Assembly: GCA_902806095.1 (NCBI GenBank)
Contig: CADCVF010000036.1
Span: forward strand, 41,969 to 105,968
From: an uncultured Rubrobacteraceae bacterium
GTDB taxonomy: Bacteria; Actinomycetota; Rubrobacteria; Rubrobacterales; Rubrobacteraceae
Direction of reading: 5' to 3'
DNA: 64,000 nucleotides
Under the pieces are notes generated by a model that saw nothing but the letters and a program-made list of their open reading frames with translations, made no database searches and was not told where the DNA came from. Each line of letters starts with the position of its first letter. The stretch's first letter is position 1. Shown here in pieces: positions 1 to 64,000 of the stretch. A program made the position numbers and the translations under genes.

Positions 1-90
1 GATAAAGAAGAAAAGTGCCACGCCGAGGAGCAGGAGTATCGCCCCTATTACGGAGGCGATGAACAGCGTCAGGCGCCACCTGATGGGCAT
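1..90 (-). CDS. Sensor histidine kinase, N-terminal fragment cut by window edge
   Basis: Thirty codons are visible from an ATG at position 90. The peptide begins MPIRWRLTLFIASVIGAI, a basic residue cluster followed by a long hydrophobic helix ending LLLGVALFFFI, as in the first membrane segment of HAMP-containing sensor kinases. It starts five bases after the stop codon of the upstream response regulator on the same strand, the usual regulator-kinase order of an OmpR/PhoB-type two-component operon. No catalytic domain lies inside the window, so the kinase call is inferred from the N-terminal segment and from gene order. The stimulus cannot be guessed from what is visible. Confidence 0.7.
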   Translation of the reverse strand, partial: MPIRWRLTLFIASVIGAILLLLGVALFFFI

Positions 91-94
91 GTGC

Positions 95-772
95 TCACGC
101 CCCCTTCAAGGCGTAGCCAGCCCCACGCACGGTACGGATCAGCTGCTCCTCACCAGGGGAGTCCACCTTTCTTCTGAGGTAGCCAACGTAGACGTCGACC
201 AGGTTGGTCGTAAGGCCGAAGTCCTCTCCCCAGACGCGCGAGAGCAGGAGATCTCGGGAGAGAACCCGGCGATCATTCTGGGCCATGAACTCGAGCAGCT
301 CGTACTCGCGGGCCGTTAGCTCGATCTCCCGGTTGGCCCGCCTCACCTCGCGGGTGGAGGTGTTGATCTCCAGGTCGGCCACACGTAGTATCTCGTCTCC
401 CTCGACCCTCCTCAGTAGCGCACGGATGCGGGCAAGGAGTTCCTCTATGTCGAACGGCTTGGTCAGGTAATCGTCAGCGCCACGATCGAGGCTGTGCACC
501 TTGTCGAGCGTGGTGTCGCGGGCCGTCAGCATGATCACAGGCACCCTATTGCCCCCCTCACGCAACCGCTTGAGAACCCCAACCCCGCATAACCCCGGCA
601 GCATGATATCCAGGACGATCAACGCAGGCCCGAATTTTCGCGCCTCCTCCAGGGCGGCGGCACCATCGTAGGCGCACCGTACCAGGAAGCCCAGATGTTC
701 GAGCTCGGGTTGGACGAAGCTGGCGATCGAAAGGTCGTCCTCCACCAATAGTATCCTGGTGCCTGGTATCAT
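95..772 (-). CDS. OmpR/PhoB-family response regulator
   Basis: DNA-binding response regulator of 225 residues. An N-terminal receiver domain (about 5-118) has the acidic pair EDD at 11-13, the phosphoacceptor Asp55 in LIVLDIMLPG and the conserved Lys105 in DYLTKPF. A C-terminal winged-helix effector domain (about 128-222) shows TAREYELLEF, the RVWGEDFG segment and RTVRGAGYAL. An ATG at 772 is preceded by GAGGAG. The next gene downstream begins five bases after the stop and looks like its sensor kinase. It should act in the cytoplasm as a phosphorylation-dependent transcription factor; its target genes are unknown. Confidence 0.95.
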   Translation of the reverse strand: MIPGTRILLVEDDLSIASFVQPELEHLGFLVRCAYDGAAALEEARKFGPALIVLDIMLPGLCGVGVLKRLREGGNRVPVIMLTARDTTLDKVHSLDRGADDYLTKPFDIEELLARIRALLRRVEGDEILRVADLEINTSTREVRRANREIELTAREYELLEFMAQNDRRVLSRDLLLSRVWGEDFGLTTNLVDVYVGYLRRKVDSPGEEQLIRTVRGAGYALKGA

Positions 773-1153
773 TCACTCCTCTTTGGGCTCTGGATAGGTA
801 TTGTACTCCCGTCCATTAGTGTGTGGGCCTCCGGCGCTTCCCCTCGCCGAGCGCAACGGACTCCGAGAATCCTCCAGCGCACGCAAAGCTGCGGGTCTGC
901 GCACCTTACGCCACAGTGCCTCTCCTTTTATCTGCCAAATCTGTTCTCGTCCGTCGGCGGCTATCGGCGGTTGCACGAGGGTCCACCCTAGACACTCTCT
1001 CTGAGAGGGAGATGAGAACCTGCGAGGCAGCCCCGACGCCGAGCGGTACCGCAGGAGGTTCGTACCGCGAGGAGGTTCTTGCGATCATAATTAGGGTTTG
1101 GAAGTCTGTATAATTTCGGATCGTTATGGCCGTCTTCGCGGGAGTCTTCTAAC
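773..1153. other. Divergent intergenic region between response regulator and sucC
   Basis: About 380 bases without a credible gene. The ORF-track entries here have no recognisable protein features. Visible elements are a TACAAT hexamer on the minus strand (near 800-805) that could be the -10 box of the regulator, a tandem 16/17-bp direct repeat at 1046-1078 and a TATAAT hexamer at 1109-1114 on the plus strand. I looked for a riboswitch-like fold in 840-1010 and recognised none. Confidence 0.5.
1079..1120 (+). promoter_or_regulatory. Probable sucCD promoter (-10 TATAAT)
   Basis: A perfect TATAAT lies at 1109-1114, about 40 bases before the TTG start of sucC, in an otherwise GC-rich stretch with a locally AT-rich flank. 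No good -35 hexamer sits at 16-18 bases, so the promoter may depend on an activator; a direct repeat lies just upstream. The ribosome site for sucC is GGGAG near 1140. Confidence 0.55.
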
Positions 1154-2305
1154 TTGGATCTCTACGAGTATCAAGGGAAAGAGCTGTTGAGGCATTACGA
1201 CCTGGAGACGCTGCCAGGCATCGTCGCGGGTACTCCGGAGGAGGCGGGAAGGGCCGCCGAGACACTCGGGGGAACGGTGGCGATCAAAGCCCAGGTCCTG
1301 ACCGGAGGACGTGGCAAGGCCGGCGGAATCAAGGTCGTGGACAGCCCACGGGAGGCCGAAGAGGCGGCGGGGCAGATCCTCGGTATGGATATCCGCGGGC
1401 ATACTGTGGGGCGCGTCTACGTCGAGCACGGAGAGAAGATAGACAGGGAGTTCTACCTCTCCATCACGGTGGACAGGACGGCGAAGCGGCCCCTGATCCT
1501 GTTCTCCACAGAGGGCGGGGTCGAGATCGAGGAGGTCGCGGAGACGAACCCAGAGGCCATCGTCAGGCTGCACGTAGACCCCCTGCTCGGCCTCCTTCCC
1601 TACCAGGTGCGTGAGATCACGTTCTCCGCGGGACTGGAAGGAGACGTCGCAAAGGGCGTAGGAACGGTGCTCTCGCACCTGTACAAAGCTTTCGAGGGAC
1701 TCGACGCGAGCCTGGTCGAACTCAACCCTCTCGTCGTTACCGGGGAAGGGCGCGTCCTGACGTTGGACGCTAAGGTCACGGTGGACGACTCCAGCCTGTA
1801 CAGGCACGAAGACATAGCAGGGATGCACGACGTCGAGGCTGCTGACCCGCAAGAGGAGCGGGCGCAGGAGGTCGGGCTGCAGTATGTCAAGCTGGACGGC
1901 GACGTCGGCATCCTCGGCAACGGGGCTGGGCTCGTGATGAGCACACTCGACGTCGTCGCCCAGGCCGGTGGCGAGCCAGCCAACTTCTGCGACGTAGGCG
2001 GCGGGGCCGACGCCGAGCAGATCTCGACCGCCCTCGATATCGTCACCTCCAACGAGCAGGTAAAAAGCGTCCTCTTCAACATCTTCGGCGGCATAACGCG
2101 CGGCGACGAGGTGGCGCGAGGGCTGCTCTCGGCCATAGAGCGGACAGGGATCACACTCCCCATAGTCGTCAGGCTCGACGGTACGAACGCCGAGGAGGGA
2201 CGCAGGATCCTCGCCGAGAACACGCCGGAGAACGTTGTCACCGAGGAGACGATGCTGGATGCGGCCAGCAGGGCTGTAGAGCTCGCTAGAGACGGGGGAA
2301 GGTAG
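1154..2305 (+). CDS. sucC: Succinyl-CoA synthetase (ADP/GDP-forming) beta subunit
   Basis: Catalyses, with SucD, the reversible conversion of succinyl-CoA plus NDP and phosphate to succinate, CoA and NTP in the TCA cycle. The 383-residue protein opens with the family hallmark [12 protein letters not shown], which fixes the TTG start at 1154. An ATP-grasp domain follows (about 1-230; [16 protein letters not shown] near 45-60, [10 protein letters not shown] near 194). The C-terminal ligase domain contains [20 protein letters not shown] and [14 protein letters not shown]. Length matches the usual 385-390 residues. sucD starts five bases after its stop, so the two are an operon. Confidence 0.97.
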
Positions 2306-2309
2306 ATCT

Positions 2310-3185
2310 ATGGCCATACTCGTAGACAATGGGACGCGGCTCCTCGTTCAGGGCATAACGGGCAGGGAGGGCGCGTTCCACACAGGTAGGATGCTTCAGA
2401 GCGGCACTAAGGTGGTCGCGGGTGTAACGCCGGGCAAGGGCGGGCAGGACTACGAAGGCGTCCCTATCTTCGACACCGTCGAGGATGCCGTCCGAGAGAC
2501 TGGCGCGAACGCGAGCGTGATCTTCGTCCCCCCGCCTTTCGCCGCCGACGCCATATTCGAGTCCCTGGACGCCGGACTCTCGACCATCTGCTGCATCACA
2601 GAAGGCATCCCCGTGCACGACATGATGCGAGTCACGAACTACCTGGGGACCAAGGACGCGACACTTATTGGGCCAAACTGCCCGGGCGTACTCTCGCCGG
2701 AGAAGGCGAACGTCTCGATAATGCCCAAGGACATCTTTATGCCAGGCAACGTAGGTGTCGTAAGCCGCAGCGGCACGCTGACGTACCAGATCGTCAACGA
2801 GCTCACGCAGAGGGAGATCGGGCAGAGCACCGCCGTCGGGATCGGCGGCGACCCGATAATAGGGACTGATTTCATCGAGATCCTGAGCAAGTTCGAGGCC
2901 GACCCCGAGACAGAGTGCGCCGTGATGATCGGGGAGATCGGGGGCAACGCGGAACAGCTCGCGGCCGAGTACGTCAAGAGCGAGATGAACATCCCCGTCG
3001 TGGCCTACATAGCCGGCTTCACGGCCCCAGAGGGCAAGACGATGGGACATGCCGGCGCGATCGTCTCTGGCGGCGAGAGCACGGCGGAGGCCAAGAGCGA
3101 GGCGCTCAGGGAGGCAGGCATCAGGGCCGCGACGAACCCGTCCGAGGTCGCCGAGCTCGTCTCCGAAGCGCTCGGTCGGGGCTGA
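2310..3185 (+). CDS. sucD: Succinyl-CoA synthetase alpha subunit
   Basis: Alpha subunit of succinyl-CoA ligase, carrying the CoA-binding domain and the phosphorylated histidine. The 291-residue protein has the N-terminal CoA-binding motif [13 protein letters not shown] (about 13-25), the ligase motif [14 protein letters not shown] (near 120) and the active-site His in [13 protein letters not shown] (near 246). ATG start with GGAAGG upstream. It directly follows sucC. A GC-rich hairpin just after the stop probably ends the transcript. Confidence 0.97.
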
Positions 3186-3211
3186 AGCCCAGGGAGTATA
3201 CTTCCTGGGCT
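3186..3211 (+). terminator. Hairpin after sucCD
   Basis: AGCCCAGG at 3186-3193 pairs with CCTGGGCT at 3204-3211 around a ten-base loop, directly after the sucD stop. There is no T-run, so this is an imperfect intrinsic terminator or an mRNA 3'-end stabiliser. Confidence 0.45.
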
Positions 3212-3274
3212 CACCATGAACGGGTATCGTGCAACCCAGGCAAGCCCGACCTCCCCGACCAGGGCACGGCCATA

Positions 3275-3496
3275 ATGGCCGAATCCACCGTTTCCAAGCA
3301 GCCTGCCGGAAGGCGGTTCATGCCCTGGCTCCTCGAGGAGCGCAACGAAGAGGTAAAGGGGCCAGGGGCCAGGGAGGGAGAAGAACAGCACGCGTGGTGG
3401 CAGGTTGTGTGCCTGACCGGCGTCGATTATTACTCCACCCTCGTCTACAAACCAGGGATAGCACAGCGCCCGGCGATCCTCGTGGACGGACGATGA
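3275..3496 (+). pseudogene. Truncated APC-family amino-acid permease N-terminus
   Basis: A 73-codon frame from ATG 3275 encodes a basic cytoplasmic leader and then WWQVVCLTGVDYYSTLVYKPG. I recognise this as the start of the first membrane helix of large APC-type permeases found in actinobacteria, where the motif continues into hydrophobic helices. Here, right after PGIA, it runs into a short unrelated tail (QRPAILVDGR) and stops, so all later transmembrane segments are missing. Its TGA overlaps the ATG of the following RCK protein gene (ATGA), so translation of the remnant could couple to potassium-uptake genes. This looks like a deletion leftover rather than a functional transporter. Confidence 0.7.
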
Positions 3497-4164
3497 GCCG
3501 GCAGTTCGTCGTCGTCGGCCTGGGACGACTCGGTATCTCCATGGTCGGCACCCTCGACTCGTTGGGACACGAAGTGCTCGCCATAGACAAGAGGGAGGAC
3601 GTGATACAGCGTCTCGCTGATGACCTGCCTAACGTCCACCTCGTGACCACAGACGCTACAGATGAGGATGCCATGCGGGGCCTGAATATCAGAGACTTCG
3701 ACGCCGCCGCCGTGATGATTGGCGAGAACCACGTCGAGGCCGGTATCCTCACGACGGCAACCTTGAAGGAGGTCGGAATACCCAGGATCGTGGCGCGGGC
3801 CACGGGCGGCATCCACGCGAGGGTGCTCGAGAGGGTGGGCGCCGACAGGGTGATACAGCCAGAGCGGGAGATAGGAGAGCAGCTCGCGAGGTCGATGGCC
3901 TCGCCGGTCCTGCTCGACTACGTCGACCTCGGAGAAGACGAGGCCCTGATCGAAGCCGAGGTCCCGAAAGAGTGGCTCGACAAGTCCCTCTCCGAACTCG
4001 ACCTCTCGCAGAAGATGGGCCTCACGGTCTTGGCCCTCAAGCCGAAGGGCGGTCCAGGGTCCCTGCCCCATGGCGACACCGTGTTGCAAGAGGGGGACGT
4101 GCTCGTGGTCGGAGGCTCCAAGAAGGCCATGGACAGGTCCCCACTCGTTCAGCCCGACGGTTAG
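3493..4164 (+). CDS. TrkA-N/RCK potassium-channel regulatory protein (KtrA type)
   Basis: A 223-residue cytoplasmic gating subunit. The start is ATG 3493 (MSRQFVVVGLGRLGISMVGT), not the longer ORF-track start, because the nucleotide-binding Rossmann motif GLGRLG sits at 9-14 and the frame above it is unlike the family. The RCK-N domain covers about 4-120 (ATDEDAMRGLNIRDFDAAAV is typical) and the RCK-C domain about 135-218 (LSELDLSQKMGLTVLALKP, LQEGDVLVVGG). Single-RCK proteins of this size pair with TrkH/KtrB-type pores. Its start overlaps the stop of the permease remnant; a double-RCK TrkA and TrkH follow. Confidence 0.9.
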   Translation: MSRQFVVVGLGRLGISMVGTLDSLGHEVLAIDKREDVIQRLADDLPNVHLVTTDATDEDAMRGLNIRDFDAAAVMIGENHVEAGILTTATLKEVGIPRIVARATGGIHARVLERVGADRVIQPEREIGEQLARSMASPVLLDYVDLGEDEALIEAEVPKEWLDKSLSELDLSQKMGLTVLALKPKGGPGSLPHGDTVLQEGDVLVVGGSKKAMDRSPLVQPDG

Positions 4165-4180
4165 CAGGAGGTTTTCCGCT

Positions 4181-5515
4181 TTGCACACGGTGATCATTGG
4201 AGCAGGGGAGGTCGGGCTCAATACGGCCCGCATGCTCTCACAAGAAGGCCACAACGTCGTGCTCGTCGAAAAGGACGAGAAGCTCGTGGAACAGGCTGCC
4301 GAGGAGCTCGATGCGCTGGTGATCGCCGGTAACGGCGCCAATCCCAAGCTGCTCGACGAAGCCGGCATCAGGAGTTCCGACCTGCTCATAGCGGCGAGTA
4401 ATTCCGACGAGGTGAACATCATCGCCTGTCTGGCGGCGAAGGCCCAGGGAGTCTCCAGCACTGTGGCGCGTATACACAACCCCGACTACCTCGAAGCAGG
4501 AGAGCCGTTCGCCAGGGAAATGCTCGGTATCGACTTCATAATCCACACGGAGCAGATGGCGGCGCAAGAGATCAAGGAAGCGCTGCTGGTGCCCGGTGCG
4601 ATCAACGTGGACAGCTTCGCCGAGGACACCATCGAGGTGGCCGAGGTGATCCTGAACGAGGGTTCTGAGGCCGTGGGCCGCGCTCTGCGCGACGTGAGTT
4701 TGCCCGACGACAGCCTCATCGTCGGCGTCGTAAGGGGCGGAGAGGCGCTCGTGCCGAAGGGTGCGACGGTGCTGGAGAAGAGGGACCATGTACTGCTGAT
4801 CAGCGGCCGCAGGCAGGTCTCCGAGGCTGTTGGCGCCCTGGCCACGGACACGGCGCCGGTAAGGGAGGTGACGATCTACGGCGGAGGGCGCATCGGTCTG
4901 CGGCTGGCCCTCTCGCTGGAGAAGGTAGGCATGTCGGTGAGGGTCATAGAAAGGGACGAGGGCAGGGCACGCTATGTGGCTTCCCAGCTCAGGAAGGGGT
5001 TCGTGCTCCACGACGAGGGGATCTCCCGCGACTTCTTGCTCCAGGAAGGCGTTGACCGTACAGACGCCTTCGTAGCCGTCACGGGAGACGACAGGGCCAA
5101 CCTTCTCGCCGCCATGTACGCCCGCCAGTTGGGGGCCCGCATAACCATCGCTGGCGTAAGCCGCGGTGAGTTCGCGCCGCTCGCCGACGCCCTCGGGGTC
5201 GACCTGACGATCTCACCGCGGATGCTCGCGGCCGAGGCCATACTCCGCTTTGTGCGCAAGGGTGAGGTCATAGATGTAGCGCTTCTGGCAAGCGGGGCCG
5301 AGATGATCGAGCTCAGGGTCCCCGAGCGGTGCAGGGTCGCAGGCCGCCCACTCTCTGAGGTAGGGTTCCCCGAAGGCGCTATAGTGGGAGCCTTACTGCG
5401 CAACGGAACCGTCATCATCCCGACGGGCAAAGAGATTCTCAGGCCCGGCGATGACGCAGTCGTGTTCACCATCGAGGATGCCGTAGAAGAGGTCGAGAAC
5501 CTTTTCGCCACCTAG
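4181..5515 (+). CDS. trkA: Trk system potassium uptake protein TrkA (double RCK)
   Basis: A 444-residue protein with two tandem RCK-N/RCK-C units: the first Rossmann motif is IIGAGEVGLNTARML at about 4-18, the second is IYGGGRIGLRLALSLEK near 230. RCK-C domains lie near 140-215 and 365-444 (REILRPGDDAVVFTIED). TTG 4181 is preferred over the longer ORF-track start: it is preceded by CAGGAGG at good spacing and begins right at the Rossmann fold. It should bind NAD(H) or ATP in the cytoplasm and gate TrkH, which starts three bases downstream. Slightly shorter than the typical 458 residues but complete. Confidence 0.93.
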   Translation: MHTVIIGAGEVGLNTARMLSQEGHNVVLVEKDEKLVEQAAEELDALVIAGNGANPKLLDEAGIRSSDLLIAASNSDEVNIIACLAAKAQGVSSTVARIHNPDYLEAGEPFAREMLGIDFIIHTEQMAAQEIKEALLVPGAINVDSFAEDTIEVAEVILNEGSEAVGRALRDVSLPDDSLIVGVVRGGEALVPKGATVLEKRDHVLLISGRRQVSEAVGALATDTAPVREVTIYGGGRIGLRLALSLEKVGMSVRVIERDEGRARYVASQLRKGFVLHDEGISRDFLLQEGVDRTDAFVAVTGDDRANLLAAMYARQLGARITIAGVSRGEFAPLADALGVDLTISPRMLAAEAILRFVRKGEVIDVALLASGAEMIELRVPERCRVAGRPLSEVGFPEGAIVGALLRNGTVIIPTGKEILRPGDDAVVFTIEDAVEEVENLFAT

Positions 5516-5518
5516 CCT

Positions 5519-6982
5519 TTGAACCCGAGGGTTATCATCAGGGTGAACGCCAGTGTGATCCTCGCGCTAGGGCTGGCGCTCCTGATCCCCCTCGCGCTCT
5601 CATTGCTCTACAGCGACGGATCGTGGGCGAGCTTCCTGCTTCCTGCCACGCTGATGGTCGCGGCCGGTATCGTTGGCATCCGGGCCGCCAGGTCTCGGGG
5701 CCGCGCGCCTGAGTACGTGTCGAACAGGGACGTCTACCTCTCCGTGACGCTTGCCTGGACGCTCGCGGCCCTGCTCGGCGGTACGCCGTTTCTGGTCGAG
5801 GGCACCTTCCATAGCCTGCTCGATTCGAGCTTCGAGGCCATGAGTGGGTTCACCACCACGGGGGCGACCCTACTCTCCGACATCGAGGCCGAGACCCCAT
5901 CCATACTATTCTGGCGGAGCATGACCCACTGGCTCGGGGGAATAGGGATCGTGGTCCTCTTCGTCGCGGTCGCGCCGCTGCTAGGGGTCGGTGCGGCGCG
6001 TCTAATCGGCGCTGAGATGTCGGGCCTCACAGGGCCCCGCCTGACGCCTCGGATCGCCGACACGGCCAAGGCCCTCATAATCATCTACCTCGCGATCTCC
6101 ATCGCCGAGATCGTCGCTCTGCTACTGGCGAAGATGCCGCTCTACGACGCCGTCATCCACACGTTCGGCACCGTCGCGACGGGGGGCTTCAGCAACAAGA
6201 CTGCGTCGGTAGGCTTCTACGAGTCGCTGGCCATAGAGGCGATCATAGGCTTTTTCATGGTAGCCTCGGGCGTATCTTTCTCGCTCTACTACCTCCTCTA
6301 CACCAGGCGCAGGTTCAATGTTTTTCTAGACAGAGAGTTGCTGGCTTACCTCGGGATCGTCGCTGCGGCCTCGATCTTCGTGTGGGGGACCCTCGTCCTC
6401 GGAGACGACTACGGGGCCTCCTGGGGCAGGGCTTTCAGGGACTCGGCGTTCGCGGTGTCCAGCATCATCACCACGACCGGATTCGTAACGGCCGACTTCG
6501 ACCGGTGGGACCCTGCCGCCAAGATCACCCTGATCCTGCTCATGTTCATCGGGGGATGCGCCGGTTCGACCGCGGGCGGGATCAAGGTCATCCGCGTCCT
6601 CATCATCTTCCGCACGATCCTCCAGGACGTCTTCAGGATGATCCACCCTCGCGCGGTCACACCACTCCAGATTGGCGGGCGTGTAGTGCCGGAGACCGTG
6701 CGGATTGCAGTCCTCGGCCTCTTCGCTGCCTGGATGGGGGTATTCGGCATAGCGACGTTCATCGTGGCCCTACAAGGGGAGCTGACGCCGCTCTCTGCCG
6801 CCACCGCCGTAGCGGCGACCCTGAATGACGTAGGCCCGGGACTGGGGCAGGTCGGTGCCGCGGAGAGCTACGAGATCGTCGACCCTCTGGGCCGCTTTGT
6901 ACTCACCGCCTGTATGCTCCTCGGGAGGTTGGAGATCTTCACCGTCTTGGCACTCCTATCCCCCGCATTCTGGAAACGCTGA
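5519..6982 (+). CDS. trkH: Trk/Ktr potassium transporter pore subunit TrkH
   Basis: Integral membrane potassium-uptake subunit of 487 residues. The four pore-loop repeats are visible: SGFTTTGATLL (near 110), FGTVATGGFSNKT (near 215), ITTTGFVTADFDRW (near 315) and NDVGPGLGQVG (near 435), each followed by a hydrophobic helix. The TTG start at 5519 comes three bases after trkA, so translation is probably coupled. Together with the two RCK proteins this makes a complete uptake system. A strong hairpin follows the stop. Confidence 0.95.
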   Translation: MNPRVIIRVNASVILALGLALLIPLALSLLYSDGSWASFLLPATLMVAAGIVGIRAARSRGRAPEYVSNRDVYLSVTLAWTLAALLGGTPFLVEGTFHSLLDSSFEAMSGFTTTGATLLSDIEAETPSILFWRSMTHWLGGIGIVVLFVAVAPLLGVGAARLIGAEMSGLTGPRLTPRIADTAKALIIIYLAISIAEIVALLLAKMPLYDAVIHTFGTVATGGFSNKTASVGFYESLAIEAIIGFFMVASGVSFSLYYLLYTRRRFNVFLDRELLAYLGIVAAASIFVWGTLVLGDDYGASWGRAFRDSAFAVSSIITTTGFVTADFDRWDPAAKITLILLMFIGGCAGSTAGGIKVIRVLIIFRTILQDVFRMIHPRAVTPLQIGGRVVPETVRIAVLGLFAAWMGVFGIATFIVALQGELTPLSAATAVAATLNDVGPGLGQVGAAESYEIVDPLGRFVLTACMLLGRLEIFTVLALLSPAFWKR

Positions 6983-7013
6983 GTAGGGGCGGGTTTCAAA
7001 CCCGCCCCTACTC
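6981..7013. terminator. Bidirectional hairpin terminator between trkH and arginase
   Basis: GAGTAGGGGCGGGTTT is followed after one base by its exact reverse complement, giving a perfect stem of up to 16 bp between convergent genes. The stem overlaps the last base pairs of the trkH stop. It would serve both strands. Confidence 0.8.
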
Positions 7014-7022
7014 ATTCAGCGC

Positions 7023-7952
7023 TCATCGTGGTAGGTCGATTATTCTGCGTCCCATGAGGCTCTCGACGAGCTCGACTGCGAGTGTGGCTGTGCCGTTCTT
7101 GATGTCGAGGATGGGGTTGACTTCGACGACGTCGAGTGAAGAGATTATTCCTGCTTCGTTGACCAGTTCCATCAGGAGGTGCGCCTCCCTGTAGGTGAGG
7201 CCTCCGCGGACGGGGGTGCCGACGCCAGGGGCGATCTCGGGGTCGACGACGTCGAGATCGAATGAGAGGTGTACTCTGTCGACTTGTGAGAGGCCTTTGA
7301 TGGCGCTTCGGACGACGCGTGCCGCGCCGTAGGCGTCGATGTCCTTCATCGTGTAGACCCTTACGCCGGCCTCGCGCAGCAGGCGCTTCTCCTCCACATC
7401 CACGGAGCGCAGGCCGATGATCACGACGTCCTCGGTACTGACGCTCGCCTCAGGAGTGCCGATCCCGACGAGGTCGGGGTGGCCGAGGCCCATTATGGCC
7501 GCCAGCGGCATTCCGTGGATGTTGCCGGAAGGCGAGGTCTCTGGGGTGTTGAAGTCAGCGTGGGCGTCGACCCAGATCACGCCCGTCCGGTCCCCCGATG
7601 TGGAGCGCGCGACCCCTGAGACGGTCCCGATGGCGATGGCGTGATCCCCGCCGAGGAAGATCGGGAACATCCCCTCGGAGACTATGGTTGCTGCCCTATC
7701 GGAGACCTCTTCGCAGACTCTCTTTACGGCGGCGAGGTGCTTGACCTCCGTCTCGGCCACGACGGTCTCGGGGATGGGCACTCCTGCATTGCCGAGGTCG
7801 GTAACCCTGTGGCCGAGATCTTCCAGGCATGCTTCGATGCGGGCGTAACGGATGGCGCTCGGTCCCATATCCACGCCTCGCCGGTCCTGGCCTAGGTCCA
7901 TAGGCACGCCGAAGATGCCGACAGGCTGGCGCCCGTTGTCAGGCAAAGGCAC
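7023..7952 (-). CDS. rocF: Arginase
   Basis: Hydrolyses L-arginine to L-ornithine and urea. The 309-residue ureohydrolase has all manganese-ligand motifs: GGDHAIAIG (near 101), VDAHADFN (near 126-133) with the arginase-type specificity stretch SGNIHGMP, and SFDLDVVDPEIAPGVGTP (near 226). The opening GIFGVPMDLGQDRRGVDMGP is arginase-like rather than agmatinase-like. GTG start at 7952. Its first 14 bases overlap the end of the upstream glutamyltransferase-family gene, so the two are co-transcribed. Product is cytoplasmic. Confidence 0.93.
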   Translation of the reverse strand: MPLPDNGRQPVGIFGVPMDLGQDRRGVDMGPSAIRYARIEACLEDLGHRVTDLGNAGVPIPETVVAETEVKHLAAVKRVCEEVSDRAATIVSEGMFPIFLGGDHAIAIGTVSGVARSTSGDRTGVIWVDAHADFNTPETSPSGNIHGMPLAAIMGLGHPDLVGIGTPEASVSTEDVVIIGLRSVDVEEKRLLREAGVRVYTMKDIDAYGAARVVRSAIKGLSQVDRVHLSFDLDVVDPEIAPGVGTPVRGGLTYREAHLLMELVNEAGIISSLDVVEVNPILDIKNGTATLAVELVESLMGRRIIDLPR

Positions 7953-9489
7953 TCCCTCCCGAACGACGGGGATCGGCCGCCGCCTCGAAATGTCCCTCCG
8001 GTGTGCGTCTGACTGCGTTGACGCCGCCGAAGAACATGTTCGGTGTCTCGTAGGTCAGGACCCGTTCGTAGCTGTCGAGGTCAGCCGTGCTGGCACCGGC
8101 CTCGCAGGCGAAGAGATCCCCCTCCGCGTGGAAACGCGGTGCCAGTACCGCCTCCTCCAGCGTCATCCCGAAATCAAGCACGTTTATGACCGTCTGAAGT
8201 ATGGCCGTGGGTATGCGCGAGGCGCCAGGCGACCCGAGCGCGATGATGCCGCCCTCCTCCGAGGAGACGACGGTCGGGCTCATGTTGGAGATCAAACGCT
8301 CCCCCGGCGCGAGCGCGTGGAAGCCTCTCGGGTTTAGCTCTGGCTCGCCGAGAGTGTTGTTCATCGGGATGCCCGTGCCAGGTACTACGAGCCCTGACCC
8401 GTAGCCCATGCTGGCCGTGATCGAGACGGCCAGGCCATCGCTGTCCACGCACGAGAGATGTGTGGTATGCGGCGAGCCGAAGCCGGAGAAGATCCTGCGC
8501 CGCTGCTCCGCCGCGTACTCCTCCCCTGTCAGCCGCTCGGCGACCCGGCCGTTCTCTTCACCGTCGAGGTAGGCCGTCTCGCGATCTTCGAGCGCCAGCT
8601 TCATCGCCCCGGTCATCACCCTCACGTACTCTGCCTCAGGCATGGTTGCCAGCTTGTAGGCGGAGACGACTTTGAGCATCTGGGCCAGCGTCGGGCCCCC
8701 GGCGGAAGGCGGGCCGTTGGTATGCATGGCACCCGCGCCGTACCGAACGCTCATAGGCTCCCTGATGACGGCCTCGTACCCGGCGAGGTCCTCTTCGGTT
8801 ATGATGCCGCCCATCTTCAGCATGTAGGAGGAGATCGTGCGCGCCAGGCCCCCCTCGTAGAAGAGCCCCGCCCCATCCTCCCCGATCGCCTCCAGCGTAT
8901 CGGCGAGCTCGGGGAACCGCACCTCTTCGCCTTCCAGATACACCCGCTCCCCATTGTAGAAGTGCTTGCGGGTCTCGTCGGTGAGCCTCAGTACCTCCTC
9001 GGCGACCCCGAACCAGAGTGCCGAGGTCCTGCACAACCTGAACCCTTCGCGCGCGAACCTGACCGCCGGGGCCAGAGCCTCCTTCATACCGAGCCGGCCG
9101 TGGCGCGCCAGGAGCTTCTCCCATCCCCGCAGGGAGCCTGGCACGGCAGACGATGCCCCCCCGACGATGGAGCGTACTCCAGCCCCATACTTGAGGAGGA
9201 TCGTCTGCGGGCTGCCACCGGCCCCGAAGGCCGAGGCAGGGAGCCCCTTGCCAGGCATCGCGTCGTAGTAGTCGATAAGCTCAGCCCCGCCGGAAGAATC
9301 CCTGACCAGGGCGAACCCGCCGCCCCCGATCGAACTCATCAGCGGCTCCGTTACGCCAACGGCCGCCGATGCGGCCACGGCCGCATCGGCGGCATTGCCC
9401 CCCGCCCTGTACGTCTCGGCGGCGGCCTCGGCCGCGTAAGGCGTACCCGCGGCGGCGGCGAACGTACTGTTACTGCCTGTAGTCTCCAT
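7939..9489 (-). CDS. ggt: Gamma-glutamyltransferase family protein
   Basis: A 516-residue Ntn-hydrolase precursor of the gamma-glutamyltranspeptidase family. It shows the N-terminal AGGNAADAAVAASAAVGVTEP block and SSIGGGGF, and HTTHLSCVDSDGLAVSIT, where the first Thr of TTH (about 342) should become the N-terminal nucleophile after autocleavage. No signal peptide is visible, unlike the periplasmic enzymes, so it may be a cytoplasmic glutamyl hydrolase or glutathione/amide hydrolase. A CATAAT hexamer ends eight bases before the ATG and there is no ribosome site, suggesting a leaderless transcript. It shares a transcript with arginase, pointing to amino-acid nitrogen recovery. Confidence 0.9.
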   Translation of the reverse strand: METTGSNSTFAAAAGTPYAAEAAAETYRAGGNAADAAVAASAAVGVTEPLMSSIGGGGFALVRDSSGGAELIDYYDAMPGKGLPASAFGAGGSPQTILLKYGAGVRSIVGGASSAVPGSLRGWEKLLARHGRLGMKEALAPAVRFAREGFRLCRTSALWFGVAEEVLRLTDETRKHFYNGERVYLEGEEVRFPELADTLEAIGEDGAGLFYEGGLARTISSYMLKMGGIITEEDLAGYEAVIREPMSVRYGAGAMHTNGPPSAGGPTLAQMLKVVSAYKLATMPEAEYVRVMTGAMKLALEDRETAYLDGEENGRVAERLTGEEYAAEQRRRIFSGFGSPHTTHLSCVDSDGLAVSITASMGYGSGLVVPGTGIPMNNTLGEPELNPRGFHALAPGERLISNMSPTVVSSEEGGIIALGSPGASRIPTAILQTVINVLDFGMTLEEAVLAPRFHAEGDLFACEAGASTADLDSYERVLTYETPNMFFGGVNAVRRTPEGHFEAAADPRRSGGSAFA

Positions 9490-9596
9490 GATTGGCTATT
9501 ATGCACCGTCTTTACCGCGTCGTGCCGCCCAGGACTGAAAAATGCCAATTCCAACAATATATGAGGAGAGGCCGCAGGAGACAGAGCGGCCTCGAA

Positions 9597-9640
9597 CAAA
9601 AAGGAGCCCGGATGACGCGCGATGGCGCCTCCGGGCTCCC
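9597..9640 (-). terminator. Intrinsic terminator of the beta-propeller fragment gene
   Basis: On the minus strand GGAGCCCGGA pairs with TCCGGGCTCC (10-bp stem, 17-base loop), followed by TTTTTG. It separates the upstream small gene from ggt. Confidence 0.85.
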
Positions 9641-9699
9641 GAACTCTGTGCTCTGCGAAACTCACTCACTCCTCCGGTGCCACCCGGAGGGAGGAATCG

Positions 9700-10047
9700 C
9701 TATTGACTCCCCCAGTAAGGATCTTGGTCGCTTGTAGAGTTGTCGGTGACTGGCTTCCTACCACCCCCGTCGGGTGCGATCGTATAGATCTCATCGTCGG
9801 TTCCGGGTCCGGCGTAGTTGGCATAGGCTATGCGCTTACCCGAAGGCGAGTAGGAAGGACTGAAGTCGGACGTGGAGTTGTCGGTGACGTTGAGCTTGCC
9901 TCCCCCGCCGCCTCCATCGCCTCCCCCATCTTCCTCAGCGTCTCGGGGGTGAACACGCCGCGCAGCGCCCTGACCTTTTCCCCTCGAAGACGGGCGCGAC
10001 CGGCTGGCTAGAGCCATTGTCGCCAGCACAAGCACTACTCGTCGCAT
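9700..10047 (-). CDS. Small secreted PD40/TolB-type beta-propeller fragment
   Basis: A 115-residue protein from ATG 10047, preceded by AGGAG. A short basic, hydrophobic N-terminus (MRRVVLVLATMALA) could be an export signal but is quickly broken by Arg/Ser residues. A glycine run follows, then two copies of a propeller strand pattern: TDNSTSDFSPSYSPSGKRIAY and TDNSTSDQDPYWGS at the C-terminus, with DDEIYTIAPDGGG between. Real TolB-like propellers carry six to eight such blades, so this is a fragment or relic of a longer gene; the odd composition between residues 15 and 50 suggests a frameshift. The longer ORF-track start has no ribosome site. Confidence 0.55.
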   Translation of the reverse strand: MRRVVLVLATMALASRSRPSSRGKGQGAARRVHPRDAEEDGGGDGGGGGGKLNVTDNSTSDFSPSYSPSGKRIAYANYAGPGTDDEIYTIAPDGGGRKPVTDNSTSDQDPYWGSQ

Positions 10048-10200
10048 GCCTACTCCTGTGCATCCCCTACACGCTCCCCACCGGAGCGTTTGGACACAAG
10101 GTAACAAATCTGTGAGGCTGGGGCTACTACTTCCGAGAAATCAGCTTACGAGAAGCCCAACTTCAGGGAATCCACCTTCCATGCACTCGGGTCGATAAGG

Positions 10201-11412
10201 CTAGCCGGCTTGCTCGTCCGTCGGAGCCTCATCAGGGCGCAACCACAGCGAGACGTGGGCTGGCTGCATCGTCTCCTTTACCACACCTACCAGGTCGCCG
10301 CTGAGTGCGTCCAGATCTGTTTCCTCGCGCAACTGTGCAGAGAAGGCTTCGAGGGTGTTCCTTGCGTCGTACTTGTTGCGATAGAAGCGCCTATCTATGA
10401 AGGACTGGATACGCCGCCTCAAGGGGTTGAACATCGCCGCTATCAAGAGGGTGGAAGCCACGACCGCAAGGGTAGACTGCTGGCCAGTGAGTGCTACGAA
10501 GAGCCGCTGCAGTAAAACGATTCCACCGAAGTACATCAGCGCCAGCACAAGCGTCAGCGAGCCGTAGACGAGGGTGCGGTTCACGATAAAGTCTATGTCG
10601 TAGAGGCGATACTTGAGGATCGCGATACCCGTCGCGACGGGAAGCCCTATGAGGGGGAGCTCATACATCAGCGAACTGGCCGGCACGAGCCCCGTCAAAG
10701 CGAAGGAGAACCAGATCACGAACACGACGATCATGACGCCGACGGCGTACACGAACCACTTCAGTTGCTGGCGTTCGTCGCCCCTCGACCGGCGGAAACG
10801 TACGATCACAGCCGCCCCACTCGCCACGATCAGCACCGGGAACGTGTAGTTGAAGAGCTCGTAGAGCAGGCCCATGATCTCGGACTCCAACCCCAACGGG
10901 TTGCGGACGGACGTTAGCCTGAGATCGTTGGTCTCCGGAGATAGCCAGGACGCCAGCGTGAAAAGCACGACGGAGCCCGCAGTCCCCCATAAGAGCGGAC
11001 GCCAACGTGGGGAGGGCAGCCTCCCCGTAGGGAACAACAAGAGTAAGAACGAAACGAGAAGGAACCATCCGAGCCCGCGCGCCCACGCGCCGAACCACGC
11101 AGCCCACACCCCGGCAGGTAGCGCACCAGGGTCGGTGATCAGCGCGTAGACGCCGTATTCCAGCGTGAACTCTCCCACAATCCAAACGAAGGCTCCAGAG
11201 AGAAAGAGCCAGCCGATCGCGTTCTCGGGACGGTACGAGGCGACCAGGGCGCCAACCGTAGAGAACGCGAGAATCAAGACAGGGAGTAGTGCCTCGCCCC
11301 ACAAGGAGGATGCGGGCTCGTTGAGTGATGCAAAAAACAGTGTGAGCATCGAAATCGGCACGATCAACGCCCACACACTCCACGCAAACCAGCCGCCAGT
11401 GCGACCGCTCAT
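10201..11412 (-). CDS. Seven-helix sensor-like membrane protein without kinase domain
   Basis: About 403 residues from ATG 11412 (an upstream TTG at 11472 adds 20 hydrophilic residues). Seven or more hydrophobic helices cover residues 10-330, including LLVSFLLLLFPTGRLPSPRW and YRLYDIDFIVNRTLVYGSL. The latter stretch is typical of the membrane sensor half of a family of actinobacterial and Chloroflexi signalling kinases. After the last helix comes a DHp-like amphipathic segment (FNPLRRRIQSFIDRRFYRNKYDA) and a GAF-like start, then the protein ends at about the point where a kinase would begin. The role is probably signal reception, but no output domain is visible. No partner gene is adjacent. 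Confidence 0.6.
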   Translation of the reverse strand: MSGRTGGWFAWSVWALIVPISMLTLFFASLNEPASSLWGEALLPVLILAFSTVGALVASYRPENAIGWLFLSGAFVWIVGEFTLEYGVYALITDPGALPAGVWAAWFGAWARGLGWFLLVSFLLLLFPTGRLPSPRWRPLLWGTAGSVVLFTLASWLSPETNDLRLTSVRNPLGLESEIMGLLYELFNYTFPVLIVASGAAVIVRFRRSRGDERQQLKWFVYAVGVMIVVFVIWFSFALTGLVPASSLMYELPLIGLPVATGIAILKYRLYDIDFIVNRTLVYGSLTLVLALMYFGGIVLLQRLFVALTGQQSTLAVVASTLLIAAMFNPLRRRIQSFIDRRFYRNKYDARNTLEAFSAQLREETDLDALSGDLVGVVKETMQPAHVSLWLRPDEAPTDEQAG

Positions 11413-11786
11413 GCCACCGACTCTCTCGCCCGTTCCGTCACACCACCACACTACACCACTACCGTCTTCCAAGCGTTACGACAAACGTTACGAGGATGGT
11501 CTTGTGAGCAGCGCAGAGGCGGAGTTCCGAACATGGGATAGATCCCCTACGGAGAAGAACTTCCACTCTACCCACAGGAATGAAGTTCGGGCTAGCAAGG
11601 CGTTCTGCCAAAAAGTAGGTGTCATGGGTGGAAGTCAATCTGCATGTTGGTGCGCGAAGGGTCCAGCTTGTAACTCGGCTCTTTACTTTTTCCTGCAAAG
11701 TGAGATATTCGATGGCGAATTGACTTGTAGGGAGTCTAATTGGCTATGATACGCCAGTAAGCACTCTAGCGGAAAGGGTTGGCATC
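11413..11786. other. Divergent intergenic region upstream of pncB
   Basis: About 370 bases between the sensor-like gene and pncB. Frames here are short and unlike any family I know. The only supported element is a promoter-like pair near 11720-11750. Confidence 0.4.
11720..11750 (+). promoter_or_regulatory. Candidate promoter of pncB
   Basis: TTGACT at 11720-11725 and TATGAT at 11745-11750, separated by 19 bases (one or two longer than ideal), in an AT-richer patch 37 bases before the pncB start. Confidence 0.5.
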
Positions 11787-12956
11787 TTGCGAGAGGAGAG
11801 TAAGGGCATTGGTAGCAGGAGGTTCAACTCGGCCACGGACGCGGAGATCCTGAACGCCGACGTTGCAGACTCCTACTTCCACAGGACGATGGAGATCCTG
11901 CGTGCCCGCGGCCTCGAGGACACCCCCGTGCACGCCGAGCTCGCCTACAAGACCTCAGACCCTGACGAATGGTTCGTGGTCGCAGGCCTCGACGAAGTCG
12001 CCTACCTTCTCGACGGCGTCGACGTCGATGCGCGGGCCGTGCCCGAAGGTACGATCTGCCGTCCCCAGGAGCCGATCCTGACGCTCTCTGGCCCCTACGG
12101 CGCTTTCGGCGAGCACGAGACGGCGATACTCGGCCTGCTCTGCCAGGCCTCTGGCGTGGCCACAGGGGCGGCCCGCTGCCGCCTCGCCGCCGGTGAGAGG
12201 CCTGTGATCTCCTTCGGCGCGCGCAGGATGCACCCTGCCGTCACCCCCATGATCGAACGCGCAGCCTACCTCGGAGGCTGCGATCTGGTCGCCGTAGACC
12301 TTGCCGTCGAACGCCTCGGCATCCCGGCCACGGGGACGACTCCCCACGCCCTCGTCCTGATCCTCGGCTCGACCGCCGAAGCGGCCAATGCTTTCGACGA
12401 GGTGATGGAACCGGAAGTGCAGCGCACCATAATCATAGATACCTTCGACGACGAGAAGTTCGGCGCACTACTCGCCGCCGGGGCCATACCGGATTCGATC
12501 TCAGCGATCCGGATGGACACGCCGGGCAACCGCCGCGGCGATTTTTTGGACCTCATGCGTGAGGTCCGCTGGGAGCTGGACCGCAACGGCTTCGAGCACG
12601 TGAAGATCTTCGCCTCAGGCGGCATCGACGTGGAGTACATTCTCCACCTGAACCCGATCTGCGACGCTTACGGTGTCGGCGGCGCTATCGCGGACGCCCC
12701 CATGATCGACTACTCTCTCGACATAGTGGAGGTAGACGGCGAAGACCGCTCGAAACGCGGCAAGCGCGGCGGGCGCAAACGCCTCCTGGAATTGGACGGT
12801 GGCGAGCGCAAGATCCTGCCACAGACCACCCCAGCTCCTGAGGGCGCGACCGACGTCCTGAGCCCCCTAAAGGACCTGTACTCCTCCCCGCCCGATATCG
12901 GCGCCGTGCGTCAGCGCGTCCTGGACCAGCTGCGCACCGGCGACTTCGAACTCTGA
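11787..12956 (+). CDS. pncB: Nicotinate phosphoribosyltransferase
   Basis: Converts nicotinate plus PRPP to nicotinate mononucleotide in NAD salvage. The 389-residue protein resembles the shorter archaeal/actinobacterial NAPRTase type: FNSATDAEILNADVADSYF at the N-terminus, ISFGARRMHPAVTPMIERAAY near 137, the phosphate-binding block near 205-260 (IIIDTFDDEKFGA) and FASGGIDVEYILHL near 275. TTG start at 11787 with AAAGGG at good spacing. Stand-alone on the plus strand; the next gene is a zinc-ribbon protein 121 bases on, separated by an inverted repeat. Confidence 0.92.
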   Translation: MREESKGIGSRRFNSATDAEILNADVADSYFHRTMEILRARGLEDTPVHAELAYKTSDPDEWFVVAGLDEVAYLLDGVDVDARAVPEGTICRPQEPILTLSGPYGAFGEHETAILGLLCQASGVATGAARCRLAAGERPVISFGARRMHPAVTPMIERAAYLGGCDLVAVDLAVERLGIPATGTTPHALVLILGSTAEAANAFDEVMEPEVQRTIIIDTFDDEKFGALLAAGAIPDSISAIRMDTPGNRRGDFLDLMREVRWELDRNGFEHVKIFASGGIDVEYILHLNPICDAYGVGGAIADAPMIDYSLDIVEVDGEDRSKRGKRGGRKRLLELDGGERKILPQTTPAPEGATDVLSPLKDLYSSPPDIGAVRQRVLDQLRTGDFEL

Positions 12957-12997
12957 AGCCCCCTCCTCGCCGCGTAGGCCAAACTAGCTAGTCATAA

Positions 12998-13015
12998 ATC
13001 ACCCATTTGGGTGAT
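12998..13015. promoter_or_regulatory. Inverted repeat between pncB and zinc-ribbon gene
   Basis: ATCACCCA is followed after TT by TGGGTGAT, an exact 8-bp inverted repeat without a T-run, 60 bases before the next start. It could be an operator for the zinc-ribbon gene or a weak terminator for pncB. Confidence 0.45.
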
Positions 13016-13077
13016 GTGGGATTGTATCCACTGGTCCATGATAGTGGTGTGCTCAACGCGACAAGAAGGGAGGCGGC

Positions 13078-13551
13078 ATGGACAATTCGGACGGCGGAGC
13101 CAGAACCCTGACCTGCCCCTTCTGCTCGGAGGCCGAGCTCTGCGCCTTCGGCCGCAACTCCCTCAGGTGTGAGGAGTGCGGTGGGGTCCTCGGCGGGGCG
13201 CTCCTGGAGACGCTCAACCGGATAATCTCACTCCCCGACGCGGCCGGTGACCACGCTTGCGAGTGCGGTCACCCTGAGATGAGACGCCTTCCCGACAGCG
13301 TGTACCGATGTCCGGCCTGCGGATCGGAGGTCACCCCCATCTCCGCCCCTGTGTCCTGGAAGTCCCCAGACCACACCGAGGCGTACTGGTGTGGCTGGCT
13401 CGACGGCCGTTACGGAGATCCGGACTGGTTCACCAACAACGTCCGTCTGGCCAAATGGGAAGACCCCTCAGACCGCCTCGACTACTACCGCGGCCACCGC
13501 GCCGGCCAGGAGGCCCGTCTGCGGAAGTCCGGGCTAGTCGAAGCGTCATAG
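13078..13551 (+). CDS. Zinc-ribbon protein of unknown function
   Basis: 157 residues with two paired-cysteine modules: CPFCSEAELC...CEECGG (about 12-37) and CECGHPEM...CPACGS (about 61-83), each able to hold one zinc. The C-terminal half has no cysteines and is rich in Trp, Tyr and Asp (EAYWCGWLDGRYGDPDWF, LDYYRGHRAGQEARL). ATG with AAGGGAGG upstream. I do not recognise the family; the ribbons suggest nucleic-acid or protein binding in the cytoplasm. Octamer repeat DNA begins two bases after the stop. Confidence 0.7.
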   Translation: MDNSDGGARTLTCPFCSEAELCAFGRNSLRCEECGGVLGGALLETLNRIISLPDAAGDHACECGHPEMRRLPDSVYRCPACGSEVTPISAPVSWKSPDHTEAYWCGWLDGRYGDPDWFTNNVRLAKWEDPSDRLDYYRGHRAGQEARLRKSGLVEAS

Positions 13552-13590
13552 CATTTCAGCACGCGCCCTTTCGGGCGCTTTCAGCATTTC
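13551..13590. repeat. TCAGC-octamer/hairpin element, copy 1
   Basis: ATTTCAGC, then the hairpin GCGCCC-TTTC-GGGCGC (13563-13578), then TTTCAGC, directly after the zinc-ribbon stop. Same architecture as the other copies listed here; the hairpin may also terminate transcription. Confidence 0.7.
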
Positions 13591-13650
13591 GTATTTTCTC
13601 GTAGCCGAATGCGCGGTTCGGGATGGGTCGACACCCCTGCATATCGCTCC
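13582..13650. repeat. Diverged ~65-bp element, copy A
   Basis: Downstream of the octamers this stretch matches 39356-39427 by eye: both contain a CGAATG-GCG-TTC segment followed by GGTCGA-ACCC and TGCA-ATCG at the same spacing, with small indels. Both copies follow a TCAGC octamer block. Confidence 0.5.
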
Positions 13651-13726
13651 TGGGGACTCCGCGACACTCTCGTAACCGGCCATCTCACAGATAACACTTC
13701 GGACACACCCACCCGCTGTGCAAGGG

Positions 13727-14296
13727 TCACGTCCCGCGCGAGCTGATCACCAGGTAGTAGCTACATGCCCCCTCGCCTGCATTGTCGAAGCGGTGCGGCA
13801 TGTCAGCCTCGAAGTACACCGCATCGCCCTCCTCAAGCAGATACTCCTCACCGCCAAGTGTCGCCTTCAAACGCCCCTGCTCGACGACGATGTGCTCCTC
13901 GACGCCCCTGCGGTGCGGCGGAAACTCGCCCGAAGTGGAGCCTTCGGGGATCTCGTTGCGGATGAACTCGACGCCCCTCCCGACGAAGTTCGGCGAGAGC
14001 AACTGACGCTCGAAACCCGTCTCGGGGTCGCGCATGACCATGCGCCTCTCTCTGGGCACGACGACGACCTCGCGCCGCTCCTCCATGCCGGCAAGCTGCG
14101 AGAGCGTCACACCAAGCCCCTCAGCAAGCTTCGCGGCGACCACCAAAGTTGGGTTCTTCTCCCCGCGCTCGAGCTTCGAGATCATGGCCCTGCTAACCCC
14201 GGAACGCTCGGCCAGCTCCTCCAACGTCAGACCTCTCCCCCGGCGTAACTCCTTTACACGGGCCCCCAACCGACCGGAGGAGACCGCGGCGACCAT
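13727..14296 (-). CDS. XRE-family transcriptional regulator with C-terminal cupin
   Basis: About 189 residues from ATG 14296 (GGGGG eight bases upstream); the ORF-track start at 14329 would add 11 residues. The helix-turn-helix covers about 8-62 (ELRRGRGLTLEELAERSGVSRAMISKLERGEKNPTL region) and a cupin_2 barrel about 100-185, with PHRRGVEEHIVVEQGRL and EEGDAVYFEADMPHRFDN. Such regulators usually sense a small metabolite through the cupin and repress a neighbouring catabolic or transport gene. The divergent neighbour is a lactate-permease-type transporter with its start only some 50 bases away, the natural target. Confidence 0.88.
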   Translation of the reverse strand: MVAAVSSGRLGARVKELRRGRGLTLEELAERSGVSRAMISKLERGEKNPTLVVAAKLAEGLGVTLSQLAGMEERREVVVVPRERRMVMRDPETGFERQLLSPNFVGRGVEFIRNEIPEGSTSGEFPPHRRGVEEHIVVEQGRLKATLGGEEYLLEEGDAVYFEADMPHRFDNAGEGACSYYLVISSRGT

Positions 14297-14330
14297 CGTA
14301 GAACCCCCGGTTGCAGTCGTATAGTTCATT

Positions 14331-14350
14331 TGGTAGAAGTTATTCTATCA
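14331..14350. promoter_or_regulatory. Operator-like inverted repeat between XRE regulator and permease
   Basis: TGGTAGAA-GTTA-TTCTATCA is an inverted repeat with one mismatch in eight, ending at the A of the permease ATG. It overlaps TAGAAT (minus strand), a plausible -10 box of the regulator. Binding here would block both genes. Confidence 0.6.
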
Positions 14351-15759
14351 TGGTAGATTCGTTGGGGGTTTTGGTCTCGGCTTTACCTTTCGCCGTCGCC
14401 GCTGTGGGGTTAGCAGGCCTGGGGTGGCCTGCGTCGAGGGCTGGTGCTGCGTCGCTGGCGACGGCGGTGTCGGGGGCTGTGGTGTGGCCGGGGTTGGAGG
14501 CGACTGCGGTGCCTGGGGCATTGCTCGGGGGACTCGGGACGTCGGCCCAGGTGCTTTACGTGCTGTTCGGGGGGTTATTGCTCTACAACCTGCTCTCGGC
14601 CGCAGGGGCGGTGGAGTCTGTGTCGCGGTTTCTCGGGAGATTGGAGCCTGACCGTGTGGCGCTTGCGGCAGGGGTTGTGGTAGGGGTGGCGCCTTTCTTC
14701 GAGTCCGTTACGGGATTCGGGGTGGCCGTGGTCATAAGCGCCCCGATCCTTTTAGCAGCGGGGTTCACACCGCTATGGGCCGCGGTGCTTGCGAGCTGGG
14801 GCCAGTGCGCCGTGCCGTGGGGCGCGCTTGGTGTTGGGACCGTGATCGGGGCCGACCTCGCGGGGATGGACTTCGGGACGCTCTCCGACGCGAGCGCATT
14901 CTTGAGCCTCCCCCTCTTCCCCGTCTACGGCGTCGCCGCCGTCGCGCTCGCGGGCGGGTGGACGGGTGTACGCCGACGTGGCGCAGAGGCGATGGTGCTC
15001 GGGCTGGTCGCAGGCGCGGGGACCATTGTGACGAGCCTGTACCTGGTCCCTGAGCTCTCTGGTGCCGTCGGAGGACTCGCCGCCACGGCGGTCTTCCTGG
15101 CGCGTAGGCGTCACCGCCTCTCCGGGGTTCCCGTACGCGCGCTCGTCCCTTACGCGTTCCTTCTCGCGCTGCTCGCGGCGGCGAACGGCATCGGGGGGCT
15201 GCGCTCGGTCATCGAAAAGCTCGGTCCCGTCTTCGATGGTCCGGGCCTTCCATTGCTTGTTTCCGGGGTGTTCGCGGCGCTGCTGTTGGGCCTCGGTGGA
15301 GAGGAGGCCGGTGCCGCAACCCGAAGAACCGTGAGGCAGTGGCTTCCGACTGCAGGGGCCGTCCTTACTTTCGTTCTGGCTGGAGAGGTGGTGGCAGAGA
15401 GCGGTGCAGCCGGGTTACTCGCCGGAGGCGCAGAAGCCCTTGGTGTCTACTTTCCCGCGGTCTCGCCTGTGCTCGCTGCCCTTGGCGGCGCTCTCACCGG
15501 CTCCAACGCGGCCTCGAACGCATTGTTCATGCCGCTTCAGGTCGAAGCTGCGCGGGGACTCCACATATCGGAGGTGCTCACGGCTGCGGTGCAGAACGTC
15601 GCGGGCAGTCACGCCAGCATGCTCGCCCCGCAGCGGATGGTCCTCGCGGCCACGGCTACGGGCCTGCTCGGCAGGGAGGGCGACATTCTGCGGGCCTCGG
15701 TCGCCCCCGTAGCCGTATCGATCGGCCTGCTTGCGCTCCTCGGGATGTTCCTTCATTAG
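14350..15759 (+). CDS. L-lactate permease (LctP) family transporter
   Basis: A 469-residue polytopic membrane protein from ATG 14350. The family signature is VGVAPFFESVTGFGVAVV (near 112-130), with repeated hydrophobic helices throughout and GGALTGSNAASNALFMPLQ near 395, typical of LctP/GlcA carriers. It should import lactate, glycolate or a related 2-hydroxy acid by proton symport. The ORF-track extension into the regulator promoter is unlikely. No lactate dehydrogenase lies nearby, so the substrate is open. Probably controlled by the divergent XRE-cupin protein. Confidence 0.88.
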   Translation: MVDSLGVLVSALPFAVAAVGLAGLGWPASRAGAASLATAVSGAVVWPGLEATAVPGALLGGLGTSAQVLYVLFGGLLLYNLLSAAGAVESVSRFLGRLEPDRVALAAGVVVGVAPFFESVTGFGVAVVISAPILLAAGFTPLWAAVLASWGQCAVPWGALGVGTVIGADLAGMDFGTLSDASAFLSLPLFPVYGVAAVALAGGWTGVRRRGAEAMVLGLVAGAGTIVTSLYLVPELSGAVGGLAATAVFLARRRHRLSGVPVRALVPYAFLLALLAAANGIGGLRSVIEKLGPVFDGPGLPLLVSGVFAALLLGLGGEEAGAATRRTVRQWLPTAGAVLTFVLAGEVVAESGAAGLLAGGAEALGVYFPAVSPVLAALGGALTGSNAASNALFMPLQVEAARGLHISEVLTAAVQNVAGSHASMLAPQRMVLAATATGLLGREGDILRASVAPVAVSIGLLALLGMFLH

Positions 15760-15783
15760 AGGGGTTTGCAAAGAGGCATGCAA

Positions 15784-15859
15784 GCAAGTCAGCACGCTCC
15801 GGATTCGCCTCCGCTTGTCAGCACTTCAGCTTGTTGTTTGTTTTGGGCTGAAATGCTGA
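15784..15859. repeat. TCAGC-octamer/hairpin element, copy 2
   Basis: AAGTCAGC (15786), a GC-rich spacer ACGCTCCGGATTCGCCTCC, then TTGTCAGC and ACTTCAGC in phase (15815-15830), a T-rich gap and inverted units GCTGAAAT/GCTGATGG (15847-15862). Follows the permease stop. Confidence 0.75.
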
Positions 15860-15909
15860 TGGCGCCTCGTGCGTAAAGCCGTGCGGGTTCTCCCGGTTCT
15901 GCGTGGACG

Positions 15910-16101
15910 TTACGCGGTTATTGGCGAGGTTTCGGCGGTGGAGGACTCCGACGCCAGGGTCTTCTGGCCCGAGGGCTGGGCTGCGATCTTGCACTTCTCG
16001 AGGAGGGCGATAGCCTTCTTGTAAAGCTCCTCCTCGGTACTAGCGTATCGACCGCCCTCGAAATCTACTTTCTGTTTGTCACCGATTTCCTGCATCACCA
16101 T
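15910..16101 (-). CDS. Small hypothetical protein
   Basis: 63 residues from ATG 16101 (MVMQEIGDKQKVDFEGG...), hydrophilic, with an amphipathic helix STEEELYKKAIALLEKC and a low-complexity Ser/Thr/Ala tail. The ORF track extends it to 168 residues, but the upstream part has the composition of a non-coding frame. No good ribosome site is visible. Family not recognised. Confidence 0.4.
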   Translation of the reverse strand: MVMQEIGDKQKVDFEGGRYASTEEELYKKAIALLEKCKIAAQPSGQKTLASESSTAETSPITA

Positions 16102-16273
16102 GAGGCTACACGTTCTACCTCGCCTTTTGGTTACAGGAGGGCAACAACCCGGTAAGAGTCCGGTAACGTGAGAGAGGGCCAAGCTATACCCACTATGCAG
16201 TCGGCGACAAAGGAGATAGGATTCGCATACACTTGTACTGACGCCTGAAACCTGATGCCTTGGAGGAGGCCAT

Positions 16274-17596
16274 ACGAATCCTACTTCGAAGCGTCCGAAC
16301 GTGATCGTCTTCTTCACCGACCAGCAGCGGTGGGACACCATCGGACTGCACGGCAACCCTCTCGACCTGACCCCGAACCTAGACCGCGCGGCCAAGAGTG
16401 GGACGCACCTGTTCAACTCCTTTACGCCGCAACCCCTGTGTGGTCCCGCGCGCTCGTGCCTGCAGACGGGACTCTACGCGACCACGACCGGCTGCTACAG
16501 AAACGGCATCCCCCTGCCGCGGGAGGCCACGACGCTAGCCCACAATTTCCGCAACGCGGACTACGACACGGGGTACATCGGCAAGTGGCACCTGGCCGGC
16601 GCAGAACCGGTTCCCGAAGCCGAACGCGGCGGGTACCAGTACTGGCTCGCATCCAACGTCATCGAGTTTACTTCCGAGGCTTACCGCACGGTCGTCTACG
16701 ACGAAGACGATGAACCCGTGCGACTGCCGGGCTACAGGGTGGATGCGCTCACGGACGCGGCGATCCGTTATGTAGATTCGCACCAGGACCGTCCATTCTT
16801 CCTGTTCTTGTCGCTGCTCGAGCCTCACCACCAGAACCAGACCGACAGCTACCCTGCGCCCGCCGGCTACGCCGAACGGTACGCCGGGCGTTGGATGCCG
16901 CCGGATCTGGCGGAGTTGGGCGGTTCGGCGCCCGAGCACCTCGCGGGTTACTGCGGACAGATCAAACGCATAGACGAGGCCTTCGGACGACTACTGGAGG
17001 CGCTCGAGAGCCTCGGCCTCCGCGAGAATACCGTCTTCGTGTTCGCGTCTGACCACGGCAACCACTTCAAGACGCGAAACGACGAATACAAGCGCTCTCC
17101 GCACGAGAGCTCGATCCGCGTGCCGATCGTGCTCCTAGGGCCGGGCTTCGAGGGCGCAGGACGCGTAGAGCAGCTCGTCAGCCTCCTGGACCTACCCCCT
17201 ACGCTCCTCGATGCCGCCGGTCTGCCCGTCCCCGACGAGATGCAGGGACGCTCGGTCCTGCCGTTGCTCGAGGGCGAACGAGAAGGGTGGCCTGAGGAGG
17301 TCTTCGTCCAGATAAGCGAATCGCAGGTCGGACGCGCGATCCGCACTCGCCGCTGGAAGTATTGCGTCGTCGCCCCAGAAGCTGACCCCAAAGAAGATCC
17401 CTTTGCCGAACGCTACGTCGAGGACGGCCTATACGACCTGGAGAGCGATCCTTACGAACTGCACAACCTCACCGGTCTCAGGTCGCACAGAGATGTCGCC
17501 GACACCTTGAAGCGTCATCTGATCGCCCGCATGGTCGAGATCGGTGAACCGAACCCGATCGTCGAGCCGCCATCGAGCATAGCCTCTACGACATAG
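16274..17596 (+). CDS. Sulfatase (formylglycine type), probable ACG start
   Basis: Type I sulfatase, hydrolysing a sulfate ester. About 440 residues. Metal-binding VIVFFTDQQRWDT opens the protein, the formylglycine motif C-G-P-A-R occurs in PLCGPARSCLQTGLY (near 55-60), GKWHLAG near 100 and ASDHGNH near 258 complete the active site. The ORF track begins at GTG 16301, but conserved KRPN lies just upstream, no ATG/GTG/TTG occurs before the in-frame stop at 16253, and GGAGGAGG sits four to seven bases before ACG 16274. I therefore propose ACG as start, or a mutated ATG. No signal peptide is seen, so it may be cytoplasmic. A maturation enzyme is not in the window. Confidence 0.85.
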   Translation, partial: TNPTSKRPNVIVFFTDQQRWDTIGLHGNPLDLTPNLDRAAKSGTHLFNSFTPQPLCGPARSCLQTGLYATTTGCYRNGIPLPREATTLAHNFRNADYDTGYIGKWHLAGAEPVPEAERGGYQYWLASNVIEFTSEAYRTVVYDEDDEPVRLPGYRVDALTDAAIRYVDSHQDRPFFLFLSLLEPHHQNQTDSYPAPAGYAERYAGRWMPPDLAELGGSAPEHLAGYCGQIKRIDEAFGRLLEALESLGLRENTVFVFASDHGNHFKTRNDEYKRSPHESSIRVPIVLLGPGFEGAGRVEQLVSLLDLPPTLLDAAGLPVPDEMQGRSVLPLLEGEREGWPEEVFVQISESQVGRAIRTRRWKYCVVAPEADPKEDPFAERYVEDGLYDLESDPYELHNLTGLRSHRDVADTLKRHLIARMVEIGEPNPIVEPPSSIASTT

Positions 17597-17702
17597 ACCT
17601 CACGTGATGGTAACCGTGGCCTTTCCACGCTATGAGGATGCGTCGAGATTTCGCATGGTGCACACTGGGTATCGAGCAGAGAGCTACCCTGGGAGGACCT
17701 CG

Positions 17703-17771
17703 TTGAAGGAAGTGAACACCATACATCCTGGCGCGCCGGACGCCATCTTCATGAACTCAAGCTGTGAATGA
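17703..17771 (+). CDS. Very small ORF upstream of the arylsulfotransferase-like gene
   Basis: TTG 17703 with GGGAGG seven bases upstream opens a 22-codon frame (LKEVNTIHPGAPDAIFMNSS...). The rest of the 17597-17890 gap shows nothing recognisable. It may be a leader peptide or chance. Confidence 0.2.
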   Translation: MKEVNTIHPGAPDAIFMNSSCE

Positions 17772-17890
17772 CCCCACACAGGTCGGAGGAGCGAGTCGAA
17801 CGCCACGAGGAAATCATGGGCGGGACGGAGCGTTCCCGACCCTCACAGACCACTCCTTCGGCGGGACACGCCCAGTGAGGGATCTCTGCG

Positions 17891-19432
17891 ATGGGCGCTA
17901 GGTTCACGCGACGCCGGTTTCTCGCAGCGGCGGGCGCCGGCGTCACGTACTTCGCGCTGTCAAACACGGTTGGCTGCGAACCGCCCGAGCGATCCTCGAA
18001 GGTCGCCTCCTCGGGCACACCAAAGATCAGGCCCTTGCCGGGCGTTGCATTCCCGCCTGCGGGAGGCGTGTGGGCCTTCCGCTCGCGCCCCGACCTCAGC
18101 CCACCCGCCGTCGAGGTAGCCACAGAGGCGCACGACGACACCGCCGCCGGCTACATTTTCCTCGCCCCGGAGAAGGGCGGCGCCGGGAAGGGCGGCTCGA
18201 TGATCATCGACGATCGCGGTGAGGTGGTGTGGTTCCATCCTTTGCAGGGCCCGTATGGACGCACGATGAACTTCGAGACACAGACCTACCAGAGCAGAGA
18301 TGTACTTACCTGGGGGCAAACACCAGGTGAGTATGTGATCTTCGACGGCTCCTACCGTGAGATAGCCCGGTTCGGGGCCGCCAACGGCTACAACGGGGAC
18401 CACCACGAGTTCCTCATCAGCCCGCAGGACACCGCACTGATCACGATCTACAAGGCGGTGCCTCAGGACCTCTCCCCTGTCGGCGGCCCCAAGAACAGCG
18501 TAGCGTGGCAAGGGGTCGTCCAGGAGTTGGACATCGAGACCGGAGAGGTGCTCTTCGAATGGCGCAGCCTCGACCATGTTGGCCTGGAGGAGACCTACGT
18601 CACACCGTCAGAGGATCACTACCCTGGTATCGACTACTTCCACATCAACTCCATAGACGTAGATCACGACAACAACCTGCTGGTCTCTGCCCGCGAAACC
18701 TCCACCGTCTATAAGGTAGACCGCAACAGCGGCGAGGTCATGTGGCGCCTCGGCGGCAAGAAGAGCGACTTCGAGATGGGCCCTGGCACCCGATTCGCCT
18801 TCCAGCACGACGCCCGCCGCCTCCCCGACGGCACCATCAGCATCTTCGATAACGGCAGCCTGGTCTTCGAAAATGGCACCCCCAAAGCGGTAGAAGAGTC
18901 CCGCGCAGTCGTATTGGAGCTCGACGAGGAGCAGATGAACGCCTCGCTGGCGCGCGAGTACACCCACCCAGACAAGCAGTACGCCGATGCGGCCGGCAAC
19001 ATGCAGGTGCTACCGAACGGTAACGTGTTCGTAGGGTGGGGCAGAGGACTGGCAATCTCGGAGTTCAGAAAGGATGGGGAGCTGCTCTTCGATTTCAGGG
19101 TGTCGCCCGAACACAGGTCCTACAGGGCCTTCCGCTTTCCGTGGAGCGGCCAACCGCCGGATCAGCCCGCTGTTGTGGCGGAGCGGACCTCCGATAACGA
19201 GCTCGAGGTCTACGCCAGCTGGAACGGGGCCACTGAGATCGCCGCCTGGGAGGTGCTCGCCGGCCAGGACCCTGGCCAACTAGAGTCTCTGGGATCTATC
19301 CCCCGGGACGGATTCGAGACAGCCATGGTGGTGCAAACCTCCGATCCTTACGTCGCCGTGCAGGCCAAACACCGTTCGGGACGAGTACTCGGCGTCTCCA
19401 CGCCCGTCGAAGCAAGTCAGCATGTCAGCTAG
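17891..19432 (+). CDS. Tat-exported arylsulfotransferase (ASST)-family protein
   Basis: A 513-residue protein with a twin-arginine-type N-terminus (RRRFLAAAGAGVTYFALS; Cys29 could be lipidated). The body is a beta-propeller with repeated motifs YHEFLISP-like, DYFHINSIDVDHDNNLLVSARETSTVYKVDR and GEVMWRLGGKKSDFEMG, characteristic of the bacterial arylsulfotransferase family (ASST_2), including the F-x-QHDARRLPDGTISIFDNG segment with the likely catalytic His. It would act outside the membrane, moving sulfate between phenolic molecules, and sits beside a sulfatase. Oddity: the last five codons and the stop (SQHVS-TAG) are encoded by an intergenic TCAGC octamer repeat, so the native C-terminus may have been replaced. 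Confidence 0.82.
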   Translation: MGARFTRRRFLAAAGAGVTYFALSNTVGCEPPERSSKVASSGTPKIRPLPGVAFPPAGGVWAFRSRPDLSPPAVEVATEAHDDTAAGYIFLAPEKGGAGKGGSMIIDDRGEVVWFHPLQGPYGRTMNFETQTYQSRDVLTWGQTPGEYVIFDGSYREIARFGAANGYNGDHHEFLISPQDTALITIYKAVPQDLSPVGGPKNSVAWQGVVQELDIETGEVLFEWRSLDHVGLEETYVTPSEDHYPGIDYFHINSIDVDHDNNLLVSARETSTVYKVDRNSGEVMWRLGGKKSDFEMGPGTRFAFQHDARRLPDGTISIFDNGSLVFENGTPKAVEESRAVVLELDEEQMNASLAREYTHPDKQYADAAGNMQVLPNGNVFVGWGRGLAISEFRKDGELLFDFRVSPEHRSYRAFRFPWSGQPPDQPAVVAERTSDNELEVYASWNGATEIAAWEVLAGQDPGQLESLGSIPRDGFETAMVVQTSDPYVAVQAKHRSGRVLGVSTPVEASQHVS

Positions 19433-19474
19433 TCAGCCCGCGCCCGATCGGGCGCGGGCTGACTAGCTGACAGC
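19412..19474. repeat. TCAGC-octamer element, copy 3, with 48-bp palindrome
   Basis: AAGTCAGC, ATGTCAGC and TAGTCAGC run in phase through the end of the upstream gene, then a GC-rich core follows. Positions 19424-19471 form a perfect 48-bp palindrome (arms GTCAGCTAGTCAGCCCGCGC...). It lies between convergent genes and would also terminate both transcripts. Confidence 0.85.
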
Positions 19475-20143
19475 TCACAGACTTCGAAGATCTCCGACCA
19501 GCACCTTCTCACCACTAGAGCCGGGGTTGCCATCATCGGGCTCGCGGGTCACTTCGATCTTCGGATACGACGTGGCGCCTACAGGAGCCGTGAGGTTGAC
19601 GGTGGTCTGACCTCCCGGCTGCGCGCGGAAGGTGCCGCAGCTGATCCGTCCGCCATCCTCCTTGGCGTACCACAGCTCATAGTATTCGTCCTTTCGGAGT
19701 TCGGGCAGGCCCCACACCACCAGTTCGATCTGAAGGTTCCCCCCTTCCACTTCCCCGCTGACCTCGCCGCCGCCCTCTGAGGCAGGAACTGTGGCGGTCA
19801 GCGGAATACCTTCCGAAGACCCTTGGGTGATCGCCCAGAGGAGACCGGCGCCAAGGACAGCGATCGCCAGCAGCGCGGCCGCCGAAACCCAGAGCCTCCA
19901 TCCGCCCCGGGAACGTGCCGGAATCTCACCTCTCGCCTGTGCCAGCACGCGGTCCTTGAGCTCCACTGGTGGCCCGCCGGCGGCTAGCCCTCGGAGGAGA
20001 TCGTGGGCCTGGCGGGCGCGGGCGAGCTCAACCCGACATCCGGAACACCCCTCCAGATGTCGCTCCAACTCGCGCTCCTCTTCGACGGAGAGCTCGCCGA
20101 GCAAGTAGGTGCCAAGGAGCTCCTCGAAGCGGTCTTCAGTCAC
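19475..20143 (-). CDS. Anti-sigma factor, RskA type with zinc finger
   Basis: 222 residues. An N-terminal anti-sigma zinc-binding segment contains HLEGCSGC (H-x3-C-x2-C, about 29-36), one membrane helix follows (AAALLAIAVLGAGLLWAI near 90-107), and a C-terminal extracytoplasmic RskA domain ends with LVVWGLPELRKDEYYELWYAKE and AQPGGQTTVNLTAP. It should hold the preceding ECF sigma factor at the membrane until regulated proteolysis. The start overlaps the sigma gene end by eight bases, indicating translational coupling. Confidence 0.9.
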   Translation of the reverse strand: MTEDRFEELLGTYLLGELSVEEERELERHLEGCSGCRVELARARQAHDLLRGLAAGGPPVELKDRVLAQARGEIPARSRGGWRLWVSAAALLAIAVLGAGLLWAITQGSSEGIPLTATVPASEGGGEVSGEVEGGNLQIELVVWGLPELRKDEYYELWYAKEDGGRISCGTFRAQPGGQTTVNLTAPVGATSYPKIEVTREPDDGNPGSSGEKVLVGDLRSL

Positions 20144-20708
20144 GTTGAGACTCCTCCGCTGCGGGATTTACCAGGCTCCGGTGGAGCCTCTTAAGGGCGA
20201 CCGTAGTCCGGCTCTTGATAGTTCCCAAAGGGATGCCGGTCCGGCGGGAAATCTCGCGCTGAGAGAGGCCCTCGAAGTATGAAAGGGTCAACACCTCACG
20301 GTGCTCATCGGGAATGCGCGAGAGCGCCCGGGCGACGTCCCACCCATCCACCCCTCCCTCGGGCTCGGGGCCGCCGGACACGTTCAGGAGCGGCTCCTCG
20401 CCGGCGGACAAAGGCCGTACCTGCCGCCTCCGATCGAGATCCACAGCCCGGTTGCGGGTGATCCGATAGAGCCAGGTCGCAAAACTCGCCCGCCCAGGGT
20501 CGAAAGTTCCCGCCGCCCGCCAGACATTCATGAAGGCATCCTGGACCAGCTCCTCGGCCAGGGAGGCATCTCCAAGTACCCTGATGCCAGTGGCGTATAC
20601 AGGCCGCGAATAGCGGTCGTATAGTAGGGAGAGCGCCCGGTCGTCTCCTTCCGCTACCCGGCGCATCAACTCCTCGTCCTCCACACCTCTCACTGCTTGT
20701 CCAAACAT
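20136..20708 (-). CDS. ECF sigma factor, SigK/RpoE type
   Basis: 190 residues with sigma region 2 (DRALSLLYDRYSRPVYATGIRVLGD to FATWLYRITRNRAVDLDRRR, about 22-95) and region 4 (ALSRIPDEHREVLTLSYFEGLSQREISRRTGIPLGTIKSR, about 128-175). ATG 20708 has GGGAGGAAA upstream. Overlap with an RskA-type anti-sigma gene places it in the SigK group. It should redirect RNA polymerase to stress or envelope promoters after release. It is unlikely to be a housekeeping factor because regions 1 and 3 are absent. Confidence 0.93.
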   Translation of the reverse strand: MFGQAVRGVEDEELMRRVAEGDDRALSLLYDRYSRPVYATGIRVLGDASLAEELVQDAFMNVWRAAGTFDPGRASFATWLYRITRNRAVDLDRRRQVRPLSAGEEPLLNVSGGPEPEGGVDGWDVARALSRIPDEHREVLTLSYFEGLSQREISRRTGIPLGTIKSRTTVALKRLHRSLVNPAAEESQRD

Positions 20709-20928
20709 TTTCCTCCCACGCGGGAGTTCTGAGCTAGCTGATCAAACCGCACTCCGGCATCCGCCTCGGTAACCGCAGAACCACCTGGACAGGGGGTAGT
20801 GCTCTCCACGGCGTCCTCGCCGATCTCTATTGGGTTTGTACGCAACAAGCCGGCCCGGTGGTTTGTTTCAGGAATAGGCCGCCTGCATCCATTGTCAGCG
20901 TGGGCAAAACGTTCTAAGGTGTTAGGTG

Positions 20929-21621
20929 ATGGGTTCTGGGCAGATCGACGATCAACGCTCGTCGGCGCGACGGGTACGCAGCGTGATCGAGCGTCTCGTT
21001 CGCGACGGCAACGCCGTCGCACGTTCCGACGGTACGGTCCATAGCCTCTTTCCGGTAGCGGTGAGTGCCGCCGAAGGCGAGGCGCTGCGGGAGTGGGTCT
21101 CGCTGGAAGGGGCGACGCGGACGATCGAGATCGGCCTCGGCTACGGCATCTCGGCGCTCCATGTTTGCGAGGGCTTGCTTGGGAACGTCGGTCAGACGCC
21201 GCGACACGTGGCCCTCGACCCCCACCAGGCCACAAGGTTCGCCAACTGTGGTCTGCAGTTTCTCGAGGAGGCTGGGGTCGCGGAGCTGGTGGAACATCGC
21301 GCGGAGGAGTCGCAGATCGCACTGCCGCGATTTCTCAGCGAAGGCAAAAGCTTTCACCTCGCGTTCGTCGACGGCAACCACCGCTTCGACGGGGTCTTCC
21401 TCGACCTCGTCTTTCTCGGTAGGCTCGTACGCGCGGGAGGGATCGTGTTCGTCGATGACTATCATCTGCCCTCGACCAGGCGCGCAGCGTCGTTCTGTCT
21501 GAAGAATCTGGGCTGGACGCTCGAGGAGGCCTCGGCTGTGGACGATCCTCACCAATGGGCCGTCCTCCGCACGTCGGCAGGCCCGGATACGCGCCCGTTC
21601 GACTACTACGTCGATTTCTGA
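20929..21621 (+). CDS. Class I SAM-dependent methyltransferase
   Basis: About 230 residues from ATG 20929 (GTG 20926 is one codon earlier). SAM-binding motif I is IEIGLGYGISALHVCEGLL (near 67-85); HVALDPHQ follows as motif II, AFVDGNHRFDGVFLDLVFLGRLVRAGGIVFVDDY as motif IV and post IV. The layout matches the O-methyltransferase-like Methyltransf_24 group acting on small molecules. The substrate cannot be told. Divergent from the sigma factor, single gene. Confidence 0.8.
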   Translation: MGSGQIDDQRSSARRVRSVIERLVRDGNAVARSDGTVHSLFPVAVSAAEGEALREWVSLEGATRTIEIGLGYGISALHVCEGLLGNVGQTPRHVALDPHQATRFANCGLQFLEEAGVAELVEHRAEESQIALPRFLSEGKSFHLAFVDGNHRFDGVFLDLVFLGRLVRAGGIVFVDDYHLPSTRRAASFCLKNLGWTLEEASAVDDPHQWAVLRTSAGPDTRPFDYYVDF

Positions 21622-21778
21622 TGCCACTGAAGGGCTTGCTTCTCGGGACAGCGCGAATACACCAGTCCGGGTCGAGGCGTTGAGAGTTGGCGGCATGTCG
21701 ACGGAATCTACCTATCCGGCGCAGTAGCCGTTAGCCTCTTGGGCGGTGGTTTCGACGTGCAGCGCGAGAGGAGACAGC

Positions 21779-22417
21779 ATGGCGCAGACCCATGTACCGG
21801 GCCAGATCGTTATTCTGAACGGCGCGCCGCGATCCGGGAAATCGAGCATCGTCGCCGTGATCCAGGACACCTTCGATGGCGTGTGGATGAACCTGGGGGT
21901 CGATCGGTTCATGCAGATGACACCCGAGCGTTACCTACCTGGGATCGGTCTACGGCCAGGGGGTGAAAGACCAGAGCTGGAACAGGTTGTTGTAATCATG
22001 TATCGCGCGATGTATGAAGCCATCGCCGCACACAGCCGCCTCGGACTGAACGTGGTAGTGGATGTCGGACACCATGATGCACACAGCGAATCACGCGGGA
22101 TCCTTCCGGATTGTGCTCGGCAACTGACCGGGTTGCCGGTCTTGTTCGTGGGCGTTCAGTGTCCCATCGAGATCATCATGGAGCGCCGTCGCACCACGGG
22201 CTGGAGCGCAGGCAAACATCCGGCCGGCGCGTCTGTACCACCTCCTGTGCGCTTGTGGCAACAGGAAGCCCACCTCCCTGGCATATATGACCTTGAAGTC
22301 GATACTTCTATGCTCAGCCCGGAGGAGTGTGCCACGATGATACGACAGCACCTCGAAACCGATCCGGTCCCGTCGGCAATCCAACGACTTGCCGCAATTG
22401 CAATCAAGCAAGGCTGA
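21779..22417 (+). CDS. Chloramphenicol phosphotransferase-like kinase
   Basis: 212 residues from ATG 21779 (GAGAGGAG upstream). P-loop GAPRSGKSS at about 12-20 and LGVDRFM near 38, where the Asp corresponds to the catalytic base in chloramphenicol 3-O-phosphotransferase. VVVDVGHHDAH (near 92) and GVQCPIEIIMERRRTTGW follow the same family pattern. It probably phosphorylates a hydroxyl on a small molecule in the cytoplasm. Whether it acts on chloramphenicol is not known; members in non-producers often have other roles. Confidence 0.75.
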   Translation: MAQTHVPGQIVILNGAPRSGKSSIVAVIQDTFDGVWMNLGVDRFMQMTPERYLPGIGLRPGGERPELEQVVVIMYRAMYEAIAAHSRLGLNVVVDVGHHDAHSESRGILPDCARQLTGLPVLFVGVQCPIEIIMERRRTTGWSAGKHPAGASVPPPVRLWQQEAHLPGIYDLEVDTSMLSPEECATMIRQHLETDPVPSAIQRLAAIAIKQG

Positions 22418-22461
22418 ATAACGGGAGTAAATCGCATCACTCAGCGTCGCGACGGGCTCTC

Positions 22462-23286
22462 CTACCAGTCGTAGGCCTCGGGGCGACGGTTCTTCAGAGC
22501 TGGAAAGTCCTCCCGAAAGCGGTCGAGATAGTCGAGATCCAGGGTGGCGAGCGCGAACCCGTCGCGGTCGGGACATTGGGCGAGCACCGTGCCCCACGGG
22601 TCGACGATGATGGAGCGTCCGTAGGTCCATCGTCCGTCGGCCTTCCTTCCCCACTGGGCCGGTGCGACGACATAGGCCTGGTTCTCCACGGCCCGCGCCC
22701 GCAAGAGTAGCTCCCAATGATCCTTGCCCGTCTGGAGCGTAAAGGCGGCAGGGACAGCGAGTACCTCGGCGCCGCGCAGCGTCAGCAAGCGGTAGAGCTC
22801 GGGGAAGCGTACGTCGTAGCAGACGGAGAGCCCGATCGTTGCGGCGCCTGCCTTCGCTGTAACGATCTCCGTGCCGGCCGCGATGGTCCTGCTCTCGAGG
22901 TATGCGCGATCCGGGGCCTTCACGTCGAAGAGGTGTATCTTGCGGTAAACAGCCGACATCCTGCCGTCAGGCCCGAAGAAAGTGGATGTATTGTGCAGTT
23001 TCTTAGATTGGAGGCCTCCTTCGAGGATCGAACCGCCCAGTAGGTAGACCCCGAGCTCGCCCGCGAGGCCGCCGAGGAACTCCGTCGTAGGCCCTGGTAC
23101 CGACTCGGCGTTCTCCCTGTAGACGTCCTCGAGGCCGTGGCAGTTCCACAGCTCAGGCAAGGCTATCAGGCCGGCCCCCGACGACACGGCCGAACGTATT
23201 AGCCGTTCGGCCGTGTCGAGATTCTCCCCCTTATTCGGGGTCGAGGACATCTGGATCGCCGCCGCAATGATCTCACGCCCGTTCAT
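22462..23286 (-). CDS. Carbon-nitrogen hydrolase (Nit1/omega-amidase type)
   Basis: About 274 residues; start ATG 23286 sits seven bases after GAGGAG (GTG 23289 is the alternative). The nitrilase catalytic triad is visible: Glu in IALPELWNCHG (near 45), Lys in VYRKIHLFDV (near 117) and Cys in LSVCYDVRFPELYR (near 155). The sequence pattern fits deaminated-glutathione amidase or omega-amidase in metabolite repair. Cytoplasmic. Neighbouring genes belong to a separate minus-strand group starting 49 bases downstream of its promoter side. Confidence 0.85.
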   Translation of the reverse strand: MNGREIIAAAIQMSSTPNKGENLDTAERLIRSAVSSGAGLIALPELWNCHGLEDVYRENAESVPGPTTEFLGGLAGELGVYLLGGSILEGGLQSKKLHNTSTFFGPDGRMSAVYRKIHLFDVKAPDRAYLESRTIAAGTEIVTAKAGAATIGLSVCYDVRFPELYRLLTLRGAEVLAVPAAFTLQTGKDHWELLLRARAVENQAYVVAPAQWGRKADGRWTYGRSIIVDPWGTVLAQCPDRDGFALATLDLDYLDRFREDFPALKNRRPEAYDW

Positions 23287-23337
23287 CACACCGCTCCTCT
23301 CTATGCCGGTAGTGCACTACGTTGACTATTATCCGGG

Positions 23338-23808
23338 TCATTCAGTGCCATCTTCGGCGCCAGAGCCATGTCCGGCGAGTAAACGAAGTAGCGACTCCAC
23401 GTCGTCGACTACATAGTCTAGCGGGACACGCACCATCGGGTTCAGTCTCCCGCCGATGAAGGACGCCCTGGTGTCCGTGTGGAGCCCAACGAGCAGCTTC
23501 TCGTTGTTCTGGAGGTACTTCTGGCAGTAGGCGATCCCGAGCTCCACGCACGCCCCCTCGTCAGGGACGCGCCCGTCGAGCACGAACAGGAACACGTCTG
23601 AATCAAGGATCCTGGTTCTGTCGAGGCGGAACATGGCGTGGCGCCGCTCCTCGGGAATCATCGTGTCGTATGGCTGTCTGTCGCGCTCAGCGCCGTCGCG
23701 TTGCGGGAGGAAGACGTCGAAGCCGAGAGACTCGAGCATGTGTGTAAGCCCGAGGTTGAAGCGCCTCTCAGCCTCAGAGAATAGGGATCCTGCGAAGTAG
23801 ATCAGCAC
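23338..23808 (-). CDS. Nucleoside 2-deoxyribosyltransferase-like protein
   Basis: About 156 residues from GTG 23808, four bases after the stop of the formimidoyltransferase gene; the ORF track extends into that gene. YFAGSLFSEAERRFN at the N-terminus and VFLFVLDGRVPDEGACVELGIAY (near 70-92) match the NDT fold, with Glu of GACVELG as the expected nucleophile and Asp residues upstream. It would cleave or exchange a nucleoside glycosidic bond. Exact substrate is unknown; pairing with histidine-degradation FtcD is unusual. Confidence 0.75.
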   Translation of the reverse strand: MLIYFAGSLFSEAERRFNLGLTHMLESLGFDVFLPQRDGAERDRQPYDTMIPEERRHAMFRLDRTRILDSDVFLFVLDGRVPDEGACVELGIAYCQKYLQNNEKLLVGLHTDTRASFIGGRLNPMVRVPLDYVVDDVESLLRLLAGHGSGAEDGTE

Positions 23809-23812
23809 GCCT

Positions 23813-24724
23813 CTACAGGCTCCGAGAATCGGACGGGCCATAGAGCCTCGACTCGAGCACGTGATGGGCATTCAGCTCCCGCAAGCCGAGGTAGTAACTG
23901 GCCGCCTGCAGGATAGCCTCCAGCGGAGCCAGGCCGACGAGCTCGGTCGACTCCACGGAGGCGCCGAGGTCTGCCGCAGCCGAGCGAACAGCTTCGAGGG
24001 CCACGGGGATGGGGGTCTGCTCGAGGTCCGTCAGGTTCATCGAGACCTGAGCTTTGCCGCCGATACCGAAGCCGAGCGCCCTTACGGCCGGAAGGCCACC
24101 CCCACTCTCCCTGACCCGTCTGGCCACTGCTCGCGCGACCTCGACATCGCCTGTATCCAGGTACGCGTTGAAAGCAACGAGGAAAGGACGCGCCCCGATG
24201 GCGACGGCCCCTCTGTGCGGATCGAGCGTTTTCGGACCGTAATCCGGCTTCCACAGGGGGTCTTCGAGGCGGGATGCGACGCCGTCGTAGCCGCCACGCC
24301 TGATGTCGGGGAGGACCTGACGGTGTGGGTTTGTCGCGGCAGAACCGTAGAGGTAGACAGGAAATCCAAGGCAACCCAGGCCCTCGCCGGCCCGATGGGC
24401 CAGCCTGACGGCGTCATCCATAGTGGCGCCTTCGAGGGGCACGAAGGGGAGTACGTCGAGCACGCCCATCCTTGGGTGCTCGCCGGACTGGAGGGCGAGG
24501 TCGAGTTCGGTGGCGCACGCCTTCGCCAGGGCGAGGGCGCCAGATAGCACGGGGTCCTCTTCTCCGGCGAAGGTCAGGACGCTCCTGTTGTGGTCGGGAT
24601 CGGAGTGGAGGCCGAGGATACGGGCGCCGGGAACGGCGCGGACGGCCTCTGTGATGCGTGAGATCTTCGTGCCGTCCTTCCCCTCGCTGAAGTTCGGGAC
24701 GGCCTCGAATAGCGGAGCGTGCAC
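23813..24724 (-). CDS. ftcD: Glutamate formimidoyltransferase
   Basis: 303 residues, the formiminotransferase half only (no cyclodeaminase domain). Signature features: VPNFSEGKD at the N-terminus, LHSDPDHNRSVLTFAG near 40, HPRMGVLDVLPFVPLEGATMDDAV near 83 and QVSMNLTDLEQTPI near 230. It transfers the formimino group from N-formimino-glutamate to tetrahydrofolate in histidine breakdown. GTG start at 24724, six bases after the stop of the GH15 gene, and closely followed by the deoxyribosyltransferase-like gene. No other hut genes are in the window. Confidence 0.9.
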   Translation of the reverse strand: MHAPLFEAVPNFSEGKDGTKISRITEAVRAVPGARILGLHSDPDHNRSVLTFAGEEDPVLSGALALAKACATELDLALQSGEHPRMGVLDVLPFVPLEGATMDDAVRLAHRAGEGLGCLGFPVYLYGSAATNPHRQVLPDIRRGGYDGVASRLEDPLWKPDYGPKTLDPHRGAVAIGARPFLVAFNAYLDTGDVEVARAVARRVRESGGGLPAVRALGFGIGGKAQVSMNLTDLEQTPIPVALEAVRSAAADLGASVESTELVGLAPLEAILQAASYYLGLRELNAHHVLESRLYGPSDSRSL

Positions 24725-24730
24725 GGGGGT

Positions 24731-26527
24731 TCAGCTTGCTCCGAGCGCGCGATCCAAGTGTACCGCGGCGCTGATGAGCGCCAGATGGGTGAAGGCTTGC
24801 GGGAAGTTGCCGAGGGCTTCACCGGAATGCCCGATCTCCTCGGCGTAGAGGCCCAGATGGTTGGCGTAGGAGAACATCTTCTCCAGGGCGAGACGCGCCT
24901 CATCGAGGCGACCGGCCCGAGTGAGGCACTCGACGAGCCAGAAAGAGCACAGGCTGAAGCTGCCTTCTCCCCCCTCGAGGCCGTCAGGGGCCGCGTGCTC
25001 TGGCCGGTAACGGTCCACGAGCGTGTCGTGGGCCAGTTCCTGCTGGATACGGTCGAGTGTGGCGATCCAACGCGGGTCAGTGGGGCCGACGAACTTGACC
25101 AGCGGCATCATGAGCAGCGAGGCGTCGAGGGCGTCAGAGCCGTAGTATTGGACGAAGCTGTTCTTCTCGGGGTTCCAACCCTTCTCCATAATCTCTTCGT
25201 AAATGGCATCGCGCTCGGCCATCCAGCGTCCGTCCCCCGCCGGTAGTCCGCGCTGGCGGGAGATCCTGCCAGCCCGCTCGAGGGCCACCCAGCTCAGGAG
25301 CTTCGAGGAGACGAACTGGCGTCTTCCTCCTCGCACCTCCCAGATACCCTCGTCTGGCTCCCGCCAGTTCTCGCTAAGCCAGTTCAGGATCTTCCTGAGG
25401 TTCTTCCAGAGGTCGTAGTCCAGGGGGGCCCCATATTTGTTGTAGAGGTAGGCTGCGTCGAGCACGGCCCCGTAGAGGTCGTGCTGGCGCTGATTGTAGG
25501 CGCCGTTACCTAGTCTCACAGGGGATGAGTCCATGTACCCGGAGAGGTGCGAGAGCTCCGTCTCGGTAATGTCTTTGCGGCCGTCTATGCCGTAGAGCGG
25601 CTGCAGGAGGCCGTCTACGTCCTCGTGGCAGCGGTCCCTGAGCCATCCCATGAAGTGTCGCGCTTCGTCCTCGAAACCGACGTAGATCAGGGCGTAGAGC
25701 GCAAGCGCCGCGTCCCTGAGCCAGGTGTAGCGGTAGTCCCAATTGCGCGTACCCCCGATCCTCTCGGGCAGGCCCATCGTTGGGGAGGCGACGAGCGCAC
25801 CCGTCGGATCGTAGACCATGAGCTTGAGGACGAGGGCGGAACGGTGGACTATCTCCCGCCATCGCCCTTGATAGGTGCTGTTCGAGAGCCAGCGCCTCCA
25901 GTATCCGAGGGTGCTGTGGAGCAACTCCTCGAACCCGACGTCCGAGAGGATCTCTCCTGGCCCCTCACCCTCCGCAAGATGCGCCAGGACGAACGTCGCC
26001 CTCTCGCCCGCACCGAGCGTGAACCGCGTCCCCGCAGCCCCCTTAGTCCGTTCCTCCAGCCGCACGCCGGTTGCCAGCCCGAGACAGTATTCCCCAGACG
26101 AGAACACGGCCCCTGACTTCCCGACCGAGATCGAGTGGCCGCGGCGGGCGTAGTCGAAGGCCGGAAGGCACTCGACGCTGAAGTCCATCCTACCCCTGAT
26201 TACCCGCACGTTGCGGACGAGCCTGTGACGCTCACCCTGGCGCGTCATGATCGGCATGAAGTCAAGGGTCTCGGCCAGGCCCTCAGGCGAAAAGAAGCGG
26301 GTCAGGAGCACGTTGGTGTCCGGCAGATAAAGTTGTTGGCTGCGGGTGTACTCGACAGGGCGCAGGGCAAAGTGCCCGCCCTTCTCGTCGTCGAGGATGG
26401 AGCAGAAGACGCTCGGAGAGTCGAAGGCCGGAAGGCACAGCCAATCTATCGTGCCATCCTTACCGACGAGCGCCGCCGTATAGAGGTTCCCGATGATCCC
26501 GTGGTCTTCGATGGGCAGGTAACTCAT
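24731..26527 (-). CDS. GH15-family glycoside hydrolase (glucoamylase/trehalase type)
   Basis: 598 residues. An N-terminal beta-sandwich (about 1-210; MSYLPIEDHGIIGNLYTAALVGKDGTIDWLCLP) precedes an alpha/alpha-barrel with the family block RNWDYRYTWLRDAALALYALI (near 263), GLLQPLYGIDGRKDITE and a final LCSFWLVECLTRAGRLDEARLALEKM. No signal peptide, so cytoplasmic. Actinobacterial relatives include trehalases and glucoamylases, so the substrate is an alpha-glucoside of uncertain identity. No ribosome site; TAACCT ends nine bases before ATG, compatible with leaderless translation. First gene of a string with ftcD and the deoxyribosyltransferase-like gene. Confidence 0.88.
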   Translation of the reverse strand: MSYLPIEDHGIIGNLYTAALVGKDGTIDWLCLPAFDSPSVFCSILDDEKGGHFALRPVEYTRSQQLYLPDTNVLLTRFFSPEGLAETLDFMPIMTRQGERHRLVRNVRVIRGRMDFSVECLPAFDYARRGHSISVGKSGAVFSSGEYCLGLATGVRLEERTKGAAGTRFTLGAGERATFVLAHLAEGEGPGEILSDVGFEELLHSTLGYWRRWLSNSTYQGRWREIVHRSALVLKLMVYDPTGALVASPTMGLPERIGGTRNWDYRYTWLRDAALALYALIYVGFEDEARHFMGWLRDRCHEDVDGLLQPLYGIDGRKDITETELSHLSGYMDSSPVRLGNGAYNQRQHDLYGAVLDAAYLYNKYGAPLDYDLWKNLRKILNWLSENWREPDEGIWEVRGGRRQFVSSKLLSWVALERAGRISRQRGLPAGDGRWMAERDAIYEEIMEKGWNPEKNSFVQYYGSDALDASLLMMPLVKFVGPTDPRWIATLDRIQQELAHDTLVDRYRPEHAAPDGLEGGEGSFSLCSFWLVECLTRAGRLDEARLALEKMFSYANHLGLYAEEIGHSGEALGNFPQAFTHLALISAAVHLDRALGAS

Positions 26528-26630
26528 ATAGGCTACAGGTTACAGGCTTCGGCTTTCAGGTGACACCTCTACGATCACCATTGGCAGTTCTTCCTGATGC
26601 CTGAAGGCGCGATTTGCGAAGCAAGCCGCT

Positions 26631-27053
26631 CTAGAAGCTGACTACCAGCGCGCCGCCGACGATGATGAGGACGACTCCGAGCGCCTTGAGGACGCTGAAA
26701 TCGGCCCCGGCTCCGAAGACCCCGAAGGCGTCGAGGACGAGGCCTACGATCAGCTGGGTGGCTATAACGAGCGAGAGGGCGCGCGCCACCCCGGCCTGCC
26801 CGGCTGCGACGGCGATAGAGCCCACGATCACGGCCCCGAGGAGGCCTGAGGCCACGGCGTAACCCACCGCACGGCCTGTAAACTCCGGTTTCGCCAACAC
26901 AAACGAGATCAGGAGCGCGAGTACGCCGGTCGTGAGGCCCGAGATAGCGACCAGGACCAGGGGGCCGAGCGTTCGTTGGGCCGCCCCCGTGAGGCTGGTC
27001 TGGACGGCCACGCACAAGCCCGCAAGTACCGCGAGGATAAGGGTAGATCTCAT
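26631..27053 (-). CDS. YdcZ-type (DMT superfamily) membrane protein
   Basis: 140 residues from ATG 27053, with AGGGGG upstream. Five hydrophobic helices fill the protein (STLILAVLAGLCVAVQTSL, LVLVAISGLTTGVLALLISFV, GLLGAVIVGSIAVAAGQAGVA, VLKALGVVLIIVGGALVVSF). This matches the short DMT_YdcZ transporters, which function as homo- or hetero-dimers. Substrate unknown. Divergent from the UPF0173 gene; the ORF track start at 27242 reaches into the divergent promoter region and is unlikely. Confidence 0.75.
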   Translation of the reverse strand: MRSTLILAVLAGLCVAVQTSLTGAAQRTLGPLVLVAISGLTTGVLALLISFVLAKPEFTGRAVGYAVASGLLGAVIVGSIAVAAGQAGVARALSLVIATQLIVGLVLDAFGVFGAGADFSVLKALGVVLIIVGGALVVSF

Positions 27054-27210
27054 ACGTTCCCCCTGAGGTTCGTGGTCTCGACACAGCACCCCGGTCGGTG
27101 CGCCCGCAGGATTATACTGAGGTACAGGTCGTTTCTCCGGATTGTGAGGTGGGTATACATCCCTTTGTTCTTTCCTCGGGTCACAGTCAGTCAACTTACG
27201 GAGGGTAATC

Positions 27211-27942
27211 GTGGAACAGATGCTAGGCGGAACGAGGATCACCTATCTCGGGCACTCGACGTTCAGGTTTGTGACCCCGGGCGGTGAGCAGATCATCATA
27301 GATCCTTTCCTCACGAATAACCCCCATACTCCGGAGGACCTGAAGCGGGTCGGAGAGCTCGACACCATCCTGATAACCCACGGCCACTTCGACCACTTCG
27401 ACGATGTGGAGTCACTGGCGGCGCAGACCGACGCGGGGACTGTCTCCAACTTCGAGATCATGTCTTACCTACAAGGTCAGGGAATCGAGAAGGCCGTACC
27501 TGTCATGAAGGGCGGTAGCGCCCAGGTAGGCGGCATCAAAGTGACGGCCACTCACGCCTTCCACTCCTCGTCCATCGCACTGGACGACGGGAGCATGATC
27601 TACGGCGGCGAGCCGCTCGGGTTCGTGCTGGAGTTCGAGAGCGGGTTCAAGCTCTACCACGCCGGCGATACCGCCGTGTTCGGCGACATGCGACTTATCG
27701 GTGAGCTCTACAGTCCTGACGTGGCGCTCCTGCCTATCGGCGACAGGCTCACGATGGGCCCGTTCGAGGCGGCCCACGCCGCCCGACTCCTCGGCGTCAA
27801 CCACGTAGTCCCGATGCACTACAGTCCCGAAGTCATGCCGATCTTCACCGGCACGCCGGAGAAGTTTCAGGAGCATGTGGCCACCATCGCACCGGGCGTA
27901 AGTGTTCACGTGATGGAACCCGGCGACGATCTGGAATCTTAG
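27211..27942 (+). CDS. UPF0173 metal-dependent hydrolase (metallo-beta-lactamase fold)
   Basis: 243 residues, GTG start with GGAGGG ten bases upstream. The fold begins TRITYLGHSTFRFVTPGGEQIIIDPFL, with the metal motif THGHFDHFDD (near 55-64), ATHAFHSS (near 112), LYHAGDTAVFGDM (near 150) and VPMHYSPEV (near 198). These match the YtkL/UPF0173 group, whose physiological substrate is undefined. Cytoplasmic. A hairpin follows 50 bases after the stop. Confidence 0.85.
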   Translation: MEQMLGGTRITYLGHSTFRFVTPGGEQIIIDPFLTNNPHTPEDLKRVGELDTILITHGHFDHFDDVESLAAQTDAGTVSNFEIMSYLQGQGIEKAVPVMKGGSAQVGGIKVTATHAFHSSSIALDDGSMIYGGEPLGFVLEFESGFKLYHAGDTAVFGDMRLIGELYSPDVALLPIGDRLTMGPFEAAHAARLLGVNHVVPMHYSPEVMPIFTGTPEKFQEHVATIAPGVSVHVMEPGDDLES

Positions 27943-27993
27943 TGTAGAGGTGGTTCGCGAACCGCCCGCATACCAGCTGCGACTACAGGTTTC

Positions 27994-28019
27994 AGCCCCG
28001 GCTCGTATGGGCCGGGGCT
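27994..28019. terminator. Hairpin between UPF0173 gene and cobS
   Basis: AGCCCCGGC pairs with GCCGGGGCT (9 bp, eight-base loop) between convergent genes; no clear T-run on either strand, and the last bases touch the cobS stop. Confidence 0.5.
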
Positions 28020-28749
28020 ATACCGTTGCCGCGAGCAAGACGAGCAACACGGCGCGACACGCCTCCCCGGTCGCCCCTACGAGGTCGCCGCCGATCCCGC
28101 CAAACTTCGACGCGGCGATCCGTAGAGCACCCAGCGTGACTAGGGGTGCCGTCAGGATGGCGAGCGGCGCGAGGGCGCCCGTCGCCAGTAGAAATGGCAG
28201 CGGCGCGAGCAACGCCACGACGATGCTACCGGTACGTCGCGGCCCGGAGAGCGTCTTTACAAAGGGAACGGAGGAAGAACGCGCGTCCGCCGGCTCGCCG
28301 AAGGCAAGCGTTAGGAGCATCGCGGAGCGGGCAGAGACCTCGCCGGCGAACAAAGCGAGCGCCGCACGGCCGGGAGAGGCGGCGCAAAGCGCGGCGAGTG
28401 CGCCAATGGTGGGTGCGTAGACCAGGAAGAGCGCCCCGAGACCACCGATGCCTACGCGGGTGTCTGCGAGTACCTCGCGGCGCCGGTCTGGCGCCCCGTG
28501 GGCCATCAGGGCGTCACCGACGTCGAGCACACCGTCGGCGTGGTGCAGTCCGGCAGCGAGGAGCACGGCCCCGAGCGCCAGGGTGGCGGCGACACCGGGA
28601 GAGACTACGTTGGCCGCCAGTAGCACGACGGCTCCGGGCAATCCCGTCACCAGGCCGAGGAGGGGCAACAGGGGGGCCGCCCGCGCAGCCTCTTCCAGAG
28701 ACGCCCCGCGAACGGGAAGAACCGTGAAAAACGAGAGTAGATCCTTCAA
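28018..28749 (-). CDS. cobS: Adenosylcobinamide-GDP ribazoletransferase (cobalamin synthase)
   Basis: Joins adenosylcobinamide-GDP with alpha-ribazole (or its phosphate) at the membrane to finish adenosylcobalamin. 243 residues, largely hydrophobic, with the conserved HHADGVLDVGDALMAHGAPDRRREVLADTRVGIGG region (near 68-102), which holds the metal-binding Asp residues. TTG start at 28749, directly after the cobU stop. Last gene of the cobalamin block cbiB-cobD-cobU-cobS. Confidence 0.92.
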   Translation of the reverse strand: MKDLLSFFTVLPVRGASLEEAARAAPLLPLLGLVTGLPGAVVLLAANVVSPGVAATLALGAVLLAAGLHHADGVLDVGDALMAHGAPDRRREVLADTRVGIGGLGALFLVYAPTIGALAALCAASPGRAALALFAGEVSARSAMLLTLAFGEPADARSSSVPFVKTLSGPRRTGSIVVALLAPLPFLLATGALAPLAILTAPLVTLGALRIAASKFGGIGGDLVGATGEACRAVLLVLLAATV

Positions 28750-29244
28750 CTACTTTATCCTTATGCCTACCCCGGCCACGCAGAAGTGGACCTCCTCAGC
28801 CGCCTCGGCCGCCCGCTGATTGACCAGCCCGAGTACGTCGCGGAACCTCCTCCCTGCCTCACTCTCCGGCACGACCCCGAGCCCGACCTCATCGCTCACC
28901 AGAAAAAACGGCACGCTGAGGTCCCCGGCCCTGGCCAGGAACCGGTCAAACTCGGCGGGCGCTCGCTCCTCCCTGGCCGAAACCCACAACGTGAGGGCAT
29001 CGAGCAGGACCGCTTCCCAGATCTCCGCCGCGGTAGGGACTTCGTCGAGGTCCCCGATCTCCAGCGTACCCCACCCACGAGGTCTGCGCTCCCTGTGGAG
29101 CCTGACGCGCCGCCGCAGGTCCTCGTCCCCCTCAACCAGGGCCGTCGCCACGTACAGGACACGCTCTCCTCCGAGTGAGAAGGCCAGCCGCTCGGCGAAG
29201 GCGCTCTTGCCGCTGCGGGCGCCGCCGAGTATGAGGGCGCGAAT
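28750..29244 (-). CDS. cobU: Adenosylcobinamide kinase / guanylyltransferase, probable ATT start
   Basis: 164 residues. The bifunctional enzyme phosphorylates adenosylcobinamide and attaches GMP. The P-loop LILGGARSGKSAFAERLA lies upstream of the ORF-track start GTG 29151, and no ATG/GTG/TTG exists in frame before it. GGAGGAG stands eight bases ahead of ATT 29244, giving (M)RALILGGARSGKS, exactly the family N-terminus, so ATT is the likely start. VATALVEGDEDLRRRVRLHRERRPRGW includes the guanylylated-His region. ATT is two bases after the cobD stop, suggesting coupling. Annotations starting at 29151 would lose the nucleotide-binding loop. Confidence 0.88.
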   Translation of the reverse strand: MRALILGGARSGKSAFAERLAFSLGGERVLYVATALVEGDEDLRRRVRLHRERRPRGWGTLEIGDLDEVPTAAEIWEAVLLDALTLWVSAREERAPAEFDRFLARAGDLSVPFFLVSDEVGLGVVPESEAGRRFRDVLGLVNQRAAEAAEEVHFCVAGVGIRIK

Positions 29245-29246
29245 GG

Positions 29247-30317
29247 CTACAGCTCCTCCACGATCGCCGCGACTAGCCGCCCGTTCTCCTCAGCACCCCT
29301 GACCGCGACACGGAAATACTCGGGCCCGAGCCCAACGAAGGGGCCGCAACCCCGCACGAGCACCCCCCGCCTGGCGAGTCGCCCTGGTAGTCCATCAGGC
29401 CCGCGGACGAGCAGGAAGTTCGCGGCTCCGGGAAATGGTTGTAGGCCGGAGAGTGCATCCAGGGCCCCGAAGAGGTCATTGCGCAGGCGGGCCACCTCGG
29501 CTACCGAGGCTTCGGCGAAGCGCCGGTCCCTGACGGCGGCGATCCCCGCGGCGGCGGCGACGGCGTTCACCGGCCAGGAAGGCTGGAACGCCTGGACGCG
29601 TCCGGCATCGTCGCAGACGAGACAGCCGAGTCGCAGACCAGGGATCGCGAAGAACTTGGTGAGAGACCGCGCGACCCAGAGTCCCCTGTCGACCATCGCT
29701 GTGACGCTGATCCCCGGAACGAAGTCGGCGAAGGCCTCGTCGACGACGAGAACGGCGCCGGCCTCCTTTACGCGCGCGGCCACTTCGAGGACTTCGCCGC
29801 AGCCGAGCGAGTCGCCCGTAGGGTTGTTCGGGTTACACAGGAACACAGCAGAGATCCCTTCCAGGTCTTCGAGCGATGTGGGATCCCACCTGAAACCCTC
29901 CTCGTGCCGCCGGGCCACCCTGCGGACGGACTCCGCGCCCGAGGCCCGCGCCGCCGCAGCATACTCCGAGAAGGTTGGCTCGAGCACAAGCGCCCTTCCA
30001 CCCGTTCCTGCCGCCCTGGCTGCGAGGAACAGCGCCTCGGCCCCGCCATTGGTCGGAACGATCATCCCGGCACCGACGCCGAGGTAGGCGGCCAGCGCCT
30101 CGCGCAACCCGGTATATTCCAGGTCGGGATAGCGGCTTGATTCTTCGTCGAGGGCCCGTCGGGCTGCTCTCAGGGCGTCACGCGGCGCACCGAGAGGGTT
30201 TATGTTCTGGCTGAAGTCGAGTAGCTCCCCGACGCGGAAGTCGAGGGACCGCGAGACGAGGTCGCCGTGGGCGCCGTGGTGGCGGTAGCCGGGGTGCTCT
30301 GCCCAGCCTCTAACCAC
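29247..30317 (-). CDS. cobD: Threonine-phosphate decarboxylase (CobD-type PLP enzyme)
   Basis: About 356 residues from GTG 30317, seven bases after GGAGAGG; the ORF-track start lies inside cbiB. Fold type I aminotransferase: LDFSQNINPLGAP near 30, FLCNPNNPTGD near 150, VDEAFADFVPG near 186 and the PLP-binding Lys in ARSLTKFFAIPGLRLG near 215. Makes (R)-1-amino-2-propanol phosphate, the nucleotide-loop linker of cobalamin. It resembles histidinol-phosphate aminotransferase, but its place between cbiB and cobU supports the cobalamin role. Confidence 0.88.
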   Translation of the reverse strand: MVRGWAEHPGYRHHGAHGDLVSRSLDFRVGELLDFSQNINPLGAPRDALRAARRALDEESSRYPDLEYTGLREALAAYLGVGAGMIVPTNGGAEALFLAARAAGTGGRALVLEPTFSEYAAAARASGAESVRRVARRHEEGFRWDPTSLEDLEGISAVFLCNPNNPTGDSLGCGEVLEVAARVKEAGAVLVVDEAFADFVPGISVTAMVDRGLWVARSLTKFFAIPGLRLGCLVCDDAGRVQAFQPSWPVNAVAAAAGIAAVRDRRFAEASVAEVARLRNDLFGALDALSGLQPFPGAANFLLVRGPDGLPGRLARRGVLVRGCGPFVGLGPEYFRVAVRGAEENGRLVAAIVEEL

Positions 30318-31245
30318 GACCAAACCTCTCCGCCAGGAATACCAGAATGCCGACCAACACGCAGGTGCGATGCATGAGATCAACAGCGCGCCTTATATCA
30401 TCATGTACTGGGAGACTTCCATCGCCGAGTATCGGTCCTTTTCGCACCACCCCTCCGTACGCGTTGGCGCCACCGAGCCTGACATCGAGGGCACCGGCGA
30501 AGGCGGCCTCGGCCATGCCTGCGTTGGGGCTGGCTGTGAGTGGGCCGTAGCGAACTGCGGTCAGGAGCGTTCGAAGAGGCCGCCCCGAGATGGCCGCGGT
30601 AGAGACCATCGTAAGCCTCGACGGCGCCAGATTGGCGAGGTCGTCCAGGCGGGCAGGGCCCCATCCGAGGTCCTCGTAGGGAGGTTGCCGGTAACCCAAC
30701 ATCGAGTCAAGGGTGTTCACGGCCTTGTACGCCAGCGCGCCTGGGGCGCCGAAGAGGACGCCGTAGAGCATCGGGGCCACGACACCGTCGCTCGTATTCT
30801 CCGCGACCGATTCCACAGCGGCCCTGCAGATCTCGGATTCAGACAGGTCGCCCGTGTCGCGCCCGACGAAGTGACCCACCCGCGTTCGTGCTCTTTCGAG
30901 CCCTCCGTCGCGCAGCCCGGTCTCCACGTTCCCCGCGGCCTCACCGAGGCCGCGCATAGAGAGCGTGGTGGAGATCAAGGCCGTCCCGATCATCCACCTT
31001 GGTTTGCGGGGCGCGATGCGGAGGACCTTCTGTGTCGAGACGAACACAAGCGTCGGCAAGGAGAGGGCGAGCACGATGCCCGCGAGGCGCCTGGATCTCG
31101 GGCTCTTTAGCCTCAATGCCCCCTTCTCGAAAGCCGAGACCACACGCCCCATCAACACTGTCGGGTGTATGGCTTCTGGAGGCTCGCCGAGCACGGCGTC
31201 CATGAGCAGCGCCGCGACGACCTGTCCTCCTCTCTCCCGACTCAT
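30310..31245 (-). CDS. cbiB: Adenosylcobinamide-phosphate synthase
   Basis: Membrane enzyme of 311 residues that attaches aminopropanol (phosphate) to adenosylcobyric acid. Family motifs: LLMDAVLGEPPEAIHPTVLMGRVV at the N-terminus, AAVESVAENTSDGVVAPMLYGVLFGAPGALAYKAVNTLDSMLGYR (near 142-186) and SPNAGMAEAAFAGALDVRLGG near 240. Four to five hydrophobic helices. ATG 31245 overlaps the previous gene by four bases (ATGA) and its own stop overlaps the cobD start, so translation is coupled through the block. Confidence 0.94.
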   Translation of the reverse strand: MSRERGGQVVAALLMDAVLGEPPEAIHPTVLMGRVVSAFEKGALRLKSPRSRRLAGIVLALSLPTLVFVSTQKVLRIAPRKPRWMIGTALISTTLSMRGLGEAAGNVETGLRDGGLERARTRVGHFVGRDTGDLSESEICRAAVESVAENTSDGVVAPMLYGVLFGAPGALAYKAVNTLDSMLGYRQPPYEDLGWGPARLDDLANLAPSRLTMVSTAAISGRPLRTLLTAVRYGPLTASPNAGMAEAAFAGALDVRLGGANAYGGVVRKGPILGDGSLPVHDDIRRAVDLMHRTCVLVGILVFLAERFGRG

Positions 31246-31913
31246 TCCCTGCGAGGGGCCCTGCGGGGCTTCTCATCATCCGAGAGCGTAGGACGACCTC
31301 GGAGCGCCCCGACCAGCCCGCCCAACGTACCGAGGAGGACGGCGCGCAGGACGAAGTTGGCCATAGAGCGGCCTAGATCCCTTATGGAGGGCGGTTGCAG
31401 GGTCGCCTCTACCACTCCCACCTGCGCCGGTGGCGGGAGGTCCCTGACCTTCTCGGGAGACGCCCCGCGCGCTTTGCGTTCCTGCCGGATCTCAATACGG
31501 ACCTCGTTGACGTAGGAGACGATTTTCGGGGCTGCCTGCCCAGCGTAATCGTGGGCGGTCCCGGCGAGCAACGTCGCCTGCAAGGCGGTCGTCAGGAATA
31601 GTGTGATTCCCACCATGACGGCAACCACCGTCGCGGCCAGGGCGCCGTCGCGCAGAAGCAGCGACCGGTAGGGCACCCCGGGGTCGAGGCGCGTGGGGCG
31701 CACCCTGAGGGCAGCCAGTATGGCCAGGAACAGGAACAGAGCGAGGGCCAGCCGCGTCCTGTACTGGGCTATTGCGGCGAGGACCCAACCAGGTGTATCG
31801 GCGGGATCTACGAACAGGAAATACAGATCCGAGGCGAGCGCGACGAGCACACCAGCGAGCCCGTACAAGTAACCCGTCCTGATCGGTCCCGAAACTCTTC
31901 CTGGGTAGCCGTA
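31242..31913 (-). CDS. Membrane protein of unknown function preceding cbiB
   Basis: About 223 residues from ATG 31913 (the ORF track begins 19 codons earlier). Hydrophobic helices at about 15-33, 50-70, 85-115 and near 195-212; between them a hydrophilic stretch YVNEVRIEIRQERKARGASPEKVRDLPPP. I do not recognise the family. Its four-base overlap with cbiB suggests a role in the same pathway, perhaps cobalamin-precursor transport or membrane organisation, but that is only context. Confidence 0.6.
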   Translation of the reverse strand, partial: YGYPGRVSGPIRTGYLYGLAGVLVALASDLYFLFVDPADTPGWVLAAIAQYRTRLALALFLFLAILAALRVRPTRLDPGVPYRSLLLRDGALAATVVAVMVGITLFLTTALQATLLAGTAHDYAGQAAPKIVSYVNEVRIEIRQERKARGASPEKVRDLPPPAQVGVVEATLQPPSIRDLGRSMANFVLRAVLLGTLGGLVGALRGRPTLSDDEKPRRAPRRE

Positions 31914-31973
31914 CATACTGGTGAGGATACAGCATCCCCCAGGAACGCTCTGTGATCGAAGAACCCACATCGG

Positions 31974-32807
31974 CTAGGGGTCGGGCTCGACCGAACGTCC
32001 CTTGAGGAGAAAATACAGCCCTGCTAGCACGATCGCGCCGCCGACGACCGTCAGAAGACCTGGCGTCTCGGAGAGGACGAGCCAGGCCAGAAGTGCGGCG
32101 ACGACGGGTTCGGCCAGGATGGTGCCAGAGATGACAGAGGCCTGCATGTAGCGCAGGGCCCAGTTGAAGACCGTATGGCCCATGAGCTGCGGACCTACGG
32201 TGATCGCCGCTAACCAGAACCATGTCTCTCCCGAGTAACCCCAGAGACGGAACTCGAAGACGAGGGCGACGGGCAGCAACGTCGCCGCCGCCGCCGAGTA
32301 CACGACTATGGAGTAAGGGAGCACGCCGACGCCCCCGGTCGTACGGGAAGAGCGTCCGATCAGGACGTACACGGCCACCGTCACGGCCCCGACGAGCGCG
32401 AGGACGTTTCCTAGGGTGGCGGCCGACCCTACGGTCGTGTCGAAGGCGATAATCGCAGTCCCCGCTATGGCGACCACGATGCCGAGGAAAGATAGCGGGG
32501 TGGTCCGCTCTCCGAAGAGCAAATACGCGAGGACAGCCACGAAGACAGGCTGGGTGGATACGAGGACGACGCTCGCAGCCACGCTCGTATAGTCGAGCGA
32601 GGAGATCCAGAACCCGAAATGGGCCCCGAGTGCCACACCGGAGGCTATCCCCGCATACAGGGCACGGCCCCTCGGGAAACTGTCCTTCCTGACGAGTGCC
32701 GGCGGCAGGAGCACGGCCGCCCCGAGGGCACACCTCCAGAACGCTATGGCGACGGCGGGGGCTTCGGCCAGCCGGATAAAGATTGCGGACGCCGATACGG
32801 CCAGCAC
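31974..32807 (-). CDS. EamA/DMT-family transporter
   Basis: 277 residues with about ten hydrophobic helices in two EamA repeats: SASAIFIRLAEAPAVAIAFWRC opens the first, VGAVTVAVYVLIGRSSR the second (near 138). GTG 32807 begins right at helix 1 with no clear ribosome site, so a few N-terminal residues may be missing in this call. Likely a metabolite exporter of unknown substrate. It lies nine bases after ydcF-like and 60 bases before the cbiB-linked membrane gene. Confidence 0.8.
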   Translation of the reverse strand: MLAVSASAIFIRLAEAPAVAIAFWRCALGAAVLLPPALVRKDSFPRGRALYAGIASGVALGAHFGFWISSLDYTSVAASVVLVSTQPVFVAVLAYLLFGERTTPLSFLGIVVAIAGTAIIAFDTTVGSAATLGNVLALVGAVTVAVYVLIGRSSRTTGGVGVLPYSIVVYSAAAATLLPVALVFEFRLWGYSGETWFWLAAITVGPQLMGHTVFNWALRYMQASVISGTILAEPVVAALLAWLVLSETPGLLTVVGGAIVLAGLYFLLKGRSVEPDP

Positions 32808-32815
32808 CCCGACGG

Positions 32816-33388
32816 CTACAGCCGGGAGAGCGCCCCTACCCCGTACCTTATCCTGTACCAGACCAGAGCCCCACTTTCCCTGACGAACTGCCCCCTACGA
32901 GACCACTTCTTGCGCCACATCGGGCTACTATACACCGGCTCCGCCACAGCGAGCAGTCCAACCCTGCCGAAGGACGCGACCGTCCTGACGCAGTGCAGCG
33001 GGTCGGTAACCACAAGGACCTCACTGATGCCTCTGCGGCGTGCGATCTCAGCGACCCTCACTGCTGACTCCCAGGTGCTCCCGGCAGTGTCTTCCCGCAG
33101 GATTGCCGCCTCTGGCACGCTCATCTCCCGCAGGATGCCCGCCATCACGACTGCCTCACCGGGAGCATGTTCGCCCTCGCCTCCTGTCGGTACGAGGAGA
33201 TCTGCCAGTCCCCGGCCGTACAACTCGCCTGCGTGACGCGCCCTGGCCTCGAGCGTCGGACTCGGTCTCCCGCCACGCAGTACCTGCGCTCCGAGAACCA
33301 CAGCGACCCGGGATCTCACTCCGGCCTCACCAGGGGCGGAGGCCGGTGGCAGGCCCACAAGCACTCTCCGTAGTTCGCTTAGCTCCAT
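32816..33388 (-). CDS. YdcF-family (DUF218) protein
   Basis: About 190 residues; ATG 33388 chosen (GGTGG upstream), with TTG 33418 overlapping the mobA stop as alternative. DUF218 features: VAVVLGAQVLRGGRPSPTLEARARHAGELY (near 30), LLVPTGGEGEHAPGEAVVMAGILRE, REDTAGSTWESAVRVAEIARRRG and VVTDPLHCVRTVASF. The family includes ElyC/SanA-like envelope proteins and SAM-binding YdcF; no membrane segment is visible here. Function unknown. Confidence 0.8.
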   Translation of the reverse strand: MELSELRRVLVGLPPASAPGEAGVRSRVAVVLGAQVLRGGRPSPTLEARARHAGELYGRGLADLLVPTGGEGEHAPGEAVVMAGILREMSVPEAAILREDTAGSTWESAVRVAEIARRRGISEVLVVTDPLHCVRTVASFGRVGLLAVAEPVYSSPMWRKKWSRRGQFVRESGALVWYRIRYGVGALSRL

Positions 33389-33414
33389 GAGGATGCCACC
33401 CGAAAACGGTCCCT

Positions 33415-34011
33415 TCAATGCCGGAGCCCGCGTCTTGCCCGCTGAAGATCCCCGGGCGAGTTGACGTTCACCAGCAGAAGGCTGGGGTCCCCGAAACGCC
33501 GTAACTCCACTTCGACATAATCGACCTCGTCAACCCCTTCCAGGAACCCTTTCACAGCCCGCGCCCCGCCGTCGAGATCCGTCTCTATACGTGGCAGCAG
33601 CGCCCTAGCGTAGGCGGCACAGAGCGGGTGCGTTCTGCCCCTGTATCGCGGGACCACGGCCACAACTCTGCTCCTGTCGAGACGTTTGAGTAGATAATCC
33701 ACCATGCTCCGGGTCAAGAAAGGCATGTCACCGGCTGCGACGAAGGTTAGTGGGTGGCGTGCGGAGGCGAGGCCGGCCTCCATGCCGGCCAGTGGGCCAA
33801 GTCCGCCAGGTCGCTCGCCGGTGACGTACCTGACTCCTTCGAGCCTTGCACCGCCATCTCCGACCACGAGTACTTCCTGGCAGCAGCCTGCGAGCACGTC
33901 TCTGACACGTTCGATCAGGGGCACCCCCTCGACCTCCAGGGAGAGCTTCTCGCGTCCCATCCTGCGGCTGGCGCCACCGGCGAGTATTATGCCCGAGGCC
34001 GGACGGCTCAG
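33415..34011 (-). CDS. mobA: Molybdenum cofactor guanylyltransferase, probable CTG start
   Basis: Adds GMP to molybdopterin cofactor. About 198 residues. The GTP-binding loop GIILAGGASRRMGREKL is required in this family, but it begins upstream of the ORF-track ATG at 33960 and no ATG/GTG/TTG is in frame before it. CTG 34011 overlaps the PrsW stop (CTGA), giving (M)SRPASGIILAGGASRRMG, so a CTG start with translational coupling is the best reading; the ATA codons closer to the motif lack any ribosome site. Later motifs: ERPGGLGPLAGMEAGLASA, VAAGDMPFLTRSMVDYLL and HPLCAAYARALLP. Confidence 0.85.
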   Translation of the reverse strand: MSRPASGIILAGGASRRMGREKLSLEVEGVPLIERVRDVLAGCCQEVLVVGDGGARLEGVRYVTGERPGGLGPLAGMEAGLASARHPLTFVAAGDMPFLTRSMVDYLLKRLDRSRVVAVVPRYRGRTHPLCAAYARALLPRIETDLDGGARAVKGFLEGVDEVDYVEVELRRFGDPSLLLVNVNSPGDLQRARRGLRH

Positions 34012-34997
34012 AAGACCGCCCGAACGGTCGCTTTCTCTCTCAAGTCGAGGATTTTGCGGCGGAGCAATCTGACGCGATCCATGCTGCCGGGACTGCCAGT
34101 TCGGCGGGCGAGGCGTTTCGCGAGGGCCAGGTCAACGGCGGTGGCGTGCAGTCTGCGGACCCTGAACCAAGTCATTAGGTTTCCCGTAAAGACCAGTCCT
34201 AGATAGTAGCCCGTCCTTCGGAAGTAGCTAGGGAGCATGGCGTATTCTTGCGAGGTGATCGTCCCTTGCGGAACCTCATCCCGAAGCTCTTCGCGTATAG
34301 CGCGTCGCTCGACGGCGAGCCACACGATGATTACCACGACGTAGACGAGGATTACGCAGAACAACACCAGGTAGCCGATGGGGCCGAACACGGTGGCCGT
34401 AAAGTTGAAAGCCGCGTGCAACACTATCGCCCCGAGGAGACCGAGCACGGGCAGGATGCCCTTGAGCATTCTGTTGTTGACCAAGGGTACGAGGCCGATA
34501 CCGATCCCCGTAAGCGAGGTGAAAGACGCGTGGGCGAAACCACCGAAGATCCTGCGAACGATGAACGTCTCAGGACCGAACTGTAGACCGTAGAGCAGAT
34601 CTTCAGCGATGGCGAAGCCGAAACCGACTGCCGAACCGTAGACGATACCGTCCATCACACCGGCGAACTCGACCAAACCGCTCCTACGGCGCGCGAGATA
34701 GGCGATAAAGAAGATCAAGAGCAGAGCGGCACCCTTGGAGCACTCTTCGACTACGGGCGCCTCGACTACAGCGGTGAAAAAGCTGGCGGTCTTCACGCTC
34801 GTCACGGAGCTGAGCGTGAGCTGGAAGAGCGTGTTGAAGACTAGTGAGACCGTCGTAGCCACGGTGAACCCCCACACGAAAACAGGTATCACGTAGCGTA
34901 GCGGCTCCCGCTCGTAGAGGTCTATTGCCCGGATAAAGAGGAGGTAGATCACGGCTTGCAGGATGCCGAGCCAGATCAGGGAACCGCTCAGGCTCAC
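34008..34997 (-). CDS. PrsW-family intramembrane metalloprotease
   Basis: 329 residues, eight or so membrane helices. Glutamic-type protease signature motifs are present: VVEECSKGAALL (EExxK, near 83), AVGFGFAIAEDLLYG (near 127), GGFAHASFTSLTGIGIG (near 150) and LLGAIVLHAAFNF (near 192). PrsW proteases cleave membrane anti-sigma factors; the RskA-type anti-sigma at 19.5-20.1 kb is a possible client. GTG start at 34997. First gene of the long minus-strand string leading to the cobalamin genes. Confidence 0.88.
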   Translation of the reverse strand: MSLSGSLIWLGILQAVIYLLFIRAIDLYEREPLRYVIPVFVWGFTVATTVSLVFNTLFQLTLSSVTSVKTASFFTAVVEAPVVEECSKGAALLLIFFIAYLARRRSGLVEFAGVMDGIVYGSAVGFGFAIAEDLLYGLQFGPETFIVRRIFGGFAHASFTSLTGIGIGLVPLVNNRMLKGILPVLGLLGAIVLHAAFNFTATVFGPIGYLVLFCVILVYVVVIIVWLAVERRAIREELRDEVPQGTITSQEYAMLPSYFRRTGYYLGLVFTGNLMTWFRVRRLHATAVDLALAKRLARRTGSPGSMDRVRLLRRKILDLREKATVRAVF

Positions 34998-35080
34998 GAG
35001 GCTGGCCGTCCGGAGAATGACATGGTCCGCAGTATACCCGCTCCTGATAAAATACCTCTGTCCGTACCGGAAGGAGAGGA

Positions 35081-35575
35081 TTGGACAGGGACCTCCAAGA
35101 CCGCGACTCCATACCGGCGGCCCTGCGTCACCTGACCCACGGGGTCTACGTGATGGGAACGCGCCGCGGCCGCCAGTCCAACGCTATGACGGCGTCTTGG
35201 GTGATGCAGACCTCCGAACGTCCGCCATGCCTGGCGGTCGCCGTCAGGAGCGACCGTTACACACACGACATCACCCTCGAGAGCGAGACCTTCGCCCTTA
35301 GCGTCCTACGCGAGGATCAGGTAGACGTTGCGACCCACTTCGCGGACACGAGCGGCGAGTACCACGACAAGCTCCAGGGCATCCCCTACGGCCTAACGCC
35401 TGGGGGCTCGCCTTTCCTTCTAGACTGCCTGGCCTACCTCGACTGCAAGGTCATTGACAGGGCCCGCGCGGGCGACCACACTCTGGTCGTCGGCGAGGTC
35501 ACCGCAAGCGACACCCTCGACGAGAGCTACCCCCTGATCTACGACCCCGGCGAGTACGAAGGGGCCCTCCGGTAG
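35081..35575 (+). CDS. Flavin reductase-like FMN-binding protein
   Basis: 164 residues; TTG 35081 follows GGAGAGGA. Flavin-reductase-like split barrel: LRHLTHGVYVMGTRRGRQSNAMTASWVMQTSERPPCLAVAVR at the N-terminus, HFADTSGEYHDKLQGIPY near 87 and CKVIDRARAGDHTLVVGEVTASD near 125. It should bind FMN and may reduce it with NAD(P)H or serve as electron-transfer flavoprotein; partner unknown. A -10-like TAAAAT lies at 35048-35053. Cytoplasmic. Confidence 0.85.
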   Translation: MDRDLQDRDSIPAALRHLTHGVYVMGTRRGRQSNAMTASWVMQTSERPPCLAVAVRSDRYTHDITLESETFALSVLREDQVDVATHFADTSGEYHDKLQGIPYGLTPGGSPFLLDCLAYLDCKVIDRARAGDHTLVVGEVTASDTLDESYPLIYDPGEYEGALR

Positions 35576-35619
35576 GCGGACAAAGAGCCCGATGCGGCGT
35601 GAGATCCAGCCGCTCCTGG

Positions 35620-35625
35620 TATGAT
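35620..35625 (+). promoter_or_regulatory. -10 box of the glutaredoxin gene
   Basis: TATGAT lies 43 bases before the glutaredoxin ATG in an AT-rich stretch containing AGATCAGATCT. No convincing -35 box; call rests on the hexamer and position. Confidence 0.45.
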
Positions 35626-35667
35626 ATATTCGAGAGATCAGATCTATCTAATATCGGGAGGTGTGCT

Positions 35668-35916
35668 ATGGATGCTACCCTACAGAAGACAGGCATAAGA
35701 CTTTACACGGGCGACTACTGCCCTTTCTGCAGACGGGTAAAGAACGAGCTCGAGCGGCTCGGGCTCGAGTATGAGACCGTCGACGCCGACGCGGACATGC
35801 GCGAGGAGGTCATCCGGCTCTCGGGACAGCGGGCGATCCCGATCCTCACCATCGGCGACGAGGTGCTCGTCGACTCCTCTAACATAATCCGTCAGCTCCG
35901 CAGCCGTTACGCCTAA
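35668..35916 (+). CDS. Glutaredoxin-like thiol reductase
   Basis: 82 residues from ATG 35668 with GGGAGG upstream. Thioredoxin fold with the dithiol site YCPFC at about 17-21, cis-Pro region RAIPILTIGDEVLVDSSN near 56-72. The CPFC motif and size fit a small glutaredoxin/NrdH-like protein, or a mycoredoxin substitute in an actinomycete. Reduces disulfides in the cytoplasm. Convergent with the next gene. Confidence 0.9.
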   Translation: MDATLQKTGIRLYTGDYCPFCRRVKNELERLGLEYETVDADADMREEVIRLSGQRAIPILTIGDEVLVDSSNIIRQLRSRYA

Positions 35917-35931
35917 GCCTCGCGGGGCTTC

Positions 35932-36753
35932 TCATCCCCCGTCCCACTGTTCGAGTACATACTCGGCGTAGAAAGCCAGGGACTCCTCGGGTCCGTATTC
36001 GAGGAAAGCCCTGGCTTTGCCGACGGGATCGAGTACGAACTCCCCTATCTCGACGATGGGTCCTTCTCCCCACTCCTGGTGTGGGCGCCATACACCGGGT
36101 GGGCTGACGTTGCGGCGGATGGTCTCGCCCAGGAAGCATCCGAGCCCGGCCACGAGCCCGCTGGAGAGCGGCGGGCTGTTCTGGGCTTCGTCGCCTTCGA
36201 GCGCGGCGATGAGTAGCTCTTCGACAAGCGGGAGGTACCCCGGCTCGTAGTCGAGGTCGACGCCCCAGTGGTTGCTCCCGACTTCCCGGAAGAGGCCTGC
36301 GCACACCTCGGGCCGGTCCGGTGTGAGCCGCGCGAGATCGAGCTGCAGCAGCGCAGCCGGCGACGTGCCGAAGAAGAATTCGATCTCGGGGGGCACGGGG
36401 TAGCCGCTCAGTATCTCCAGTCCCGCCTCGGCATGCTCCGAACTCCGCAGAATAGCAGCTTTGTCGAGCGCCTCGACCGCCTTGCGGTCGTCCCACGGCC
36501 CGGTCGCGACCTCGACGAAGAAATCCCTGTCATCCTGGCGCAAGTATATGGGAAGGACCACCCTTCCGAGCGGAGACTCGATCTCTTTGAAGAGCTCGAG
36601 GATCCTGCCCCCCCGCTCTTCCAACTCCCCTGCCACCCGGAGGATCGTAGCCGGGCGGGCGGCGTCGCGCCCTATCTTTATGGGATCCGTATGCTCCTCA
36701 GGAGCTTGCGCAACGCCTTCTTCGGGCGTCGCTTCTTCGTCTCTCCAGGTCAT
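35932..36753 (-). CDS. Conserved hypothetical protein
   Basis: About 273 residues from ATG 36753, nine bases after GGGGAGG. Acidic and soluble; no membrane segment. Segments such as LPIYLRQDDRDFFVEVATGPWDD, GSNHWGVDLDYEPGYLPLVEELLIAALEG and LGCFLGETIRRNVSP show the alternation expected of an alpha/beta fold, but I recognise no family or catalytic motif. Divergent from the histidine phosphatase gene. Confidence 0.65.
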   Translation of the reverse strand: MTWRDEEATPEEGVAQAPEEHTDPIKIGRDAARPATILRVAGELEERGGRILELFKEIESPLGRVVLPIYLRQDDRDFFVEVATGPWDDRKAVEALDKAAILRSSEHAEAGLEILSGYPVPPEIEFFFGTSPAALLQLDLARLTPDRPEVCAGLFREVGSNHWGVDLDYEPGYLPLVEELLIAALEGDEAQNSPPLSSGLVAGLGCFLGETIRRNVSPPGVWRPHQEWGEGPIVEIGEFVLDPVGKARAFLEYGPEESLAFYAEYVLEQWDGG

Positions 36754-36844
36754 CCCGGCAAGCCTCCCCATCGAACCACGAACCCGAAGATTCTAGCATC
36801 GGCGAAGATTTGCCGGAAGCGCCTCCATACACTACCCTTACCCG

Positions 36845-37498
36845 ATGCCGGAACTACAAGAGATACTCCTGGTGCGTCACGGACAGTCCACGGCGAACGC
36901 GAAAGGCATCTGGCAGGGCCAGATGGAGTTTCCGCTCTCGGAGAGAGGCAGGGTCCAGGCCGGCCTTGCGGGACGCAGTCTCTCCGGCCAGCCGTTCGAA
37001 GGCCTCTACTCCAGCCCGCTCTCTCGCGCTTTCGAGACCGCAGAGATTATCCGCGACCGTACGGGAGTCGCAAGGGACGTCGTCGCTTGCGACGGTCTGA
37101 TCGAGAGGCGCGGAGGCATCCTAGAAGGCCACACTTGGGTCGAGCAGGAGCAGCAAAACCCCGAGCTGGCAAAGAAGTTCCTCGCGATCCCTGAGGAGGA
37201 ACGCTGGGAGCTTGTCGGCGCAGAGACAGACGAGGAGGTCATCGCGAGGTTCGAAGAGGCCCTCTCTTCCATCCGCGCCCTCCACCCCGACGGTGCGCGC
37301 ATCGTCGTAGTCTCGCACGGGGGGGTGATGCGGGCGTTTCTCATGAAACGCTTCGGGCCCGAGATACTGCCTGGCGCGCAGCGGGCGGCCAACGCTTCGA
37401 TCACACGCCTGCAATGGGGCGCCACAGGGCCGCGCCTGCTCGAGGTGGCCTCGACGGCCCATCTCACCGAAGATCCAGGCCCCTCTACCGTAGAATAA
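36845..37498 (+). CDS. Histidine phosphatase family protein (phosphoglycerate-mutase-like)
   Basis: 217 residues. The phospho-His motif LVRHGQSTANAKGIWQG lies near 9-25 (RHG), the second catalytic region is SSPLSRAFETAEII near 56, Glu in GLIERRGGILEG near 87 and the final VVVSHGGVMRAFL near 153. These are broad-specificity phosphatases acting on sugar phosphates or nucleotides. No ribosome site is seen upstream of ATG; TACACT about 12 bases upstream suggests a short or absent leader. Octamer repeats and a terminator hairpin follow. Confidence 0.88.
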   Translation: MPELQEILLVRHGQSTANAKGIWQGQMEFPLSERGRVQAGLAGRSLSGQPFEGLYSSPLSRAFETAEIIRDRTGVARDVVACDGLIERRGGILEGHTWVEQEQQNPELAKKFLAIPEEERWELVGAETDEEVIARFEEALSSIRALHPDGARIVVVSHGGVMRAFLMKRFGPEILPGAQRAANASITRLQWGATGPRLLEVASTAHLTEDPGPSTVE

Positions 37499-37575
37499 TC
37501 CAGGCCAGGGAGTCCAAAGCTATACGCATATATATCGGACACTCGCCAATCACGTCCTAAGATCGAGAACAAGAA

Positions 37576-37615
37576 GCTGGCAAGCTGAAGTGTTGACTTG
37601 CTGAAATGCTTGCAA
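37576..37615. repeat. GCTGA-octamer element, copy 4 (five units in phase)
   Basis: Five consecutive 8-bp units: GCTGGCAA, GCTGAAGT, GTTGACTT, GCTGAAAT, GCTTGCAA. The last unit runs straight into the terminator hairpin at 37610-37638. Located between convergent genes. Confidence 0.85.
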
Positions 37616-37638
37616 AGAGGTTCAAAACCTCTTTGCAA
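37610..37638. terminator. Hairpin between histidine phosphatase and cold-shock genes
   Basis: TTGCAAAGAGGTT pairs exactly with AACCTCTTTGCAA around CAA; 13-bp stem, between convergent genes, two bases from the cold-shock gene stop. Confidence 0.75.
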
Positions 37639-37639
37639 C

Positions 37640-38272
37640 CTAGCCTAGAGTCCGGACGCTTCGTGCGTTCGGGCCCCGGTCGTTACGACCGACTTCGTAC
37701 TCTACTTCTCCGCTGGGAGAGAGTTCCGAAGGGTCACCCTGTACTTCAGAATGATGGACGAAGAGATCGTCGCCCGTGGGTCGCACCAGGAAACCATAAC
37801 CTTTCTCCGCGTCGAACCACTTGACGCGCCCCCGCTCGCGTGGCAGCCCGGAGGCCTCGTCGTCATCGAAAGTCCCGTCGAGGGTAGCCACAGATGTCGC
37901 GGGGTCGTCTGCAGACCTCGCCTCTCCCCCTTCGGCCTCGAGCACTATAGAGTCTTCTGCCACCTTCACGACGACGGCCTCCACCCCTGCCCAGTACTCC
38001 TTCCAGATCGGGTCATCCGCGATGGAAGGGTCGAGCCACAGGCCCCAGCCGTCGCGTTCGCCGTGATCGAGAACGCCTTCGAAGACGCTCGCGGGCTCAC
38101 GAGGCCCGCGTTCACGACGGTAGATATCGTTGCGCGAGCGGAAAGATTGTACCGAGGAGGCGCTGGTGCCGAGGGCGTCTGCGATCCAGTCGTCCGTCTT
38201 GCCCGTATCCACCCACTCCCTGATACGCTCCATGTGAGGCTTCAACGCTATGCGCTTTCTGGAGTCTGCCAT
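37640..38272 (-). CDS. HTH-like protein with C-terminal cold-shock domain
   Basis: About 210 residues from ATG 38272 (AAGGAG upstream). N-terminal third: basic helix-turn-helix-like segment KPHMERIREWVDTGKTDDWIADALGTSASSVQSFRSRNDIY (about 10-50). The middle is acidic with no known motif. The last 66 residues are a cold-shock domain: GRVKWFDAEKGYGFLVRP (RNP1 as KGYGFL) and DLFVHHSEVQG (RNP2 as LFVHHS). Single-strand nucleic-acid binding plus a DNA-binding-like head suggests an RNA/DNA regulator. The fusion is uncommon; free cold-shock proteins are about 67 residues. Ends two bases from a terminator hairpin. Confidence 0.8.
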   Translation of the reverse strand: MADSRKRIALKPHMERIREWVDTGKTDDWIADALGTSASSVQSFRSRNDIYRRERGPREPASVFEGVLDHGERDGWGLWLDPSIADDPIWKEYWAGVEAVVVKVAEDSIVLEAEGGEARSADDPATSVATLDGTFDDDEASGLPRERGRVKWFDAEKGYGFLVRPTGDDLFVHHSEVQGDPSELSPSGEVEYEVGRNDRGPNARSVRTLG

Positions 38273-38493
38273 GCTAACGCCTGCTCCTTCTTCGAACCCG
38301 TTCTGGTAGATGCTGCGCTGAGCGGTTGCTAGACGAGTTATTGTTGGTAATTCCTCCGGCCATTCTACCATTTCTCCGGGCTTGCGGGAGCCTTCGGGCC
38401 TGCCCGTCTGTTCACCGTCGGCGGTACAAGCGGTGCCTGCGAAGGCAGGCTCGGGCACGGAGGGCCCAAGCCAGGGTCATCGCGGCCCGTCCG

Positions 38494-38512
38494 GCGGGCT
38501 GACTAGTCCGCG
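38494..38512. repeat. Degenerate TCAGC octamer at a gene end
   Basis: Minus strand reads ...GAC TAG TCAGCC CGCC: the stop codon of the upstream gene is part of TAGTCAGC, followed by GC-rich sequence as in copy 3. Confidence 0.45.
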
Positions 38513-39288
38513 GGACTCGGCTTCTCCTCGGCTGCCGCTCCACCCTCCGATGGGACACCCTCCTCAGGCTCTGCGGTCTCGCACGGCGGTTCGGGAAAGT
38601 CGTCGAAACCGTCACGGCCGAGGTCCTCGAGCATCTCCCCGACGATCGGAGCGGGAAGCTCGAGATGCAGGGCGAGTCCCTCCGCGTGGGCGAGGGCCTC
38701 GTATGCGTCCCCCTCGTAGCCGAGGACACGGAGTACCCTGAAGACGTTCTCGGTAGGCACGAGGGTATTGCCGCCGGCCGCCACGCGAAGGTACTGGAAG
38801 AGCGTAAGGTCGAGGCCACCGACCACCCCGACCACAGGCTCGGTCTCGTGAATGCGACGCCTTACGAAGAGGCGTGTATCGTAGCCATCGGCCCAGCGTC
38901 TTGCGACCTCACGCTCGTCCACGTAGTTGTACTGGGCCACCCTGTGCTGGAACTGCCCGAGCAGCCTGCCCGTAAGGACGCGGAGATTCTCGTCCCCGAA
39001 GAACCAGCCGTCGCCCTCGACGCTCATTATGGCGCTCGCACGGGGGATGGTCAGCGGATCTTCCTCATCCTCGAACGTCTCGCGGAACTCGCGGACCATC
39101 CCGCGGATCTCATCCTCACTACGTTCGCTCTTCTTGAGTGCGGTCTCATAGACCATCAGCGCGGGTTCGAGGCGTTCCCTAGAGATCTCGTCGAACCTTT
39201 GCGCCGCCCTCTCGAGACGCCTGTCGTAGTCCTCTAGGTTCCTGATCTTCCAGGCCGCTTCGCTGAGCCTATCCGCTAACTCGACCAT
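38503..39288 (-). CDS. Conserved hypothetical protein, helical, acidic tail
   Basis: About 261 residues from ATG 39288, preceded by GAGGAGAG. Residues 1-85 are strongly helical and charged (LSEAAWKIRNLEDYDRRLERAAQRFDEISRERL). The middle holds a distinctive block DGWFFGDENLRVLTGRLLGQFQHRVAQYNYVDEREVARRW, then VVGGLDLTLFQYLRVAAGG. The last 30 residues are Glu/Pro/Ala-rich and disordered-looking. I do not recognise it. The stop TAG lies in a TAGTCAGC octamer, so the tail abuts repeat DNA. It sits between a HARE-HTH and an HTH/cold-shock gene on the same strand. Confidence 0.65.
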   Translation of the reverse strand: MVELADRLSEAAWKIRNLEDYDRRLERAAQRFDEISRERLEPALMVYETALKKSERSEDEIRGMVREFRETFEDEEDPLTIPRASAIMSVEGDGWFFGDENLRVLTGRLLGQFQHRVAQYNYVDEREVARRWADGYDTRLFVRRRIHETEPVVGVVGGLDLTLFQYLRVAAGGNTLVPTENVFRVLRVLGYEGDAYEALAHAEGLALHLELPAPIVGEMLEDLGRDGFDDFPEPPCETAEPEEGVPSEGGAAAEEKPSPAD

Positions 39289-39339
39289 GGTCTCTCCTCG
39301 GCTCTCAAAGAATAGTTCTCCGCAATATAGCATGGAAGC

Positions 39340-39427
39340 ACTTCAGCGAGTCAGCATTTCAGCTTATGATTCTCGTTTACTGTCGAATGTGCGATTCAAG
39401 GGAGGTCGATACCCTCTGCAAATCGGC
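39340..39427. repeat. TCAGC-octamer element, copy 5, plus ~65-bp element copy B
   Basis: ACTTCAGC, GAGTCAGC, ATTTCAGC in phase at 39340-39363, followed by about 65 bp matching 13582-13650 with scattered mismatches (CGAATG-GCG-TTC, GGTCGA-ACCC, TGCA-ATCG). The block ends one base before the HARE-HTH stop codon. Confidence 0.65.
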
Positions 39428-39428
39428 T

Positions 39429-39653
39429 TTAGAACGCTCTCTTCAGTCCGTAGACGCCGGGTGCTGACTGGAAGAATAGCGTATCCGGATTGTCCCTGAC
39501 GTCCACGGAGAGCCTCGCCCTCATCGTGTTCTGGGGCGTACGGCCCGCGCTCTGCAAGTATCCTGACTGCAGTGCGATCTCCGTTATATCCGTGTAGTGG
39601 AGAGGATGGCCGACCTCCTCGAGGACCTCCCGCGCGGCGGCCTTGAAGTCCAC
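39429..39653 (-). CDS. Stand-alone HARE-HTH domain protein
   Basis: 74 residues from GTG 39653. The whole protein is one HARE-HTH winged helix: MDFKAAAREVLEEVGHPLHYTDITEIALQSG, then RARLSVDVRDNPDTLFFQSAPGVYGLK. This domain also forms the N-terminus of RNA-polymerase delta subunit and occurs in restriction and chromatin proteins. Here it stands alone 14 bases after pheA and is probably co-transcribed. Likely a DNA- or polymerase-binding module of unknown role. Confidence 0.85.
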   Translation of the reverse strand: MDFKAAAREVLEEVGHPLHYTDITEIALQSGYLQSAGRTPQNTMRARLSVDVRDNPDTLFFQSAPGVYGLKRAF

Positions 39654-39667
39654 GCCGTCTCGGGCCG

Positions 39668-40810
39668 TCAGGCTACTTCAGGAGAGACTGCGGGGTAGGC
39701 TCCGATCAGGCCTACGTAAGGGCAGTGCTCCTCGAGAGCTTGGAGGGCGTGCTTTACTCTATCCTCCTCGGGGTGACCGAGGAAGTCTGCGAAGAACACG
39801 TAGGTCCAGGCCCGCTTGCGGCTCGGGCGGCTCTCGATGCGGGTAAGGTTGATACCCTCCTCAGCGAAAGCCGAGAGCGCGTCCTTGAGAACGCCGGGGC
39901 GGTCCTTGACGGAGAATACGACGCTCGTCTTGTCCTTGCCGGTACGCGCGGACCACGTGCGCCCGAGCACGATAAAGCGCGTGGTGTTCGCGCGGGCGTC
40001 CTGGATATTGCGCGCCAGGACCGTCAGACCGTGGGCGCCGGCCGCCAGAACGCTGCCTATTGCGGCCACCCCTGGCTCGACAGCCGCCCGGCGGGCCGCC
40101 TCCGCCGTTGAATCCACCTCATCCAGGCGTGCTCCCGGAAGCTCGCGCCTGAGCCAGCTCGCGGCTTGGGCCAGGGCCATCGGATGCGAGCACACCAGGC
40201 TCACCCTCTCCATTGACTGTTCTCTGGAGATCAGGTTCTGGGAGACGGGCAGGTAAACCTCCCCGCATATTTTCAAGGGGCTGTTCATCAGCTCGTCCAG
40301 TGTGTGGGTCACGGCGCCTTCCATCGAGTTCTCGACAGGCACGACGCCGTGTTCGACCTCCCGGCGCTCGACCCTGGCGAAGACCTCAGCGACCGTCGTC
40401 TGCGGATCGAGCTCGATGCTCGCGCCGAACGAACGCAGGGCGGCCTCGTGTGTGAACGTCGCTTCAGGCCCGAGGTAAGCGACCTTGAGGCGGGCCTCGA
40501 GCGAGATGGAAGAGGAGATGATCTCACGGAACACGGCCTGGAGTCCAGGCTTGGGGAATTTCCCATCGCCCAGCGCTGCGACACGGTCGAGGACGGCCCG
40601 CTCTCTGGCAGGGGCGTAGGCCGCCAGGCCGTTCTCGTGCTTGATCTCACCTATCCTTCGCGCCAGCCAGGCACGCCTGTCGAGCAGGCGTACGATCTCC
40701 TCGTCCACCGAGTCTATCCCCAGGCGCAATGCCTCCATCTCGCCCTGGGGCGCCTCTCCTGATTCAGCGAGACGAGCATCTTCTCTATCTGGTAAGTTGG
40801 ACTGAGTCAT
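39668..40810 (-). CDS. pheA: Chorismate mutase / prephenate dehydratase (P-protein)
   Basis: Bifunctional enzyme of phenylalanine synthesis, 380 residues. N-terminal AroQ chorismate mutase (about 25-105): LRLGIDSVDEEIVRLLDRRAWLARRIGEIK. Prephenate dehydratase (about 108-290): VAYLGPEATFTHEAALRSFG, GVVPVENSMEGAVTHTLDEL, and NTTRFIVLG near 278. C-terminal ACT domain (about 300-375): TSVVFSVKDRPGVLKDALSAFAEEGINLTRIESRPSRK, which binds Phe for feedback inhibition (ESRP motif). An AUG at 40810 has AGGAG ten bases upstream. Followed by the HARE-HTH gene. Confidence 0.95.
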   Translation of the reverse strand: MTQSNLPDREDARLAESGEAPQGEMEALRLGIDSVDEEIVRLLDRRAWLARRIGEIKHENGLAAYAPARERAVLDRVAALGDGKFPKPGLQAVFREIISSSISLEARLKVAYLGPEATFTHEAALRSFGASIELDPQTTVAEVFARVERREVEHGVVPVENSMEGAVTHTLDELMNSPLKICGEVYLPVSQNLISREQSMERVSLVCSHPMALAQAASWLRRELPGARLDEVDSTAEAARRAAVEPGVAAIGSVLAAGAHGLTVLARNIQDARANTTRFIVLGRTWSARTGKDKTSVVFSVKDRPGVLKDALSAFAEEGINLTRIESRPSRKRAWTYVFFADFLGHPEEDRVKHALQALEEHCPYVGLIGAYPAVSPEVA

Positions 40811-40968
40811 GACGTGTGTGATCTCCTGTCGAAATGTTGTTAGGATGCGGATCAGGAGGAGCGCACTCGCGCCTCAGGAACGGGAGCGCCCCTCCCGGAT
40901 AAATCGCCGCGGTGCCGTAAGCTGGTGGTGCATAGGCCTGGCAAATTACCAGAGGGGTGCGGCCTTTG

Positions 40969-41799
40969 TCAAAAGCCCCCGATACCGAGGAGGAGCAGCA
41001 CGACGACCACGGTGGCGAGCGCGAAGCGGTAGTAGGCGAATACCCGTAGAGAGTGGCCGGCCAGGTAGCCGAGCAGGAACCTTATCGCGAGGTACCCGAC
41101 GACCCCGGACGAGACACTACCGGCCAGAAACAGCAGCGCCCCGTGCGCGTCTACGCCCTCGCCGAACAAGTCGGTCAGGCTCAAGAGCGCGGCCGCGGTC
41201 GTGATCGGCACGCTCATGAGAAAAGAGAACCGCGCCGCCTCGTCCCTGCGCAACCCCAAGAACAGCCCCAGCGTGATCGTCGCCCCGGAGCGCGAGACGC
41301 CGGGGAAGAGCGCGGCGGTCTGGGCCAGCCCGATTCCCAGCGCCTCCCCGAATCCCAGCTTGTCCCAGTTGCGGTTCTTCAGCCCCACGGCCTCCCCGAC
41401 GATAAAAAGGACGCCCACGAGTACCAGGTTGAACGCGACGAGCCATGGCGAGCGCACCTCCTGCTCGAAAAAGCTCGAGAAGAAAAACCCCACGATCCCC
41501 GCCGGGATGGTCGACACCAGGATCAAGTAGGCCATGCGCTGGTTCCGATCCTCGAGATTCGGATCGCGCAGGAAGGCCAAGAATGCCCACGCCATTCGCA
41601 GGAGGTCCCTCCAGAAATAGGAGATCACCGCCAGCACCGTGCCCGTGTGTATCGCCGCGTCGAAGGCGAGGCCGAAGCGTTCCTGGTTCATACCCAGAAA
41701 GTACTGCGAGAGCAGAAGATGTCCCGAGCTGGAGACGGGCAGGAACTCCGTGAGACCCTGCACCACCCCGAGGATTACAGCCTGTATAAGCTCGAGCAA
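40969..41799 (-). CDS. uppP: Undecaprenyl-diphosphatase
   Basis: Recycles undecaprenyl pyrophosphate to the monophosphate carrier for peptidoglycan synthesis and gives bacitracin tolerance. 276 residues, eight helices; motifs QGLTEFLPVSSSGHLLL (near 14-30) and FPGVSRSGATITLGLFLG (near 165) hold the catalytic Glu, His and Arg/Ser residues. The TTG start (41799) lies inside a repeat unit: minus strand GCTGAATTG, so the repeat provides the start and there is no clear ribosome site. Confidence 0.94.
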   Translation of the reverse strand: MLELIQAVILGVVQGLTEFLPVSSSGHLLLSQYFLGMNQERFGLAFDAAIHTGTVLAVISYFWRDLLRMAWAFLAFLRDPNLEDRNQRMAYLILVSTIPAGIVGFFFSSFFEQEVRSPWLVAFNLVLVGVLFIVGEAVGLKNRNWDKLGFGEALGIGLAQTAALFPGVSRSGATITLGLFLGLRRDEAARFSFLMSVPITTAAALLSLTDLFGEGVDAHGALLFLAGSVSSGVVGYLAIRFLLGYLAGHSLRVFAYYRFALATVVVVLLLLGIGGF

Positions 41800-41843
41800 T
41801 TCAGCACGCTGCCTTCGGCAGCTTGTCAGCCATCAGCAAGTCA
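41798..41843. repeat. TCAGC-octamer/hairpin element, copy 6, overlapping uppP start
   Basis: AATTCAGC (41798-41805), hairpin GCTGCC-TTC-GGCAGC, TTGTCAGC (41823-41830), CATCAGC and AAGTCA. The first unit includes the uppP start codon on the minus strand. Confidence 0.8.
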
Positions 41844-41927
41844 TCTCGGGGCGTCGCCACGAGCATCGAAGCCGACTGTCCCAGGCAGCTGTTCCTCGCA
41901 CGACCAGAGTGAGGCCATCAGAGGAAA

Positions 41928-42038
41928 GCTGACATGCTGACAAGCGAAGGCCTTAAAGGCCCGAAGCGTGCTGACAAGGCGCGAAGCGCCGTGCTGACTT
42001 GCGAAGGCGTTAGCCTGAGCGTGCTGACTTGCTGACAC
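41928..42038. repeat. GCTGA-octamer element, copy 7, with three different hairpins
   Basis: Units GCTGACAT, GCTGACAA, then hairpin core around GGCCTTAAAGGCC; GCTGACAA, hairpin GGCGCGAAGCGCC; GCTGACTT, hairpin GGCGTTAGCC; GCTGACTT, GCTGACAC. The block lies between uppP and crp and begins two bases from the Crp stop codon. Confidence 0.9.
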
Positions 42039-42039
42039 G

Positions 42040-42741
42040 CTATTCGAGGCTGAGTCTTGCCAGGGTGCGGGTATCTTTGAGGGTGATACGGCCGGCATCC
42101 ACATCGATCACGTCGCGGTTGCGCATCTCGTTGAGGACCTTGGTAACGGACTCCCTGGTGGAGGCGACCATGGCGGCGAGGTCCTGGTGGGTTAGGCGAA
42201 GGTCAATGGTAACGAGGCCGTCGGTGCTCTGGCCGAACTTCTGCGCCAGCAGCGGTAGCAGGTTTGCAAGCCGCACTTCGGTCTCGCGCGGCAACAGACA
42301 CTTGACAAGCTCCTCGTACTGCACGAGACGCAACTCCAGTAGGGTCATCAGCTTGAAGGCGGCCCGCGGTTCCTGACGCACGGCGCGTTCGACGAAGATC
42401 TTGGGGACCTTCGTCACCCTGCACTCCGTAACGGCCTCAGCGTAAGCGCGCTGCCTGGTCTCCCCGGCGAACGCCAGATGGCCGAAGATATCCCAGGGCT
42501 TGAGCAGGCGTAACGTCGCTTCCTTGCTGCCTGAGTAGGGCCTGAAAAGCTTAAGCACGCCCGAGGTCAGCACATAGAGGGCGTCTCCGTACTCGCCCTG
42601 GTTGTATATGGCGTCACCTGGTCCGTAGACCCTCTCGGCCGTGGCGATGCCCATCTCGCCGAGAAGCTGCAAGAGCGACTGGCACTCCTGCTCCTGCAGC
42701 TTCGTGTACTCGGTCAGGGAAGTATCTACGGCCACGTTCAT
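42040..42741 (-). CDS. Crp/Fnr-family transcriptional regulator
   Basis: 233 residues from ATG 42741 (GGGAGGGG upstream). Cyclic-nucleotide-binding-like barrel (about 20-140): YGPGDAIYNQGEYGDALYVLTSGVLKLFRPYSGSKEATLRLLKPWDIFGHLAFAGE; the PFGExA signature is altered to AFAGETRQRAYAEA. Winged helix (about 155-225): DLRLTHQDLAAMVASTRESVTKVLNEMRNRDVI. No Fe-S cysteines of Fnr type. The ligand may be cAMP or none. Stands alone between repeat block and a divergent small membrane protein. Confidence 0.92.
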   Translation of the reverse strand: MNVAVDTSLTEYTKLQEQECQSLLQLLGEMGIATAERVYGPGDAIYNQGEYGDALYVLTSGVLKLFRPYSGSKEATLRLLKPWDIFGHLAFAGETRQRAYAEAVTECRVTKVPKIFVERAVRQEPRAAFKLMTLLELRLVQYEELVKCLLPRETEVRLANLLPLLAQKFGQSTDGLVTIDLRLTHQDLAAMVASTRESVTKVLNEMRNRDVIDVDAGRITLKDTRTLARLSLE

Positions 42742-42919
42742 CCCCTCCCTAAAATCCCGCCCCAAGACCACACAGAACCTCACGAACCTCGGGGCTGAGC
42801 GTGCTACACATTGCTACATTGTACATTACGCGCGGGCTAGCATGTGTGCATTCCGCGGGACGGACCTTGCCGATTGGGTTAGAATGGCGCGGACGTTCGC
42901 ATTCGAGAGAGGAGACGAG

Positions 42920-43057
42920 GTGCGGGAGCGGCTGGCGTTCGGAATCCTGATCCTGTTGCTGATCCTCTTGTTCGCCTTCACCTTCGCCGTCCTCGGGAAG
43001 GGCGAGTACGAACCGGCTGGAAAGCCGCCACACCAGGTCTTTTCGAGCCTGGCCTGA
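42920..43057 (+). CDS. Small single-pass membrane protein (45 aa)
   Basis: GTG 42920 preceded by GAGGAG opens a 45-residue frame: VRERLAFG, then a membrane helix ILILLLILLFAFTFAVLG, then a short polar tail. The ORF track gives a longer unlikely start in the Crp promoter. Not recognised; helix and ribosome site make it credible. Confidence 0.5.
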   Translation: MRERLAFGILILLLILLFAFTFAVLGKGEYEPAGKPPHQVFSSLA

Positions 43058-43060
43058 TCC

Positions 43061-43381
43061 TCAACCCGGCTCCGAAACCTCCGGAGCACGCTCGAGAGCG
43101 ACCAGGTAGGAAGTCATCTTGGGGTGGCCCGTTAGCAGCCCGCCCGCTCCACTACGCCCGTGCGCTTTCGAGAACGCATCGCTGTGAACCCAGGCATCGA
43201 AGGATTCCCGGTCCTGCCAGCGCGTAACGACGAGCACCTCGTCTTCTGCGTCGGCCTTCAGGACTTCCATGGAGACGAACCCTGGGAATCCCTGCACGTG
43301 TCCGCGACTTTCGGCGAAACGGGCCACGATCTCATCGGCGGCTCCTACTTTGACGGGCAGGCTGTTGAAGATCGCGATCAC
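43061..43381 (-). CDS. ABM-fold monooxygenase (HmoB/IsdG-like)
   Basis: 106 residues. Antibiotic-biosynthesis-monooxygenase ferredoxin-like fold: VKVGAADEIVARFAESRGHVQGFPGFVSMEVLK, then VVTRWQDRESFDAWVHSDAFSKAHGR, with a His-Gly-Arg near 75 as in heme-degrading HmoB/IsdG proteins. It may cleave heme or oxidise a small phenolic. GTG start overlaps the GGDEF gene stop (ATGTGA), so it is translationally coupled to that gene. Confidence 0.82.
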   Translation of the reverse strand: MIAIFNSLPVKVGAADEIVARFAESRGHVQGFPGFVSMEVLKADAEDEVLVVTRWQDRESFDAWVHSDAFSKAHGRSGAGGLLTGHPKMTSYLVALERAPEVSEPG

Positions 43382-44313
43382 ATTTGTCTCCTGGCTACCA
43401 CGATGCCGCTGCCGCCGACGCGTTTAGCCATCTTGAGCGCCCTGAGAGTCTCTCCCATCAACTCCCCCGCGCCTGTACCGTGCGTCGGATACTCGGCGAC
43501 GCCGACGTCCACCTCGAAGCCTGCCATGTCCTCTGCCAGACGCCTGAGCACCCGCTCCGCCAAACGGTAGCCACCTTCTCCGCTCTCGCCGGGCAGGATC
43601 ACACAGACCTCGTCGTCCCCGAAGCGGGCGAACACAGACCCCTGCGGTGAGGACTCCTGCACGGCCTCGGCCAGCCTGCGCAGCACCTTCCTGGCGCGTT
43701 TGACCTTCCCCGCGGCGACGGTCTCGGTAAAGTCAGCGACGTCGAAGACAGCCACGGAGAACCGGTCGTGCGAATCGATCGCCCGTGGCAGAAGGAGGCG
43801 GTTGAGCTGGTCTCTGTCAGGAAGCCCGGTTACCAGGTCGGTGGCTGCGGCCTGCCCGAGAGCCTGCTCCATCTCGCGCCGCACGATAGCGTCGAAGGCC
43901 TCCAGCCCGGTCTCTGTTAGCCAGTCCGAAGCCTGCATCAGCTTGGCGAAAAATCCTGAGACTTCTTCCCCGCGGAGCCCGCCGAGGTCGACACCGGACT
44001 CGACCGAGCGCCAGATGCACCGTCGCAGGACACTGAAGTCCTCTATGACCCCGACCGCGTCCCTGCCCAGATCGTGCTGGTGCTCGGCGATCCTGTGGAC
44101 CATAGCCCTGGTCGCGCCACCCCGGGAAAAGGTGTCGACCATCTCCATACTGCGCAAAAAGCCGACGAACACCGAGACCAACTCCTCCATACCGGCGAGC
44201 ATACGGTCATAGACCCCGTCTTCATTGTCTCCACGCCTGCTCGCCTGCCAGCAGGCCACAATGCCGGCGACGTCCTCGTTTATGCGGTCCGGAATGCGGG
44301 AGGTATTCTCCAT
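43378..44313 (-). CDS. Degenerate GGDEF-domain protein with N-terminal RsbR-like helical domain
   Basis: 311 residues from ATG 44313. The N-terminal helical part (about 1-150; INEDVAGIVACWQASRRGDNEDGVY to FFAKLMQASDWLTETGLEAFDAIVRREMEQAL) resembles RsbR-N type sensor helices. The C-terminal GGDEF domain (about 158-310) has ATDLVTGLPDRDQLNRLLLPRA and VFDVADFTETVAAGKVKRARKVLRRLAEAVQE, but the signature reads GDDEV (FARFGDDEVCVILPG) instead of GGDEF. Cyclase activity is doubtful; it may bind GTP or act as a c-di-GMP-independent switch. Coupled to the ABM gene. Confidence 0.8.
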   Translation of the reverse strand: MENTSRIPDRINEDVAGIVACWQASRRGDNEDGVYDRMLAGMEELVSVFVGFLRSMEMVDTFSRGGATRAMVHRIAEHQHDLGRDAVGVIEDFSVLRRCIWRSVESGVDLGGLRGEEVSGFFAKLMQASDWLTETGLEAFDAIVRREMEQALGQAAATDLVTGLPDRDQLNRLLLPRAIDSHDRFSVAVFDVADFTETVAAGKVKRARKVLRRLAEAVQESSPQGSVFARFGDDEVCVILPGESGEGGYRLAERVLRRLAEDMAGFEVDVGVAEYPTHGTGAGELMGETLRALKMAKRVGGSGIVVARRQM

Positions 44314-44533
44314 GAGCCCAAGTATAACCGCGCCCGCCGCAAGACACCGGCAACACGACGATGAGGCGGGTCCCATGCAACTATTTAGTGCCGACGTACG
44401 TATGTATCTGTGCAGTGACAAGCGGTGATGAGGGGAGCCTCCAGAGGTTTAGGGAATTAAACCTCACGGTAAAACCAATAGTAGTTTCTAGAACTGATTT
44501 CCGGTAAGATGAGTTTGTAGTGAGGAGGGTATT

Positions 44534-45418
<885 letters not shown>

Positions 45419-45422
45419 AGCA

Positions 45423-45450
45423 GCTGCAAGGAGGTTTACCTCCTTGCAGC
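45423..45450 (+). terminator. Hairpin after the sigma gene
   Basis: GCTGCAAGGAGG pairs exactly with CCTCCTTGCAGC (12 bp, loop TTTA), five bases after the stop, followed by octamer repeats. Confidence 0.7.
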
Positions 45451-45474
45451 AAGTCAGCACTTCAGCTTGTCAGC
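45451..45474. repeat. TCAGC-octamer element, copy 8
   Basis: AAGTCAGC, ACTTCAGC, TTGTCAGC in perfect 8-bp phase, preceded by the terminator hairpin whose last bases (TTGCAGC) continue the phase. Confidence 0.85.
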
Positions 45475-45483
45475 TTCTTTTTT

Positions 45484-45533
45484 CGAGGATACGAAAGCGC
45501 CGGGCTCAAGGGTCCGGCGCTTTCGTATCCTCG
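45484..45533. other. 20-bp perfect-stem hairpin upstream of PAP2 gene
   Basis: CGAGGATACGAAAGCGCCGG pairs perfectly with CCGGCGCTTTCGTATCCTCG around a ten-base loop. It stands 20 bases before the PAP2 start, with a T-run before rather than after it, so on the plus strand it is not a classic intrinsic terminator. It could be a second terminator, an attenuator or an mRNA cap structure. Confidence 0.7.
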
Positions 45534-45553
45534 CTTTGATAGTCTGAGAGGAC

Positions 45554-46210
45554 GTGAAGGGCGACAACAGGCTGATCCTGCTGCTCTCGACAGCGGCTTT
45601 CCTCGTCTGCTCGGCGGCGGCCGGCGTAGGGCTGTTCCGCCCCTTCGACGTGCTTGTACTCGACCTGGCCCTGAGGATAGACTCAGGGGTCCTGGATGTG
45701 GCCGGGATGATAACCTCCCTCGTGGGCGGGGTCGAGTTCGTCGCTGTCGCCGCCGTCGCGCTCGCCGCCGGTTTGCTGGTGCAAGGGCGGGGTCGTCTCG
45801 CATTGAGGCTCGTCGTCGCGTTTCTGGTTACAGGGCTTGTCGAGCTCGCCGCAAAGACGGTCGTGCCGCAGCCGCCTGTACCCGAGGAGGCCATGCGTAC
45901 ATCGGACCCATCGTTGCTAGACGTTACTACACCATACCCTTACCCCAGCGGGCACATGCTACGCGCGGTCCTCCTACTCGGAGCCATCTACGTACTGTGG
46001 CCGAGCAGGCCTGGCAGGGTCGCGCTCCTGATCTTCCTCGCTGCATCCGCCACGAGCAGGGTCTACCTCGGGACCCACTGGCCCTCAGACGTCATCGGTG
46101 GCACCCTCCTCGGCATCGCCGGACTCGCGTGGGCATTCGAAGAGCAAAATGTAACGGACCAGACTGGAAGCCGTCACGCCAACGTCCGGAGAAAAGACCT
46201 GAAAAGCTGA
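45554..46210 (+). CDS. PAP2-family phosphatase with altered first motif
   Basis: 218 residues, GTG start, five to six helices. PAP2 motifs 2 and 3 are intact: PYPYPSGHMLRAVLLLG (near 130) and SATSRVYLGTHWPSDVIGG (near 160) with catalytic His and Asp. Motif 1 (K-x6-R-P) reads KTVVPQPPVP, lacking the Arg. Likely lipid phosphatase of undecaprenyl-PP or phosphatidic-acid type, possibly with reduced phosphate binding. The stop TGA lies inside a GCTGACAA repeat unit, so the final residues (KDLKS) may derive from repeat insertion. Confidence 0.82.
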   Translation: MKGDNRLILLLSTAAFLVCSAAAGVGLFRPFDVLVLDLALRIDSGVLDVAGMITSLVGGVEFVAVAAVALAAGLLVQGRGRLALRLVVAFLVTGLVELAAKTVVPQPPVPEEAMRTSDPSLLDVTTPYPYPSGHMLRAVLLLGAIYVLWPSRPGRVALLIFLAASATSRVYLGTHWPSDVIGGTLLGIAGLAWAFEEQNVTDQTGSRHANVRRKDLKS

Positions 46211-46266
46211 CAAGCGAAGGCGAAGCCTGAGCGTGCTGACTGGCCGACAAGCTGAAAAGCTGAGCG
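46206..46266. repeat. GCTGA-octamer/hairpin element, copy 9, containing PAP2 stop
   Basis: GCTGACAA (46206), core GCGAAGGCGAAGCCTGAGCG, then GCTGACTG, GCCGACAA, GCTGAAAA, GCTGAGCG in phase to 46266. It fills the whole gap to the ribosome site of the next gene. Confidence 0.85.
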
Positions 46267-46282
46267 AGCGAAGGGAGCGATC

Positions 46283-47041
46283 ATCGAAATCACCGTCGTA
46301 GGATCGGGCACCGTAGTTCCACGCCTCGAGAGGCGCCAGAGCTGCGTGGTGGTGCGCGCGGGTTCGCAGACGCTCGTCTTCGACCTCGGTTCCGGCGCGG
46401 TCCGCGGCATGCTCCGGTCGGGCGTGGACCCTCTGGCGGTAGATCGCATCTTCCTTACACACCTCCATCCTGACCATACGGTAGACGTCGTTTCGCTCCT
46501 CTTCGCCATCAACTACGGTGCACCCGAGAAGCGTACCCTGCCCCTCTACGTTACCGGTCCCGAGCCTTTCCTCCGGTTCTGGGGCTCCGTGATGGAGGCC
46601 TGGGGAGAGTGGATGGCCGGCGAACACGCGACGCTCGTCTCCGAGCTGCCTCAGGAGTGTGTATCCCCAATCGTCCTCGCAGGCTGCCGGCTCTCGTGGG
46701 CCCCGGCGGAGCATCGCCGCGAGAGCATCGCCTACAGACTGGATGCCGAAGGTGGCGCCTTCGTATACACAGGTGACACCGAGTACAGCGAGTCAGTCGT
46801 CGCACTGGCACGCGGCGCTGATACCCTCCTGATCGAGTGTTCCTTCCCCGACGAAGCCCCCGTTCCCGGCCACCTGACGCCTTCAGGCGCAGCACGCATC
46901 GCGAGCGAGGCAGGAGTACGTCGTGTGGTACTCACCCACATCTATCCGGCGGCGGACACCATAGACCTCGTCTCTGAGGTAAGCCGCGGATTCGATGGAG
47001 AGGTGATCCTCGCAGAAGACGGTCTGACGCTTACCGTCTAG
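46283..47041 (+). CDS. RNase Z-like metallo-beta-lactamase-fold hydrolase, probable ATC start
   Basis: About 252 residues. Metal motif FLTHLHPDHTVDVVSLLF (near 75), TGDTEYSESVVALARGADTLLIECSF (near 175) and VVLTHIYP (near 223) match RNase Z/YhfI-type proteins. The ORF track starts at GTG 46346, but the conserved first strand (TVVGSGTVVPRLERRQSCVVV) is upstream with no ATG/GTG/TTG after the in-frame stop at 46253. AAGGGAG stands five bases before ATC 46283, giving (M)EITVVGSGTVVP, so ATC is the likely start (ATC 46280 is the alternative). Cytoplasmic, substrate unknown. Confidence 0.82.
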   Translation: MEITVVGSGTVVPRLERRQSCVVVRAGSQTLVFDLGSGAVRGMLRSGVDPLAVDRIFLTHLHPDHTVDVVSLLFAINYGAPEKRTLPLYVTGPEPFLRFWGSVMEAWGEWMAGEHATLVSELPQECVSPIVLAGCRLSWAPAEHRRESIAYRLDAEGGAFVYTGDTEYSESVVALARGADTLLIECSFPDEAPVPGHLTPSGAARIASEAGVRRVVLTHIYPAADTIDLVSEVSRGFDGEVILAEDGLTLTV

Positions 47042-47444
47042 AGCAGTTCGCGCACCGGCCGTGGAGTGTGATCTCGTGCCAGTCCGTTACGAAACCGGTC
47101 TCCCGCTCGACCTGCAGGGCCAGGTACTCCATCAGCTCCTCGTTGAACTCGATGACAGCGCCGCACTCACTGCAACGGGCGTGGTGGTGCACTCGCTCGG
47201 TCGTGAGCTCGTAGCGGGAGTAACCCTCGCCGAAGTCATCCTTGCGTACGATGCCGAGCTCGGTAAGCAGGTCGAGCGTACGGTACACCGTGGAGAGGCC
47301 AAGGTCGGGATGCTCGCCCTTGACCCGGTCGTAGATCTCCTCGGCCGAAAGGTGCCGCTCCCCCTCCAGTTCATGTACGATGATCCGCCGCTGGTTGGTT
47401 AGGCGGTAGCCCCTGTCTTTGAGTATCCGTTCGAAATCCAACAT
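47031..47444 (-). CDS. Fur-family metalloregulator 1
   Basis: 137 residues from ATG 47444. Winged helix: MLDFERILKDRGYRLTNQRRIIVHELEGERHLSAEEIYDRVKGEHPDLGLSTVYRTLDLL. Metal site: ERVHHHARCSECGAVIEF and a final CANC, giving two CxxC pairs for structural zinc. Group assignment (Fur, Zur or PerR) is uncertain. Overlaps the convergent MBL gene by 11 bases. An AAGATC/GATCTT inverted repeat upstream (47473-47491) may be its own operator. Confidence 0.92.
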   Translation of the reverse strand: MLDFERILKDRGYRLTNQRRIIVHELEGERHLSAEEIYDRVKGEHPDLGLSTVYRTLDLLTELGIVRKDDFGEGYSRYELTTERVHHHARCSECGAVIEFNEELMEYLALQVERETGFVTDWHEITLHGRCANCSRR

Positions 47445-47472
47445 CAGCCACAGTCTATCCCTACCACCTAAC

Positions 47473-47491
47473 AAGATCAAGAATCGATCTT
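47473..47491. promoter_or_regulatory. Inverted repeat upstream of Fur-family gene
   Basis: AAGATC-7-GATCTT in an AT-rich gap 30 bases upstream of the Fur gene start and close to the end of the MMPL gene; suitable for an autoregulatory site, not a recognised Fur box. Confidence 0.4.
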
Positions 47492-47536
47492 ATCTCGTCA
47501 CCTCCGACAGGTCTCGTTGATGCATCTATATAGAGA

Positions 47537-50101
47537 TCAGCCCCTGTCGGGCGCTTTCGGACCGGTGCCGAAGGTCGCCTTGCGTCCTCCTGGCCACCAG
47601 TTCCAATCGCCCAGGATGCGCATGGTGGCGGGAACGAGGAGGATGCGGATGATCGTCGCGTCTACGAAAACGGCCACGGCGAGACCGAGGCCCACGGCTT
47701 TGGTCAAGATGATCCCTGTGAACGCGAAAGCCCCAGTAACCACTATGATGATCGCGGCGGCCGAAGTAATGATACCTGCTGTCGCCACAAGACCCTTGGA
47801 GACGCTGGCGGTGTTGGAGTCGCCGTTCTCGTAGGCCTCCCTTATGCGGGAGAGCAGGAAGACCTCGTAGTCCATGGAGACCCCGAAGATGGTACAGAAC
47901 ATCAGTATAGGGAGCGTCGCGTCGACGAAGCCTAGAGGGGTGAAGTTGAGAAGGCCCGAGAGGTTGCCATCCTGGAAGACGAAGACCATAGCTCCGAAGC
48001 TGGCCGTGAGGCTCAGGATGTTTACGATGACGGCCTTCAGCGGGATGAAAACGGAGCGGAAGGTGATCAGCAGTACCAGGTAAGTCACCCCGATGACGAA
48101 GGCGGCGGCGAATGGCGCCTTGCCGTAGAGACTTGATATGAAGTCCTTCTGGCCGGCGGAGAGGCCGCCGACGAGGAAGCTCGTTCCATCAGGAGCCTCG
48201 ACGGCGCGCACGGCGTCGACCGCGCCGTAGGCCTCCTGCGTGTACGGGTTCGCCTCGGTTACCCCCCGCAGCAATGTTCGGTCTCCCGCCACGTAGGAGT
48301 CCAGCGTTGTCTGTAGATCCTCGGACCCTCTGGCCGCCGGCAGCTCCAGGAAGTTCGCAACACCCTCCGGCGTAACCTTACCGTCGGCCGAGATCCCCTC
48401 AGGCAGCCCTGGCACCTTGCGGTCCACTTCTTCGGCCAGGCGCCGCTCGACCTCATCCCTTATACGTACCTCAGAGGCGCGCACCTCGCTCTCCACCCGC
48501 GGCCGAATATCCGCCCGCAGCCGCTCCTCGGTCCCCGGCGGGACGGTGCCGTAGGTAGCCTTTATCTCAGAGAGTTGCTGGTTCACGGCCCTGTCAGTCT
48601 CGGTCTTCGTCTGCTCTTCGATCTGCCGCTGCACGAGCCCGTCCACCTCTTCTGCGGCCTCTTCCCGCGCCTGCTCGCGAGCGTTTGCAACACGCCTTGC
48701 ATAGTCCTCCGCCGCCGCTTCTCCGACGGTGTAGACGCTCTCGACACGGGAGACTCCGTCGGCACCGCCGATCCTTTCGCCGAGCTCTCTCGTGTCGGAG
48801 AGAGCACGAGCGCTGAGCGGGTCATCCTCGAAAGTGGCGACGATCTCCATCGGGTTGAGTGCGGAGTAGTCGAAGTTCCTCTTCAGGATGTCGTCACCGG
48901 CGCGAGACTCGTACTTCTGCGGCAAGACGGTCGCCTCAGGGATGCCGACCTTCATGTGGCCGACAGGGTAGAGCAGGATGCCGAGGATCGCGGCTGCGAG
49001 CAGGATCACGGTGAGAGGACGGCGCATTACGACCTCGGCGCTGCGGCTCCAGAAGGCCGTGCCAGCCCCGCCCCTGCGGCGCCGGATGGCGAGCCTGTTG
49101 ATCCGCTGTCCGAGAACACCAAGGAGGGCTGGGAGAAGCGTGAGCGCCGCAAGGACGGACACGAAGACAACCACAACACCGGCCACTCCGATCGAACGCA
49201 TGAACATGAAGGGGAAGAAAAGCAGGCCGGAGAGCCCGATCAGGACGGCCGTCCCCGAGAAGAAGATGGACCGTCCTGCGGTAGCCGCCGTACGAGGCAC
49301 CGCCTCCGCGGGCGGGTAGTGCTCGAGTTCCTCCCTGAAACGGCTAACGAAGAACAACGCGTAGTCTATCCCGAGCCCGAGACCTAGCATCGTCGAGAGC
49401 GTCAGCGTAAACACGGACATATCGTAGAAGCCTGTGACGAAGTAGAGCGTGGCGAGCGCCGTCAACACGCTCGCGCCCCCGATCAGAACGGGAACACCCG
49501 CGGCGACTAGCGTGCCGAAGGCGAAGATCAGTATGATCACGGCGAAAGGGAACGCGTATTTCTCGGCATCCTTCACGTCCTCGTTGCTGGCCTCCTCGAG
49601 GTCCTGGTAGACGGCCGGCGCCCCCGTTACGTAGGTATCGAGCTTGTCGGAACGGACCTTGCTCCTCACCGCTTCGACCACGTTGCGCGTCGCGTCGACA
49701 GAGACATCGGAGGTGACCACCGCGTAGGACTTCTTGCCATCCTCCGAGATAAAGCGAGAGTCTTTGGAGCGGGCGTAGGAGGCGACCTGGCGTACGTTGT
49801 CCAGCTTGCGTACGCCCGCGAGCGCATTCTCCTGGGCCTTCTGGAACTCTTCGCTGCGGGCCGGGATACCGTCGCCGGCAAAGACCACCGTCAAGGTCGC
49901 CGGAGAGAGGCCGAACTCGCCCGACATCAGATCCTGCACCCTCTCCGCCTCCGAGTTCGCGCCGTCGAACCCACCGCCCTTCAGTTTCCCCGAGAGCCCG
50001 GGGGCGAAGAACGAGCTCGAGATCAGGAGCAAACCCCAGATCAGCAATATGGCCCACCTGAAACGGTAGGCGAAGACGCCGATACTATGGAATACGCTCA
50101 C
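47537..50101 (-). CDS. MMPL-family (RND superfamily) transporter
   Basis: 854 residues, about 12 membrane helices in two halves. Half 1: YRFRWAILLIWGLLLISSSFFAPG, an extracytoplasmic domain to about 185, then helices with GLGLGIDYALFFVSRFREEL near 245. Half 2: helices from about 690 with TIFGVSMDYEVFLLSRIREAYENG near 765 (proton-relay Asp-Tyr). The second outer loop (about 465-590) carries an unusual charged helical insert. Members export lipids or small hydrophobic molecules. Substrate unknown. No operon partner; a Fur gene follows on the same strand. Confidence 0.9.
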   Translation of the reverse strand: MSVFHSIGVFAYRFRWAILLIWGLLLISSSFFAPGLSGKLKGGGFDGANSEAERVQDLMSGEFGLSPATLTVVFAGDGIPARSEEFQKAQENALAGVRKLDNVRQVASYARSKDSRFISEDGKKSYAVVTSDVSVDATRNVVEAVRSKVRSDKLDTYVTGAPAVYQDLEEASNEDVKDAEKYAFPFAVIILIFAFGTLVAAGVPVLIGGASVLTALATLYFVTGFYDMSVFTLTLSTMLGLGLGIDYALFFVSRFREELEHYPPAEAVPRTAATAGRSIFFSGTAVLIGLSGLLFFPFMFMRSIGVAGVVVVFVSVLAALTLLPALLGVLGQRINRLAIRRRRGGAGTAFWSRSAEVVMRRPLTVILLAAAILGILLYPVGHMKVGIPEATVLPQKYESRAGDDILKRNFDYSALNPMEIVATFEDDPLSARALSDTRELGERIGGADGVSRVESVYTVGEAAAEDYARRVANAREQAREEAAEEVDGLVQRQIEEQTKTETDRAVNQQLSEIKATYGTVPPGTEERLRADIRPRVESEVRASEVRIRDEVERRLAEEVDRKVPGLPEGISADGKVTPEGVANFLELPAARGSEDLQTTLDSYVAGDRTLLRGVTEANPYTQEAYGAVDAVRAVEAPDGTSFLVGGLSAGQKDFISSLYGKAPFAAAFVIGVTYLVLLITFRSVFIPLKAVIVNILSLTASFGAMVFVFQDGNLSGLLNFTPLGFVDATLPILMFCTIFGVSMDYEVFLLSRIREAYENGDSNTASVSKGLVATAGIITSAAAIIIVVTGAFAFTGIILTKAVGLGLAVAVFVDATIIRILLVPATMRILGDWNWWPGGRKATFGTGPKAPDRG

Positions 50102-50178
50102 CCTAGCGGATGACCTTCTCTAAACGCCGGTCTCATCGGCGATATGGTACTCGACCCTAGTAGGAGCGTTGTGTTCGA

Positions 50179-51363
50179 TTACACGGACTCGTACGCCCTC
50201 ATCCCGCGTGGCAGGGTCAGGGCGAGGAGGAGGCCGGCCGCAGGTAAGACGGCTATAACTAGCATGGTGAAGGAGAGACCGGCGTTGTCAGCGACGAGAC
50301 CGAGTATCGGTGCCCCGACACCACCGAGGCCGATGGAGAGCCCCATTGTGATACCGGCCGCGAGCCCAATGCGTCCTGGCAGGTACTCCTGACCCATAAC
50401 GACGGTAATCCCGAACGTCCCAACGGTAGCCGCCCCGACGAGGACGAGCAGCGCCATGCCGACGAACGGACCGGCGAGCGTAAAGCAGAATACCAGGGGC
50501 GGAAGTACTAGCATAGAGGCTACGAGTACCGTGCGCCTGCCGAACCTGTCTGCGAGGGGACCCATAGTCAGGGTTCCCGCCGCCCCACCGAAGAGCATCA
50601 GCGTTAGGGCCGTGTTCCCGAACGCCGGCGACATGTCGAGCACACGCTCGTAGTAAGAAGCGACGAAGGCCACGAGCCCGAAGTAGACGAAGGACCGCAC
50701 CGTGACTACCCCGATCATACGCACAAAGGGTCCCCAGTATTCTGGCGCAGCCACCACCCCCTCCCCCTCGCTCTCGACCACCTCGGGTTTGAACCCGAGC
50801 ATCCGCGGCAGTTCGTGGAACAGCACGGCGGCCATCACGACGGCTGGCAGCGCGAGAAACAGGGCTCCTGGCAGACCGAAAAGGAGGACCAGGGGCGTGG
50901 TCAGCGCGGGGCCGAGTGCGAAGCCGGCGTTACCGCCCACGGAGAAGAAGCTCATCCCGCGCGCCCGGCCCGACCCGGAGACGTAGTTGGCGAACCTCGC
51001 CGCCTCGGGGTGGAACGCCGCCACCCCGATACCGCTCAGGACGACGCAGAGCAGGATCATGGGATAGCTCGGTGCCACGCCGACGAGCGCCATTGCGCAC
51101 CCCGCGAGCAACACCCCGAGCGGCATGAGGGCGGGTACTGGCCGCCTGTCCGAGAAGATGCCGAACAAAGGCTGCACGATCGACGAGCTCACAGTCGCGG
51201 CGAACAAGAGAGATCCGGCCGCGGCCAGGGAGATGCCCCGCTCCGAGATCAGGAAAGGCAAGAGCGCCGCCACGGCACCCTGGTTCAGATCCGTGAACAG
51301 GTGACCCGCCGACAGCCCGGCCATGGCCCGCCGGTCGACGCCTTTGTTGGGGATCTCGCTCAA
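50179..51363 (-). CDS. MFS transporter (fosmidomycin-resistance-like)
   Basis: 394 residues, 12 helices. LSAGHLFTDLNQGAVAALLPFLISERGISLAAAGSLLF at the N-terminus is typical of the Fsr group; the MFS loop motif appears as GIFSDRRPVPALMPLG and GPLADRFGRRTVLVASM. Likely drug or metabolite efflux. TTG start at 51363. Downstream of sppA with a 43-base gap, so possibly co-transcribed. Confidence 0.87.
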   Translation of the reverse strand: MSEIPNKGVDRRAMAGLSAGHLFTDLNQGAVAALLPFLISERGISLAAAGSLLFAATVSSSIVQPLFGIFSDRRPVPALMPLGVLLAGCAMALVGVAPSYPMILLCVVLSGIGVAAFHPEAARFANYVSGSGRARGMSFFSVGGNAGFALGPALTTPLVLLFGLPGALFLALPAVVMAAVLFHELPRMLGFKPEVVESEGEGVVAAPEYWGPFVRMIGVVTVRSFVYFGLVAFVASYYERVLDMSPAFGNTALTLMLFGGAAGTLTMGPLADRFGRRTVLVASMLVLPPLVFCFTLAGPFVGMALLVLVGAATVGTFGITVVMGQEYLPGRIGLAAGITMGLSIGLGGVGAPILGLVADNAGLSFTMLVIAVLPAAGLLLALTLPRGMRAYESV

Positions 51364-51405
51364 TACGGAGTCCTTCTCGAACTGCGGCCTTCGCCGAAAA
51401 TCCTA

Positions 51406-53100
51406 TCAGCCTTCTGAGATCTCGTATGGCGCGAGCGCCAAAAAGCCGCCGGCGCGAAGCTCTGAGAGCGCAAGCCACATCTCCCCTATCGCGTCCACAG
51501 CGCTCTGCGCTGGCTCTCCGGGGGAGGGGCGACCGCTCCTTGGTGGGTTTATCTTCTTCAGCACCCCTGGTACGTCCCGCTCTATGCCGCCGAGCTCCCT
51601 CGCCTTGCGCAGCGCTTCCCTGAAACCGCCGGTCTCGTCTACGAGCCCAAGATCCAACGCCTCCGCACCCGTCCACACCCTTCCTCCGGCGATGCCTTCG
51701 AGGCCGAGAAGCTCCATTCCGCGCCCCCGCGCGACACGATCCTTGAACTCGGCGTAGATGCGTCCGATCTGGCCTTCGATCACCCGCAGCTCGTCAGGGC
51801 TTGGACGTCGGCTCGGGTCGAGAAGACCGGCACGCGCCCCGCGCTCTAGTGCGACGGGGTTGATGCCCAGCTTTTCGTAGAGTCCGAGCGCGATCGGACG
51901 GATGGCCAGCACGCCTATAGAACCCGTGAGCGTGCCGCGGCGCGCGACGACGTGGCTCGCCGCCGCCGAGACGTAGTAGCCGCCCGAGGCGGCCGCATTT
52001 CCCATAAAGACGACGACCGGTTTCTTGGCGCCGATGCGCTCGACCTCGCGCCAGATCAGATCCGAAGCCAGCGCGTCGCCGCCGGGTGAGTCGACATAAA
52101 ACAGCACGGCGGCGATCCTCCGGCTCTTCTCAGCCACCCGCAGCGCGGCGACTACGGTGTCGCTCCCCGCCTGCTCCCTTCCCAAGAAAGGCAGCGGGAC
52201 GGGCAGTCTCCTGCTCCTACCCCGCACTATGGCCCCCGAAAGGGTGACGAGCGCGACGTTTCTTCGGGACCGCCTCCTGTAAGGCATACGCAGGGACCCT
52301 TGGGCCCGGCCCAACTCGGCTAGGGTGACCCGCCGTTCTCCCGACCCGAGCCTCCCTGGCAACCCGTCCTCGTAACAGACGCCGTCGAGCAGGCCTTCCG
52401 AGAAGGCTTCCTCAGCGCCATAAGGGGCCAGATCTATCCTGGCGCGCACCTCTTCGCGGGAAAGGCCCCTGCCTTCGGAGATCGCATCGACAACCTCCTC
52501 GAAGCGGCGGTCGAGGAGACGCCCGGCCTGCTCGCGGGACTCGCGGGAGAAGTCGTCTCTGACGAATCGTTCGCCTGCGGACTTGTAAGGCGAGACGGCG
52601 ACGACCTCGACTTCGAGGCCGACGTTGTCGAGGGCTCCTTTGAGGAAATCTACCCTGGCGCGGATACCAACGACGTTCAGATCGGCGAGGGGTGTGGCCA
52701 GGATCTCGTCCGCCGCGCACGCGAGGTAGTAGGAGCGTATGTCTGCGGGGTCCGCAAAATAGGCCACGACCCGGCCGCCGCGCGACCGGAAAGCGAGGAT
52801 CTCGCGGCGTAACTCCTCGATGGCGGCCCACCCGGCATCGAGGTTCTTGATGCGCAGGACGACGCCGCACGGACGCCCATCGGCGGCTATGCGGTCGAGC
52901 CACAGGCGCAGCCTCTCCATCGTCGGCGGGCTCGGGCCAGGAGACAGACGGCGCCTGAGGAAGCCAACAGGCGTCTCGAACTCGGCCAGAGGGCCCCAAA
53001 CCTCGATCCAGACGTACTCCGGTAGCCTGCCGAGTAGACGCGCGCGGGCGTTGCGAAGCAGGCGCCAGAGGTTCACCAGGGCGTCGGTAAGAGGCGACAT
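51406..53100 (-). CDS. sppA: Signal peptide peptidase SppA, 67-kDa type
   Basis: 564 residues from ATG 53100 with two S49 domains. N-terminal domain: GVVLRIKNLDAGWAAIEELRREI and the catalytic Lys in VSPYKSAGERFVRDDFS (near 195). C-terminal domain: FYVDSPGGDALASDLIWREVERI and the nucleophile Ser in MGNAAASGGYYVSAAASHVVA (near 385), TLTGSIGVLA. It degrades cleaved signal peptides at the membrane; an obvious N-terminal anchor is weak. TACTAT sits nine bases before the ATG and no ribosome site is seen, suggesting a leaderless transcript. Confidence 0.92.
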   Translation of the reverse strand: MSPLTDALVNLWRLLRNARARLLGRLPEYVWIEVWGPLAEFETPVGFLRRRLSPGPSPPTMERLRLWLDRIAADGRPCGVVLRIKNLDAGWAAIEELRREILAFRSRGGRVVAYFADPADIRSYYLACAADEILATPLADLNVVGIRARVDFLKGALDNVGLEVEVVAVSPYKSAGERFVRDDFSRESREQAGRLLDRRFEEVVDAISEGRGLSREEVRARIDLAPYGAEEAFSEGLLDGVCYEDGLPGRLGSGERRVTLAELGRAQGSLRMPYRRRSRRNVALVTLSGAIVRGRSRRLPVPLPFLGREQAGSDTVVAALRVAEKSRRIAAVLFYVDSPGGDALASDLIWREVERIGAKKPVVVFMGNAAASGGYYVSAAASHVVARRGTLTGSIGVLAIRPIALGLYEKLGINPVALERGARAGLLDPSRRPSPDELRVIEGQIGRIYAEFKDRVARGRGMELLGLEGIAGGRVWTGAEALDLGLVDETGGFREALRKARELGGIERDVPGVLKKINPPRSGRPSPGEPAQSAVDAIGEMWLALSELRAGGFLALAPYEISEG

Positions 53101-53137
53101 CTGGAGGCTATAGTACACCGCAGCACGAAAAAAGCCG

Positions 53138-53143
53138 TATGAT
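53138..53143 (+). promoter_or_regulatory. -10 box for Fur-family gene 2
   Basis: TATGAT 18 bases before the ATG at 53161 in the 60-bp divergent gap with sppA; AGGA follows as ribosome site. Confidence 0.5.
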
Positions 53144-53160
53144 AGACTCTAAAAACAGGA

Positions 53161-53625
53161 ATGGTTACTGATCACCAGACGGCGCAGAAGGATACCTCAG
53201 GCGTGTTCGTACCCGACATCAGAGAGAAGCTACGCGGGTCCGGCTACACCCTAACCTCCCAGCGCAGGGCCGTTCTCGAGGCCCTCCTAAGGGCGAAGGG
53301 ACACCCTTCGGCCGAGGACGTATACCTGATCGTCAAGCGTGAGAACCCGCGCGTGGCTCTGGGTACGGTCTACCAGGCGCTCTCCGTACTGGAAGAGGTC
53401 GGCGTTATCGGCTCCAAGCACTGGGCCGAGTCACCAACGCGCTATGACCTCAACGTCGAGCCGCACCTGGACATCAGGTGCATCCGTTGCGGCGAGGTCT
53501 CCGAGGTCCCCGGCGTCGCACTCGGCGCCGTGGAAGAACAGATTCGCGACAATACACCTTACAGGGTCACCCACTCCGCCATGGTCGTCGAGGGCCTGTG
53601 CCCAGCCTGCCTGGACGGCGAGTAA
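53161..53625 (+). CDS. Fur-family metalloregulator 2 (PerR/Zur-like)
   Basis: 154 residues. IREKLRGSGYTLTSQRRAVLEALLRAKGHPSAEDVYLIVKRENPRVALGTVYQALSVLEEVG is the winged helix (about 18-85). Sensor site region: SPTRYDLNVEPHLDIRCIRCGEV, with CIRC and C-terminal CPAC for structural zinc. The regulatory-site pattern (YDLN..PH.D) resembles PerR. It is divergent from sppA and upstream of a coiled-coil gene; whether it regulates either is unknown. Confidence 0.92.
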   Translation: MVTDHQTAQKDTSGVFVPDIREKLRGSGYTLTSQRRAVLEALLRAKGHPSAEDVYLIVKRENPRVALGTVYQALSVLEEVGVIGSKHWAESPTRYDLNVEPHLDIRCIRCGEVSEVPGVALGAVEEQIRDNTPYRVTHSAMVVEGLCPACLDGE

Positions 53626-53704
53626 GAGGGGTCTTTACCGCGGGCTTGCCAGGAGTTACCCTTTCGACCAATGTGACGTTGTGGGTAACACAGGAGAGGC
53701 GATC

Positions 53705-55531
53705 ATGAGCGAGGATCCCAGGGATGAGGCGGCCGCGCTCGCTGAGGGCATGGAGGCCGCCAGCGCCCTGATCGAAAACCTCGAGCAAGAGGTGGCTGAC
53801 CTCAGGAACGACGTGGACCAGGCGGTCGTGGCGCTGAAGGCCGCGCAGGAGGAGGTCTCCTCCCGGGCCGGCGCGCTCGAGGAGAAAGAGCGGGCCCGCG
53901 GCGAGGCCGAGGACCTAAGGGCAGAGATCTCCGACCTCAAACAGCGGCACTCCGACGAGCAGCTCCGCCTCAGCAACGAGCACATAAACGAGCTCGCAGA
54001 GGTACGCCGCACGCTCGAGGAGCAGCGACGCACCGACGTTGACGCGGCCTCCTCGGGGACTCGCCTCGACACCATCAAGGAGGAGTTCAGGCGCGAGCGC
54101 GAAGCCCTGGAGGCACGTTACAGGGAGGAGATCGAAGCCCTCAAAAACGCCTCCGAGCATTGGGAGGAGCAGCTAAGGACGTCTTACCAGGAACAGGAGG
54201 CGCGCCACGCGGCCGAGCTCGAATCGGCCCGCAGTGAGGCAGCCGAAAGGGATACCATCCTCGAGCGTTCCCTCAGTAAAGACTTCGAAAGGAGGCTGGC
54301 CGAGGAGCGGATCGCTGCAGACGATCGTCAGACGGCGGCCGTTCAGGCCCTGAGGAGCGCGGCGGCAGAGAGGGAGTTGGAACTCCAGAAAGAATACAGG
54401 GACGTCACAGGGACGCAGCAAAGGGAGATAGATGCGCTGCAGGAGGAGCTCGATGAGGCCCGCCGAAGCTCGCAGGAATGGCGCAAAGAGGAGCTGCGGC
54501 GGGTCAAGGCGCTCGCCGAGGGGCGTGAGAACGACCTGAGGAAGACCCACGCGACCAGGCTCGCCGAGGCGAAAGAGTCGGCAGACCGTAGGGTCGCGGC
54601 CATCCAGGCTCAGAGAGAGGCGGACAACAGGGCGCTCAGGACGCGCCACGAGGAGGAGCGTGCGCGCCTGCGACGTGAGCACCAGGAGCAGCTCGCGGCC
54701 GAGGACGAGCGCAGGAAGTCTGAGACGTGGGCACTCGAGGAGCGGTTGAGGGAAGCCGCACTCCAGCGCGAGACCGAATTGCGCGCCTACACGGCCCGCC
54801 TGAAGGAACTCGAGGCAGCCAGGCTAGCCCGGAAGTCCTCCTCACAAGAGGATCTGGAGCGGGTGGTAGAGCGTTTCGGGGTGGAGATCTCCGACTTCGA
54901 GAACCGCGTCACCGAGCTGGAAGGGGCCCTGAAAGAGTCCGAGGCACACAGGAACGAGCTAGAGGCCCTACTAGGGTCGATCCGCGCCGGTGGTGAGGAG
55001 TCGTCCGGAATCACAGCCAGTCCCGACGACGACACTGCGGACCCAGAGCCGAGAGCGCGGCTGGAGGACGTCGAGGCACAGAACATACTGGCCGAGGAGA
55101 AGGTCGAAGACCTGCAGGCAAGGCTCTCTGAGGCGAGAGAAGAGAGCCGGCGCAACGCCGAAAAGCTACAAAGAGCCCTGGAACGCCTCGACCGTCTCTC
55201 CGACCCGGCACGCCGGCTGAGGGAGGGCATAGCGCTGTTCAACCACAGCGAGCACGCGAGGACCGTAGCTTCCATCTCGAAGGCCTTCGGCCTCCCCAGG
55301 GTCCACGCAGCCCTCGACGACTCAGCCCCCGGCAAACCAACTCTGACGTTTCTCTGGGGCGATATGGCCTGGCGCCGCTACGTCTCCGACCCGACGGAGG
55401 GGGTCGAGGAACCCAGGGTCTACCTCGAGGGTACTGGCGAAGACCCGGCCGAGATCGAAGCGTCGAGTCGTCAGCCCAACGCCAGGATGGACTCGCGGGG
55501 CCGGTTGATGATCGGCGTCCAGGCCCGCTGA
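53705..55531 (+). CDS. Long coiled-coil protein with conserved-looking C-terminal domain
   Basis: 608 residues from ATG 53705 (ACAGGAGAGG upstream); the ORF-track start at 53339 is inside the Fur gene. Residues 10-510 are almost uninterrupted heptad-type coiled coil rich in Glu, Arg, Ala and Leu (SALIENLEQEVADLRNDVD..., LDRLSDPARRLREGI). Residues 515-600 form a globular segment: FNHSEHARTVASISKAFGLPRVHAALDD, TLTFLWGDMAWRRYVSDP. No signal peptide or membrane helix. Likely a cytoskeletal, chromosome-associated or scaffold protein. Third-base GC-rich codon use matches its neighbours. Confidence 0.8.
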   Translation: MSEDPRDEAAALAEGMEAASALIENLEQEVADLRNDVDQAVVALKAAQEEVSSRAGALEEKERARGEAEDLRAEISDLKQRHSDEQLRLSNEHINELAEVRRTLEEQRRTDVDAASSGTRLDTIKEEFRREREALEARYREEIEALKNASEHWEEQLRTSYQEQEARHAAELESARSEAAERDTILERSLSKDFERRLAEERIAADDRQTAAVQALRSAAAERELELQKEYRDVTGTQQREIDALQEELDEARRSSQEWRKEELRRVKALAEGRENDLRKTHATRLAEAKESADRRVAAIQAQREADNRALRTRHEEERARLRREHQEQLAAEDERRKSETWALEERLREAALQRETELRAYTARLKELEAARLARKSSSQEDLERVVERFGVEISDFENRVTELEGALKESEAHRNELEALLGSIRAGGEESSGITASPDDDTADPEPRARLEDVEAQNILAEEKVEDLQARLSEAREESRRNAEKLQRALERLDRLSDPARRLREGIALFNHSEHARTVASISKAFGLPRVHAALDDSAPGKPTLTFLWGDMAWRRYVSDPTEGVEEPRVYLEGTGEDPAEIEASSRQPNARMDSRGRLMIGVQAR

Positions 55532-55532
55532 A

Positions 55533-55568
55533 GCGGGATGAGGAAGGGCAAACCCTTCCTCATCCCGC
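55533..55568 (+). terminator. Terminator hairpin after coiled-coil gene
   Basis: GCGGGATGAGGAAGGG pairs exactly with CCCTTCCTCATCCCGC (16-bp stem, loop CAAA), two bases after the stop. Octamer repeat DNA starts immediately afterwards. Confidence 0.75.
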
Positions 55569-55570
55569 GC

Positions 55571-55652
55571 ATTTGAGCATTTCAGCACGCTCAGGCTTCG
55601 CCTTCGCTTCTCAGCAAATCAGCAAAAAGAAGAAGCTGAAGTGCTGAAGTGC
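55571..55652. repeat. TCAGC/GCTGA-octamer element, copy 10, in inverted orientation
   Basis: ATTTGAGC, ATTTCAGC, core ACGCTCAGGCTTCGCCTTCGC, TTCTCAGC, AAATCAGC, then reversed units GCTGAAGT, GCTGAAGT (55635-55650) ending at the stop codon of the next minus-strand gene. Opposed arrays could pair into a long hairpin. Confidence 0.85.
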
Positions 55653-56095
55653 TATCGTCGGTGCCGCGCGACCTTCTGGTTGTGGGCATAAAGCGTCTCG
55701 CCGCGGTGGGCTCCTATGTAAGAGGCCACGCCCGAGACGACGAGGAAGACGCCTACGAGCCCCGCGGCCACGGCGCCATCGACGCCTGGCAGGAAACCTC
55801 TGCCAAGAACGAGGTTGAGCACCAGCGAAAGAACGAAGGCCACGGGGACGACCAGTACCCCGTGCAGACGATGCCTGAAAGGCGCCTTGTAGCTGGCGGC
55901 CATCCCACCGAAGTAGAACGCGAAGGCGGCAGCAAAGACGAGCAAGACGAGTGGGAGGGCGGCTGGGCCCGTGCGCTCGAGGCCGAAGAAACGTGTGAGA
56001 ATCGGCGCGAATATCCCCTGCGCCACGAGTAGACCGAGCGCGAGCGCCAGCAGCAGCCCGATCCCAACGGCCATGATGCTTCTCATAAGAGCCAT
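55652..56095 (-). CDS. Hypothetical four-helix membrane protein
   Basis: 147 residues, hydrophobic helices at about 8-30, 44-66, 80-98 and 108-128 with short basic loops (YKAPFRHRLHG) and a His/Arg tail. No family recognised. The stop codon TAG directly abuts the GCTGAAGT repeat units, so the repeat begins where the gene ends. Divergent from the second sulfatase-fold gene. Confidence 0.6.
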   Translation of the reverse strand: MALMRSIMAVGIGLLLALALGLLVAQGIFAPILTRFFGLERTGPAALPLVLLVFAAAFAFYFGGMAASYKAPFRHRLHGVLVVPVAFVLSLVLNLVLGRGFLPGVDGAVAAGLVGVFLVVSGVASYIGAHRGETLYAHNQKVARHRR

Positions 56096-56194
56096 TCTAG
56101 CAGTCCTCCCAGTTCTCCAGGGTGGCCGGGTTCACGGCTGCGCCCCGCCCATCGAGCTTGTGGGACGCATGGTTGCGTAGTACCCTCTTGCCTC

Positions 56195-57700
56195 GTGAGA
56201 AAACGCACGCTGACCCGCAGAGACTTCCTCAAGATGACAGGCGCCGGAATGGCCGGGGCGACGCTGCTCGGTGCCACAGGCTGCGACCTCACAGAGCGCA
56301 TCCGCAACATCAGGAATGTTCCTCCCGGCGTAAAAGAGGGCACTAACGTGGTGCTGATCATCATCGACAGCTTGAGGAAGGATCACATCGGCGCCTACGG
56401 CAACGATAAGATCCAAAGCCCCAACCTTGACGCCCTCGCCAAAGACAGCATACTCTTTACCCGGGCATACCCCGAATCCATACCGACAATCTGCGCGAGG
56501 AGGGCCATACACACAGGCCTTAGGACCTGGCCCTTCAGAGACTGGATACCGCCCAAGGGTGAGGACATAATCCTGCAGGGCTGGGAACCGATACCCGACT
56601 ATCAGACGACGCTCGCCGAAATGATGCAGGCGGTGGGGTACGGGACCTACTTGGTGACAGACAACATGCACCAGTTCAAGCCTTCGTACAACATTCACCG
56701 TGGCTTCGACGTCTTCGACTTCTTCCGAGGCCAGACCACGGACAATTACAAGCCTGCCTGGACGTACCCAAAGGACAAGGTCGCCCAGGCGCTTCTCAAG
56801 GGCAATGTCCCTGCCATGACGGGCCAGATGCGCCAGTACTTTGCCAACGTGAAGGAGAGGAAGACGGAGGCTGACTGGTTCTCACCCATGGTTTTCTCCC
56901 AGGCCACAAACTACCTCGAGGTCTTGAGCGAGGGCGGACCTTTCTTCCTTACCGTGGACAGCTACGACCCGCACGAGCCCTGGGACCCGCCCGAGAAGTA
57001 CGTCGAGATGTACGACGATGAGCCCTACAACCTCAAAGAGCCGTTCTCGGTGATCTATGGTCCGAGCAGCTATCTGTTGCCGAGGGAACTGGAGAGGATG
57101 AAGGCACGTTACTCGGCTGAGGTAACGATGATGGACCGCTGGCTCGGCCACTTCTTAGACAAGATGGAGGAGCTTGGCCTCTTCGACAATACCCTCCTCA
57201 TACTCCTCTCCGACCACGGCGTCGCCCACGGAGAGCACGGCTACACTGGCAAGCCAGATAACGTGCTATGGCCCGAGGTCACCGACATTCCGTTCTATAT
57301 TAGGCACCCTGAAGGCAAGGGGGCGGGTCAGATGAGCGACTACTACGCCTCGACCCACGACGTGGCCCCAACGATACTAGGCTTCCTCGGGATCGAGCCC
57401 CAGCAGGAGCTGGACGGCCAGGATCTCTCCGTCCTGCTCGGAGGCGGGGAGGCCGAGAGGAGACCCCACTTCTCGATCGGCTACAACGACCATGTCTGGG
57501 CCCGCGACGATCGCTACGTCATGTTCAGCACCAACCGGGGCGCAGACGCCAAGCTCTACGACGTGCAGCGAGACCCAGGTATGCACAACGACATCGCAGG
57601 GAGTGAGCCCAACATAGTCAAGAGGATGTTCGAAGGCTACGTGCTCGAAGACGCCGGCGGACCTCTCCCCACCTACGACTACGGCACCGAAGCAAGATAG
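56195..57700 (+). CDS. Tat-exported sulfatase-fold hydrolase with Thr as likely nucleophile
   Basis: 501 residues with a twin-arginine signal (RRDFLKMTGAGMAGATLLG, lipobox-like GATGC). Alkaline-phosphatase-superfamily motifs: VVLIIIDSLRKDHIGAYGN (near 50), LSDHGVAHGEHGYTGKPDN (near 345), DVAPTILGFLGI. At the nucleophile position the sequence is ESIPTICARRAIHTG; aligned on R-x4-TG, the residue four before the Arg is Thr, not the Cys or Ser of formylglycine sulfatases. The enzyme probably does not undergo sulfatase maturation and may act on a phosphate ester or as a transferase. GTG start at 56195. Confidence 0.85.
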   Translation: MRKRTLTRRDFLKMTGAGMAGATLLGATGCDLTERIRNIRNVPPGVKEGTNVVLIIIDSLRKDHIGAYGNDKIQSPNLDALAKDSILFTRAYPESIPTICARRAIHTGLRTWPFRDWIPPKGEDIILQGWEPIPDYQTTLAEMMQAVGYGTYLVTDNMHQFKPSYNIHRGFDVFDFFRGQTTDNYKPAWTYPKDKVAQALLKGNVPAMTGQMRQYFANVKERKTEADWFSPMVFSQATNYLEVLSEGGPFFLTVDSYDPHEPWDPPEKYVEMYDDEPYNLKEPFSVIYGPSSYLLPRELERMKARYSAEVTMMDRWLGHFLDKMEELGLFDNTLLILLSDHGVAHGEHGYTGKPDNVLWPEVTDIPFYIRHPEGKGAGQMSDYYASTHDVAPTILGFLGIEPQQELDGQDLSVLLGGGEAERRPHFSIGYNDHVWARDDRYVMFSTNRGADAKLYDVQRDPGMHNDIAGSEPNIVKRMFEGYVLEDAGGPLPTYDYGTEAR

Positions 57701-57757
57701 TCGCTACTCCGGGGCCAGGACGGCCACGAGCTCTTGGCAGAAGACGGAGATGGTCAC

Positions 57758-58174
57758 TCAGGAGGGTTCACGAACTACCTGTCGCGAGGGGGCGATCCGA
57801 AGCACCACTCGTTCACTTTGGATCGATGTTTGGTAGGTCTCACCACGGTATTTGTGGGACAATTCGTCGATGTGCTCCCGCGACTCCTGACCTTTCACCT
57901 TCCCAACGACTTCCCCGCGCACTTCGACAAAGCGATAGGGGTCGTTCATGTCCCAGATCGTGACGGTCACCCTCGGGTCACGTTCGACGTTGCGAAACTT
58001 CTGGCGGTGCACCTCGGTGTTGACCAAAAGGTGCTGCTCATTAGCATCGACCCACATCACCTGGGTTTGCGGGTGGCCACCGGGTAGCAGAGTAGTGAGT
58101 GCCGCGAAGTTCTGCCCACGGGCCAGTTCGAGAACCATCGGATGAAGGTCCTGGCCATCTAATTTGTCCGACAT
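57758..58174 (-). CDS. PPOX-class F420-dependent enzyme
   Basis: 138 residues from ATG 58174 (AAGGAGGGG upstream). Split-barrel: NFAALTTLLPGGHPQTQVMWVDANEQHLLVNTEVHRQKFRNVERDPRVTVTIWD, then VEVRGEVVGKVKGQESREHIDELSHKYRG. These match the F420-dependent biliverdin/quinone-type reductases of actinobacteria; use of F420 versus FMN cannot be settled from sequence by eye. Cytoplasmic. Confidence 0.85.
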   Translation of the reverse strand: MSDKLDGQDLHPMVLELARGQNFAALTTLLPGGHPQTQVMWVDANEQHLLVNTEVHRQKFRNVERDPRVTVTIWDMNDPYRFVEVRGEVVGKVKGQESREHIDELSHKYRGETYQTSIQSERVVLRIAPSRQVVREPS

Positions 58175-58397
58175 GCGTTCCCCTCCTTGCTCGGGTGTTC
58201 GTTGCGCTAATGATACTTCGCCCATACCATCGGTCGGGCCCACTCCAACGAGTAAGGGGCCACGGTCCATCGACACTTACCATCCTCGTCCGGCATAGAC
58301 GCGGGCGCTTGCCTACGTTCTATGCCCAGTACCATCCGGCCTACACTCCTGTCGTTTCTGGATCACTAGCGCCTTCTAGCGGGTCCGCGCAAGAGAA

Positions 58398-59327
58398 TCA
58401 CAGCATCAGCTCCCAGGTCTGGCCTACGAGATCATGCCCGAAACTGTGGTGCGGCTCCTCGTGGACGAGCCGGAAGCCCAATCCTCTGTAGATACGGCTG
58501 GCGGCAATGAGCACGTCATTCGTCCACAATGTGATCTTCCGGTAACTGGCCAGTCTGGCGAAGCGAACGCATTCTTCCACAAGCCGGCTGCCGATGCCAA
58601 GCCCGCGGGCCTGCGGCTCGACGAGGAGGAGTCGCAGCTTGGCGATCTCCTCCGACTCCCTGACGAGAAACACACTGCCGACGATCTCGCCGTCCCTCTC
58701 GGCGATCCAGCACCTCTCCAGCTTCGGGTCGTAGTGTTGGATGAACTTCGCTACGATCTCCGCCACGAGTGCCTCGAACCGCTCATCCCAGCCGTACTCT
58801 CTGGCGTAGAGGACGCCATGGCGGTGAACGACCCACCCCATGTCGCCGGGCCAATGGGGCCTCAAAATGTAAGGAACCTCTGGCTCGGACCGAGCACCGA
58901 GGAGCCCCTCGATCGTTCGCATCGCCCCGACCAGACGCTCTTGCCCTATTCTGGAAAGGCCACCAAGCATTGCTCCGATGTCCTTGCGGGACCGCGCGTC
59001 GAGCGGGGCGAAGACCTCCCGACCTCGCTCCGTAAGCCGGAGGAGCCTACGTCGGCCGTCAGCTTCGGAGGGTCGCTTGTGGATCAAGCCATCCTTCTCG
59101 AAGTCGCGCAGGATGCGGCTCAGGTAGCCAGCATCCAATCTTAGCTCCTCGCCGAGTTCTTTCGCCATGGTCTCCTCGCAGTGAGCAAGCTCATAGAGGA
59201 CGCGCGCCTCGGTCAAAGAAAAAGGACTCTCAAGGTACCCTTCTCGCAATACGCCGATCTTGCGGGTCCAGAACCGGTTGAAGCGCCGCACGGCTACTAT
59301 ACGTCGATCGAAATCCTTGTCGGACAT
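58398..59327 (-). CDS. MarR-type regulator fused to GNAT acetyltransferase
   Basis: 309 residues from ATG 59327. N-terminal MarR winged helix (about 1-150): RRFNRFWTRKIGVLREGYLESPFSLTEARVLYELAH, LRLDAGYLSRILRDFEKDGLIHKRPSEADGRRRLLRLTERG. C-terminal GNAT (about 160-309): GSVFLVRESEEIAKLRLLLVEPQARGLGIGSRLVEECVRFAR with the acetyl-CoA loop QARGLGIGSR and ASRIYRGLGFRLVHEE. This fused family is known (bifunctional MarR-GNAT). Promoter/operator features lie just upstream. Confidence 0.92.
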   Translation of the reverse strand: MSDKDFDRRIVAVRRFNRFWTRKIGVLREGYLESPFSLTEARVLYELAHCEETMAKELGEELRLDAGYLSRILRDFEKDGLIHKRPSEADGRRRLLRLTERGREVFAPLDARSRKDIGAMLGGLSRIGQERLVGAMRTIEGLLGARSEPEVPYILRPHWPGDMGWVVHRHGVLYAREYGWDERFEALVAEIVAKFIQHYDPKLERCWIAERDGEIVGSVFLVRESEEIAKLRLLLVEPQARGLGIGSRLVEECVRFARLASYRKITLWTNDVLIAASRIYRGLGFRLVHEEPHHSFGHDLVGQTWELML

Positions 59328-59357
59328 CGGAATAACCCCCAATCCCCAAACATGCAA

Positions 59358-59396
59358 ATATATGCTATCGTCAACTAATTACTTGATTTTGTCAAT
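59358..59396 (-). promoter_or_regulatory. Promoter/operator of MarR-GNAT gene
   Basis: Minus strand TTGACA (59395-59390) and GACGAT (59372-59367) with a 17-base spacer, 40 bases upstream of the ATG. Alternating TCAA/TTGA half-sites (TCAACTAATTACTTGATTTT) in a strongly AT-rich block fit a MarR-type autoregulatory site. Confidence 0.55.
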
Positions 59397-59511
59397 ATTC
59401 TAGCATCCGGTGGACTGCGCCACGAGGAGTGTGCAATCTTCCGAGCCATGAGCATGGACCAGGGTATTCTTAGGGGGAGCTTCGGCCCGCTTATGAGAAG
59501 AGAGGTGGTAG

Positions 59512-59607
59512 GTGAACAGGCAACGCGTTGCGAGGCTGATCGCGCTGCTCGCCGTCGGCATCGCCGTAGGAGCCGCTCTTGCGTTTCTTGCCCTAAGGTA
59601 CCTGTAG
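59512..59607 (+). CDS. Very small membrane protein (31 aa)
   Basis: GTG 59512 with GAGAGG upstream opens a 31-codon frame, RQRVARLIALLAVGIAVG then AALAFLALRYL: a basic start and one membrane helix. Too short for the ORF track. Codon use is GC-rich at third positions like real genes. Confidence 0.45.
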   Translation: MNRQRVARLIALLAVGIAVGAALAFLALRYL

Positions 59608-59670
59608 ACCTGGACATAGCCGGGGTCTCAAGTAAAGGCTCCTGCCTACTTGCCTCTCCCTACTCTTCAG

Positions 59671-59693
59671 CATTCTGAAAAGCACTACAGCAC
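59671..59693. repeat. Degenerate octamer element near DUF2339 stop
   Basis: CTTCAGC, ATTCTGAA, AAGCAC, TACAGC: decayed units of the TCAGC/GCTGA type 23 bases from the DUF2339 stop codon. Confidence 0.35.
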
Positions 59694-59715
59694 ACGGATG
59701 CGTTTTTCGCGAAGA

Positions 59716-62298
59716 TCAGGTGTCGGAGCGGGTTCTGCCCCTTTCGCCGCCGAACAAGTATGCAGCGAGCAGGAACGCCGTTCCGAAGCCGCAGAACAAG
59801 AGTATGCGCAGGATGGGTTCCACTGCGGCGAGGTCGTAGAGGAAAAGCTTGGCGACCACCACTGCGAGCACGACGTAGCCCGCTCTCGAAGACCAGTAGA
59901 CCAGCCCAGCCGAACCAGTCTCTCGTGGTGAAGGGGCGAACAGGAGGGCGGGGCCGCCGAGGAGCGCGGCGGAAAGCAAGCCCCACGCGACGCTAACGAG
60001 CGCGCCGCCGCCCGAGCGAGGGTCGAGCACCGTCCAGGTCCAACACAGCGCGAAGAAGGTGGAAGCCGCGAGCAACAGCACCGCCCCCGCGGGCAACAGG
60101 CTTTCATCCTCCCACGCGGTCGAGGAACCCCTATTGGCATTGCCCCACAGGAAGAGGAGCCCAGCGACACCGAACAGCACCAGGACGCCGACGAGGTTGG
60201 CGAGGTGGGCGCCTGGCTCGTCCAACGCCGGGGAGGCAGCCGTAGGATAGCCCGTCCACGTCCCAGCGATGTCAAGACGCTCCCACAGCCACGGCGCGAC
60301 CACGCAGAGCACCGCACCGACGTCGAGCCAGGACGCCACCCACGACGGCGGACGCCACGGCGCAGGCGAGTGCGCGCGATGTCCGTCCGTGGTCGGCAAG
60401 TTGCGATCGGAAAAGAACCGTGCGAGCGTCAGGACGAGTGCGTAGAGCGCGAGGAAGGCAAAAGAGACACCTGAAGGGAGGTCCGAGCGGGCGAACTCCG
60501 AGACGACTCCCAGAGCCAGGATCAGGTGACCGAGCAGGCGGCATCCCGCGGCCACGCCGCGCCAGGTCGAGGCGTCGGCCCTCTCTCCGATCCGGCCGAC
60601 GAAGAACAGGGAGGCGACCACCGCAAGCAAGGAGACGGCGTCGCCGTTCAGGAAGGGCAGGTAAGCGTCTTCGCCGCCCGTCGCGCCGAACGGGTCGGTT
60701 GCGCGCCACGCCACGGTGAAAAAGGAGTGGAGTGCGGCGATCGTCAAGAGGAGCCACGACTTCGCGGTGATCAGGCGTCGCCCGGAGAGTCTCGGCGCTG
60801 TGTCGCCTCCTACGGAAGGACGTACGAGGTAGGCAAGGAGCGCGCCTTCCACGGCGAGGGCGCTCGCCAGCGCCGCCCCGTCGAGGAGGAACACTACGGC
60901 CAGCGTCAGGAGCACGACGGCTGCGAATGCCTGCGCCCTTGCGTAACGCAGCACGATACTGCTTTCCGCCGGGCAGTCTTCCAGGAGCCCTGTAAGGGCG
61001 GATGCCTCGAAGAACCCGCCGGCGTTGCCCCGCTGCCCCCTGGACGCGCCGGCGACGGAGGAAGAGAGGGCTCTGTTTGCGACGACGGCGTAGGCGACGA
61101 GGTGGACGAGCGCCATCGCCACAGCGAGGGAGGCGAGGTCGACACCGGAGAGGGTTTCCGATGGCCACGCGCTCCACACCAACACCAAGGCGACGAGCGG
61201 GGCGACGCTGGTCGTGGTCGCCTCCGTCAGGACTCCGGCACGGCCTTCCCCATTCGCCGCAGAGACGCTTGCCGGAGCGCTTGCCCCGGCCCCCGCGCGC
61301 AGGTAGCGGCGGGCGCTGGTGAGCAAGAGTATCGTCAACCAGGCGACGAGCGCCCCCGTTGACACCGACCACGCGACGTGGGTGGACAATACGCCCTCCA
61401 TGGTAATGGTATAGGTGCGCGCGCCGAGGTCGGACACAGCGAGGATCGCCCATATGCCGAAGATGGCGGTGCCGTACACCGAAAGCCACCCTCTGAAGAC
61501 GTAGACCATCAAATAGCCACCGAGCAGCAACAGGGAATAGCCGACCAGGGCTGGTACGCTTGAGTAGGGTGAGAGAAGCATGAAAGGCGTCGCGTAGCCG
61601 CCCACGACGCCTAACAGCGCGAGCCACTCCGCGCTCAGACGCACCGCCGCAGCGAACGCGAACGCGGTGGTAAGCACGCAGAAGGCAAACGCCGCTTCAT
61701 AGGGCACGAGTTGCCATACGCTCCACGCGCCGAAAGCGGAAAGGTAGAACGCCACGACACCACCGCCAACGAGCAGTTGCGAATACGCGGGACGGGAGGT
61801 TCTGGCACGCAGCCCGAAGGCAGAGAGCGCTACGCCAATGACAACGCCGCCCGCCACGCGCACGGCCGGCGTAAGCCATCCTTGCTCGACGCCCATTCGC
61901 AATAGGAAGGACACCCCCACGAGCAGCAGGACGACGCCAGCCCTCGCCACCCACCACGTCGCCGGCGGCAGCCCGTCGGGGAACAGCCGGAAGAGCGGTC
62001 CCCTTGCTAGTGCGTTTCCGCTCCTGCGCCACGTGGGATTGCGGGTGGCTTCGGCGAAGGGGGAGGAGACGATCTCACTTCGCGCACGGCACTCTGTAGT
62101 AGAGGTCGCTACCTCGCCAGGTGTTTCCACGCGCACCCCATGGTAGGTCTCTGCCCTAGCCCGCCCTTGCGACTGCGCGTGGGTTCGTACCTGCTCTCGC
62201 AGTTCTTCCACGTCCTTCTCCAACCGCAGCACGCGCTTCTCGAGCGGCGTTGCCCCAGTCCCCCCGCGGTGTCCTGCGTCCCCGCTTTCCGCGGCCAT
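59716..62298 (-). CDS. DUF2339 large membrane protein
   Basis: 860 residues. An N-terminal coiled coil (LEKRVLRLEKDVEELREQVRTHAQ) and linker precede more than 20 hydrophobic helices from about 115 to the C-terminus, starting ATWWVARAGVVLLLVGVSFLLRMGVEQGWL, which is typical of DUF2339. Family function is unknown; suggested envelope role is inference. The repeated helices are rich in Ala, Leu, Trp and the codon use is uniform. A 15-bp inverted repeat lies just upstream of the start. Confidence 0.85.
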   Translation of the reverse strand: MAAESGDAGHRGGTGATPLEKRVLRLEKDVEELREQVRTHAQSQGRARAETYHGVRVETPGEVATSTTECRARSEIVSSPFAEATRNPTWRRSGNALARGPLFRLFPDGLPPATWWVARAGVVLLLVGVSFLLRMGVEQGWLTPAVRVAGGVVIGVALSAFGLRARTSRPAYSQLLVGGGVVAFYLSAFGAWSVWQLVPYEAAFAFCVLTTAFAFAAAVRLSAEWLALLGVVGGYATPFMLLSPYSSVPALVGYSLLLLGGYLMVYVFRGWLSVYGTAIFGIWAILAVSDLGARTYTITMEGVLSTHVAWSVSTGALVAWLTILLLTSARRYLRAGAGASAPASVSAANGEGRAGVLTEATTTSVAPLVALVLVWSAWPSETLSGVDLASLAVAMALVHLVAYAVVANRALSSSVAGASRGQRGNAGGFFEASALTGLLEDCPAESSIVLRYARAQAFAAVVLLTLAVVFLLDGAALASALAVEGALLAYLVRPSVGGDTAPRLSGRRLITAKSWLLLTIAALHSFFTVAWRATDPFGATGGEDAYLPFLNGDAVSLLAVVASLFFVGRIGERADASTWRGVAAGCRLLGHLILALGVVSEFARSDLPSGVSFAFLALYALVLTLARFFSDRNLPTTDGHRAHSPAPWRPPSWVASWLDVGAVLCVVAPWLWERLDIAGTWTGYPTAASPALDEPGAHLANLVGVLVLFGVAGLLFLWGNANRGSSTAWEDESLLPAGAVLLLAASTFFALCWTWTVLDPRSGGGALVSVAWGLLSAALLGGPALLFAPSPRETGSAGLVYWSSRAGYVVLAVVVAKLFLYDLAAVEPILRILLFCGFGTAFLLAAYLFGGERGRTRSDT

Positions 62299-62319
62299 CT
62301 CGCCTCCGTCCGACCATTT

Positions 62320-62334
62320 ACTTACATCGTAAGT
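62320..62334. promoter_or_regulatory. Inverted repeat at DUF2339 promoter
   Basis: ACTTAC-ATC-GTAAGT, an exact 6-bp inverted repeat 22 bases upstream of the DUF2339 ATG; it overlaps TACGAT, a possible -10 box on the minus strand. Likely operator. Confidence 0.5.
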
Positions 62335-62729
62335 CTACTGTAGCACATGTGGGGGAGCTCTGCCACGGGGGATCTGGGATTTTCTCGGAACGAGCGGTTG
62401 GGGAGCCTCTACGTTCTCCAATTAGGCGTCTGAGACGAACCCGATGCGGCCTCTACTTGATGCCTCCGGAAGCAGGGCCTTTCAGTTGACCTAGCAATCG
62501 AAGATTCAGAGCGGTGGCGGTCCGCGAGTAAGGCGACAGACTGTTTACGCGTAAAGCTCCTGCGAGTCTCGAGGCACGAAATGTTTCGATCATTGGTTTG
62601 TCGCCTAGTGTGTACCTCTTCGCTACTCCTCGGCCAGGGCGGCGAGGTGGAACTGAAGGTAGTGCCTTAGCCGCCTAAGAGATGCTAGCACCCAGAAATC
62701 TGCGAAACACCAAGGGGGCAAATATCTGT
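62335..62729. other. Gene-poor gap between DUF2339 and a small membrane gene
   Basis: Nearly 400 bases without a convincing gene. On the minus strand a short frame ends RRLRHYLQFHLAALAEE-stop near 62623-62680, which has coding-like codons but no start or family I can support. Confidence 0.4.
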
Positions 62730-62951
62730 TCAATTACTCCAGCGCTTGCTCAGGACGTCGCGGATCAAACGGGATGCCGCAATGGTGGCCAGGACCGAAA
62801 ACGTGCCTTGCACAAGGGCCTCCTTCACGTCGTCTTCCGACCCGCGGTTTTCAGGCTCGTCCAAAAACATACCTGCGAGCTTGGTCGCCGTCCACGCCGC
62901 CAGCGCGGTGGACAGGATCAAGACAATCCGCTTCTGCATATCCTCGCTCAA
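62730..62951 (-). CDS. Small membrane protein (73 aa)
   Basis: TTG 62951, eight bases after GGAGG. Two hydrophobic stretches (RIVLILSTALAAWTATKLAGMFL and GTFSVLATIAASRLIRDVL) are separated by an acidic linker DEPENRGSEDDVKEAL. Resembles short conserved actinobacterial membrane proteins; function unknown. Confidence 0.65.
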   Translation of the reverse strand: MSEDMQKRIVLILSTALAAWTATKLAGMFLDEPENRGSEDDVKEALVQGTFSVLATIAASRLIRDVLSKRWSN

Positions 62952-63061
62952 GACCTCGCCTCCTCCGCTGCTCGACCTGCCTGTGAATCACCAGTCTATT
63001 GTAGCCCGGCGAGAACTATATCAGGATGGTGCGTCAAGCACGGCGTAGCGGCAGGCCATGC

Positions 63062-63075
63062 ACCCCGAGATCGGG
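63062..63075. terminator. Small hairpin after the 56-aa membrane gene
   Basis: CCCCGA pairs with TCGGGG around GA, 11 bases beyond the stop of the minus-strand gene; no T-run. Confidence 0.35.
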
Positions 63076-63086
63076 GCGAGCTAGAG

Positions 63087-63257
63087 TTACCGGCCTCGGC
63101 GGTTGGTGAAGAGCCTGTAGGCGATGAAGGTGATCAGCACCACGAGCACGACCGGCCCGAGCAGAGTCGTGAACAGCAGCACGAACAGGATCCTCAACAT
63201 TCGGAACGATCCGAAGCCTCTACCAAAGCCTCGTCTGCCAAAGCCCAGCCTACGCAT
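63087..63257 (-). CDS. Small membrane protein (56 aa) with Gly/Arg N-terminus
   Basis: ATG 63257 opens a frame missed by the ORF track: MRRLGFGRRGFGRGFGSFR, then two hydrophobic stretches LRILFVLLFTTLLG and VVLVVLITFIAYRLF, ending TNRRGR. The start overlaps the end of the decayed M28 peptidase frame by eight bases. Not recognised, but the repeated GFGR motif followed by helices is distinctive. Confidence 0.55.
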   Translation of the reverse strand: MRRLGFGRRGFGRGFGSFRMLRILFVLLFTTLLGPVVLVVLITFIAYRLFTNRRGR

Positions 63258-63726
63258 TATCAGCAGAAGCTCGTCCGGCAGCCAGCTCCTCGGCGCCCCA
63301 AAAGGCGAAGCGCACGCGGTTTCGCGGTGCGATGCCCAGCTCGGACATCTTGTCGGCGATCTCCAGGGGCGCGAGCACCCGGAAGAAAGAGAACTCGAAG
63401 GACTGCACCCTCACGCTGTAGTCTGCTCTCCGGAGCCTCTCCGCAACGTACTCCCGCGACTCGCGGTAGCCAGGCGTGCCCGCCGCCCGAGTGTTGCCGT
63501 GGGCCTCGGCGATGGCCTGGAATCTGCGTTCGTGCTCCAGAATCCCCTTGGATGTCACCGCCTCCAGTAACTCCTAATAGCCCGAAAGGTCCGCAGTTAC
63601 GGCCCCTTGTGACTCCGGCGGTCGCGTCGAGCGATCCGTGGACCAGGCCGCTACGGCGACACCCACAGCTCCCAGTGCCGCCAACAATACCAGCGTGCCC
63701 AAAACCGCACGCCCGCTCAGTTGCAC
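63250..63726 (-). pseudogene. Decayed M28-family peptidase
   Basis: From GTG 63726 (GGGAGGAAGC upstream) a secretory signal is readable: basic start, LGTLVLLAALGAVGVAVAA, then a linker to ...DLSGY. An in-frame TAG at 63576-63574 interrupts it, and translation would resume in the same frame with LLEAVTSKGILEHERRFQ, AHGNTRAAGTPGYRESREY and RADYSVRVQSFEF, the N-terminus of an M28 aminopeptidase. Then the sequence jumps from VLAPLEI to RNRVRFAFWGAEE, the catalytic Glu-Glu block, losing the zinc-binding HxD and PA regions, and stops soon after. One nonsense codon, one internal deletion and a lost C-terminus make function very unlikely. Confidence 0.8.
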
Positions 63727-64000
63727 GCTTCCTCCCGAGAAAAACACCCCAGGTCAACGAGCGCGACACGTATTAAGGAGGCGAGGGACGATTCCATCAG
63801 ACTCAATCATACCGGAAGGCAGATGCCCGTCGCGTTTTACGGCAATGGCGCGGTGAATGTCTCCTGTGTGGGTCCCTAATGCTGGCGTCCTCGGCAGCGC
63901 GAGGCCCGCGAGGAGTCGAAGGACGGGCGCCCACGACGAAGGGTGCAGCATCTGGCAGAGTGGATCGTGGTGCGGTATGGTAGCCTCAGGGTTAGTAGTT
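63727..64000. other. Right-hand end, no recognised gene
   Basis: Short frames only; a minus-strand 65-codon frame (63754-63951) has no family features. Nothing else recognised before the window edge. Confidence 0.35.

Follow-up and report, generated by a model that had tools for sequence, protein, structure and literature searches.

The cobU Locus and Its Reading Frame

The window analysed here is a stretch of 64,000 nucleotides from an uncultured Rubrobacteraceae bacterium (GCA_902806095.1, contig CADCVF010000036.1, forward-strand positions 41,969 to 105,968), whose genome, a draft assembly in 85 contigs, is called G000 in the comparisons below. Its minus strand carries cobD, cobU and cobS in this order; codons of cobU are numbered backward with the first Gly codon of the P-loop as reference, so that ATT is codon -6 and GTA is codon -8.

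29247..30383, minus strand: cobD, threonine-phosphate decarboxylase (TIGR01140, 285 bits)
29253..29259, minus strand: GGAGGAG, Shine-Dalgarno-like, within the end of cobD; GGAGG is 4 nt from GTA and AGGAG 8 nt from ATT
29248..29250, minus strand: GTA, proposed cobU start, codon -8 from the P-loop, with TA common to the cobD stop
29247..29249, minus strand: TAG, cobD stop, read from the sequence
29242..29244, minus strand: ATT, codon -6, the start in the first-pass annotation; a start-type codon is not conserved there
29206..29229, minus strand: GGARSGKS, CobU P-loop (sequence motif)
28750..29250, minus strand: cobU frame if started at GTA 29250, 166 aa, stop TAG 28752-28750 (PF02283, 150 bits)
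28018..28749, minus strand: cobS, TTG start immediately 3' of the cobU stop (TIGR00317, above cut-off)

After the cobD stop TAG the minus strand reads CC and then ATT CGC GCC CTC ATA CTC GGC GGC GCC CGC AGC GGC AAG AGC, which is translated from ATT 29244 as (I)RALILGGARSGKS. The open cobU frame extends over 21 codons above the P-loop, 15 of them above ATT, and none is ATG, GTG or TTG; a mechanical caller begins the gene at GTG 29151, and the resulting product of 133 aa lacks the P-loop. The first-pass annotation had stated that cobU needs a non-canonical start, that the usual caller start removes the P-loop and that ATT lies two bases after cobD with GGAGGAG (29259-29253) eight bases before it, and all three statements hold.

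CobU, the adenosylcobinamide kinase/guanylyltransferase of vitamin B12 synthesis, matches PF02283 over positions 2-168, that is, its whole length, and NCBIfam PRK05800 with 151 bits, slightly below the strict cut-off of 161; the gene is present in single copy in the genome. The P-loop GGxRSGKS is found in the cobU frame and is conserved across Rubrobacteraceae, and its translation hinges on a non-canonical start. Provided that GTA is this start, the GTAG at 29250-29247 constitutes a four-base start/stop overlap with cobD. An Rfam scan of the window for a riboswitch or other RNA found none.

Absence of a Canonical Start in Much of the Family

The family sample comprised 40 Rubrobacteraceae genomes, 30 of which have cobU, and a canonical start at this site is absent in 22 of the 30. 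In the cobU genes of other groups, ATG, GTG or TTG occurs between codons -25 and -4 relative to the P-loop in 87 of 89 cases, the other two being without. In G000, G008, G003, G015, G026 and G034 a stop lies within about 25 codons upstream with nothing canonical between; the frame of G061 is likewise closed upstream, and its sole canonical codon, GTG, stands two codons ahead of the P-loop. The dN/dS of cobU between close pairs is 0.12-0.24, and the CobU protein is thus maintained by purifying selection. No canonical start is available above the essential P-loop motif, and this state has been kept across 22 species.

A Chloroflexota MAG (L061, about base 3001) holds a further cobU whose P-loop is preceded by 25 codons free of canonical starts.

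Position of the Start Codon

The cobD stop begins exactly 23 nt before the Gly codon of the P-loop in 25 species, as TAG in 21, TAA in one and TGA in three. At the same 23-nt distance the early-branching relatives G011, G017 and G018 have TGA, which makes their codon -8 ATG or GTG and gives the usual four-base overlap. In the 22 non-canonical species codon -8 is GTA (20) or ATA (2): the penultimate cobD codon supplies its first base with its own last one, and TAG or TAA supplies its TA, giving the overlap RTAG or RTAA. In particular, G018 reads GGAGGAGCT GTG AGC GTG CGG GCG CTC and G000 reads GGAGGAGCT GTA GCC ATT CGC GCC CTC, while G013, which has retained a TAA stop, reads GTA AGC and represents an intermediate. 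On the tree one change suffices for the non-canonical state, the branch concerned having weak support. A Shine-Dalgarno register lies 4-7 nt from codon -8 in 22/22 species, close to the genus mode.

Some of this regularity is imposed by cobD, since the T and A of codon -8 are dictated by the stop and the independent information consists only of the first base and the fixed register. TAG is moreover a common stop here (43-47%), so that its retention alone is weak evidence.

The first-pass annotation placed the start at ATT 29244, that is, at codon -6, two bases past the cobD stop, where GTT, GTC, GTA, ATC or ATA is found in most relatives. An AGGAG eight bases upstream and the natural N-terminus MRALILGG speak for this position, as do the Val and Ile codons without a final G found there (17 Val cases) and the ability of GTC and GTT to start translation, shown for sigR (PMC5472188). 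A second Shine-Dalgarno register, giving codon -6 a good spacing of 7-8 nt and so weighing against codon -8, exists in about one third of the species, G000 included; in the remaining ones (about 14), in contrast, codon -6 sits only 10-13 nt from the Shine-Dalgarno sequence. The codon itself varies: among the same 22 species it is GTC in 8, GTT in 7 and GTA in 2, the others having ATT, ATA, ATC, CTC (G061) and GGG (G062), and G017, which must use GTG at codon -8, has CGG at codon -6. None of the 17 Val cases is GTG (P about 7e-5 if species are taken as independent); this avoidance is only suggestive, because there are about 15 Val columns, among which this one is the most extreme and the next has 1/19.

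The position evidence across the clade favours codon -8, although ATT may still serve in G000, and the start is probably GTA 29250 rather than ATT 29244; initiation at codon -6 throughout is considered unlikely. The part of the first-pass annotation that concerned ATT itself consequently stands only as a possibility for G000, the position being occupied by GTT in the closest relative, at 93% identity, and by CTC and GGG in the two species named above. Likewise the alignment with homologues, which it had proposed as a check, bore out the missing canonical start (22/30) but pointed to codon -8, with RTA in 22/22 species.

Reinitiating ribosomes might also choose loosely near the cobD stop and use both GTA and the codon at -6, yielding products that differ by two residues. 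Two weak candidates do lie close together in most species, and those with GGAGGAG possess two Shine-Dalgarno registers; yet in two species codon -6 does not resemble a start, and this dual use is judged somewhat less probable still than codon -6 by itself.

The production of CobU as a CobD-CobU fusion through -1 frameshifting before the cobD stop would fit a cobU frame that is -1 to cobD and devoid of a canonical start. A slippery heptamer of the form X XXY YYZ is, however, absent from the last 12 cobD codons in all of the 22 species searched (0/22), and the site carries an ordinary RTGA start in sister species, which makes the fusion very improbable. A sequencing error or a dead gene, conceivable in a draft of 85 contigs, is hardly credible given that 21 further species, partly in separate assemblies (JACCSM010000112.1, CADCVE010000007.1), also have no canonical start and that cobU is under purifying selection; hence of the two findings by which the first-pass annotation would have been overturned, an ATG in the resequenced strain is unlikely and a non-functional cobU is contradicted by the dN/dS values. 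A canonical start inside cobD with a resulting N-terminal extension, as at the NTG present at codon -41 in many relatives, can be practically discounted, this NTG being a by-product of the cobD codons GGN TGC in the other frame and being followed by stops before the P-loop in G000, G008, G003, G015, G026, G061 and G034; as a cobU start in G000 it was ruled out by the in-frame stop.

The infC Start and the Initiation Apparatus

The infC gene, which encodes IF3, starts with GTA in 27 and with ATA in 1 of 28 readable Rubrobacteraceae genomes (G000:C6:11275-11481, minus strand, L163; L147-L176), and GUA is therefore evidently usable as a start in this family. In the family, GTA GCN opens infC after AAGGAG or GAGGAG, and an in-frame stop frequently lies only a few codons upstream, while in other families of the phylum ATA, ATC, ATT or GTC is found at the same place. 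An altered initiator tRNA was considered and rejected: the one found is normal, with anticodon CAT. The parallel with infC and IF3 drawn in the first-pass annotation was thus apt, and cobU would share both of its start codons with the IF3 gene. In a literature search, no paper was found that deals directly with infC initiation at GUA or with the start codons used in Rubrobacter.

Proposed Mechanism

The preferred reading, held with a confidence somewhat better than even, is that the cobU gene is intact and that its translation begins at a non-canonical codon, GUA 29250-29248 (replaced by AUA in two relatives), which overlaps the cobD stop as GUAG and is reached by cobD-coupled reinitiation. 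Its observed basis is the absence of canonical starts, the conservation of this state, the equal position, the intact enzyme and the GTA of the family infC; from these we infer initiation at GUA, coupling to cobD, weak output and sensitivity to IF3. The ribosome that finishes cobD would be retained by the GGAGG within the cobD end, and a short shift would place in the P site the codon that begins one base ahead of the stop, where reinitiation at GUA with the ordinary initiator tRNA would give fMet-Ala-Ile-Arg-Ala-Leu-Ile-Leu-Gly-Gly. The ancestor probably had a canonical GTGA or ATGA overlap; once TGA gave way to TAA and TAG as the cobD stop, the G common to both codons would have turned into A and the start into GTA.

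In E. coli GUA is not known to be a better start codon than ATT. For ATT, measurements in that organism gave 0.3% of ATG, which speaks against the preferred reading; four-base overlaps are a typical geometry for termination-reinitiation (PMC10666635). Overproduction of IF3 in E. coli lowers reinitiation and inhibits non-canonical starts (PMC2268962). That less CobU than CobD is made, and that this depends on IF3, is plausible by analogy, since IF3 effects are known in E. coli reinitiation and in Streptomyces sigR.

Comparison with Known Systems

The sigR gene of Streptomyces has a GTC start repressed by IF3, with GTC in 32 and GTT in 2 of 34 species (PMC5472188). As in cobU, a gene of Actinomycetota has a conserved non-canonical start behind a good Shine-Dalgarno sequence; in contrast to cobU, with its GTA or ATA codon, sigR encodes a regulator, its start lies outside a stop overlap, and control by IF3 has been demonstrated for it. 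The family infC shares the codons GTA and ATA with cobU, whereas infC is subject to self-feedback via IF3 and CobU is a metabolic enzyme with no such loop. The ATGA and GTGA overlaps (PMC10666635) have the same geometry, and their ordinary form occupies the cobU site in G011, G017 and G018; the difference resides in the TAG or TAA stop, which forces a non-canonical RTA start. The E. coli recJ mutant with a GUA start (Haggerty and Lovett 1997, cited in PMC2268962) resembles the reading proposed for cobU in its translation from GUA, which in recJ is influenced by IF3, and differs in being a laboratory mutation as opposed to a conserved natural start.

Other Non-Canonical Start Candidates

A small orthologue screen, in which 400 kb of G000 were compared with 800 kb of G006, yielded 139 testable pairs; candidates were read by eye and mobA alone was traced through the family, the resulting share of about 4% being a rough figure. 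The mobA-like gene (window positions 33415-34011, minus strand) has no ATG, GTG or TTG before its LAGGASRRMG motif, and its CTG at 34011-34009 forms a CTGA overlap with the stop upstream; this CTGA recurs in 19 genomes of the family, a canonical codon closer to the motif being available as well in some of them. The screen suggests that the lineage may be tolerant of weak starts in general, and such a lineage-wide tolerance would leave less need for a regulatory explanation specific to cobU.

Besides cobU and the mobA-like gene, the screen pointed to further candidates. An MBL-fold (RNase Z-like) gene (window positions 46283-47041, plus strand) has a conserved N-terminus with ATC at 46283 and TTG in G006. 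In G000 an opuAA-like gene and two ABC-transporter genes (L268:1778-3085, minus strand; L269:15646-17481, plus strand; L269:12789-14585, plus strand) have N-termini conserved above the first canonical start: the opuAA-like gene has ACG after AGGAGG, one ABC-transporter gene has ATC after AGGAGG, with ATC also in G006, and the other has CTG versus TTG. The same screen against G030 returned mostly broken or antisense frames, and in G030:C1:1930001-2730000 (L219-L258) many genes are apparently frameshift-broken in comparison with G006, a pattern like that left by assembly indels.

Implications

To our knowledge few natural genes have starts other than ATG, GTG or TTG, and gene callers miss them. 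The cobU gene is a metabolic gene with no canonical start in at least 22 species, whose sisters display the canonical ancestor and whose codon is that of the family's IF3 gene; the first-pass observation was correct and wider than one window could show, and a link of cobU to IF3 is plausible and now has a family-specific basis. The site offers a clean test system for the choice of start codon by reinitiating ribosomes. Standard callers truncate or wrongly extend CobU throughout the non-canonical group and, if the small screen is representative, the N-terminal annotation of the lineage needs revision. It may be proposed, as a tentative and rather doubtful generalization, that GUA serves Rubrobacteraceae as an IF3-gated start in both infC and cobU, which would tie a late step of B12 assembly to the state of an initiation factor, and that non-canonical starts (GTA, CTG, ATC, ACG) occur in several percent of their genes, hidden by gene callers.
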